Of a stretch of 41,783 nucleotides of DNA, positions 1 through 41,783 are shown piece after piece (the stretch's first letter is position 1; each line of letters starts with the position of its first letter). Location: assembly GCA_947485745.1 (NCBI GenBank), contig CANKQY010000001.1, positions 64,742-106,524 on the forward strand, written 5' to 3'. The notes under the pieces were generated by a model, which was not told the DNA's origin, ran no database searches, and saw only the letters and a program-made list of their open reading frames with translations. The DNA is from Bacteroidota bacterium (lineage in GTDB: Bacteria; Bacteroidota; Bacteroidia; UKL13-3). Both the position numbers and the translations under genes were made by a program.

Positions 1-170
1 AAGGCACTACCAGTTTGTATCAAATTATTAGTTGAATCATAGCAAAGAACTTTAAGCACCGAATATTTACTCTCCTTATAAATCCCAACAGGGCCGAGTA
101 TTTGAGCCCAGCTTAAAAGCGGCAAGCAGAAGAATAGTGCAAAACTCAATTGCCATTTAAATTTTTTCAT
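1..170 (-). CDS. N-terminal part of a secreted protein (runs off window)
   Basis: An ATG at 168-170 on the minus strand opens a frame that stays open to the window edge (56 codons seen). The first ~23 residues form a clear Sec signal peptide: Met-Lys-Lys start, a hydrophobic core (LSFALFFCLPLL) and an SWAQ end typical of Bacteroidota signal peptidase sites. The visible mature part is too short to assign a family. It lies 60 bp downstream of the six-gene operon that ends at 231, in the same direction, but a hairpin terminator sits between them, so it may be a separate transcription unit or receive read-through. Confidence 0.75.
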   Translation of the reverse strand, partial: MKKFKWQLSFALFFCLPLLSWAQILGPVGIYKESKYSVLKVLCYDSTNNLIQTGSA

Positions 171-182
171 AATTTTAAAGGT

Positions 183-217
183 AAAAAAAAAGGCCAAGCA
201 ATGCTTAGCCTTTTTTT
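183..217 (-). terminator. Bidirectional intrinsic terminator after the caspase operon
   Basis: An A-run, then GGC-c-AAGC-AAT-GCTT-a-GCC, then a T-run, forms a hairpin with A/T tracts on both sides, so it could act on either strand. It begins 14 bp past the stop codon at 231 and closes the minus-strand operon. Confidence 0.7.
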
Positions 218-230
218 ATGTTAAGATTAT

Positions 231-932
231 TTATTTGCCAGCTGGTGTTTCACCAGCAGCATTTTTAATTTCACCTTGCTTATATATTTCAGGGTTCAAA
301 AACTCATCGTATTTGGCACGCATGTCTTCAGTTTCAGATTGCAATTCAAGTTTCATTTCATCTAAAATCGCTTGTTGAGCCATTGCGTAACTATATGCCA
401 ATCTAATTTGAATTTCTACTTGTTTACCTTTTCTACGCATAATCTTGCTTAAAGGCAAAACACGTTTTAATTTTTTGCTCACTTTGTTGGTAGCAACTTG
501 TAAAGCCTTAGAAATAGAAGCAGCCGATTTCGCATCCAAACGATTATTTCCTTGCTCAAGTTCAACTACTGAACGCATTTGTGTTTCTAATAAGCCAACT
601 AAACTAAGTTTTGCCAATTCTGTAGCTTGCATTTCTGCAACAGATTGAAACTCCGCACCAGACTCCCCGTTTGAGATAATCCACTTTGGAACTCCCTCTC
701 CATCCACCTCAACTTCTTTGGCCCAAGCATTATTAAATTGCTGACTCATAGGCATCTCGCCTGGTATATTTGTCCAACCATCTTTCTCGAGTGCTTTAAC
801 ATATTTTTTTGTATCGCGTGTAACATTTACAAATTTAAATTTTTTGGCTTTAATAGATTTTGAATCTTGAGCCGTTAGCATAAATGCCCCAAACATGAGT
901 GCAATTACAATTAAGTGTTTACTGTTTTTCAT
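231..932 (-). CDS. Small secreted LPP20-like protein, last gene of the caspase operon
   Basis: 233 residues from the ATG at 930-932. A longer frame exists upstream, but it overlaps the preceding gene and would put 29 charged residues before the signal peptide, so the internal Met is preferred. Residues 1-22 are a signal peptide ending in TAQ. Then comes a ~60-residue Lys-rich part containing KALEKDGWTNIPGE. The rest is Ala-rich and helical (residues ~95-200), of the kind seen in LPP20/FlgT-N-like proteins, where an Ala-rich helix carries paired A..A positions. The C-terminus is polar. No catalytic motif is visible. It is 13 bp downstream of the large T9SS protein gene and is followed by the terminator at 183-217. 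The family resemblance is an inference; the function is unknown. Confidence 0.8.
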   Translation of the reverse strand: MKNSKHLIVIALMFGAFMLTAQDSKSIKAKKFKFVNVTRDTKKYVKALEKDGWTNIPGEMPMSQQFNNAWAKEVEVDGEGVPKWIISNGESGAEFQSVAEMQATELAKLSLVGLLETQMRSVVELEQGNNRLDAKSAASISKALQVATNKVSKKLKRVLPLSKIMRRKGKQVEIQIRLAYSYAMAQQAILDEMKLELQSETEDMRAKYDEFLNPEIYKQGEIKNAAGETPAGK

Positions 933-945
933 TCTTTTTTTTGTT

Positions 946-3900
946 TTAATGGTTAATGGAAATTTTATATGTTTTTGTTGTTTGTTTTGATTCAATTGAT
1001 AATAGGTAAATTCCAGCAATCATTTCTGTACTTGTAAAATTTATTTCCTTTGTTTGACCGCTAGCAATACTACCTATGCTGTTCACGCTAATTGTTTTTC
1101 CTAACATATCCGTGATGCGTAATTGTACCTCATCTAAATTTGCTAATGGCATAAATGAAAGCGTAAATTGGTCGTTTGCAGGTTGTGGAAATATCTTTAT
1201 GTTGCTTAACAAAAGCTCCTTATCCATCCCAGCTGCAACGCCTGTATAAACGTTCTTACTGTAGATTGCTCCCGTACCGCAGCCATTTGCTCCCCTTACG
1301 GTAATTACACCACTATTTTGCCCTACTAAAACAGATATTTCATTTTGGGTTGAACCCGACATGATTGTCCAACCTGATGGTACAGTCCATACATAACTTG
1401 TCCCTGACAACACTGAAACCTTATATTTTCGGATGGTAAATGATTTAACATACTGCTCTCCTTCCCATGAAGTAATATTTGGCAATTGAGATGCATCTAT
1501 GGTTAAAGCTGCAGCAATTCCTTTACAATAGCCATTATTGGCACTTACATTAATTACTCCGGTTTGACCTGCTATCAAAATACTGGTGCCTTGCCCGGTA
1601 GGTGCACTAATGGTCCAACCAACAGGAGAAGTCCACAAATAAGAAATTGCACCGGGCACTGCTGCAACGGTGAAAGTAGCATTAGCGTTGATACAAGGAT
1701 TTGCATTTCCAGAAATAACAGGTTGTGCTGGAGGAGGAACAACAGTACTTATAGCTAAAACTCTTTCTGCACTTAAACATGCGCCGTTTATTGCTTTAAC
1801 CGTTATTTGTCCATTGGTATTATTTGGAACAACCTTAATACTAGTGGTATTTTGTCCACTTGTAAATGTCCAAGCTGTTGGGATGGTCCATGTATAATTT
1901 AATGCGTTTGTAACAGAGCTGATACTAAAATCATTAACCACACCATCACAAACAATACTGCTACCTGCAATTGCTCCGGGCGTTGGAGGTAAATTTCCAT
2001 TAACTGATGTTGCAAAATTTCTAGCTACGCTTCCACATCCATTATTATTTGCAATTACCGTAATATCCCCACTGATAGCAATACTGTTGGGTCTAGCATT
2101 TATAAAAGTATCTGAACCTCCGGAGAGAATTACCCAACCAGTTGGAACAGCCCAAGTGTAGCTAGACGCAGTTGAGATTCTTGGAATGTAAAATGGGTAA
2201 CTTGTATTGATACAAACCAAATTATTCCCTGTGATTGGAGCAGGTTGCGCAGGGGTTTGATTGACTATAAATCCTTGTTTTCTGGGAACCGAGTTACAAG
2301 AACCATTACTTGCCACCACTAATAAAGTATCAGAATTATTGTTTGGCGTAACATTGATGGTTGTGGTGGTAGAAGTGCCAGTCCAACCAGCTGGAACTGT
2401 CCAAATATAAGAGGTAGCTCCACTTACAGCTGCAATGGTGAGAGCAATTTGTTTGCCTCCGCATATTGCTCCTGAATAACCAATTGAACCTGGTTGTTGG
2501 GGCGCAGGGGTTACTGTAGTAATTGATAAAGTTCTTGCAGTACTTGCACATGCGCCATTATTTGCCAACACACTAATAGTACCAGTTGAACTTCCTGCAA
2601 CCACATTTATTGAATTCCCTGTACTATTTCCATTAAATGTCCATCCAACTGGAATTGACCAAGTATAAGAATTTGCGTTGGTTACTGAGGCAATAGAATA
2701 GGATTGATTGCTATTTGCACACATAGTAACGTTACCTGCTATGGTTCCAGGTTGCGTTGGCACAATCGAGCTTCCCGCAATAGTATAAGCAAAATTAGGG
2801 CTACTACAACTTCCATTATTGGCTTTAACAGATAATACCAATGAGGTGGCTAAAGATGCACCAGTATTAACCCCAATAGTATTGGTTGAAGTACCACTTA
2901 TCTGTGTAAAACCTGTTGGCAAAGTCCAAGTATAATTAATGGCATTGGGAACAGGAGGTGTTGTAAAACTATAACTGCTATTTATGCATACTTGCGTTGC
3001 ACCTGTAATTTGGGAAGGTGCAGCTGGCGTTGCTACTACATTAACTGCCAAGGTTCTGGGTATGCCTTCACAGGAGGTACTAGTAGAATTTGATGGAAAT
3101 ACGGAAATTGAGCCAGAAGTAGAACCAACAGTTACCGAAATAGAATTAGTATTTTGTCCACTATTAATCGTCCAGTCAGTAGGTAAAACCCAACGATAAT
3201 TAATTCCAGTAACATTGGTTACAGAATAGGTTAAAGTTGACCCAGAACATGGACCTATGCTACCTGTAATAACGGAAGGAGTCGATGGTATGCTAGCGGG
3301 TGCTAAAAATGCTTGGGTAAGAATTGGCCCAGCACCACAAACTGTATTGGTTCCCCTTACTGTTACATTTCCTGCAACAGCAGTTGCACTTGGGGTAACT
3401 GTAATTTGCCTATTGGTTATTGGTGTTCCAATTGTCCAACCTGTTGGAAAAGTCCAAGTGTAGGTATTGGCAAAGGGCAAAGAATCTACAGAAAAGACTG
3501 TAGCCACCGTTTTACAAGCGGGGTTAGGTCCAAGTACCACAGCTGGACTAATTGGCGCTCTAGAAGCATCTACACGCTTTTTAACGTAGGCACTAGGGCA
3601 AGAGGTTGTTGTATTGATAGCACGTACAAAAATACTATCACCCCCTGTTGCGGGCGTTGTAAGTGCATTTACCAATATAGAATTGGAACTGGGACTTCCT
3701 CCCCAAGAAATTGGTAAAACCCATTGGTAAGTATTACCCGCAACTAAAGTAACGGAATAGGTGGAAGCTACTCCATAGCAAGGGGTAGCAGAACCGGTAA
3801 TGGCACTTGGGGTAGGATTGGTAATTACGGTAACGGCCAAACTAGCGGCGGTAGTGCTATCCCCGCATCCATTGTAGCCCTTCACAGTTACGGCACCTGT

Positions 3901-6216
3901 TGAGTTAGGTATTACTGTAACAATAGTTAATCCCTGCCCAGATTGAATAACCCAGCCCGCTGGCACCGCCCAATTATATCCAATAGCATTTGAAACAGCA
4001 GCAACTGCAAAAGATTTGCTTAAACCGCTACAGGTATTTGCTGTCCCGATAGGAGAAATGGCACCAATGGTTCCAATTGAAGCACAATCAAACATTTTTA
4101 CTAAAAAGGCATTTTGAATACCTCCTAAACTGGGTTGATGAGACCCTAAAGTAGAAATATTAATCGGACTATAAGTTTCTCCTGCCAAATAAATGGTTCC
4201 ATTTGACTTAATGCTACAAACCATCGCACCTTCATCATTAACTCCACCATAATAGGAGCCATATTGTCTAATTCCCGCAGAATTAAACCTTGAAAAAAAT
4301 CCATCCCGACCACCCATGTATGTCGTTTGATATGCATCAATGGTGCTTATATTTGTCGTAGACTCAGTAATGCCAGAAATATAAACATTCCCTATAGGAT
4401 CAGATTTAACACAAAACGACTCCTCGAATTGTGTACCGCCATAATAAGTGCCCCATTGTCTAACTCCTAAAGTATTTAACTTAACTAAAAAGACATCAGC
4501 GAGCCCCCCTAATATAGTTTGACTTGCGCCAATACTAGCAATTGCATTTAAACTTTCTGTATGCCCTAAAAACAAAATATTTCCATTTAAATCTACTGTA
4601 CAAGAAGTTGTAATCTCGGAAGCAGTGCCTCCATAATAAGTTGACCATTGTCGAGCTCCACTTGAATTAAATTTTATAATAATAGCATCATAATTTGTAG
4701 AAAGAACTGCTTGATGGGCACCAACTGTAGATAGTCCAGCAGATTCCGTTGTACCTATAAGAAAAACATTTCCAGAATTATCAACTGCACAACTACCAAG
4801 TCCGTCAGAATTTGCTCCTCCATAATAAGTAGCCCATAAACGAACACCATTTGAATTAAATTTGGCTAAAAATAAATCAAAATTACCACCTGCATAACTA
4901 GCTTGAAAAGAGCCAATAGTTGATATATTGGTAGTTGAGTTAGTTTCTCCAGAAATAATAATATTTCCGCTCGGATCAGCAGCTATGTTAGGTCTTTGAT
5001 CTGTGCCTAGCCCAGCATAATAAGTACCCCAAATTCTTGTTCCATTTGTGTTAAATTTTACTAAAAATAAGTCATTTAAACCTCCAGGTAAAATTTGATG
5101 AGAGCCTGTCGTTGATATATTATTTGTACTAGTAGTCTGGCCAACTAAATAAATATTACCATTAATATCAGCAACACATCTTGAACCAAATTCATCACCT
5201 GCACCACCATAATATGTACCCCATTGTCTAATACCTAAGGCATCAAATTTGGCTAAACCAAAATCGTAACTTCCAGCTAATGAAATTTGAAACGCTCCAC
5301 TTGTTGCAATAGATCCCGAACTATTAGTCCTAACTGACAAGTATACGTTACCACTCGCATCAATATCACAACTTTCACCTCTACTAGTAATTGTTCCCCC
5401 ATAATAAGTACCCCAAAGCCTACTTGGTATTGGATCAATTATCAAAGTACTATTACTTGAAATTTTTGTTATGGTAGTAAACCCAAAAACACCCTTTTCA
5501 ATCTGCCTATATTCAACATTAACCGGAGTGTTTTTATCCTCCTCCATCCAACTCAATGGAATATCTTCCTCTAATTTTCCTGCATCAACATTTAACTCAA
5601 TTTTGTTTTGAACCAACTTGCTTGGAGCACCCAAGTATTTCATTTGAATCAATTGATAATCGGCACCAGGATGTACAATAAAATTATACTTAAATCCCTT
5701 TTCTGCGTCAATTAAATATTCAATGTCAATTCCAGGATATACATCCTTAACCAATACACTTTTATAACTATGTACATTTAAAACTCCTTCAGGTGAGGTT
5801 GGCACATTGTAGTAATTGACAAAATCGGTTGAGGCTTGATTAGCCTCTACTTTAGGCTGTTTGCTGGCATTTACAAATTCTATATCTACCCTGTGATACT
5901 TGTATAAATAATCAAAACTATCTGCCTTTGTTTGATGGATTGTGCTATTTTTACTGATTTCATTAATAGCTTTTAATCTTTTTTCTAAAGTATAAGTATC
6001 ATAACTAAATCCAGTATTCCTAATTTGCACATTCAATCCATTGCCATTCAAAAGGTATTTTACAGCTGCATTGGGTATGCCGTTTTGATCCAAAATCTGA
6101 CCTTTATTTTCCATAAAAGCTTCCGCATTTTTATGCGTTAGATTTTTAGGTACTTCGATTGAAAAAACTGTATTCGATAATAATACAAATAGTAAGAGCT
6201 TAATTATTTTCTTCAT
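946..6216 (-). CDS. Giant T9SS-secreted protein with SBBP and PKD-like repeats
   Basis: 1756 residues. Order of parts: signal peptide (1-~20); an N-terminal region of ~250 residues containing MENKGQILDQNG and DVYPGIDIEYL, typical of the domain that precedes SBBP repeats in Bacteroidota (DUF7948 type); seven SBBP beta-propeller repeats at about residues 265-710, each marked by a W/Y-x-T/S-YY-G/A-G core (first RLWGTYYGG, last RQYGSYYGG); a Cys-containing linker; about eleven PKD-like/Ig-like modules at ~715-1640, each with a Y-x-W-x-x-P-x-G/x-W/F core (for example YTWTIPTAW) and paired Cys; then a T9SS type A sorting domain over the last ~85 residues (IKIFPQPANDQFTLSF near its start, GIYLLSIESK near its end). 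The sorting domain predicts export by the type IX system and attachment to the cell surface or release. It is fifth of six co-directional genes, 11 bp after the kelch lipoprotein gene. A surface adhesin or matrix role is an inference. Confidence 0.93.
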   Translation of the reverse strand: MKKIIKLLLFVLLSNTVFSIEVPKNLTHKNAEAFMENKGQILDQNGIPNAAVKYLLNGNGLNVQIRNTGFSYDTYTLEKRLKAINEISKNSTIHQTKADSFDYLYKYHRVDIEFVNASKQPKVEANQASTDFVNYYNVPTSPEGVLNVHSYKSVLVKDVYPGIDIEYLIDAEKGFKYNFIVHPGADYQLIQMKYLGAPSKLVQNKIELNVDAGKLEEDIPLSWMEEDKNTPVNVEYRQIEKGVFGFTTITKISSNSTLIIDPIPSRLWGTYYGGTITSRGESCDIDASGNVYLSVRTNSSGSIATSGAFQISLAGSYDFGLAKFDALGIRQWGTYYGGAGDEFGSRCVADINGNIYLVGQTTSTNNISTTGSHQILPGGLNDLFLVKFNTNGTRIWGTYYAGLGTDQRPNIAADPSGNIIISGETNSTTNISTIGSFQASYAGGNFDLFLAKFNSNGVRLWATYYGGANSDGLGSCAVDNSGNVFLIGTTESAGLSTVGAHQAVLSTNYDAIIIKFNSSGARQWSTYYGGTASEITTSCTVDLNGNILFLGHTESLNAIASIGASQTILGGLADVFLVKLNTLGVRQWGTYYGGTQFEESFCVKSDPIGNVYISGITESTTNISTIDAYQTTYMGGRDGFFSRFNSAGIRQYGSYYGGVNDEGAMVCSIKSNGTIYLAGETYSPINISTLGSHQPSLGGIQNAFLVKMFDCASIGTIGAISPIGTANTCSGLSKSFAVAAVSNAIGYNWAVPAGWVIQSGQGLTIVTVIPNSTGAVTVKGYNGCGDSTTAASLAVTVITNPTPSAITGSATPCYGVASTYSVTLVAGNTYQWVLPISWGGSPSSNSILVNALTTPATGGDSIFVRAINTTTSCPSAYVKKRVDASRAPISPAVVLGPNPACKTVATVFSVDSLPFANTYTWTFPTGWTIGTPITNRQITVTPSATAVAGNVTVRGTNTVCGAGPILTQAFLAPASIPSTPSVITGSIGPCSGSTLTYSVTNVTGINYRWVLPTDWTINSGQNTNSISVTVGSTSGSISVFPSNSTSTSCEGIPRTLAVNVVATPAAPSQITGATQVCINSSYSFTTPPVPNAINYTWTLPTGFTQISGTSTNTIGVNTGASLATSLVLSVKANNGSCSSPNFAYTIAGSSIVPTQPGTIAGNVTMCANSNQSYSIASVTNANSYTWSIPVGWTFNGNSTGNSINVVAGSSTGTISVLANNGACASTARTLSITTVTPAPQQPGSIGYSGAICGGKQIALTIAAVSGATSYIWTVPAGWTGTSTTTTINVTPNNNSDTLLVVASNGSCNSVPRKQGFIVNQTPAQPAPITGNNLVCINTSYPFYIPRISTASSYTWAVPTGWVILSGGSDTFINARPNSIAISGDITVIANNNGCGSVARNFATSVNGNLPPTPGAIAGSSIVCDGVVNDFSISSVTNALNYTWTIPTAWTFTSGQNTTSIKVVPNNTNGQITVKAINGACLSAERVLAISTVVPPPAQPVISGNANPCINANATFTVAAVPGAISYLWTSPVGWTISAPTGQGTSILIAGQTGVINVSANNGYCKGIAAALTIDASQLPNITSWEGEQYVKSFTIRKYKVSVLSGTSYVWTVPSGWTIMSGSTQNEISVLVGQNSGVITVRGANGCGTGAIYSKNVYTGVAAGMDKELLLSNIKIFPQPANDQFTLSFMPLANLDEVQLRITDMLGKTISVNSIGSIASGQTKEINFTSTEMIAGIYLLSIESKQTTKTYKISINH

Positions 6217-6227
6217 TGCTATTTGCC

Positions 6228-7223
6228 TTATTTTGAAATCCAGAAATCGTTTAAATCTGCAGCGTTATTACCACAGCCCACATAAGCCCTGCCCTTTTGA
6301 GTGAAGGCTACAGCGCCATACCTACCAGAGCTTTGAATACTTGGTGCTGACTTCCATTTACCTGTGGTAGGGTTATATTCATAAAAGTCGGAAAGAATAC
6401 CAGTATAATTATTCCATCCTGTTCCAATATAACCTCTTTTTTCGAAGGCAAAGGCAACTGCATCATCTCTTTCAACTCCAGGTATATTGTTAATTTGCAT
6501 CCAAGAATCACTTGAAGGCGTATATTCCCAAAAGTCATTCAAGTAATTTACCCCGTTATATCCAGTGCCCACATAAGCTCTGCCATTTAGCACAAATGCA
6601 CAGGCATCTGTTCTTCCTGATCCTGGTAAATCAGCTATTTTTCTCCATACAAAAGTGCTAGCATCCATTTCATAGAAGTCGCGCAAGTAACTAGTGCCAT
6701 TTGTTCCCAGGCCAATATATGCTTTGTTACCAATAACAAAAGAAACTGCATTAGACCTTGCCGCTCCTGTGAAAAATGTATTCGACCAAATTAGACTAGA
6801 ATTGTGGTTATAAATTAAATTAGAAAAACCAGTAGTGCCTATTCCCAAACCATAAAATAGATTTGGCCCTAGCACAAATGAAACTGCCCCTGATCTATTA
6901 CTTGGCAATTGGTAATTTTGTAATTGAAAATTACTCTTTTGGGCATCAAACTTCCAAACCTGTAAGTTTTCTGGGGCATTATAATTTCCTGAACCAACCA
7001 CAAAAGCCAAAGTGTCTCCGAAAGCCGCAAGTGCATTGCTTCTTGTTGTAAAAATATTGGAGCCAGATAAAGCGTTAGTGCTTGTATAGTTTAGTTGACT
7101 CCATGCCGCAACCCGGTCCATATTAGACAAGCCAATAGGTTGAACAACTTCATCCTTGCAAGACAAAACCAACACACTTAAAAATAACAAACTTAAACCA
7201 AGTGTAAAATATTTTTTCATCAT
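6228..7223 (-). CDS. Kelch-repeat lipoprotein with surface-export signal
   Basis: 331 residues, beginning Met-Met-Lys-Lys; either Met can start. The lipobox is LVLSC with the lipid-accepting Cys at residue 22. The next residues are Lys-Asp-Glu, matching the K-(D/E)2 lipoprotein export signal described for Capnocytophaga and related Bacteroidota, which predicts display on the outer face of the outer membrane. The mature part has about six kelch-like blades, seen as repeats of G-x-Y/F-I/V-G-x-G followed by a DFW/DFYE-Y segment (LNDFWEYTPSSDSW, LSDFYEYNPTTGKW), the galactose-oxidase-like propeller pattern. It ends on a blade (LNDFWISK) that presumably closes the propeller. It is 3 bp downstream of the barrel protein gene. 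Propeller fold and surface location are well supported; the ligand is unknown. Confidence 0.88.
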   Translation of the reverse strand: MMKKYFTLGLSLLFLSVLVLSCKDEVVQPIGLSNMDRVAAWSQLNYTSTNALSGSNIFTTRSNALAAFGDTLAFVVGSGNYNAPENLQVWKFDAQKSNFQLQNYQLPSNRSGAVSFVLGPNLFYGLGIGTTGFSNLIYNHNSSLIWSNTFFTGAARSNAVSFVIGNKAYIGLGTNGTSYLRDFYEMDASTFVWRKIADLPGSGRTDACAFVLNGRAYVGTGYNGVNYLNDFWEYTPSSDSWMQINNIPGVERDDAVAFAFEKRGYIGTGWNNYTGILSDFYEYNPTTGKWKSAPSIQSSGRYGAVAFTQKGRAYVGCGNNAADLNDFWISK

Positions 7224-7226
7224 ACA

Positions 7227-8102
7227 TTAAAATTTATACCCCAAACCTGTTGAAAAAGTCCAATACCCAAAATTAATATTTTGTACCCCAAATGAAACTG
7301 GATATTTATTTTTAATAAAATAAATCAATCCAAACTCCGTTGCTAACCCTATATAACTATTATCGGCAACTAATACATAACCACTCTTATCTGGCGCATC
7401 ATCGGCAGAAAAACTTTTATAATCCCAATAACGTCTATCCATGCCAAATCCTAACCCTGCGTAACAAAAAATACTTGGTTTAATTTTCTTCAATAAACCA
7501 CCAGTTACAAATAAACTCGACTTCTTATCTTTTTCACCAATCACCCAATAGCCATCTCCGCTGTAATTAGTCAATCCCGTTCTATCGGCCTTATAATCTG
7601 CCCGGTGAAAGCCTATATTTGTTTGAATTTTTCCGTAACCACCTTTGTATTTGCGCACACCATACATAAAACCCAATGGTGCAGAAGGGGTAAATTGATA
7701 CATCCAAAATCTAGTTGGTTCAACGGGGATTTTTTGCGTTTCAATCCTAACTTGGAAAGCAACTTTTCCAACCAATTCATCCACATCTTTATAGATATCC
7801 CATGTAATATGTAACTTACCAGTAGGCAACAATTTTAATTGATTAACATCCCCAGTAACATACTTTAATGGACCTATAAATGTAGCTCCGCCATCAAGGC
7901 TCAACCAAAGTGAGGAAGAATAATTAAGCTCATCACTTACCGGCGAAATATGATAGCTAACATCAATCTTAGTTTGATCAGCAGACAATGTAAATTTAAC
8001 GTTTGTGGCTTTTTGCGCAGCTAATGGATTTATGCAACAAATAGCAAAAAACAAAAATAAACAGCGGGGAACAAATGAAATATATTGTAAATTTTTATTC
8101 AT
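7227..8102 (-). CDS. Secreted protein with N-terminal beta-sandwich and C-terminal outer-membrane barrel-like region
   Basis: 291 residues. A signal peptide ends at LAAQ (residue ~29). Residues ~32-125 look like a single beta-sandwich (NVKFTLSADQTKIDVSYHI; LWLSLDGGATFIGPL; HITWDIYKDVDEL), a pattern common in Bacteroidota exported proteins. Residues ~140-291 alternate aromatic and Gly residues in short strands and end in an aromatic C-terminal strand (FSTGLGYKF), typical of small outer-membrane beta-barrels. It lies between the caspase gene (21 bp upstream) and the kelch lipoprotein gene (3 bp downstream). A role as outer-membrane partner of those proteins is inferred from operon position only. 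Confidence 0.78.
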   Translation of the reverse strand: MNKNLQYISFVPRCLFLFFAICCINPLAAQKATNVKFTLSADQTKIDVSYHISPVSDELNYSSSLWLSLDGGATFIGPLKYVTGDVNQLKLLPTGKLHITWDIYKDVDELVGKVAFQVRIETQKIPVEPTRFWMYQFTPSAPLGFMYGVRKYKGGYGKIQTNIGFHRADYKADRTGLTNYSGDGYWVIGEKDKKSSLFVTGGLLKKIKPSIFCYAGLGFGMDRRYWDYKSFSADDAPDKSGYVLVADNSYIGLATEFGLIYFIKNKYPVSFGVQNINFGYWTFSTGLGYKF

Positions 8103-8123
8103 TTTTATTAGTCTAATTTTTAA

Positions 8124-9893
8124 TTAATATTCGGTTAGTACCATGCCCGGTGCTCCAAAAAATAGAGGTGTTTGAGAGCTCCCAGAAGATAGTTTTTTAG
8201 CCGCAACATTTACATTAAGTACCAAATAGTTTTGCAACTCCTCTACTGTAATTTTTTTATCCTTATTGGTATCAGCCTCACCCTGCAATCCCAAGCATAA
8301 GAAATAAGTATATAGTCCAGACTCCGAGGCAGGATTGCCTAAAGAAGTTTCATCATTGGAGGAGGAGGAAAATACCCTAAAATTAGGATTGGTTTCCCAT
8401 GGCCTTACGTTTGCATCTTTAACCTTAATGCCCAGTGCTTTGGTACCAGTTAAATTTTCGTTGGCTCTTGTTGAACCACTGAAACAGGCATCCATTATTA
8501 CCGTTACACTTTTGGCATTTAATTTATTCAACGATTCATAAAAATTATTGATGCTATAACCACCCTCTTTTAATAAATTTATTGATCCATCAGAAGGGAA
8601 AAGATATACCTCATCTCCATTCCTATCAGGAACTCCATGACCAGAATAATAAACAAACAAATCAGTTTTGCCTGGGTCAATCATATTGGTTAGCTTACCA
8701 ATACTTGGATCAAAAGTACTTTTAAAAAACAAGCCACTCACTTGCTGATTTGTGAAGGTAATTACCTGTTCAACCCCAAGTGTAAGTTTAAAATATTTTT
8801 CAATAATTTCAGCGTCGTGGGCAGCAAATGGTGCTTTAGGCACATTGGTGTAATTTTCAACGCCAATTACAATTCCAATAGATTTATTCCTTTTAACTTT
8901 TCCTAATGCCGGTGATTCAATGTTTTTTACACTGCTGTTGTTATTAGTAAATTTATCAGATTTATACTCATATCTTGCAGTCTGCTTTTGAATTTGAGCC
9001 ATATCAGCCTTTACAGACAGCACTGCAGGTTTTGGCACTCTTTTTCCTAACTCAAGTGGTAATTGAAATTCTTTTATATTCCCGTAATTCTTTTTCTCCG
9101 TTACTGTTAAAAATAAAGGCAATTTTCCGATAACATTTACGCGTTTATTGGGGCTAATAGTTACCCAAATTTCTTTTACTTCACCGACCTTAAAATCACC
9201 AAGATCTCCAATGGCACTATGAAAATCGTTCACATAAATATTACTATCAGTTGATACTAACTTATAAGAGACTCCTAAAGCCAAATTCTGACCAAAATTA
9301 TGAATAATTAACTTGGCTCTAATTTGCTCACCAGCTTGTAAATTTCCATCCTTAATAACTGAACCCGTTCCTTCTCCTTGATCATATATATCCATACCAG
9401 CAAAAACTAACTTTGATGGTATATACTGATAAGTATTTAAATTTAGTGTGGCTTGATCCATATCAAAACCAAAATGTTCGGTGATACTAATATCAATTTT
9501 ATGCTCGTTGGTTTTAATGAAAAACCCCGCATTAATTTTCATTTCTACAACCTTGGTCTCATTTGGCCTAATTAATTTAATTAACTTACTAGATTCAATA
9601 TATAATTCAGGATCAGAAACATTTGATTTTAAACTTATTTGTAAGCCTTGAGCTGGACCACTTCCATCGTTTCTAATTTTAAGGATCAACTTCGAATTCT
9701 CCTCTGCTTCTAATATGTCATTATCATTGTCATCTACATATTGTAGTTCCACAAAAATATTTGGTGGCAAACCTCTAATATAAGGCCTACTCAAATTTAA
9801 ATCTACTGTTTTGCTTGCTCCACTGGATTGGGCATTAATAAATGATGAAACAGAAATATTTAATGCCAAAAAAAAGTAAATTATTTTTTTCAT
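8124..9893 (-). CDS. Secreted caspase-like (peptidase C14) protein
   Basis: 589 residues. Signal peptide 1-21 ends INAQ. Two beta-sandwich regions of CARDB/NPCBM-like type cover ~35-280, each introduced by an acidic loop: VDDNDNDILEAEEN near residue 53 and DGNLQAGEQ near 180. A linker (~285-340) precedes a C14 caspase fold at ~340-589. Catalytic His419 lies in FVYYSGHGVPDRNGDE and Cys470 in VTVIMDACFSGSTR, both in the canonical caspase context. DTNKDKKITVEE after the core fits the EF-hand loop spacing (D1, N3, D5, E12), so calcium dependence, as in metacaspases, is plausible. The dyad is intact, so an active protease is expected; as a member of clan CD, Arg/Lys/Asp P1 preference cannot be read from the sequence. 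It is second gene in the operon, 11 bp after the DUF4384-like gene. The substrate is unknown. Confidence 0.93.
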   Translation of the reverse strand: MKKIIYFFLALNISVSSFINAQSSGASKTVDLNLSRPYIRGLPPNIFVELQYVDDNDNDILEAEENSKLILKIRNDGSGPAQGLQISLKSNVSDPELYIESSKLIKLIRPNETKVVEMKINAGFFIKTNEHKIDISITEHFGFDMDQATLNLNTYQYIPSKLVFAGMDIYDQGEGTGSVIKDGNLQAGEQIRAKLIIHNFGQNLALGVSYKLVSTDSNIYVNDFHSAIGDLGDFKVGEVKEIWVTISPNKRVNVIGKLPLFLTVTEKKNYGNIKEFQLPLELGKRVPKPAVLSVKADMAQIQKQTARYEYKSDKFTNNNSSVKNIESPALGKVKRNKSIGIVIGVENYTNVPKAPFAAHDAEIIEKYFKLTLGVEQVITFTNQQVSGLFFKSTFDPSIGKLTNMIDPGKTDLFVYYSGHGVPDRNGDEVYLFPSDGSINLLKEGGYSINNFYESLNKLNAKSVTVIMDACFSGSTRANENLTGTKALGIKVKDANVRPWETNPNFRVFSSSSNDETSLGNPASESGLYTYFLCLGLQGEADTNKDKKITVEELQNYLVLNVNVAAKKLSSGSSQTPLFFGAPGMVLTEY

Positions 9894-9904
9894 AGGTTCA
9901 TAAA

Positions 9905-10858
9905 TTAAGGGTTGATGCTTATAATGGTAGTTTTTAATTGAATATTAGGTTCGGCTCTTCTTATTTTTTGAAGCCATCTCTGAAAATCCTCACTTGGGAG
10001 ACTCAAAGGCTCCATAATGTTACTCGGTGTTACATTACTAGTTATAGTCAAAATAGGCTTGCCTATTTCACTTTTGGGATTAAATAAAACAAAAATCTTA
10101 CTCGTTTCGGGGCTAAGTGGATTTGAAAGGTAAAAAGTTAAATCATCCACCTTATGTGGCTCGATATTTTTTGCAGATTTTGGGTCAAAAAACAAAAAGG
10201 TTTGATCTGCTTTTACTGGGTAAGAAGAAATATTCTGGTCTGCCTTATAGGGCAACATTCTATAGGTTTTTTTTTCCTCTGGAACATCGCAATAAACTGA
10301 AATATAGCCATCTTCAGGCGCCGTAAATTCTAAATACACAGATTGTTTATTGTTAAAGCTTGTTGTTTTACATTCGGTTTTTGGGCAGGCCAACAAAGCA
10401 CTTTTAAATGTAATGGGCGTTTCCTTAATTTCTCTAATTTTTCCAAAAACCTCAACGGTCATATAGGTAACCCCATCCTCATAAATTTTGCTAATCTCTG
10501 GGGGTTTAATATCCTCTACCCACTCACCATTCACCATGGTTTCAGCCATCATATTAAAAACAACCTTGCTTTCGGCGCTAGAACCGGTTCTTTCGTTTTT
10601 TATATAGGTAGAATTTCCTTGAATAATGGTTTGCCCAAAGGCATTTTCTATCGCATTGATCTTTGCCCGTTCAATACAAATGCGCTCTGCTTCCTGCTCC
10701 GACATGCTTTTCTCAATAGGCATTTTATACTCACCGTGTTCGGAAACTACTTTCTGAGAAATAGCATTAAAAGGAATGAATATTAAAAAGAAAATAATTC
10801 CCTTACAAAAAGAAGTTATTGGTTCAAATCGAAAAATAAATAAATGAGTTAGCACCAA
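9905..10858 (-). CDS. Exported DUF4384/LPP20-like protein, first gene of the caspase operon
   Basis: 317 residues. The frame begins at a TTG (10856-10858), followed at once by GTG; no ATG lies upstream of the signal peptide, so the start is non-ATG or uncertain. The hydrophobic segment GIIFFLIFIPFNAISQ (residues ~20-35) is a signal peptide. Residues ~40-145 resemble an LPP20/FlgT-N-like domain (SEQEAERICIERAKINAIEN, then Met-rich and ending TVEVFGKIREIK). Residues ~165-270 look like a DUF4384 beta domain (YLEFTAPEDGYISVYCD; KTYRMLPYKAD; FVLFNPKSE). DUF4384 proteins commonly sit beside or fuse to caspase-family genes in Bacteroidota, which fits the neighbour at 8124-9893. The exact family names are from memory. 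Confidence 0.82.
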   Translation of the reverse strand: MVLTHLFIFRFEPITSFCKGIIFFLIFIPFNAISQKVVSEHGEYKMPIEKSMSEQEAERICIERAKINAIENAFGQTIIQGNSTYIKNERTGSSAESKVVFNMMAETMVNGEWVEDIKPPEISKIYEDGVTYMTVEVFGKIREIKETPITFKSALLACPKTECKTTSFNNKQSVYLEFTAPEDGYISVYCDVPEEKKTYRMLPYKADQNISSYPVKADQTFLFFDPKSAKNIEPHKVDDLTFYLSNPLSPETSKIFVLFNPKSEIGKPILTITSNVTPSNIMEPLSLPSEDFQRWLQKIRRAEPNIQLKTTIISINP

Positions 10859-11037
10859 AATGTCTTTTTTAAATTATTAATTAATAAATTTTGAATAGTA
10901 TATTTATTTTTTGAACCAATTAAATATGTGCAATGCTTACCTAATTCCATTTCTTTAAAATCATTCTTTATAAATATTGCATTTTCACCAAATGAATTTA
11001 AAGTGGAAAAGATTAATATAATAGGTAAACAATACAC
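10849..11037 (-). pseudogene. Short ORF, possible N-terminal remnant of a 7TM-DISM sensor protein
   Basis: The frame runs from GTG (11035-11037) to TAA (10849-10851), 62 codons, overlapping the TTG start of the next gene by 10 bp. It starts with a hydrophobic signal-like segment (LPIILIFSTLNSFGENA), followed by a segment containing ELGKHCTYLI and KYTIQNLLINN, which resembles the opening of the 7TMR-DISMED2 extracellular domain of membrane sensor proteins. It then stops, far short of such a protein. Downstream sequence in other frames does not continue the domain. It may be a truncated gene, a short secreted peptide, or a chance ORF. Confidence 0.35.
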
Positions 11038-11069
11038 AATTACAATAATCAGAATTATAAAAGGAATAA

Positions 11070-11093
11070 AAAATACCTATTTCTAGGTATTTT
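11070..11093 (-). terminator. Perfect 10-bp hairpin with GAAA loop, likely terminator after tdh
   Basis: On the minus strand, AAAATACCTA and TAGGTATTTT pair over 10 bp around a GAAA tetraloop (a GNRA loop), followed directly by TTTTTT-like sequence. It lies ~145 bp downstream of the tdh stop and upstream of the caspase operon, so it probably insulates the two. The rest of 11094-11237 is AT-rich with no gene seen. Confidence 0.55.
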
Positions 11094-11237
11094 AATAAAT
11101 CAAAATTTGATTAATGTTTTACGTCAAAATCAATCATTATGAAAATAATTTTTACAAATTGCTTTCAAAATAATAATAATTAATTTAAACAAAATACAAC
11201 CTAAAAATGCTAATGGATGTCCTTTTTTACCATTTCA

Positions 11238-12170
11238 TTAGGCCAAATTATCCAACATCACTTGGGTCATGGCATCTAAATCGTACTCCAATTTCCAACC
11301 CCAATCCTTGGAGGCATGCTCGTCGTTAATGCTCTGCGGCCAACTATCAGCAATGGCTTGCCTAAAATCTGGCTTATAGGTAATGGTAAATGCTGGAATA
11401 TGCTTTCTGATACTAGCTGCTATTTGCTCAGGATTAAAACTAATGCCTGCCAAATTGTAACTACTTCTAATTTTTACCTTTTCCGCAGGCGATTGCATGA
11501 GCTCAATCGTTGCCCTAATGGCATCTGGCATATACATCATTGGCAAGGCTGTTTCTGCACTCAAAAAACATTCGTAGGTTTTATTTTTTAAAGCCTCATG
11601 ATAAATATGTACTGCATAATCTGTTGTGCCACCGCCTGGTGCGCTCTTCCAGCCTATTAAACCTGGGTACCTGATACTGCGCACATCTACACCATACTTT
11701 TGATGGTAATACTCACAATAGCGCTCACCTGCTTGTTTACTTATACCATAAATAGTATTGGGTTCCATTACTGTATATTGAGGTGTAAGTAACCTTGGTG
11801 TAGTTGGTCCGAATACGGCAATTGAACTCGGCCAATATATTTTTTTAATAATGCCCTCTTTGGCTAAATCCAACACATGAAACAAGCCATTCATGTTTAA
11901 GTCCCAGGCAAATTTAGGGTTCTTTTCTGCGGTGGCACTTAATAAGGCTGCCAGTAAATATACTTGGGTGATTTTGTACTTATTGACAATCTCTAATAAC
12001 CTATTCTTATCTAAAATATCCAGAATTTCAAATGGCTCTATTTGATGATCCATTTTTCGTACATCGCTACAAATTACATTTTCTGAACCATAATTTACCC
12101 TTAAAGATTCAGCTAACTCCAGGCCAATTTGGCCGTTTGAACCAATGATTAATATTCTTTCTGTTGACAT
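11238..12170 (-). CDS. tdh: L-threonine 3-dehydrogenase, SDR (epimerase-like) type
   Basis: 310 residues. It oxidises L-threonine to 2-amino-3-oxobutyrate with NAD+ (cytosolic threonine catabolism). It belongs to the UDP-galactose-epimerase-like SDR family, not the zinc MDR type. The Rossmann motif is GSNGQIG (residues 10-16). Catalytic Tyr141 and Lys145 lie in IYGISK. Family-typical blocks are all present: YLLAALLSATAEKNP, PSSIAVFGPTTPR, RYPGLIGWKSAPGGGTTDYAV, LPMMYMPDAIRATIELM, and RQAIADSWPQSIND followed by KDWGWK, the last two strongly specific to this enzyme. Length is normal. The usual partner Kbl is not in the window. It stands alone, with remnants on both sides and a likely terminator at 11070-11093. 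Confidence 0.96.
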   Translation of the reverse strand: MSTERILIIGSNGQIGLELAESLRVNYGSENVICSDVRKMDHQIEPFEILDILDKNRLLEIVNKYKITQVYLLAALLSATAEKNPKFAWDLNMNGLFHVLDLAKEGIIKKIYWPSSIAVFGPTTPRLLTPQYTVMEPNTIYGISKQAGERYCEYYHQKYGVDVRSIRYPGLIGWKSAPGGGTTDYAVHIYHEALKNKTYECFLSAETALPMMYMPDAIRATIELMQSPAEKVKIRSSYNLAGISFNPEQIAASIRKHIPAFTITYKPDFRQAIADSWPQSINDEHASKDWGWKLEYDLDAMTQVMLDNLA

Positions 12171-12219
12171 AGTTGATTTGAAAAGTTCGAAATTAAATAA
12201 TTCTATGGTTAATTTTCAA

Positions 12220-12390
12220 CTATGGATATCTTTTGCGAAATAAAGCCTTTAAGCGGCCTGTAAAAGGTTTTGCAGTGCCCTCTTTTGCCAAAATTATGGT
12301 TTGTTTGTTTTGAGCTAAACCCATTTCTTTCAAACTATCATAAATAGATTTTACCCAAGCAGCATAATATTCGAAGGTTAAATTCTCCGT
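12220..12390 (-). pseudogene. C-terminal remnant of an unidentified protein gene
   Basis: On the minus strand the frame between an in-frame TAA (12391-12393) and TAG (12220-12222) is open for 56 codons with no ATG near its start. The peptide has normal protein composition: FEYYAAWVKSIYDSLKEMG, NKQTIILAKEG, then a basic end FTGRLKALFRKRYP. The base composition is less AT-rich than the flanking intergenic DNA. It looks like the 3' end of a once longer gene. An adjacent frame just upstream opens with an ATG at about 12434 and reads LNGEF at the junction, so a frameshift is possible. I do not recognise the family. Confidence 0.45.
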
Positions 12391-12417
12391 TTAAGTAACA
12401 AAAAATCAGGGAGAATT
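12381..12417 (+). repeat. 8-bp inverted repeat upstream of the glycan cluster
   Basis: AATTCTCC (12381-12388) and its complement GGAGAATT (12410-12417) are separated by 21 bp. The right arm ends 37 bp before the start codon of the first epimerase gene, so it could be an operator or a 5' leader hairpin. It also overlaps the start of the remnant frame on minus. Confidence 0.35.
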
Positions 12418-12454
12418 CACAACAATTCATTAAAATTGCAGTTCTTAAGCATTC

Positions 12455-13528
12455 ATGAGCAAAAATATTTTAATTACAGGAGGAGCTGGTTTTGTGGGCT
12501 CTACCTTATCTATCGGCCTAAAATTGCGTTATCCAAACTACCGAATAATTGCTTTGGATAATTTGCGCAGAAGAGGCTCGGAACTCAATTTAAGCAGGTT
12601 GCGCGAAGCTGGTGTGGAGTTTGTACATGGCGATATTCGCAATCCAGAGGACCTAACAGAGTTCACCCAATTGGATTTTATTTTGGATGCCTCGGCTGAT
12701 CCTAGTGTATTGTCGGGCATCAACTCCCCAGTTATGCCTCTCATCAATGCCAATTTAGGCGGCACAGTTAATTGCCTTGAATTGGCTCAAAAAACAGGAG
12801 CAGCATTTATCTTTTTGTCGACCAGCAGAATATACCCAATTAGAAATTTAGAGGCAGCCGCCTTTGAAGAATTGGATACCCGATTCATTTGGAAAGATGA
12901 ACAAAGCATGCGAGGCATTTCCTCAAAAGGGGTTACAGAAGATTTTCCTCTAGAAGGAAGCAGGAGTTTTTATGGTACTACCAAATTGGCTTCTGAACTC
13001 TTGATCACAGAATACAACGAACTCAAAGGCTTAAAATCTATTATTAATAGATGCGGTGTTATAAGTGGACCCTGGCAAATGGGGAAAGTAGACCAAGGTG
13101 TTTTGGTATTGTGGTTGGCTCGCCATTATTTTAAAGGTGAATTGGGCTACATAGGTTATGGTGGAACAGGCAAGCAAATGCGTGATGTATTGCATGCTGA
13201 TGATTTACTTCATTTAATAGACCACCAAATTCATCATTTAGATGTTTATAATAACCAAACCATCAATGTTGGCGGTGGATTAGAAACCAGTTTTAGTTTG
13301 CAAGAACTAACGATGCTTTGTGAAGAGATTACTGGAAACAAAATTAGGATCAAACCAGTAATGGAAAATAGAACTGCTGATGTAAGAATTTATGTAAGTG
13401 ATTGCAGCAAGTTGAACCAAATAAATGGTGGCGCTTGGAAACCAAAGAAAAACATGAGGGATCTTGTGGCTGATACCTTTGCTTGGATGCAAGCCAATGA
13501 AAATAATTTAAAAAATATTTTAAACTAG
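12455..13528 (+). CDS. NAD-dependent epimerase/dehydratase (extended SDR)
   Basis: 357 residues. Extended SDR acting on nucleotide sugars. The NAD-binding motif is GGAGFVG (residues 9-15). The segment [14 protein letters not shown] with downstream [12 protein letters not shown] matches the CDP-paratose 2-epimerase (RfbE)-like subgroup. Catalytic Tyr173 and Lys177 lie in SFYGTTK, with Ser/Thr in FLSTSRIY. The C-terminal part ([23 protein letters not shown]) is the usual substrate-binding half. First gene of a four-gene plus-strand set; the next start is 5 bp away. The substrate cannot be read from the sequence; surface glycan or O-antigen sugar synthesis is inferred from the neighbours. Confidence 0.9.
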
Positions 13529-13533
13529 ATAGA

Positions 13534-14607
13534 ATGAATATTGCTGTTGTAACTGGAAGTAGCGGATTAATTGGAGGTGAATCTGTAGAATTTTTTACCG
13601 AGAAATTTGATTTGGTTATTGGTATTGACAATAATCTACGGTCGTACTTTTTTGGTGCAGATGGTTCTACACTTTGGAACAAAAGTAGGTTGGAAGAAAA
13701 ATACCCAAACTTTAAATCATACGATATTGATATTAGAAATTATGATGGATTAGAAAAAGTGTTTCAAGAGTTTGGCAAAGACATCAAACTTATTGTACAT
13801 GCGGCTGCGCAACCAAGTCATGATTGGGCTGCCAAAGAGCCGCTCACAGATTTTGGCGTAAATGCAACAGGCACTTTAAATATGTTGGAGCTAACCAGGT
13901 TAAATTGCCCAGAAGCGGTATTTATATTTACTTCTACCAACAAAGTTTATGGCGATACCCCTAATTTTTTACCACTGGTAGAATTAGAAAAACGCTGGGA
14001 GATAGATGAAACGCATGCCTACTTTAAAGATGGTATTGATGAACAAATGAGCATAGACCAAACCAAACACAGTGTATTTGGTGCCAGCAAAGTTGCTGCA
14101 GATATCATGGTTCAAGAATATGGCAAATATTTTGGCATGAAGACAGGTGTTTTTAGAGGTGGTTGTTTAACTGGGCCTAACCACAGCGGCGCACAATTAC
14201 ACGGTTTCTTGGCTTATTTAATGAAATGTGCCATTAGCGGAAATCACTACACCATATTTGGCTACCAAGGCAAGCAGGTTCGTGACAATATTCACAGTGC
14301 AGATTTGGTCAATATGTTTTGGCATTTTTATCAAAACCCTCGCATGGGTGAGGTTTATAATGCTGGTGGCGGCAGATTTGCCAATTGTAGTATGCTTGAG
14401 GCGATTGATTGGTGCGAAAAAATTAGTGGCAACAAAATGAGCTATAGCTACAGTGAAACCAATCGCATTGGCGATCACATATGGTATATAAGCGATGTCA
14501 ACAAATTTAAACTACACTACCCTACTTGGAATTGGAAGTATAATTTGGAAGATACTTTGGTTGAAATGCACGACAGGATGAACGATAGAATGATGCTTAA
14601 AGATTGA
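13534..14607 (+). CDS. NAD-dependent epimerase-like SDR with Phe in the YxxxK motif
   Basis: 357 residues, extended SDR. NAD motif GSSGLIG at residues 8-14. [38 protein letters not shown] and [14 protein letters not shown] match CDP-paratose/tyvelose epimerase-like proteins. The canonical catalytic Tyr is Phe182 (VFGASK) while Lys186 is kept. I believe related proteins with FGASK exist, so this may be a conserved subgroup rather than a mutation, but its chemistry may differ from a classical epimerase. It is 5 bp after the first epimerase gene and 10 bp before the methyltransferase gene. Same length as its upstream neighbour but divergent in sequence, so the pair is not a recent duplication. 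Confidence 0.88.
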
Positions 14608-14617
14608 TCATAAAAAT

Positions 14618-15268
14618 ATGAATTACGATAGAATATACGAATACCGCTTTAAGGGCGTAGATAGAAACAAAAAACTTTCTACTTGGAAAATAATTGCAGA
14701 ATTTATTCATACTAAGTTGGGCAAACCTACTACTATGATTGACCCTGCAGCAGGGGATTGTGAGTTTATCAACCAAGTTCCAGCCAAAGAAAGGTGGGCC
14801 GTAGATATGGGCGAACATACCCAACGTGCAGCACAAGAGGGTATAAAAGTTGTGATTGGAAACAACTTAGAAGTTGACCTCCCTAAAAATTATTTTGAAG
14901 GGGTATATGTTTCCAATTTCTTAGAACATTTGCATAGCCAAGAAGATGTGGCAAATTTCTTGGAGCGCATGTTCAGTATCTTAAAACCTGGTGGTAAAAT
15001 TGCCATCATGGGTCCTAATTTCAAGTATTGCTCAGCTAATTATTTCGACTTTGCAGATCACACTGTAATACTAACAGAATTAGGAGTTGCAGAACATTTA
15101 TATGGTGCTGGTTTTGAAGTAACAGAAATACATGATCGCTTTTTGCCCTTGAGCTTTAGAGGTAAAATTCCGGTTACAGATTTTCTTGTAAAGCTATATT
15201 TTCAAATGCCATTTGCTTGGCGTTTTATGGGTAAGCAATTTTTATTGGTAGCACAAAAACCACGCTAG
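14618..15268 (+). CDS. Class I SAM-dependent methyltransferase
   Basis: 216 residues. Motif I is MIDPAAGDCEFI (a DxxxGxxxF variant), followed by the acidic AVDMGE, the motif-II/III region GVYVSNFLEHLHS, and the LKPGGKIAIMGPN strand typical of Methyltransf_11/25 type enzymes. No signal peptide. It lies 10 bp after an SDR gene and 6 bp before a GT2 gene, so a role in methylating a sugar or lipid-linked glycan is likely but not proven. Confidence 0.85.
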   Translation: MNYDRIYEYRFKGVDRNKKLSTWKIIAEFIHTKLGKPTTMIDPAAGDCEFINQVPAKERWAVDMGEHTQRAAQEGIKVVIGNNLEVDLPKNYFEGVYVSNFLEHLHSQEDVANFLERMFSILKPGGKIAIMGPNFKYCSANYFDFADHTVILTELGVAEHLYGAGFEVTEIHDRFLPLSFRGKIPVTDFLVKLYFQMPFAWRFMGKQFLLVAQKPR

Positions 15269-15274
15269 TTAACC

Positions 15275-16009
15275 ATGAAATTAAGTGTTGTTATCCCAGC
15301 CTATAATGAGGCATTGAGCATAGGTGAAACTTTAGAAGATTTGTACGCCAAATTAACAAAAGCAGGAATAACACATGAGATTGTTGTGGTGAATGATAAC
15401 TCAAAAGACAATACATTAGAGGTTTTGCATAAGCTTCAATTGGGAATTCCTTCATTGGTAATTTACACCAATACTGGTAGAAACGGCTTTGGTTATGCTG
15501 TGCGGTTTGGATTAGAGAAATTTACTGGAGATTGTGTGGCAATCATGATGGCCGATTTAAGTGACTCGCCTGATGATTTGATTTTATTTTACCACAAACT
15601 ACAAGAAGGTCATGATTGCGTTTTTGGAACAAGGTGGAGCAAAGGAGGTAAAGTGTATGATTATCCTTTCCATAAATTATACCTCAACCGTTTGTTCAAC
15701 AATATTGTGCGCATCCTATTTGGCATAAGGTACAACGATGTTACCAATGCCTTTAAATTATACAAAAAAGAAACCATTGAAGGCGTGAAACCTTTTATAT
15801 CTCCTCACTTCAATTTAACCGTTGAAATTCCATTAAAAGCAATTATTAGAGGCTATACTTATACTGTATTACCAAACAGTTGGACCAATAGAAAGCATGG
15901 TGTATCTAACTTAAAAATAAAAGAAATGGGTAGCCGGTATTTCTTTATTTTGATGTATTGCCTCATAGAAAAGTTTTTTGCTAGGGGCGATTTTAATAAA
16001 AAGTGGTAG
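15275..16009 (+). CDS. Family 2 glycosyltransferase (dolichol-phosphate-mannose-synthase-like)
   Basis: 244 residues. GT-A fold: VVIPAYNEALSIGETLEDL at the start, VVVNDNSKDNT, and the metal-binding region MMADLSDSPDD with Asp94 at the DxD-like position, as in DPM1-like enzymes that transfer sugar to a polyprenyl phosphate. FKLYKK and FNLTVEIPLKA follow the usual order. The C-terminus is short and has at most one weak hydrophobic stretch, so it lacks the extra membrane domain of some relatives. Last gene of the plus-strand set; the convergent membrane-protein gene ends 22 bp away. Confidence 0.9.
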   Translation: MKLSVVIPAYNEALSIGETLEDLYAKLTKAGITHEIVVVNDNSKDNTLEVLHKLQLGIPSLVIYTNTGRNGFGYAVRFGLEKFTGDCVAIMMADLSDSPDDLILFYHKLQEGHDCVFGTRWSKGGKVYDYPFHKLYLNRLFNNIVRILFGIRYNDVTNAFKLYKKETIEGVKPFISPHFNLTVEIPLKAIIRGYTYTVLPNSWTNRKHGVSNLKIKEMGSRYFFILMYCLIEKFFARGDFNKKW

Positions 16010-16031
16010 TGCTTTAAAAGGAAATAACTAT

Positions 16032-17639
16032 TTATTGCTTTACCCTAAAACCACTTTCAACAGTGGTTCCACGTAATTCTACCATTTCAATAAAGTAATA
16101 AGAACTTGGAAACTGATCCCAACAAACGCCATTTTCTTTGGCAATCATTGCTTCAAATCCGTTGATATTTGTGGGCTCCAAATTCACCTTTGGGTAGGGT
16201 TTCGGTTTGAACCAATTTGCTGCTAAATTTTGATCAATCCTATTACTATAGGTTAAAAACAATAACAATAAAACACCCAAATACAAGAGTACTTTTTTAG
16301 GTAATTTTACAGGCATATAATCTGCGATTAAATAGGCTAAAAAGGCAATTGAGCTTACCATGTACCCAAACAAAAAACGTGGATGTGGCCCGTTTAAAAA
16401 TATGAGCATAAAACCAAGCTGAATAAACAATACAGGCCAAATAATGTCTTTTTTCTTCCATAAAAAAATCCACGATAAAGGTGCACTAATTACAAAACCA
16501 ATTGCCAATAATTTATTCAAGATATCTAACCGCGCAAACCACATAGGTAACCAATCATTGATAGGCATCATTTTTGTAACATACACATCTTGATTAGGTA
16601 CCTTAGCCCAACTATTGAGTACAATTTTATCGTATTCAAAAAAAGATGCAGGTACTTTCCAGTCTACTGCAAAAAAATCGAGTTGATTAAAAGGATATAA
16701 CAGGTAACCACAAATAATTACGTTTCCAATTAACCAAGGAATGATAAATACCAAACCCAATATTACACATCGGGTCAAAAAGAAATATTGCTTTTTAATG
16801 AATAGTTGAATAAGGCCTAATAGGGGCAGCATAAAAAATACAATAGCGGTAGTTTTTACGGTTACAATCCAACAGATAAATAAAACCGTGAGTAGTAAAT
16901 ATTGATTGCTATTTTCTTTTCGGTTCAAACTTATTACAGATAAATCGAGTAACAAGTATATCATTAGAGTGACAATAAAATCGGAGGTTACAGCGCCTAT
17001 AAAGGCTGTTTTTAAAGAAAGAATTACAAACGAAGCAAAAATAAATCGCAGCCAAGCATGAGCCTTTGAAGTGGTTTCGGAAAGATAGAGCCAGGCAAAA
17101 ACTGCTATAAAAAATAGGGCATTGCCAACATAAACAGAATTTACACCTAAGCAAGAAAAGCCAAAAAATGCTTGTAGGTTAAACCACCAATTGTTATTGG
17201 CCAATGGCCTATTAAAATTGCCCAAACCAATTATATTAGGGTAATTTTCGGCCCATTTAATGGCCTGCAAATGGTAATCAGCAATGTCGCCTGTTCCAGG
17301 CCTAATCATTATTGAAAACACAGCTCCAATGATGAGTATGGTATAAACAATCCAATTTACCCTGACCTCACTTAAACCAGCTTTGATCCAAGTGTTTTTG
17401 TAAGTAAGAAAAACAACACCTAAAAAGAAAACATGCAGTACAAAATCAATTTTAAAAAAGAAGTGATAGCATCCAATTACAGGACTCATAGCTGCCATGC
17501 CAATAATGGGGAAAATAGCTTGATGTAGGGCAATTGAATCGGTAAAACCAAAGCATTTTTGCAAAATAGTCCAACTGTATTTTCCTAAGCAAAAGCTTAG
17601 GATCAAACCGTAAATAATTAAGAGTAAACTAAGTAGCAT
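16032..17639 (-). CDS. Polytopic membrane protein, possible LIC_10190/DUF8201 type
   Basis: 535 residues with about 11-13 hydrophobic helices from residue 1 to ~445 and a soluble C-terminal tail of ~70 residues. The loop after the fourth helix carries GTGDIADYHLQAIKWAENYP and LANNNWWFNLQAFF, an Asp/His-containing loop like those of GT-C-type glycosyltransferases and of the LIC_10190/DUF8201 membrane family. That family name is from memory. It is downstream of the 2OG oxygenase gene (26 bp) on minus. It converges on the GT2 gene and probably works in the same glycan pathway, for example as a transferase using a lipid-linked sugar. Near its 3' end a 7-bp inverted repeat lies inside the reading frame. 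Confidence 0.7.
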   Translation of the reverse strand: MLLSLLLIIYGLILSFCLGKYSWTILQKCFGFTDSIALHQAIFPIIGMAAMSPVIGCYHFFFKIDFVLHVFFLGVVFLTYKNTWIKAGLSEVRVNWIVYTILIIGAVFSIMIRPGTGDIADYHLQAIKWAENYPNIIGLGNFNRPLANNNWWFNLQAFFGFSCLGVNSVYVGNALFFIAVFAWLYLSETTSKAHAWLRFIFASFVILSLKTAFIGAVTSDFIVTLMIYLLLDLSVISLNRKENSNQYLLLTVLFICWIVTVKTTAIVFFMLPLLGLIQLFIKKQYFFLTRCVILGLVFIIPWLIGNVIICGYLLYPFNQLDFFAVDWKVPASFFEYDKIVLNSWAKVPNQDVYVTKMMPINDWLPMWFARLDILNKLLAIGFVISAPLSWIFLWKKKDIIWPVLFIQLGFMLIFLNGPHPRFLFGYMVSSIAFLAYLIADYMPVKLPKKVLLYLGVLLLLFLTYSNRIDQNLAANWFKPKPYPKVNLEPTNINGFEAMIAKENGVCWDQFPSSYYFIEMVELRGTTVESGFRVKQ

Positions 17640-17665
17640 TAACGCTTAAAAACTAAAATTTTTAC

Positions 17666-18478
17666 CTATTTAAAAGTAATACCCAAGGCACGTAATTGAC
17701 GCTTGATAAAATTCTTTGCGCCTTCTTTTACAGGTGTTAGCGCTTTTTTAACAGCGCTATCTGTAGGCCTAGCTTTAAATACTGTATCATGGTATTTTGC
17801 AGCGCCTTCGCGCAATGTGGTATAATAGTAGGCATAAAACGATTTACGGGTTACATCTTGAGGAACTTTGATAGCGGCATAACCATGGTAACTTATTTCA
17901 TTGGTTTCAAAAATCAAGCAACGATTAAATTCGGGAAATACCTTTTTATCTAAGTTAGTCATATCTGCATTCCAAAGCTCTGTATGACCGCCATATTCTT
18001 CCTTCCAGTTTTTGTTAAAGAAAATTAGTAAGTTAACCCTGCGGTGAATGCCTCTATCTGCATGGATATTAAAATCGATATGAATGTCTAAAAAGCTTCC
18101 ATTTTGACCTTGATGTAATCCTCCACCTAATGCATCTGGGACGGAAAAAAGCTCATCAATTCCGGTAATGGCACTTATTACGTTGCACCAATTTTCGCCT
18201 TGCAATTCTTCCTTTAGCTGTGTAAATAAAATAGGAAAATCTTCAAAATTTGAGCCTTCTGCTTTGAATTCATTTACCCCTTTATATTTTTTATTAAATA
18301 CCTCTTCATTCGGAAAATTATCATACAATTCTTCCGCAACTCCTGGCTTTAAAATACCATCAATAACCAAATGCTTGTATGGTTTAGCCTCTGCAAATGC
18401 TTTGCGCATTTGCTCAATACTTACTTCGTTGAATAAACTCGAATTAATTAGTTCCATAACTACCTTATTAAAAACCAT
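17666..18478 (-). CDS. 2OG-Fe(II) oxygenase family protein
   Basis: 270 residues. Metal ligands are visible: His133 and Asp135 in FLDIHIDFNIHAD, and the distal His in ISYHGYAA, followed by Arg in VTRKSFYAYYY, which fits the 2-oxoglutarate-binding Arg. The fold fits the prolyl-hydroxylase-like 2OG oxygenases found in bacterial glycan and O-antigen clusters. Two ATG starts are possible: 18478, or 18457 (Met8), which has an AAGG about 8 bp upstream. No signal peptide, so cytosolic. It lies directly 26 bp upstream of the membrane protein gene; co-transcription is likely. Its substrate is unknown. Confidence 0.85.
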   Translation of the reverse strand: MVFNKVVMELINSSLFNEVSIEQMRKAFAEAKPYKHLVIDGILKPGVAEELYDNFPNEEVFNKKYKGVNEFKAEGSNFEDFPILFTQLKEELQGENWCNVISAITGIDELFSVPDALGGGLHQGQNGSFLDIHIDFNIHADRGIHRRVNLLIFFNKNWKEEYGGHTELWNADMTNLDKKVFPEFNRCLIFETNEISYHGYAAIKVPQDVTRKSFYAYYYTTLREGAAKYHDTVFKARPTDSAVKKALTPVKEGAKNFIKRQLRALGITFK

Positions 18479-18512
18479 TGCAATTTAGACTTTAAAACTC
18501 AAAGGAGGGCAT

Positions 18513-18549
18513 AAAAAAACCACAAGAAACATTTCATAGTTTCTTGTGG
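18513..18549 (-). terminator. Strong intrinsic terminator after sucD
   Basis: CCACAAGAAAC (18520-18530) pairs perfectly over 11 bp with GTTTCTTGTGG (18539-18549) around an 8-nt loop. On the minus strand the stem is followed by seven T, 25 bp past the sucD stop. It also separates sucD from the oxygenase gene. Confidence 0.9.
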
Positions 18550-18573
18550 CCTAAAAAATATTTATTAGTTAAA

Positions 18574-19455
18574 TTAAGCTACTACTTGCAGCGCTTTTAA
18601 CATGGCAGAACCAATTTCGGCTGGAGATTCAACTACTATTAAGCCACATTCACGCATGATAGCCATTTTTGCAGCAGCAGTATCATCTGCACCACCAATA
18701 ATTGCCCCAGCATGACCCATTCTACGTCCCGGAGGGGCAGTTTGACCAGCAATGAAGCCAACTACAGGTTTCTTGTTGCCATTTGCTTTGATCCAACGTG
18801 CTGCATCAGCTTCGTAACTACCGCCAATTTCGCCAATCATGATAATAGCATCCGTTTCTGGATCATTCATTAACATTTCTACTGCATTTTTAGTAGGTGT
18901 ACCTATAATTGGATCTCCACCAATACCAATTGCTGTGCTGATACCTAAACCAGCTTTAACCACTTGGTCTGCTGCTTCGTAAGTAAGCGTACCAGATTTA
19001 GATACAATACCAACCCTTCCTGCTTTAAATACAAAACCTGGCATGATACCAACTTTAGCTTGACCAGGAGTAATAACACCGGGACAATTTGGCCCTATTA
19101 ATATACAATCACGTGATTTGATATATTCTTTAACCGCAATCATATCGCTAATAGGAATACCTTCTGTGATACAAACAATTACTTTGATACCTGCCTCTGC
19201 AGCTTCCATGATGGCATCTGCGGCAAAAGCTGGTGGTACAAAAATAATTGAAACATTGGCTCCAGCATTTGTAACTGCATCTATAACTGTGTTAAATACA
19301 GGTTTTTCGAGGTGAGTTTGACCACCTTTACCGGGTGTAACACCGCCAACTACGTTGGTTCCGTATTCAATCATTTGTTGTGCGTGAAAAGAACCTTCAC
19401 TACCGGTGAAACCTTGAACAATCACCCTTGAATTTTTATCTACTAATACTGACAT
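18574..19455 (-). CDS. sucD: Succinate-CoA ligase, ADP/GDP-forming, alpha subunit
   Basis: 293 residues, normal length. Converts succinyl-CoA to succinate with substrate-level ATP/GTP formation in the TCA cycle, as a complex with SucC. CoA-binding Rossmann part: [15 protein letters not shown] at the start, GGVTPGKGG; then [12 protein letters not shown]. The phosphorylated His is His248 in [13 protein letters not shown], agreeing with His246 of the E. coli enzyme. SucC is not in the window. It is a single-gene unit with its own candidate promoter and a strong terminator. Confidence 0.98.
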
Positions 19456-19475
19456 AAACTCTTAATTAAGCTGGG

Positions 19476-19483
19476 CAAATATG
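19476..19483 (-). promoter_or_regulatory. Candidate -7 element for sucD
   Basis: The minus-strand octamer CATATTTG followed by C resembles the Bacteroidota -7 motif TAnnTTTG with one mismatch. It would give a leader of about 15 nt. No clear -33 TTG is seen. Confidence 0.35.
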
Positions 19484-19532
19484 AACTATTTTTTAAAAAT
19501 TATTGCCAGCGGAATGAGAATATTTTATCAGC

Positions 19533-19566
19533 TTGATTTGCAATTCCCAAATAATTGATTTGCAAT
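19533..19566. repeat. 12-bp direct repeat upstream of sucD
   Basis: TTGATTTGCAAT occurs at 19533-19544 and again at 19555-19566, 22 bp start to start, about two helical turns. It lies about 60-95 bp upstream of the likely sucD transcription start, a usual activator position, and inside the sucD/kinase intergenic region. No gene is in this stretch. Confidence 0.5.
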
Positions 19567-19617
19567 AGATTAATTAAAACTAATGAGCGAAAAGGTCATT
19601 AAATAAAATTAAAGAGC

Positions 19618-22089
19618 CTACTTAAGTGACCCTGCCCTCAGAAGTTCCTCAATTTTTTTGATTAACAATAAAGTATTAAATGGCTTTGTCATGTAATCAT
19701 TAATACCCACATCAAAACACTTTCTTTTTTCTTCTGCATCGTCATGTGCAGTAATTGCCAATATTGGAATATGCTTATCCAATGCAAATTGCTGTTGATT
19801 TCTTATGTGGTTGGCTGTTTCAATGCCATCCATTTCTGGCATACGGATATTCATCAAAATCAAATCAAAAGTGTTTTCTTTTAATAAGCTGAGTGCTTTT
19901 ATGCCATTCGTTGCCAACATGTATCGATAGCCCTGACGCTCCAATACTTTTTCAATTACTTTCTGGTTTAAAATATTATCCTCTACAACCAAAATCGTTG
20001 TGGAACTGGGATCAATTAGTTTTTTGGCATTGTTATTAATATTAAACCTATCGGTTTCCAAATCAACATTCTCCAATTCTACTTCTAGAATAAAACTACT
20101 ACCCACTCCTTTTTCGGAAATCACTTCGATATGACCTTTCATCAAATCGCAAAGTTCCTTCACATTTTTCAAACCAATTCCAAAGCCATTTTGCCTATCA
20201 CTTCTCTTTGGGATGCCTTTAAAAATTTGCTTAATTTCCTTTTCATTTAAACCAGGACCTTCATCAATTACTGAAAATTGAATGGTACTTAAATTAACTT
20301 GATCCTTTACTCTAGTAGCAGTTTCCTTTACCTCTATTTTAACTACTCCTTTAACGGAAAGTTTTACTGCGTTGCTAAGCAGATTTTGAACCATGTTCAT
20401 TAGCTTCTGCTTATCGGCGTTTACCATTCTTGGCATGCCAGGAAATACCATTTGATTAAACAACAACCCCTTTTGTTTACATTGGAATCCATAAATCTTA
20501 AACAATTCTTCTAATGATTCTAATAGATCAAAAGGATTTGCAATTGGCGCTGCTTCTTTGCGATCTATTTGTAAATAAGTAATTAAATTATTGAGCACAA
20601 ACATGAGCTCATCACTACTCAATTTAATATATGTTAGGTATTCTTTTAACTCGGTGAATGTTTTACTTTCTATGGCCAAATGGCTCATCCCAACAATGCC
20701 ATTCAGGGGTGTTCTAATTTCGTGATTTATTTGTTGTAGCAAATTGCTTTTTGCCTTAATGCTTAATTCAAGTAGTTTATTTTTTTTATTTAAGCTCAAA
20801 GAATAAAATACTAAACCAGTGATTAATAATAGAAAGAAAATTAGCACAAAAGCGGCTATCAATAATAAATTTCTTTTATAATTAGCAGATTGTTGTTCTT
20901 CAATTTTTAATTGATTGATTTCATTCTCTTTATCCATCAATTTTAGCTTGTGATCTTTGCGTGCACTTTCATATTCGGCTGCAACAGTGCTGATATCTGA
21001 AGTCTGTTCCTTATTTAAAACATTGTTTTCAGCTGCTAACTTTAATTTGGTATAATAATCGGCCTTTTCTTTATTTTGCATTTTGGCATATAATCCAGCA
21101 TTGGCAGCATATATATTAACCAAATAGGATAAACCTGGATTTTTAGCAACAAATGCCAATCCTGCATTTGCAAAATATTGGGCTGAGTCTTTTTTGTTTT
21201 GATAGAGGTATGAAAGTGATAAATTAGACATGACCAAAATCAATGCATTGGCATCGGGATATTTGAGGTCAATTTCATAAGATTCACGAAAAAATGGCAC
21301 GGCCTTTTTATATTGTTTCCTTGAATAATAAATCAAACCAATATTGTTTAATGCAGTTGAAATATCCACTGCACTGCTCAATCTCCTAAATACTTCTAAC
21401 GCCTTTGAATAGTGGTATAACGCCTTTAATTCATATCCTTTCTTTTGGTAAATATTTGCTAAGTTATTTTCTATTTCGGCAATTAACAACTCATCAGCTC
21501 CAATCTGAAATAAATTTAATGACCTTAAATAATATTTCTCGGCTTGATCTAGGTTATTTAAATCCATGTATAATGAACCGATATTATTATACGTTCTAGC
21601 TGCCCTATCATAATCACCCAATTGTTCAGATATTTTAACCGAACCAATGTAATACCTCATGGATTTACTATAGTTGTTTTCATTGTAGGCAAGGTTACCT
21701 AAACTGTGGTAAGCCAAAGCAACTGAATAAGGCTCCTTACAAGATTTTGCATGTATGAGTGCTGACAGATAATATTGCTTTGCTATCAATACATTACCTT
21801 GAGATTTTTGTAAAATCCCCAACATAATTTCTGCGTTGGCTTTGCCTTTACAGTAATTTAATTTAGTAGAAATAGCAAAAGCTTGCCGGGCATAATTGCC
21901 AGCTTTGATTGTATCAAATTTTCGAACGCAATTTGATAAGCCGTTTAAAATATCAGCTCGTTGCAAATCATTAGCAAAAGGCAATAATCCTTCTAAACTA
22001 TCCTTTTCTGATTCCGGTTTGGCCAATATTTCAACAGAAGCGAAGAAAATTGCCAATACCACAAAAACCAACTTGTTAAATTTTCGCAT
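19618..22089 (-). CDS. TPR-containing hybrid histidine kinase with Asn in the receiver phospho-site
   Basis: 823 residues from the ATG at 22087-22089; a TTG directly before it extends the frame by one codon. Signal peptide to ~residue 24, then about six TPR repeats (~60-370; LAYHSLGNLAYNENNYSKSM, ARTYNNIGSLYMDLNNLDQA), a coiled-coil, one membrane helix (~405-427), and a cytoplasmic kinase: His456 in NHEIRTPLNGI, N-box LLSNAVKLS, DEGPGL and GFGIGLKNV. A C-terminal receiver (~695-823) keeps the acidic pair in VVEDN and Lys in DYMTKPF, but the phospho-acceptor is Asn747 (LILMNIRMPEMDG). The periplasmic TPR region is a Bacteroidota-typical sensor input. Two small genes lie upstream on minus (52-bp gap), with which it may be co-transcribed. 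Confidence 0.93.
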   Translation of the reverse strand: MRKFNKLVFVVLAIFFASVEILAKPESEKDSLEGLLPFANDLQRADILNGLSNCVRKFDTIKAGNYARQAFAISTKLNYCKGKANAEIMLGILQKSQGNVLIAKQYYLSALIHAKSCKEPYSVALAYHSLGNLAYNENNYSKSMRYYIGSVKISEQLGDYDRAARTYNNIGSLYMDLNNLDQAEKYYLRSLNLFQIGADELLIAEIENNLANIYQKKGYELKALYHYSKALEVFRRLSSAVDISTALNNIGLIYYSRKQYKKAVPFFRESYEIDLKYPDANALILVMSNLSLSYLYQNKKDSAQYFANAGLAFVAKNPGLSYLVNIYAANAGLYAKMQNKEKADYYTKLKLAAENNVLNKEQTSDISTVAAEYESARKDHKLKLMDKENEINQLKIEEQQSANYKRNLLLIAAFVLIFFLLLITGLVFYSLSLNKKNKLLELSIKAKSNLLQQINHEIRTPLNGIVGMSHLAIESKTFTELKEYLTYIKLSSDELMFVLNNLITYLQIDRKEAAPIANPFDLLESLEELFKIYGFQCKQKGLLFNQMVFPGMPRMVNADKQKLMNMVQNLLSNAVKLSVKGVVKIEVKETATRVKDQVNLSTIQFSVIDEGPGLNEKEIKQIFKGIPKRSDRQNGFGIGLKNVKELCDLMKGHIEVISEKGVGSSFILEVELENVDLETDRFNINNNAKKLIDPSSTTILVVEDNILNQKVIEKVLERQGYRYMLATNGIKALSLLKENTFDLILMNIRMPEMDGIETANHIRNQQQFALDKHIPILAITAHDDAEEKRKCFDVGINDYMTKPFNTLLLIKKIEELLRAGSLK

Positions 22090-22144
22090 CAAAAGTGTTT
22101 GTTTCCGCTTCTAAAATACTAGGACAAATCCCAATTCCCTAATT

Positions 22145-22498
22145 TTAAGCAATATTTTGCAAAGATTCCCAATACTCAACTGCTCTTCGTGTGTGAGGAA
22201 TTACAATTGTACCCCCTACAATATTAGCCACAGCAAATATTTCAAACATTTGAGTTGTGCTCACTCCTAATTCTTGACATTTTCCTAGATGGTATTTGAT
22301 ACAATCATCGCAGCGCAAAACCATACTCGCAACTAATCCCAACATTTCTTTAGTTACTGCGGGTAATGCACCATCTTCATAGGTGTTGGTATCTAAATTG
22401 AATAACCTTTTTAATACTAAATTGTCTGCATCCAAGATTTTTGCGTTCATTTTTTCTCTGTATTCGTTGAACGAATCAACTTCTTTCCGGTTTTCCAT
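22145..22498 (-). CDS. Carboxymuconolactone decarboxylase/AhpD-like protein
   Basis: 117 residues, a usual length for a single-domain CMD protein. The redox motif Cys-x-x-Cys with a following His is in LRCDDCIKYHLGKC, the AhpD-like peroxidatic-reductant pattern; a further Cys follows. The helix ending IPHTRRAVEYWESL is common in these proteins. A thiol-based oxidative-stress role is likely; a true carboxymuconolactone decarboxylase reaction is not implied. It lies 17 bp downstream of the ATL gene on minus. Confidence 0.9.
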   Translation of the reverse strand: MENRKEVDSFNEYREKMNAKILDADNLVLKRLFNLDTNTYEDGALPAVTKEMLGLVASMVLRCDDCIKYHLGKCQELGVSTTQMFEIFAVANIVGGTIVIPHTRRAVEYWESLQNIA

Positions 22499-22515
22499 AT
22501 TTTATTTTATTTCTA

Positions 22516-22854
22516 TTACAAATTTAACGCTTTGTTAGGATCCCAAAAATACAAATTGAAATCCACAAGCTGCTCATTATTAACAACTAGCCCTTCACTT
22601 TCTAATAGTTCTTGCATTTCATTTTGGTGAGCAAAATGATGCTTTCCTGTTAACAATCCAGCTCTATTCAGAACCCTGTGCGCAGGTACAGCCGGAATCT
22701 GCTGATGGGCAGCATTCATAGCATATCCAACCATTCTTGCACCCCGTTTATCCCCCAAATAATTGGCAATGGCGCCATAAGAAGTAACTCTACCCTTAGG
22801 TATTAGCCGTACCACGTCATATACATCCTTAAAAAAATCTTTTTGAACAACCAT
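22516..22854 (-). CDS. Alkyltransferase-like (ATL) protein, MGMT family
   Basis: 112 residues. Belongs to the O6-alkylguanine-DNA alkyltransferase fold: VRLIPKGRVTSYGAIAN, the arginine finger region GARMVGYAMNAA, and VPAHRVLNRAG. The alkyl-accepting Cys of the PCHR motif is Ala58 here, so it binds damaged guanines without repairing them, as in ATL proteins that hand lesions to nucleotide excision repair. It is divergent from recQ across 53 bp. It starts the minus-strand set with the AhpD-like gene. Confidence 0.95.
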   Translation of the reverse strand: MVVQKDFFKDVYDVVRLIPKGRVTSYGAIANYLGDKRGARMVGYAMNAAHQQIPAVPAHRVLNRAGLLTGKHHFAHQNEMQELLESEGLVVNNEQLVDFNLYFWDPNKALNL

Positions 22855-22895
22855 TCGGAAAAATTATCAAATTTTAGGTAATGCAAATCAAATGT

Positions 22896-22903
22896 TATGT
22901 TTG
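22896..22903 (+). promoter_or_regulatory. Candidate -7 element of recQ
   Basis: TATGTTTG matches TAnnTTTG exactly and ends 4 bp before the recQ start codon. If used, the transcript would start at or near the ATG (leaderless). The intergenic region is only 53 bp and serves two divergent genes. Confidence 0.4.
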
Positions 22904-22907
22904 ACAA

Positions 22908-25040
22908 ATGCAAGCCACAATTAACCCACAAACTACCCTTAAGAAGCATTTCGGCTTCGATCATTTTAGAGCACTTCAAGAAGAAATAATTGAAGGTGTA
23001 TTGAACCAAAAAGACTCGCTGGTACTTATGCCAACTGGTGGAGGTAAATCTGTATGCTTTCAATTACCTGCCCTTTTGTTGCCAAATATTACCCTTGTTG
23101 TTTCTCCACTTATTGCCCTCATGAAAGACCAAGTGGGTGCCTTAAAGGCAAATGGCATCACAGCGGAATTCATCAATAGTAGTATGGATGAAAATGAACA
23201 AAATGCTATTGTTCAATTGGCCATTAAAGGAGAAATAAAGTTACTATACCTCTCTCCAGAAAAACTACTTAGTCTCCTCAATTATCTGGTAAACAACGTT
23301 AAGATTTCATTAATAGCAATTGATGAGGCTCATTGTATTAGTCAATGGGGGCATGATTTTAGGCCAGAATACACTAAACTAGGGCTATTAAGAGAGAGAT
23401 GGCCAAGCGTTCCAATCATTGCCCTAACGGCAACTGCCGATAAAATCACTAGAAGGGATATTGTAAAACAACTCACCCTCAATGAACCAAACATTTTTGT
23501 GGCGAGTTTCGACCGACCGAATTTAAGTTTATCTGTAAGATTTGGGATCAAAAAGAAAAAGAAGATAGAAGAGATTGCCTCGTTTATACATGCGAGAAAA
23601 AATGAAAGTGGAATAATCTATTGCCTTAGCAGAAAAGCCACCGAAGAAATGGCAGAAGAAATGCTCGCTTATGGAATTTCGGCTGGGTTCTATCATGCAG
23701 GAATGAGCAATGAGCGCAGAAGCAAAATACAAGATGATTTTATCAATGACCGCATAAAGGTAATTTGCGCCACCATAGCCTTTGGAATGGGAATTGATAA
23801 AAGCAATGTAAGGTTCGTTATTCATAACAGTTTGCCAAAAAATATGGAAGGTTATTACCAGGAAATTGGCAGAGCAGGTAGAGATGGACTTCCAAGTGAT
23901 ACACTTTTGTATTACAGCTTAGGAGATGTAATCATGCTAAGAAACTTTATCGAAGAAAGTGGGCAAAAAGAACTCAACCTAGAGAAGCTAAATCGCATGC
24001 AACAATATGCCGAAACGCCCATCTGTAGAAGAAAAATTCTGCTTGCCTATTTTGGAGAAACCTTAGAAAAACCATGCAATAATTGTGATGTGTGCAAAAA
24101 TCCGCGCCAAACATTTGATGGTACGCTAATCGCACAAAAAGCATTATCAGCTTTGGTTCGAACCGAAGAAAAAATAAGTGCAAGCGTATTGATTGATATT
24201 CTTAGGGGATCAAATAGGAAAGAAATCATTGAAAATAATTACGATAGGATAAAAACATTTGGCGCTGGAAAAGACATAAGTGTGCACGATTGGCAACAAA
24301 ACATCATACAATTACTCAACTTAGGATTAGTAGAGATTGCTTATGATGAAAGCTATATGATGAAAGTTACTGAGTTTGGAAAATCGGTTTTGTATGGTAA
24401 AAAAACTGTTGAATTGGTGAAAATTGAAAAACTAGAAAGCTTGGAACCAAAGAAGAAAAGAAGCTTGGAAATTGATGATACAAATGATTTAAACACTGAT
24501 TTATTCGACTATTTAAGAGGCATTAGAAGGCACCTTGCAGAAAAAGAAAATGTACCTGCTTATGTTGTTTTTAGCGATGCAACCTTAAAAGAATTGGTTG
24601 ATAAAAAACCTATACAGGTGAGCGATTTGCTGCATATCAGTGGCATGGGAGAATTTAAAATAAAGAAGTATGGCAATACTTTTGTCAAAGAAATAAAACA
24701 ATGGCTGAAAAGCAATGATGTGAAGGCCCCTAAAACAGATACTTTTATGGAAACCTTTAAACTCCTCAATGAAAATTATTCAGTGGAGGAAATTGCCGAA
24801 ACAAGGCAACTAAATACCACAACTATCTATTCACATATCGCTCATTTATTTAGTAAAAATATTGTTTCATCCATTGATAATTATGTAAACCAAACTGAAT
24901 ACAATATTGTAAAGGAGGCAACCATTGAATTAGGTGAAACAAAACAATTGGGACCAATTTTTCAATACCTAAAAGAGGAAATACCCTACCACATTATTCG
25001 CCTATGTTTGGCAAAATTAGAAAAAGAAAAAAATGAATAG
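22908..25040 (+). CDS. recQ: ATP-dependent DNA helicase RecQ
   Basis: 710 residues. Order: SF2 helicase core with Walker A GGGKS (Lys47), DEAHCISQWGHDFRPEY motif II, TATA, and motif VI QEIGRAGRDG; a zinc-binding segment (ICRRKILLAYFGE, CNNCDVC); the RQC winged-helix region (~400-490); an HRDC domain (~505-580, SDLLHISGMGEFKIKKYG); and a C-terminal HTH-type tail (~610-690) containing YSVEEIAETRQLNTTTIYSH. Unwinds 3'-5' at forks and recombination intermediates, cytosolic. Length exceeds the ~600 of E. coli RecQ because of the C-terminal extension. It converges on the next gene with 8 bp between the stop codons. Confidence 0.97.
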   Translation: MQATINPQTTLKKHFGFDHFRALQEEIIEGVLNQKDSLVLMPTGGGKSVCFQLPALLLPNITLVVSPLIALMKDQVGALKANGITAEFINSSMDENEQNAIVQLAIKGEIKLLYLSPEKLLSLLNYLVNNVKISLIAIDEAHCISQWGHDFRPEYTKLGLLRERWPSVPIIALTATADKITRRDIVKQLTLNEPNIFVASFDRPNLSLSVRFGIKKKKKIEEIASFIHARKNESGIIYCLSRKATEEMAEEMLAYGISAGFYHAGMSNERRSKIQDDFINDRIKVICATIAFGMGIDKSNVRFVIHNSLPKNMEGYYQEIGRAGRDGLPSDTLLYYSLGDVIMLRNFIEESGQKELNLEKLNRMQQYAETPICRRKILLAYFGETLEKPCNNCDVCKNPRQTFDGTLIAQKALSALVRTEEKISASVLIDILRGSNRKEIIENNYDRIKTFGAGKDISVHDWQQNIIQLLNLGLVEIAYDESYMMKVTEFGKSVLYGKKTVELVKIEKLESLEPKKKRSLEIDDTNDLNTDLFDYLRGIRRHLAEKENVPAYVVFSDATLKELVDKKPIQVSDLLHISGMGEFKIKKYGNTFVKEIKQWLKSNDVKAPKTDTFMETFKLLNENYSVEEIAETRQLNTTTIYSHIAHLFSKNIVSSIDNYVNQTEYNIVKEATIELGETKQLGPIFQYLKEEIPYHIIRLCLAKLEKEKNE

Positions 25041-25048
25041 TTATAGCC

Positions 25049-28000
25049 CTAAAAATCTAAACTGAGTGAGAAATAATAGATGGGCTTTTGGGCTATTTCA
25101 CCATCTTGAACGCCCCATGCAGCATCAAACCTTAAGAAATATCCAAAAACTTTAGACCTCAAGCCTCCTCCAAAACCGGCAACTATTGGATCGCGCACAT
25201 TGATTACTTTGGCCTTAATAGGCCCATTTACATAAGTTTTCTGGTTAAATGTATTTTCATCACTGTATGGGCTCGAACCAATCCAAGCCGTGCCCATATC
25301 AAAAAATGGCACTACCTGAAAATTATTCAAGAATTCACTCCGCAATGGTCGGTTCAGGGCATATTGAAAAACAGGCATTCTAATCTCTGTATTGATCAAA
25401 GCAAATGAATTACCATTTCTTATATTTTGTTGAAAACCTCTCATATTGCAAGCCAGCGCCTGAAAAACATAATTTCTATCTGAGGCAGTTGCAATTTCAT
25501 TGTTGAATCTTGGTGCAAGCCAATTCTCTACCCCACCCAAGTAATAAACAACCTTGCCTGGACCAAAAGAAGTATTTGCAGTAGCCCTTGTAGCCCATAT
25601 AATTTGTCTGTGCACTTTTTGGTAATGCCTAAAATCAAATCCCAAAGTATTTAATTGTAAGTCCAAGTTTTTTACATTGCTGTAATGCTCATAAAAAATC
25701 TTGAACCGAGTGCCATTCCAAAGATTCAAACCTTTAGGTACAGTATTGTCAAAAACATACTCGATCTTTCCTCCTACCCAATTTGTGATTCGAGCATTGG
25801 AATCAAGCGTTGCTAAATCAGTTGTTCTAATAATATCTTTGTCTTGCCTGTAAAAGCTTGCTATTCTGAAGCTGCTAACTGGGCTCAATGGTAGTTTAAT
25901 AATATACCGAAACTCATGTGATAAATTTTTATAACTCAAAGATTCGGAACTTCCGCCATTTCTACTTTGACGGTAAAAAACAAATTTTTGATCCAACTTC
26001 TTCTTTAAAGTTTCAAAGCTGGCAAAATAATCAAACCCAGAAAGATCGAATGCCAAACGCATACCGCCGGTTATCCTGTAATCTTCAAATAGGTCCATCA
26101 TACCCAATTTAAACATGCCATTTAAACCAGGGTTAAACAATTGCGCCCCAGCAGGAGTAATAGGCTGGTAATAGGTATTAATAATGCTGTTATCAATTTG
26201 TGTAACTACTTTATCTGTAAAAAAAGTTACATCATAAAACCTTGGGGCATTGATTTTAATGTTCTTGGAATTGGAAGTACTTTCAGGCGATTTTGTTACT
26301 AAAATATATTGTGGGCGCTTATAATCTGCTTGCGTAAATTCATTCACAAAAAAGTAGGCATTGGTATCAACCGGAATTTTTATTTCTGAGGCCACGAGAG
26401 TTTCAGTATTTTGATAAAATTGAGAACTAAAAACCTTAGGACCTGATTCAAACGGCTGTGTAGCATAACCCGTTTTTAACCTATACATGTTGGGGTACGA
26501 CTCTACATTGGCAGATTCTTCCTCTACATTTTTTACTAAAGGTGAGTATTTGATATAGTATTTGCCATTGTCCATCACCAAATCATAAACCTGTTTTCCT
26601 TGAGCAGAAACATCATGCGCTAAAATGCTTTTTTTGTAGTTTGTTAAGGGGTAGGTATAAACTATATCTTTATTATGAATAATGGTATCAATTCTTTCAA
26701 CCTTGGCATCTAAAATAATTTCTTTTCCCTGGTAAGTAAAACTTTTACCCTTCCAAGATGGACTATCAGTATAAATTAAGGTATCTATCTCTCTCTCCAA
26801 ACTATCATGGTATTTTATATTGATTTCAGTAAAATCATAAACCTCTTCAATCCTAGCTGCATAGCGATTTCTCACGCCATTATAATCTGATAAATAGGCA
26901 AAATAATTTTTATTGTAATCAATGGGCTGCCTCTCATTTATAAAAGAAGTATTGGTTAATCTTTTTAGCTTTCTGCTATTTGTTTCCAAATCATATTGAA
27001 AAATATCAAAGTTATTGTCGTCGTCAATAGTAGATTTTAACCCAACCCCTAAAGAGTCTTTTGTTCTATTAGAGCTAAATAAAATCTTAGATGAAAAATC
27101 TACAAACCTTGGATCCAAATCATCATAAAAATCGGAAGTTATTTGCCTCTCTTTCCTAGTTGGAATATCATAAGTATAAATATCACTTTGTCCTTTCCTG
27201 ATAGCTGAAACTACAATGGTTCTGCCATTATCACTGTAATCTATGCCAGTTATTTTATCAAATTTAAGAAACCTAATAGACTCTTCTTTTTTATTCACCA
27301 AATCAACTGTTCTTAAAAAAACTTGGGCCTTTTTTTCATAAACATAAGCCAACTTATCTCCCCCTGCTTGCCAAGCTAATAAAGGAAAAGATTGGTCAAT
27401 TATTAGTTGATTATATTTTAATCCGCCCTTAAAGATTTTCTTTGATTTGCCATTTTTCAGATCCATCAAATAAACTTTATACTTTCCGTTTTTATTGGTG
27501 GTGAAAGCCAAATAATTCCCTTTAGGACTGGCTTTCATCTGTGTTTGAATATAAGGAGCTATTCTCTTTTTAACTTTAAACTCACCAACTGGAAAATCCT
27601 GCAGCAATGACGATTCCTTGCCGTAAAGGCCTTTATAATAATCTATGTAATCCTTCTGAATTTCAGCAAAATCAATATTGGTTACATACAAGAACGCGCT
27701 TTCATAATTGCGTGTTAATTTTGTTATGTAAACCATATTAGCAATGATATCAGCGTCGTATTTATCAACCAAATATTTCCACAGAGAATGACCAGCAAAC
27801 ACGGCATCTTTTTGGCTCAAACGGTTATACTTGAGTCTTTTTTTGTTTTGCATCGCATCCTTCATTTTATTGTCCATGTCAACATCCCAGTTCTTAGATA
27901 AATAAGATGTTAAGCCTTGCACATACCATTGAGGTAAATTTAACAATGCAGCATTTTGAATTCTTTCTTGTAAAGATCCGCCATACAAAAGTTCGTTGAG

Positions 28001-28447
28001 CAAAACCAATGATAATCCTTCTTTTAGTTGTTTAACCAAATCTGCATGATCGCCATTAAAATATACCAACAATCTATTATTCACAACATTTGTATAGCCA
28101 CCAGTATTGAGGTTAATTTCCTCAAGACCAAAATTACTTTGCTTGTGATCACTTAGTGTATTGTAACAAATTATTTCAATCCTGCCTCCCAATCTATGAT
28201 CCAATATTTTTTCAATGGCAGGCATATTATTTTCAGCATATTTGATACAAAAAGTAGCCAACTCCCTTCCTCCAGAATAATAAAAGGCATCATAATTATC
28301 ACTGCGTAAAAAACTCCATTCAAATTTACCATATTGCACCCTATTTTGACCAAAAGGCGTATTGATTCCTTGCGACCATAACTGGGATATTGGTAACAAA
28401 ATCAAAACAAACAAATGATAAAAATATTTAAACCTTTTTGGCATCAT
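25049..28447 (-). CDS. Outer-membrane protein: degenerate peptidase-MA part, TolB-like propeller, BamA-like barrel
   Basis: 1132 residues from the ATG at 28445-28447; a TTG 15 bp upstream opens a longer frame but is not needed. Signal peptide ends QLWSQ. Residues ~20-270 resemble a peptidase_MA-like domain, with LNLPQWYVQGLTSYLSK, but the zinc HExxH is absent (KEGLSLVLLNELLYG at that place), so this part is probably not catalytic. Residues ~290-560 carry WD40-like/TolB-type propeller blades (NYLAFTTNKNGKYKVYLMD). The C-terminal ~350 residues have barrel-like strands and end YFSLSLDF, as in BamA/Omp85-type barrels. The family is conserved in Bacteroidota but its function is unknown. Convergent with recQ. 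Confidence 0.85.
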   Translation of the reverse strand: MMPKRFKYFYHLFVLILLPISQLWSQGINTPFGQNRVQYGKFEWSFLRSDNYDAFYYSGGRELATFCIKYAENNMPAIEKILDHRLGGRIEIICYNTLSDHKQSNFGLEEINLNTGGYTNVVNNRLLVYFNGDHADLVKQLKEGLSLVLLNELLYGGSLQERIQNAALLNLPQWYVQGLTSYLSKNWDVDMDNKMKDAMQNKKRLKYNRLSQKDAVFAGHSLWKYLVDKYDADIIANMVYITKLTRNYESAFLYVTNIDFAEIQKDYIDYYKGLYGKESSLLQDFPVGEFKVKKRIAPYIQTQMKASPKGNYLAFTTNKNGKYKVYLMDLKNGKSKKIFKGGLKYNQLIIDQSFPLLAWQAGGDKLAYVYEKKAQVFLRTVDLVNKKEESIRFLKFDKITGIDYSDNGRTIVVSAIRKGQSDIYTYDIPTRKERQITSDFYDDLDPRFVDFSSKILFSSNRTKDSLGVGLKSTIDDDNNFDIFQYDLETNSRKLKRLTNTSFINERQPIDYNKNYFAYLSDYNGVRNRYAARIEEVYDFTEINIKYHDSLEREIDTLIYTDSPSWKGKSFTYQGKEIILDAKVERIDTIIHNKDIVYTYPLTNYKKSILAHDVSAQGKQVYDLVMDNGKYYIKYSPLVKNVEEESANVESYPNMYRLKTGYATQPFESGPKVFSSQFYQNTETLVASEIKIPVDTNAYFFVNEFTQADYKRPQYILVTKSPESTSNSKNIKINAPRFYDVTFFTDKVVTQIDNSIINTYYQPITPAGAQLFNPGLNGMFKLGMMDLFEDYRITGGMRLAFDLSGFDYFASFETLKKKLDQKFVFYRQSRNGGSSESLSYKNLSHEFRYIIKLPLSPVSSFRIASFYRQDKDIIRTTDLATLDSNARITNWVGGKIEYVFDNTVPKGLNLWNGTRFKIFYEHYSNVKNLDLQLNTLGFDFRHYQKVHRQIIWATRATANTSFGPGKVVYYLGGVENWLAPRFNNEIATASDRNYVFQALACNMRGFQQNIRNGNSFALINTEIRMPVFQYALNRPLRSEFLNNFQVVPFFDMGTAWIGSSPYSDENTFNQKTYVNGPIKAKVINVRDPIVAGFGGGLRSKVFGYFLRFDAAWGVQDGEIAQKPIYYFSLSLDF

Positions 28448-28458
28448 ATTATATTGTA

Positions 28459-28562
28459 TCAAATTTGCAGTAAAAACGTGATATGTAGAAATAAAATTTA
28501 TTTAAAAATCCTTATATTTTAAAATAAGTTTTCTTTGAAGCTACAAATAGTCAAATTTGCAG
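28459..28562. repeat. 12-bp direct repeat at both edges of a divergent intergenic region
   Basis: TCAAATTTGCAG occurs at 28459-28470 and 28551-28562, each next to the start of one of the divergent genes (25049-28447 and 28564-29205). CAAATTTG is its own complement, so each copy offers a -7-like element to either direction. The middle of the region is AT-rich with no gene. Confidence 0.4.
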
Positions 28563-28563
28563 C

Positions 28564-29205
28564 ATGTTAAACATACATTTCTTTACTTTCAATGAATTTC
28601 AAGAAAATACCTATATACTTTGGGATGAGACACTTCAATGTGCTATAATTGACCCTGGTTGTGGTATTGCCACTGAGCAAAAAATATTGAGCAACTTTAT
28701 CCAACAAAACAACCTTAAAGTAAGCCTGCTTCTCAATACTCATTGCCATATCGACCATATTTTGGGTAACCAATATGTGGCAAACAAATACAATTTGCCA
28801 TTACATTTGCATGAGAAAGAATTGTTTACCTACAAAGATACTGATAGGTGGGCTGCCATGTTTGGATTGCCAAAGTTCGAAATTCCAGAAAGATTAGCCT
28901 TTTTAACAGAGGGCGATGAATTATTTTTTGGCAATACCATGTTAAAAGTTTTGTTCACTCCGGGTCATTCCGTAGCATCTGTTAGTTTTTATGAAGAAAA
29001 CTCACAAACCTTGATTTCTGGCGATGTATTGTTTTATGAAAGTATTGGTAGAACCGATTTGCCAGGGGGCAATTTTGAAATACTTGCCAATAGTATTAAA
29101 AATGTTCTCTACAAACTACCTAATGAAACTAAAGTATATTCTGGTCATGGGCCGGAAACAACAATAGGCCATGAGAAAAAAAACAACCAACATGTTGGTA
29201 TTTAG
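28564..29205 (+). CDS. MBL-fold metallo-hydrolase, glyoxalase-II-like
   Basis: 213 residues. Zinc motif THCHIDH with His60, His62, Asp64 and His65; the following TPGHS and SGDVLF segments provide the other metal ligands, and SGHGPETT the last His region. This matches the YcbL/glyoxalase-II-like group of hydroxyacylglutathione hydrolase-type proteins, though the substrate cannot be fixed. Cytosolic, no signal peptide. The next gene begins 50 bp further and has its own promoter. Confidence 0.93.
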   Translation: MLNIHFFTFNEFQENTYILWDETLQCAIIDPGCGIATEQKILSNFIQQNNLKVSLLLNTHCHIDHILGNQYVANKYNLPLHLHEKELFTYKDTDRWAAMFGLPKFEIPERLAFLTEGDELFFGNTMLKVLFTPGHSVASVSFYEENSQTLISGDVLFYESIGRTDLPGGNFEILANSIKNVLYKLPNETKVYSGHGPETTIGHEKKNNQHVGI

Positions 29206-29236
29206 CCTAAAATTTTATCGTAACCCAAAAAGAATT

Positions 29237-29244
29237 TATCTTTG
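29237..29244 (+). promoter_or_regulatory. -7 element of the SRPBCC/GyrI-like gene
   Basis: TATCTTTG matches TAnnTTTG exactly, 11 bp before the ATG at 29256, giving a short leader. The -33 element is not clear. Confidence 0.5.
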
Positions 29245-29255
29245 TAAAAAAAATC

Positions 29256-30281
29256 ATGAAATTAATTAAAATCATACTTCTCTCCATCATTGGCATACTA
29301 TTATTGCTTCTATTAATTTCATTTGTATTACCAGAAAAATTAAAAGTTGAAAGAACTCTTGAAATAAAAACCAAGCGCAAACAGGCATTCAATTTGGTGA
29401 ATAATTTGAAAGAATGGAAACAATGGAGTCCATGGCAAAAATTAGATTCAAATACCATTTGGACATTCAATGCCATTGAATCTGGTGTGGGCGCTAAATA
29501 TTCTTGGAAAAGCCAAAATCCAGAAGTTGGCGAGGGTTATTTAAGTATCACAAAATCGTTTCCAGACTCTCTGCTAAAAACCGAATTTCAATTTGGATAT
29601 ATGGGTGCATCATCAGGACAATTTCTATTTACCCCAACTACAAATGGTACTCAAGTAACTTGGACCATGGAAAGTGAGGTTGGTTCACTGCCATTTTACA
29701 TGCAGCCAATAATTAAATATTTTTATCCATTGTTGGCTGATATGCTCGGTTCAAATTTTGAAAAAGGACTCAATAATATAAAGGTAATTTTGGAGTCGCA
29801 AAAAACCATTATGGTAGGAGATTTTGAGGCTGAGATCAGGGATTTTGAGGGACTAAATTATATTGGTATTCGCGAAAAAATAAATGGGGCTGATATTGGC
29901 GCAAAATTAGCGCAACAATATGACTCCTTGCAATCATTTCTTCAATCCGAAAAAGCAAATATGAAAGGAGCGCCTTTTACAATCAATTACTCAGCAAATA
30001 ATAATGTTTTCGACATGATGACAGCCTTGGGTACAGATAATTTGCTAAATCCGCAACCGCCAATTCTATCAGGAACCTTAAAACCTGGCAAATGGTTGGT
30101 GGTAAAATATTATGGAAGCTACGATAAAATGAGTCCGGTTTACCAAAAAGGATTTGAGCACCTAGCTGAAAATAATTTGAAGCCATCTGGAGCCCCTTTG
30201 GAATTTTACCTAAGTGATCCTATGACTGAAAAAGACACTGCTCTTTGGTTAACAGAATTGGTTTTTCCATTTATTGAGTAA
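29256..30281 (+). CDS. Membrane-anchored SRPBCC + GyrI-like protein
   Basis: 341 residues. One N-terminal membrane helix (residues ~4-26, Leu/Ile-rich), then an SRPBCC/START-like domain (~30-175, typical of polyketide-cyclase-like ligand-binding folds; LEIKTKRKQAFNLVNNLKEW, TWTMESEVGSLPFY), then a GyrI/SOUL-like effector-binding domain (~185-341; FEGLNYIGIREKI at its start). The anchor places the binding domains outside the cytoplasm or at the membrane face. The ligand is unknown. Convergent with prmA, 5 bp apart. Confidence 0.82.
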   Translation: MKLIKIILLSIIGILLLLLLISFVLPEKLKVERTLEIKTKRKQAFNLVNNLKEWKQWSPWQKLDSNTIWTFNAIESGVGAKYSWKSQNPEVGEGYLSITKSFPDSLLKTEFQFGYMGASSGQFLFTPTTNGTQVTWTMESEVGSLPFYMQPIIKYFYPLLADMLGSNFEKGLNNIKVILESQKTIMVGDFEAEIRDFEGLNYIGIREKINGADIGAKLAQQYDSLQSFLQSEKANMKGAPFTINYSANNNVFDMMTALGTDNLLNPQPPILSGTLKPGKWLVVKYYGSYDKMSPVYQKGFEHLAENNLKPSGAPLEFYLSDPMTEKDTALWLTELVFPFIE

Positions 30282-30286
30282 TTTAA

Positions 30287-31111
30287 TTAGCAGGTAAGTT
30301 CAGCTGCAGTCCATTGATTGCGGGTAACCTGGTTCAATAATATCAACCCACACCTATTGGCCTCAGGCATTAAATCTGGCAAATCAGTTTCATAAAATCC
30401 AGAGATAAACATTGTTCCACCTTTTTTTAATAATGGCCTTAATCTTTTGAAACTAGCTAATAGAATATTTTTATTGATATTGGCTAAAATAATATCAAAT
30501 TCTTGAGCAGGCACAATGCTTAAATCGCCGTTAACAAATTCAATTCCGTTGGCTTGGTTCAAACCTATGTTTTCAAAAATATTTTCAGCTGCCCAAGAAT
30601 CAATATCATTTGCAAAAATTCGGCTTGAACCTAACTTTGAAGCAAGAATTGCCAGAATACCAGTACCACTGCCATAATCAAACACCTGCTTGCCTTTCAT
30701 ATCCATTTTTAACATGAGTTCCATGATGGTAAAGGTTGTTTCATGATGTCCGGTGCCAAATGATGTTTTGGGCTGAATGATTAGTTCAATTGGAAAAGAA
30801 GCATCTGACGTGTGAAATGGCGCTCTAATCCTTAATTCTGAGCCAATACAAACAGGTTCAAAGCCACTTTCCCATGCCGCATTCCAATTTTGTTGCGCCA
30901 CTGTTTTGATAAGAATATTGACATCTGGCAAATGGTAACTTTTAAGCAACAATAACAATTCATCCTTTTTAAAATCTTCTTCAGGTAAATAAGCTTCAAA
31001 ACCAGCATCGGTTTCAATAAAACCTTCAAAATTCAATTCACCCAATTCAGCCATTAAGATGTCTGATAAATCTTGCTCACAGGTTATTTCACATAAAATA
31101 TAATTTTGCAT
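30287..31111 (-). CDS. prmA: Ribosomal protein L11 methyltransferase
   Basis: 274 residues. PrmA trimethylates Lys/N-terminal residues of L11 using SAM. Family-typical blocks: NWNAAWESGFEPVCIGSELR, the SAM region KTSFGTGHHETT followed by FDYGSGTGILAILASKLG, and ILANINKNILL in the catalytic region. Slightly shorter N-terminal domain than the E. coli enzyme, as usual in Bacteroidota. It is divergent from the sensor kinase gene over 43 bp. Confidence 0.95.
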   Translation of the reverse strand: MQNYILCEITCEQDLSDILMAELGELNFEGFIETDAGFEAYLPEEDFKKDELLLLLKSYHLPDVNILIKTVAQQNWNAAWESGFEPVCIGSELRIRAPFHTSDASFPIELIIQPKTSFGTGHHETTFTIMELMLKMDMKGKQVFDYGSGTGILAILASKLGSSRIFANDIDSWAAENIFENIGLNQANGIEFVNGDLSIVPAQEFDIILANINKNILLASFKRLRPLLKKGGTMFISGFYETDLPDLMPEANRCGLILLNQVTRNQWTAAELTC

Positions 31112-31154
31112 TGAAGATTAAAATGTTAATTTGGTTCTAAATATTTGAATAAGC

Positions 31155-34142
31155 TTGCGCCCAAAAATACTGATTTCTATCCTATTTGCTTTTACATTGC
31201 AAATTGTTGTTGGCCAAAACTTACATTTTGAACACATCAATGAAAAAAATGGTTTGCCTCAAATGAATATCAACGCTATTCATGTTGGGCCAAACGGCTT
31301 TGTATGGGTTAGTGCAGGATATGGATTATATAGATATGATGGCCATATTTTTGAAAGCTATTATGAATGGGAACCAACTAACGAAAAAGCTGATGCTATT
31401 TCTGCTATTCATAGCAATATCAATAGAATAGTTGCCATTTCAAAAGACAAACTATTAATTATTAATAACAGTAACCAAAAACTAGATAATATTTATGATA
31501 TTAATCCAAAAATTATTAAGCCTAATCACGTTTTATCCTTAGGTAGCGAAATACTTATAGGGTCGGAAAATGGATTGTGGCGTTTTGACTTTACTCAAAA
31601 AACTTTCGAAAATTTAGGAATAAATGAACCTATTTCTGGCTTGGAAACAGATAATAATGGCAGGGTAATAATTGCAAGTATTGATGGATTTTATGTTTAT
31701 TACCCTTTTAACAAAAAAGTAAATAAAACAAGCTATCAACCTAATTCATTTATACAATCATTTTTTTTAGAACCCAATCTTACCATAACGTGGCTAGAAG
31801 CCGACAATGTTATACATTTTGGCGAGGTAAAAATGAATAAATTGTTTGAGAAAAAAAATTGGCAATTAACAACTACAATTTCTGAAGCAAATTGTATGCT
31901 CAAGTTTCAAAACAGCTATTTAATTGCAACTAACAATGGTCTTTTAAAAATCGACTCAAATGGAAAGGAAGAACTTTTACAGCATCATGAGAATGAACAC
32001 CTATCAATTTCTTCAAATCAAATAAGCTGTTTATTTTCAGATAAACTAAATAACTTATGGGTAGCAACCAAAACAACAGGCATAAATTTATACCATGGAT
32101 ACAGGCATAAATTTGACATTGTTTCACCTTACGTCTCTACCAGATTTTCAGAATGTAAAGGCGTATACGATTTTGCAGAAACCAAAAATGAAACTGTCCT
32201 TTTCTTAATTAAATCTGGCGGAATAAGAGAATATTCTCCCGAGGAAAAATCAATTAAAAAAGGGATTAATCTTAACTTTACAGGAAATTGTATCATCAAT
32301 GAAAATAGAGTTGAAAATTCCTTTTTAATTGGCAGTAAATTAGGCCTTCATCAATTCAATTATCAAACTGGAAAAGTTGAGTTTATCAGCACAATTAGCA
32401 ACATTAAAAACTTTGAAAGCGACATAAAATGCATTTTACTAGAAAAAGACCGAACCTATTGGATGGGTGGAAAAGATGGATTTTTCCTTTATGATGTAAC
32501 TAAAAAATCGACCATTGCAAATTATGGTATAGGCAATTCAACACTAGGATCAGAAAATATCAGAAGTATAGTAAGAAAATCGTACAATGAATTATTCATT
32601 TGCACTGCAATTGGGTTATATTTATTTAATACAAATACCGCTACTTTCAAATTAATTAAATTAGGCCAAAACATCAAACAACCCTTTGTTTCAAATATAC
32701 TGCAAGACAAAAAAGGAAGGTTATGGATTGGCACTTCAGGAGAAGGTATTTTTCTAATCCAAAATGAAAAAGAAATTGCAAATTTTTCTAAAAATAATGG
32801 TTTGGCAAACAACCAAATTTATGCCATTCAATTTGATCAAAATGAAACTCAATGCTGGATAAGCACTAATAGCGGTTTATCATCCATTAATATGGAAACG
32901 ATTGAAATAGAAAATCATAAGGCAATTGATGGTTTACAACGAAATGAATTCAATGAATCCTCCTCATTGGCCGCTAGTAATGGCTTATTATATTTTGGTG
33001 GTTTAAATGGCTTCAATTATTTTAACCCTAGCCAAATTATAAATAATTCAGCAGATTGCATCACAAAAATCAAGGGCTTATCTATATTTAATAAAAATGT
33101 GGGTTTAAAAAGCTATTATAAAATACCACAAGATAAAAATTATATCTCAATTGATTTTGTTGCATTAAATTATTCATTGAATCAAGACAACTCTTATTAC
33201 TACCAACTTGAAGGCCTCGAGGATAAATGGATAGACAATGGTATCAGACAATTTGCTAGTTTTGGTGAACTCAGTCCCGGAGATTATGTTTTTAAAGTAA
33301 GAGCGAGAAACAATGATGGAAAAATGAGTAATCTTGTTGATGAAATTTCCTTTACCATCATACCCGCCCTATATCAAAGACTTTGGTTCAAAATATTTGC
33401 AGCAATTCTAATTTCTGGCATCATTGCCTTTGTAATTTATTTTAGAATAAAAAATGCAATTGCTGATGAAATAGAAAGGGGAAAGCAAAACCTCTTAATC
33501 GGAGAATTAGAATTAAAGGCCCTTCGCGCTCAAATGAATCCACACTTTATTTTTAACTCATTAAATTCCATTCAAGATTTTGTATTAAATAATGAAGGAC
33601 AACTAGCGGCAAAATACTTAAGCAAATTTGCTAAACTAATTCGAATGATTCTAGATATTTCTGAACAAACTTTTACAACCATAAATTCAAAAATTAACTT
33701 TTTACAATTGTATATAGACTTAGAATGTTTAAGGTTAAATAATTCCTTTAAATATTACATAACCGTAGATCCAAATATTGATAAGGAAGCACTACTTCCA
33801 ACCCTCGTTTTACAACCACATATAGAAAATGCAATTTGGCATGGCCTACAATATAAAACAGGAGAACGAACCCTAAAAATTACCTTGCTAAAATTGAGCG
33901 AGCACGCTATTCAAGCCACCATAGAGGACAATGGAATAGGCAGATCCGCGTCTATGAAAATTAACAAGGACAAATACAAGCACCACCATTCACAGGGTTT
34001 AAAAAAGTCCGAGGAGAGATTTGAAGTGCTTAAAAAACACTTTGGGAGCAAACCAAAAATCGAAATTATTGATTTGTTTGATGAAAATAATTTAGCTTGC
34101 GGTACAAAGGTTGTTTTACAAATACCTATCAAATATGGATAA
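31155..34142 (+). CDS. Two-component propeller sensor histidine kinase, LytS-type
   Basis: 995 residues. An upstream TGA (31146-31148) leaves TTG at 31155 as the best start; the signal peptide (to VVGQN) would be lost with any later Met. Order: periplasmic two-component-regulator propeller blades (~25-640; NGFVWVSAGYGLYRYDG, LNNLWVATKTTGINLYHG, KGRLWIGTSGEGIFLIQN), a Y_Y_Y domain (~650-740), one membrane helix (~745-767), a coiled-coil, and a HisKA_7TM/LytS-type kinase with His797 in QMNPHFIFNSLNSIQDF and ATP-binding LVLQPHIENAIWHG and EDNGIGRS. It pairs with the overlapping LytTR regulator. In Bacteroidota such pairs often control surface or polysaccharide genes; the stimulus is not known. 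Confidence 0.93.
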   Translation: MRPKILISILFAFTLQIVVGQNLHFEHINEKNGLPQMNINAIHVGPNGFVWVSAGYGLYRYDGHIFESYYEWEPTNEKADAISAIHSNINRIVAISKDKLLIINNSNQKLDNIYDINPKIIKPNHVLSLGSEILIGSENGLWRFDFTQKTFENLGINEPISGLETDNNGRVIIASIDGFYVYYPFNKKVNKTSYQPNSFIQSFFLEPNLTITWLEADNVIHFGEVKMNKLFEKKNWQLTTTISEANCMLKFQNSYLIATNNGLLKIDSNGKEELLQHHENEHLSISSNQISCLFSDKLNNLWVATKTTGINLYHGYRHKFDIVSPYVSTRFSECKGVYDFAETKNETVLFLIKSGGIREYSPEEKSIKKGINLNFTGNCIINENRVENSFLIGSKLGLHQFNYQTGKVEFISTISNIKNFESDIKCILLEKDRTYWMGGKDGFFLYDVTKKSTIANYGIGNSTLGSENIRSIVRKSYNELFICTAIGLYLFNTNTATFKLIKLGQNIKQPFVSNILQDKKGRLWIGTSGEGIFLIQNEKEIANFSKNNGLANNQIYAIQFDQNETQCWISTNSGLSSINMETIEIENHKAIDGLQRNEFNESSSLAASNGLLYFGGLNGFNYFNPSQIINNSADCITKIKGLSIFNKNVGLKSYYKIPQDKNYISIDFVALNYSLNQDNSYYYQLEGLEDKWIDNGIRQFASFGELSPGDYVFKVRARNNDGKMSNLVDEISFTIIPALYQRLWFKIFAAILISGIIAFVIYFRIKNAIADEIERGKQNLLIGELELKALRAQMNPHFIFNSLNSIQDFVLNNEGQLAAKYLSKFAKLIRMILDISEQTFTTINSKINFLQLYIDLECLRLNNSFKYYITVDPNIDKEALLPTLVLQPHIENAIWHGLQYKTGERTLKITLLKLSEHAIQATIEDNGIGRSASMKINKDKYKHHHSQGLKKSEERFEVLKKHFGSKPKIEIIDLFDENNLACGTKVVLQIPIKYG

Positions 34143-34911
34143 AGGTTTAAAAATATTAATTGTAGAAGACGAGACCAGAGGAAGGAATGCACTGAAGGCC
34201 ATGTTAACCTTAATTTCGGCCAATTTTATTGTTGAGGAAGCTGCAAATGTAGACGAGGCTATTAAGGTTATTGAACGTTTTAACCCAGATTTGGTGCTTT
34301 TGGATATTGAAATGCCCTATAAAAATGGCTTCGAAATACTTGCAGAAACGCCAAACCGCACTTTTGATGTTATTTTTACCACCGCCTATAATTCTTATGC
34401 CATCAAGGCAATTAAGTTTAGTGCAATAGACTACCTTTTAAAACCAATTGATGCTGAGGAACTTGAATTGGCAATTGACAAAACCATCAAAAAAAGAAAG
34501 CAAAATGAAAATTTTGCTAATTCTCAAATCAATAATTTATTAGAAAATCTAAAAATAATAAACAAACAAAAATTTAAATTGTCTTTACCTACACTTCAAG
34601 GAAACTTGTTTATTCCTGTAGATGAAATTATTAGATGTGAAAGCGATAGTAATTACACTCGGTTCTTTTTAAACAATGAAAACAAATCTGTTTTGGTCTC
34701 CAAAACCTTAAAGGACTATGAAGATTTGCTCACTGAATATGGATTTTGTAGGGTTCATAATTGTTTTATGATCAACCTCAAATTCATTAAGAAATATATT
34801 AAGGGAGAGGGAGGAATAGCGGTGATGTCGGATGGGGCGGAAGTTGAAGTATCTCGAAGAAGAAAAGAGGTCTTTTTAAAATCGATTGAGAAGTATGCCG
34901 GATTAATCTAA
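34135..34911 (+). CDS. LytTR-family response regulator
   Basis: 258 residues from the ATG at 34135; a longer frame starts 24 bp earlier inside the kinase gene. An N-terminal receiver has acidic VEDE and phospho-acceptor Asp57 in VLLDIEMP, with Lys in YLLKPID. A C-terminal LytTR DNA-binding domain spans ~155-255 (FIPVDEIIRCESDSNYTRFF; EYGFCRVHNCFMINLKFIKK; VEVSRRRKE). It overlaps the kinase gene by 8 bp, indicating translational coupling. This is the cognate regulator of the upstream kinase. Confidence 0.95.
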   Translation: MDKGLKILIVEDETRGRNALKAMLTLISANFIVEEAANVDEAIKVIERFNPDLVLLDIEMPYKNGFEILAETPNRTFDVIFTTAYNSYAIKAIKFSAIDYLLKPIDAEELELAIDKTIKKRKQNENFANSQINNLLENLKIINKQKFKLSLPTLQGNLFIPVDEIIRCESDSNYTRFFLNNENKSVLVSKTLKDYEDLLTEYGFCRVHNCFMINLKFIKKYIKGEGGIAVMSDGAEVEVSRRRKEVFLKSIEKYAGLI

Positions 34912-34996
34912 AAGCATACCACTTAAACATTCAGACCCGCCAGATAATAGTTAGAAGATTTTGATATGAGACTTTTTCGCATCTTGCGGTTCGTTA

Positions 34997-35074
34997 ATGA
35001 AAGCACTGAAAATTGCCCTAATGTCGTTTATTATGATTACAACACTGCTCGTATTAATTCAGCTTTGGAAGTAA
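34997..35074 (+). CDS. Possible 25-residue hydrophobic membrane peptide
   Basis: ATG (34997-34999) to TAA (35072-35074). The peptide starts MKALKIALM, has a ~15-residue uninterrupted hydrophobic middle and ends LIQLWK, with basic residues at both ends: one membrane helix. Such small peptides can be real (type I toxin-like or regulatory membrane peptides), but chance cannot be excluded. It has no ribosome-binding site that stands out. A small hairpin (34978-34988, CGCA/TGCG) lies just before it. Confidence 0.25.
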   Translation: MKALKIALMSFIMITTLLVLIQLWK

Positions 35075-35080
35075 CAAAAA

Positions 35081-35173
35081 CCTCGCTGAGGCCTAAAGTC
35101 CCACGTCCTAATTAGCTTGCTACGGGTTATCTGTAGCTTGAGTAAAGGTTTGACCGGGGCCGCGTAAGCGGCC
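35081..35173. ncRNA. Structured, GC-richer intergenic element with tandem hairpins
   Basis: Three inverted repeats lie in series: CCTC/GAGG at 35081-35091, GCTAC/GTAGC at 35119-35137, and GGCCGC-GTAA-GCGGCC at 35158-35173, the last a perfect 6-bp stem with a GNRA (GTAA) loop. The stretch is clearly richer in G+C than its surroundings. The minus strand reads open for about 45 codons (no ATG) in one frame, which could be a remnant or a dispersed repeat. No known family could be assigned. Confidence 0.3.
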
Positions 35174-35207
35174 TTTGGTTCGTTATTACCCCAAAGAAAT
35201 CAAGAAG

Positions 35208-35240
35208 AGTCATTTTGAGTTAAATCAAAGTGACTTTTCC
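35208..35240 (+). terminator. Intrinsic terminator-like hairpin between LytTR and ABC-F genes
   Basis: AGTCATTTTGA (35208-35218) pairs with TCAAAGTGACT (35225-35235) over 11 positions, including one G-T wobble, with a 6-nt loop and a following TTT on plus. It could end the plus-strand sensor operon and the minus-strand ABC-F gene, whose stop is at 35261. Confidence 0.55.
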
Positions 35241-35260
35241 TATTTAAGGTAATTCAAAAA

Positions 35261-36961
<1,701 letters not shown>

Positions 36962-37011
36962 TTAGCCAAACAAAATTTGAAAATTGAAAAAAATGGCTCA
37001 AACCAATAAAT

Positions 37012-37088
37012 AAAAAAACGGGGCCAGTTACCTGGACCCCGCTTTAGCCTATGAAACAAATTGCGCCTCTACCCCTAGGACGCAATTA
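37012..37088 (-). ncRNA. Structured RNA element, copy 1, with own terminator
   Basis: Minus strand 5' to 3': stem AATTGCG/CGCAATT (37081-37087 with 37059-37065) enclosing a CCT/AGG inner stem; then TTGTTTCATAGG; then a terminator hairpin CGGGG-T-CCAG-GTAA-CTGG-CCCCG (37019-37041), a 9-bp stem with one bulged base and a GNRA loop, followed by seven T. About 75 nt. It is a second copy of the element at 37194-37270. The terminator makes a minus-strand transcript likely. It does not code for protein. Confidence 0.7.
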
Positions 37089-37144
37089 TCTTGATAATTA
37101 ACTAGATATGGTTGAACCAAATAGCAATTATTTATTTTCTGGCA

Positions 37145-37174
37145 GCAATATAGTTATTTTTAATAACTAATCAA
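37145..37174 (-). promoter_or_regulatory. Candidate promoter for RNA copy 1 with palindrome in the spacer
   Basis: On minus, TTG (37172-37174) and TATATTGC (37145-37152) are 19 bp apart, close to the Bacteroidota -33/-7 layout. The spacer holds a perfect 8-bp inverted repeat, TAGTTATT-TTT-AATAACTA (37151-37169 on plus), which might be an operator. Predicted start near 37138, so the RNA would be about 125 nt to its terminator. AT-rich sequence makes chance matches likely. Confidence 0.4.
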
Positions 37175-37193
37175 GAAAAATTAATTTTTTTTA

Positions 37194-37270
37194 GAAAAAA
37201 CAGGGCCAGTTACCCGAGCCCCATTTATACCTATGAAACAATTTGCGCCTCTACCTCTAGGACGCAATTA
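37194..37270 (-). ncRNA. Structured RNA element, copy 2, in the 3' region of the RND operon
   Basis: Same layout as copy 1: AATTGCG...CGCAA stem, TTGTTTCATAGG, then hairpin TGGGG-C-TCGG-GTAA-CTGG-CCCTG (37201-37223) and six T. It starts within 5 bp of the permease stop codon at 37274, so it can also serve as the 3' end and terminator of the RND operon. Differences from copy 1 in the hairpin keep pairing through G-T wobble. A 3'UTR-derived small RNA is possible. Confidence 0.65.
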
Positions 37271-37273
37271 TTT

Positions 37274-40200
37274 TTATTTTTTGTACTCTGTTGATTTAAC
37301 AACAGGCACGCCAAATCTCACTTTCAAATTATTTGATATTAGCAACATAACTGGAACTAATATCAAAGTTAAGAATGTTGCAAAACTTAAACCAAAAATC
37401 ATAGTCCAGCTCAAAGGCCCCCAGAAGGCCACATTATCACCGCCAAAATGAATATGTGGATTCAATTCGCTGAATAATGCTACGAAATCAATATTTAAAC
37501 CAACTGCTAATGGAATTAACCCTAAAATTGTGGCGGAAGCAGTAAGGATAACTGGCGTCATCCTAGTTTTTCCTGCCTCAATAATTGCTTCTTTGTATGG
37601 CATTCCTTGCTCCATTAAGAGGTCTGTAAATTCAACCAAGAGAATACCATTCCTCACCACAATACCAGCAAGGGCAATTACACCTACGCCTGTCATAACA
37701 ATGGAAACCGACATATTAAATATAGACAAGCCCAAAAGTACACCAATGATACTAAAGAAGATTTCAACAAAAATTATCAATGGCTTAGAAATTGAGTTGA
37801 ACTGAGTTACCAAAATTAAGAAAATCAAACCAAATGAAATTAGCATCGCTTTTCCAAGGAAGGCACCTGTTTCGGCTTGTTTTTCTTGCTCACCAGTTAG
37901 GTTCACAATCACTGATCGAGGAAGCGGATATCTTTTAACTGCTTTTTTAATTTTATCAACTATTTCATTTGCGTTGTAACCACTCAAAACATTTGAAGAA
38001 ATGGTAACAAGTCTTTTTTGGTTCTTTCTTTTAATTCCTCCAAAGGTGTTACCATAGCTAACTTTAGCCACCGATGATAAAGGAACCTGCCTAATTAAAC
38101 CACCCATATTCATATCTCGGAAAGTGATTTTTAAATTCATCAAAGCATTAACATTGTTTCTTTGGTCAAAGGCGTATCTCAATTGAATAGGGTAATCATC
38201 TTTGGCATCTTTGAACTTAGAAACCTCTGCACCAAAAATAGCATCACGTAATTCTTTACCAATTACTGCAGTAGAAATACCTTCACGGTTGGCCCTTTCG
38301 CGGTCAATTTCAATAACAATTTCTGGCTTATTGGTTTGCAAATCCGATTTTAATTCTTCAATTCCAGGAATCTGCAAAGAATCTAAATAACGCTTCACAT
38401 CCTTTGATACAGCAGTTAATTGCTCAAATTCATCTCCTGTAATTTCAATATTAATAGGTTTACCAGTAGGCGGACCACCTTGTTCTTGTTCAACGGTAAT
38501 TTCTGCTCCAGGCATACCTTTTACAGCCTCCCTTATCTTGTCTAAATAAACTACAGTGCTCTGGCCATCTCTTCTACCAAATGGAACAAAAGCCACAGTA
38601 ACTTTACCTAAATGCGGACTCACACTAAAATCGAAACTTTGCGGATTATTAGCACCAACTGCAACATTAGAAATGACAGATTCAACAATAGGATTGCTAT
38701 CACCAACCACAGCAAATATTTTATCCTCGATAATATGTGTTATGGAATCAGTATATACTTGGTCGGTACCAATTGGTAATGAAATATAAGTGAATACAAA
38801 GTTAGGTTCACTTTGAGGGAAAAACTCAACTTTAGGACTTCTAATAGCAGTTAAGGCAATTGAAACGAAAAATAAAACAACTGTTCCAACTAAAATCCAT
38901 CTAGGCTTGTTGCCTTCCAAAATAACCAATAAAATTCGCTTGTATTTTTCTTGAACCGATGGCCATGTTTTGTTCTGGAATTTTTCAATTACTTGATGTA
39001 ATACAAATCGGTTCAAACAGTATAAACCATAAAAGGTAAGTACAAAGTTTCCTAAACCCCAGTTTTTAGCTACGTAAGAAAGTAAAATGATGACGCCAAA
39101 AACTATGGAGGTAATTTTAAATCCTTTGGTAACTTTTCTTTTCTCATCACCCTCATGATGTGGTTTCATGAAATCAACGGCAAAAACTGGGTTAATGATG
39201 TAGGCAACTAATAAAGAAGCCAATAAAGTTACGATGAGTGTGATTGGCAGGTAAAACATAAATTTACCTATAACACCTTGCCAAAATGCCAATGGAATAA
39301 AAGGTGCCAAGGTAGTTAATGTACCAGATAAAACTGGCAAAAATACCTCTCCTGCAGCCATCTTAGCTGCCTTTACAATAGGCACCTTACCATGGTCAAA
39401 TATTCGATGTGTATTTTCAATTACCACAATGGCATCATCCACAACAATACCTAATGCAAGTAAAAATGCAAACAACACAATCATATTCAAGGTAAAGCCA
39501 ATTACTGGCATAAACATAAAGGCAATAAACATAGAAAGAGGAACAGACATTGCCACAAAAATAGCATTGGTGGTACCCATGAAAAACATTAAAATAATAG
39601 TAACCAAAATGAAACCAATAATAATTGTGTTGATCAAATCATCTAAGGTAACTTTGGTTTTATCTGATTGGTCACCTGTTATGGTAAGCTTTAAGCCCTT
39701 TGGGAAATGCTCCTCTTGCATCTCCTTAGAAATTTCTTTAATTTTATCTGAAGCGTCTATTAGGTTCATACCGCTTTTCTTGATTACGTTTAAAGTAACT
39801 ACATTATCATGGTCTAAGCGAGAGTAGCTCTCCTTTTCTTTAAAACCATCGGTAATAACAGCAATGTTTTTTAAGTAAATGGTAGCGCCACTTCCAGAAC
39901 GAATGATGATATCTCCAATTTTATTTGACTCTGTATATTGCCCAAATACATTGATAGATCGCTTTAATCCATCCATTTTTACCTGACCACCAGAAATGGT
40001 CATGTTTTCATATTTGATGGCATTTTCAATATCGCGCATCGTAATATCTGCAGCCTGCATTTTATACATATCTACATCTACCTGAATTTCTTTGTCTAGT
40101 GCCCCAACAATATCGCAACGAGTTATTTCTTTTAAACCTTCAATTCTATCCTTTAAATCATCTGCATAATCTTTTAATTTATCTAATGGATAATCACCGG

Positions 40201-40654
40201 AAAGATGTACATTCATGATTGGAATTTGAGACACATCGATATCAATAACCTCTGGTTCGCGGGTAAGGTCATTTGGCAAATCTTTTCGTGCTTTATCTAC
40301 TGCATCTTTTACCCTTTGCTTGGCAACAGGCACATCTACATCGGTATTGAATTCAATATTGATCATTGAAAAATCTTGAATAGAGCTGCTATTTACTTGC
40401 TTTACCCCATTAATTGATTTTACTTGTTTTTCGATATGCTTGGTCACTAAATTCTCCATGTCTTTTGGAGCAGTACCTGCATAAATAGTATTCACCAAAA
40501 TTTGAGGAAATACTACTTCAGGAAATTGTTCTTTAGGTAAGTTCATATAACTCAATATACCAGCAAGGGTAATAATGATGGTCATTATATAAACACTCGT
40601 TTTATTATTTATAGCCCAACTGGAAGGCTTAAAGTCTTTGATTTTGTCAAGCAT
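37274..40654 (-). CDS. RND efflux permease (AcrB/HAE1-like)
   Basis: 1126 residues. Inner-membrane proton-driven drug/solute pump of the HAE1-type RND family. Start: one N-terminal TM (SVYIMTIIITLAGILSYM) with the NLPKEQFPEVVFPQ segment; proton-relay Asp406-Asp407 in LALGIVVDDAIVVIENTHR (TM4); FVFTYISLPIGTDQ and porter domains; C-terminal half with ALAGIVVRNGILLVEFTD. Between the two halves (~508-550) lie two additional hydrophobic stretches (TSIVFGVIILLSYVA; GNFVLTFYGLYCLNRFVL), more than the short amphipathic helix seen in AcrB. Longer than AcrB's 1049. It lies 29 bp after the adaptor gene. Confidence 0.95.
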   Translation of the reverse strand: MLDKIKDFKPSSWAINNKTSVYIMTIIITLAGILSYMNLPKEQFPEVVFPQILVNTIYAGTAPKDMENLVTKHIEKQVKSINGVKQVNSSSIQDFSMINIEFNTDVDVPVAKQRVKDAVDKARKDLPNDLTREPEVIDIDVSQIPIMNVHLSGDYPLDKLKDYADDLKDRIEGLKEITRCDIVGALDKEIQVDVDMYKMQAADITMRDIENAIKYENMTISGGQVKMDGLKRSINVFGQYTESNKIGDIIIRSGSGATIYLKNIAVITDGFKEKESYSRLDHDNVVTLNVIKKSGMNLIDASDKIKEISKEMQEEHFPKGLKLTITGDQSDKTKVTLDDLINTIIIGFILVTIILMFFMGTTNAIFVAMSVPLSMFIAFMFMPVIGFTLNMIVLFAFLLALGIVVDDAIVVIENTHRIFDHGKVPIVKAAKMAAGEVFLPVLSGTLTTLAPFIPLAFWQGVIGKFMFYLPITLIVTLLASLLVAYIINPVFAVDFMKPHHEGDEKRKVTKGFKITSIVFGVIILLSYVAKNWGLGNFVLTFYGLYCLNRFVLHQVIEKFQNKTWPSVQEKYKRILLVILEGNKPRWILVGTVVLFFVSIALTAIRSPKVEFFPQSEPNFVFTYISLPIGTDQVYTDSITHIIEDKIFAVVGDSNPIVESVISNVAVGANNPQSFDFSVSPHLGKVTVAFVPFGRRDGQSTVVYLDKIREAVKGMPGAEITVEQEQGGPPTGKPINIEITGDEFEQLTAVSKDVKRYLDSLQIPGIEELKSDLQTNKPEIVIEIDRERANREGISTAVIGKELRDAIFGAEVSKFKDAKDDYPIQLRYAFDQRNNVNALMNLKITFRDMNMGGLIRQVPLSSVAKVSYGNTFGGIKRKNQKRLVTISSNVLSGYNANEIVDKIKKAVKRYPLPRSVIVNLTGEQEKQAETGAFLGKAMLISFGLIFLILVTQFNSISKPLIIFVEIFFSIIGVLLGLSIFNMSVSIVMTGVGVIALAGIVVRNGILLVEFTDLLMEQGMPYKEAIIEAGKTRMTPVILTASATILGLIPLAVGLNIDFVALFSELNPHIHFGGDNVAFWGPLSWTMIFGLSFATFLTLILVPVMLLISNNLKVRFGVPVVKSTEYKK

Positions 40655-40683
40655 GCGTAGTTGATTATTACTAATTTATTGAA

Positions 40684-41783
40684 TTAAAACTTAATCAAAT
40701 CATTGTCGTTCAAATCTTGGTAACCAGTCGTAATCAGTATATCTCCGGCTTTTAATCCAGAAATTATTTCTGCCTTATCTTGGTAAATTTTACCAATTTT
40801 AACTTCTTTTTTCAACGCAGCTTGCTTACCATTTACTATTTGAGCCACTACCACATAACTGTTGTTTTCAGTTTTTTGAATGGTATTAACTGGAACTACC
40901 AGGGCATTTTTTGATTGGTAATCCATTACTTTGAACACACAAATCATATTAGGAATAAAATCTTTGCCAGTGGGTAAAGTTGCCTCAATGGTAAAAGTAC
41001 GGTTCATCTGATTAATAACTCTAGAAGTAAAAGAGATTGAAGAAACAACCTCTTTGTTTTCTATATCAGGGAACATCAATTTCACCAAATTACCTACACG
41101 AATCTGACTTGCATAAGTTTCGGCAACATCTGCTTTGGCTTTTAAATTGTTGAAATTTACGACTCTAAAGCAAGGCATACCAGGTGCAATATTTTGGCCA
41201 ATCTTAGCAAACACCTCATCAATGGATCCATTAATTGGCGATTTAATACTATACATATCTAAGTTTTCATTGAGCGTATTTAACTTTTGCTCTAACGATT
41301 CTTTGTTATTTTTAGCTGTGAGGTATTGAATTTCTGTACCCACCTCTTTTTCCCAAAGAGCTTTTTGTTTATTGTATACCTCAGTAGCAAACTTCAGGCT
41401 CAATTTTAAATCATCCATTTGTCTTTTAACAATTTCAGCATCTAATTCGGCCAACACTTGACCAGTTCTTACCATATCACCAGTTTTCACCAATACACGA
41501 ATTACTGGTCCCATTGCTCTTGCACTAATGGTGGTATTTTGGTCGCCATCTACCCTACCTTGAACATCAATATAATGATCAAAACTGGTGTTCGCAATAG
41601 GAGTTACCATCACATACTTTACCTTATCGGTGTTAGCGCTAGAAGTATCACCCAAGGCCAAAATCTCTTCCTCTAAAGTTCTAATCTGAGAAGTTATTTC
41701 AGTTTGTTTAGTCTTCAATTTTTCAATTTGTTCCTTCTTTTTTTCTACGGTATTTGAGCCTCCACAAGAAGCCAAAATACCAA
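40684..41783 (-). CDS. RND periplasmic adaptor lipoprotein (partial, cut by window end)
   Basis: 364+ residues; the 5' end lies outside the window. The visible end reads G-I-L-A-S-C-G-G-S, a lipobox (LASC), so this is a lipid-anchored membrane-fusion protein; the true start is upstream and a TTG at 41775 is not the start. A coiled-coil stretch (KKKEQIEKLKTKQTEITSQI) follows, then the lipoyl/hairpin region with ARAMGPVIRVLVKTGDMVRTG, the alpha-hairpin, second lipoyl half MYSIKSPINGSIDEVFAKIG, and the beta-barrel. It joins the RND permease to an outer-membrane channel; that TolC-like gene is not in the window. Confidence 0.93.
   Translation of the reverse strand, partial: GILASCGGSNTVEKKKEQIEKLKTKQTEITSQIRTLEEEILALGDTSSANTDKVKYVMVTPIANTSFDHYIDVQGRVDGDQNTTISARAMGPVIRVLVKTGDMVRTGQVLAELDAEIVKRQMDDLKLSLKFATEVYNKQKALWEKEVGTEIQYLTAKNNKESLEQKLNTLNENLDMYSIKSPINGSIDEVFAKIGQNIAPGMPCFRVVNFNNLKAKADVAETYASQIRVGNLVKLMFPDIENKEVVSSISFTSRVINQMNRTFTIEATLPTGKDFIPNMICVFKVMDYQSKNALVVPVNTIQKTENNSYVVVAQIVNGKQAALKKEVKIGKIYQDKAEIISGLKAGDILITTGYQDLNDNDLIKF

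Follow-up and report, generated by a model that had tools for sequence, protein, structure and literature searches.

The window, a 41,783-nt stretch of a Bacteroidota genome, carries a six-gene operon of exported proteins that includes a caspase, and the question raised by this locus is which of these neighbours the caspase works with. An earlier note on this DNA had treated all six genes as one system built around the caspase. The operon itself proved real and conserved, but its centre lies with the caspase and the two end genes, A and F, and not with the surface proteins D and E. We read the locus as a conserved cell-envelope caspase module, in which a Sec-exported caspase is accompanied by two exported partners and is tied in this lineage to surface proteins (probability roughly 0.42). 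The co-conservation and adjacency of the module's genes, their export signals and the intact dyad motifs of the caspase are established at the level of sequence.

Organization of the operon and its products

The genes are lettered A to F following the direction of transcription. As had been described from the sequence, all six ORFs are co-directional, lying on the minus strand between positions 231 and 10858, with gaps of 11, 21, 3, 11 and 13 bp. The ORF of gene A spans 9905-10858, and its start is very probably the GTG at 10855, since an ortholog in a near relative (L031) has an ATG there; gene F starts at an inner ATG. The terminator proposed after F was recovered as a hairpin of 15 pairs with a T-run at 217-185 on the minus strand, while the hairpin/T-run scan overall gave 11 sites against 9.4 by chance, i.e., no excess. 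Export signals were likewise found on all six products: Sec-type N-termini, read by eye, on A, B, C, E and F, and a lipobox on D, with E also bearing a type IX secretion system (T9SS) tail.

Gene B (8124-9893, minus strand) encodes a Sec-exported C14 caspase of 589 aa, composed of a CARDB-like N-terminal region, in which Ca-type loops were recognized by eye, a linker and a caspase domain at residues 341-562. This domain holds His419 and Cys470, both of which are invariant in nine orthologs, and matches Pfam Peptidase_C14 at 7e-13 (49.2 bits against a cut-off of 21.4), so the assignment as an intact caspase stands. B is the sole caspase match in the window's genome; a sequence search of the PDB with the caspase profile returned no match. 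An EF-hand-like loop lies at residues 541-552, its D, N, D, K, I and E being invariant in the orthologs; the loop is absent from most A/F-linked caspases outside the window's clade. An Asp stands two residues ahead of the catalytic Cys (DAC), which is also the case in the metacaspase TbMCA2, and metacaspases combine a basic P1 with Ca2+ (PMC4357240). Given the D-A-C at the catalytic centre and the EF-hand-like loops, as in metacaspases, B probably cuts after Arg or Lys and is regulated by Ca2+.

The description of B as secreted holds as far as its Sec signal. Secretion beyond Sec export does not follow, because B has no lipobox and no sorting tail (no Por_Secre_tail match in Pfam or NCBIfam), and no signal supports the surface location once suggested for it. 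B is probably periplasmic, judging from the absence of other signals, and a periplasmic location shared by B, A and F is the simplest arrangement for a caspase lacking both a T9SS tail and a lipobox.

Gene A (9905-10855, minus strand) encodes an exported protein of about 316 aa with an N-terminal alpha/beta part and a C-terminal beta-sandwich, and gene F (231-932, minus strand) a small exported protein of 233 aa without a Pfam family; we regard both as core partners. The label DUF4384-like suits A only loosely: the window protein scores 13 bits, under the Pfam cut-off of 27, but weak similarity recurs in the family, 12 of whose 18 members match DUF4384 at E up to 1 (best 1.4e-5). An F homologue with a true DUF4384 domain fused to it also exists, in the cluster of genome G167. 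The two end genes had both been called LPP20-like. LPP20 was matched in Pfam by none of the 18 A-family and 12 F-family members, and comparison of the A and F profiles revealed neither resemblance nor homology; the underlying idea that the end genes go together was strikingly right. A fold search gave A no specific identity, returning only generic beta-sandwiches (RbmA, Z 8.2, 99 residues) and barely covering the N-terminal part; LPP20 was not among these matches, which is non-discriminating.

Gene C (7227-8102, minus strand) has no family in Pfam or NCBIfam, and its suspected barrel character was borne out by an AlphaFold model (pLDDT 82.5) in which an Ig-like domain (residues 32-124) precedes an 8-stranded outer-membrane barrel (127-291). 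The model matched OmpX (Z 15.4, rmsd 3.6, 131 residues), Ail (Z 14.0) and also OmpA. Both ends of an OmpX-type barrel are periplasmic, so the Ig-like domain of C should face the periplasm. C-type Ig domains occur beside caspases elsewhere, before an FGE-sulfatase-like domain (L107) or other domains (L087), and, as a weak match, within the G217 caspase itself, at its N-terminus; this recurrence beside and within caspases hints at a contact between C and B.

Gene D (6228-7223, minus strand) encodes a beta-propeller lipoprotein whose kelch repeats (Pfam) and lipobox agree with the initial description. Its surface-export signal is imperfect: the start, ...LSCKDE, contains K-(D/E)2 with the K at +2, one position early relative to C-X-K-(D/E)2 and its optimum of +3, and orthologs read CTKDP, CKKDP and CKEE. 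Gene E (946-6216, minus strand) is, as proposed, a T9SS cargo of 1756 residues, with DUF7948, an SBBP propeller, 11 PKD_6 stretches and a Por_Secre_tail that scores 37.8 bits against a cut-off of 27 in Pfam and 31.2 against 23 in NCBIfam. Between the window and genome G014, E is the fastest-evolving of the six genes (dN 0.24, against 0.05-0.10 for the others; dN/dS < 1 throughout), with the greatest divergence at residues 301-1000 and near-identity at the C-terminal end. Genome G016 carries two tandem copies of E (L047:9538-15855). The fast evolution, the divergent central region and the tandem copies fit a diversifying surface protein.

Distribution of the module across Bacteroidia

The earlier note had made its system view depend on co-occurrence of the six genes in related genomes, and such co-occurrence was found, in a fixed order. 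Five genomes have the complete order A-B-C-D-E-F (G000, which is the window's own, G014, G011, G010 and G062), and seven further copies are cut by contig ends (G003, G004, G012, G016, G017, G018 and L037, the last a MAG labelled Chlorobiota that reads X-A-B-C, X being a family described below). With identities of 39-92% between full-order copies, the order is conserved across genomes far beyond chance. The window and G014 are 84% identical in A, 92% in B, 90% in C, 88% in D, 69% in E and 83% in F. The more distant comparison, with G011, gives 65, 75, 59, 47, 43 and 81%, respectively, so that A, B and F are best preserved there and D and E least.

Profiles of A and F were then searched over 390 genomes of the class, which is the useful range because a phylum-wide sample for A gave only the window's genome. 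A was detected in 24 of the 390 genomes, F in 25 and both in 23, the positives falling in families f1, f2, f43, f64, f67, f74 and f76. The hypergeometric probability of the A and F co-occurrence is 9e-34, and that of strong caspase matches accompanying A/F is 5e-8; both values ignore the relatedness of the genomes, which makes the number of families the safer measure. A and F lie on one strand in all 28 loci compared and are near-adjacent in 24, the other four being separated only by B-E. Of the 26 genomes that have A or F, 21 also have a caspase in the same cluster; the remaining five are G176, G235, G289 (on a contig of 4.4 kb), G398 (where the neighbour is masked) and G219 (F but not A, in two copies). 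Since three of them, the f43 genomes G176, G235 and G289, keep F-A without a neighbouring caspase, and only F is present in G219, these two proteins may serve a separate function.

The arrangement of the module varies between lineages. The order is caspase-F-A-X in f2 and F-A-caspase in f43, f64 and f74; single genomes show F-A-small barrel-caspase (G282), C...F-X-caspase (G167) and caspase-F-A-C-type-caspase (G029, with three caspases in one cluster). G006 has A-F-small barrel-WD40 caspase, a cluster from which B, C, D and E are all missing, and G010, of the same genus, has both versions: A-B-C-D-E-F, followed by a small barrel and a WD40 caspase. The GHG and DAC motifs are kept in all 33 linked caspase domains. 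On a quick caspase tree, the linked enzymes belong to several subfamilies and not to one clade, and the linked label changes 8 times against a shuffled mean of 20, at least 6 changes being forced. The partnership has thus survived or re-formed through enzyme swaps, and a linkage kept despite enzyme exchange argues for a functional tie over mere shared descent. The kelch lipoprotein and the T9SS cargo, by contrast, are confined to the window's clade; as D and E are missing from every module read outside it, their gene content indicates that they are accessories.

Proposed function and alternative readings

We hypothesize that F, A and the caspase constitute a three-component envelope caspase system of an undescribed kind, with swappable caspases, lineage-specific surface modules and A and F as dedicated regulators or adaptors (probability about 0.45). 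In the periplasm, A and F would bind the caspase and gate or scaffold it, and the enzyme would cut after Arg or Lys under Ca2+ regulation. In the window's lineage the module would be coupled to the outer membrane, with the Ig-like domain of the C barrel facing the periplasm and D and E exported to the surface. A surface or envelope signal would lead the active caspase to cleave envelope clients, and surface structures would be changed or cleared as a result; E and D are candidate clients, in the window's clade only.

F and A might instead be a general envelope maintenance pair, to which the caspase as well as X, C, D and E are added optionally, as enzymes and cargo. The F-A linkage, tighter than that to the caspase, and the F homologue with a true DUF4384 domain speak for this, but a caspase is still clustered in those 21 of 26 genomes, and from several subfamilies at that, so we consider this reading unlikely. 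Less likely still is a surface-acting caspase that processes or releases cargo E, as a dedicated maturation protease in a role like that of PorU or the gingipains. In every complete copy from the window's clade, B, D and E do share an operon, and E, a long protein with many repeats, evolves fast (dN 0.24, compared with 0.05 for B). Caspase modules elsewhere, however, lack E and D; B has no T9SS tail; the window's genome holds about 100 T9SS tails but one caspase; and a paralogue of E, 45% identical, lies about 20 kb away, apart from the caspase. Cleavage of E by the caspase, as the earlier note had envisaged, is therefore unsupported, and so is the view of E or D as the natural partner of an enzyme that stays with A and F outside the clade, where D and E are absent. 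Least likely is a periplasmic self-harm or defence switch in which infection or envelope damage unleashes the caspase and the cell is killed or arrested: an association with cell death is common among bacterial caspases, and the patchy distribution, the partner swapping and the three caspases of the G029 cluster would suit it, but PADLOC gave a weak caspase match only, B scores 61.2 bits against the EACC1-associated caspase model NF047832 (NCBIfam), far under its cut-off of 140, there were no matching phage records, the products bear export signals, and known defence genes were not observed alongside.

The proposed system of caspase, A and F has partial counterparts. Orthocaspases, or prokaryotic metacaspases (C14), resemble B in the caspase domain, the His-Cys dyad and the DAC motif, and DUF4384 is a recorded accessory domain of cyanobacterial orthocaspases (PMC7475262). 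Unlike these, B is exported and has a CARDB-like N-terminus, the DUF4384-like part resides on the separate partner A, and there is a third partner, F. The survey of metacaspase operons by Asplund-Samuelsson et al. 2012 (PMC3501461) found many caspases to be operon-encoded, in some cases along with surface functions or OmpA; the passages covered here describe neither the A/F pair nor a T9SS cargo. The gingipains and PorU (C25) are also clan CD cysteine peptidases of T9SS bacteria, but B belongs to family C14 and is a protease without a T9SS tail. The Sulfurimonas plasmid pSULFM1 has a caspase beside an LPP20 lipoprotein, i.e., a caspase adjacent to a small exported protein, as here; neither the A nor the F profile, however, matches that LPP20 protein. 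A search of plasmids returned two remote caspases only. Within the literature covered, a partial body in which absence is no proof, no paper linked an operon for an exported caspase of Bacteroidota to DUF4384 or LPP20, and none described the F-A pair, the trio or the operon. The caspase chemistry of the module is likely ordinary, whereas the conserved F-A partner pair appears undescribed. A fixed pair that follows different caspases through several families offers a concrete handle on the regulation of envelope caspases and on their client.

Genes associated with the module

Several further genes were observed around the operon and its relatives. An exported, co-directional Trypsin_2 serine protease gene (208 aa) starts at window position 170, 60 bp past F and beyond the hairpin, and runs beyond the window edge; it is also the downstream neighbour of F in G014 and G012. 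On the other side, 5' of A, a reading of ~67 codons at 10859-11060 resembles, by eye, a signal peptide followed by the beginning of a 7TMR-DISMED2 sensor. A and the next gene are 379 bp apart in the window and about 100 bp apart in L031. The reading is possibly a gene remnant, although we are unsure of this.

Family X comprises exported transglutaminase-like proteins with Cys-His-Asp motifs (DCED...GH...CDP), three of whose eight members match Transglut_core. It adjoins the caspase module in f2, G167 and L037 (loci L082:5800-7329, L079:6370-7917, L075:9979-11322 and L037:1-1422); X is widespread, but in the window's genome it is unlinked to the module. Genome G146 has a second, divergent caspase-F-A cluster (L172:7582-10788) besides the one in L084, and the caspase gene of G050 is split by an in-frame TAG that separates the His half from the Cys half (L049:7798-10080). 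In G167, the cluster with the DUF4384-F fusion (L075:8982-14715) includes a sigma-like gene, with a weak match to Sigma70_r4_2, together with a small gene resembling zf-HC2 anti-sigma factors by eye.
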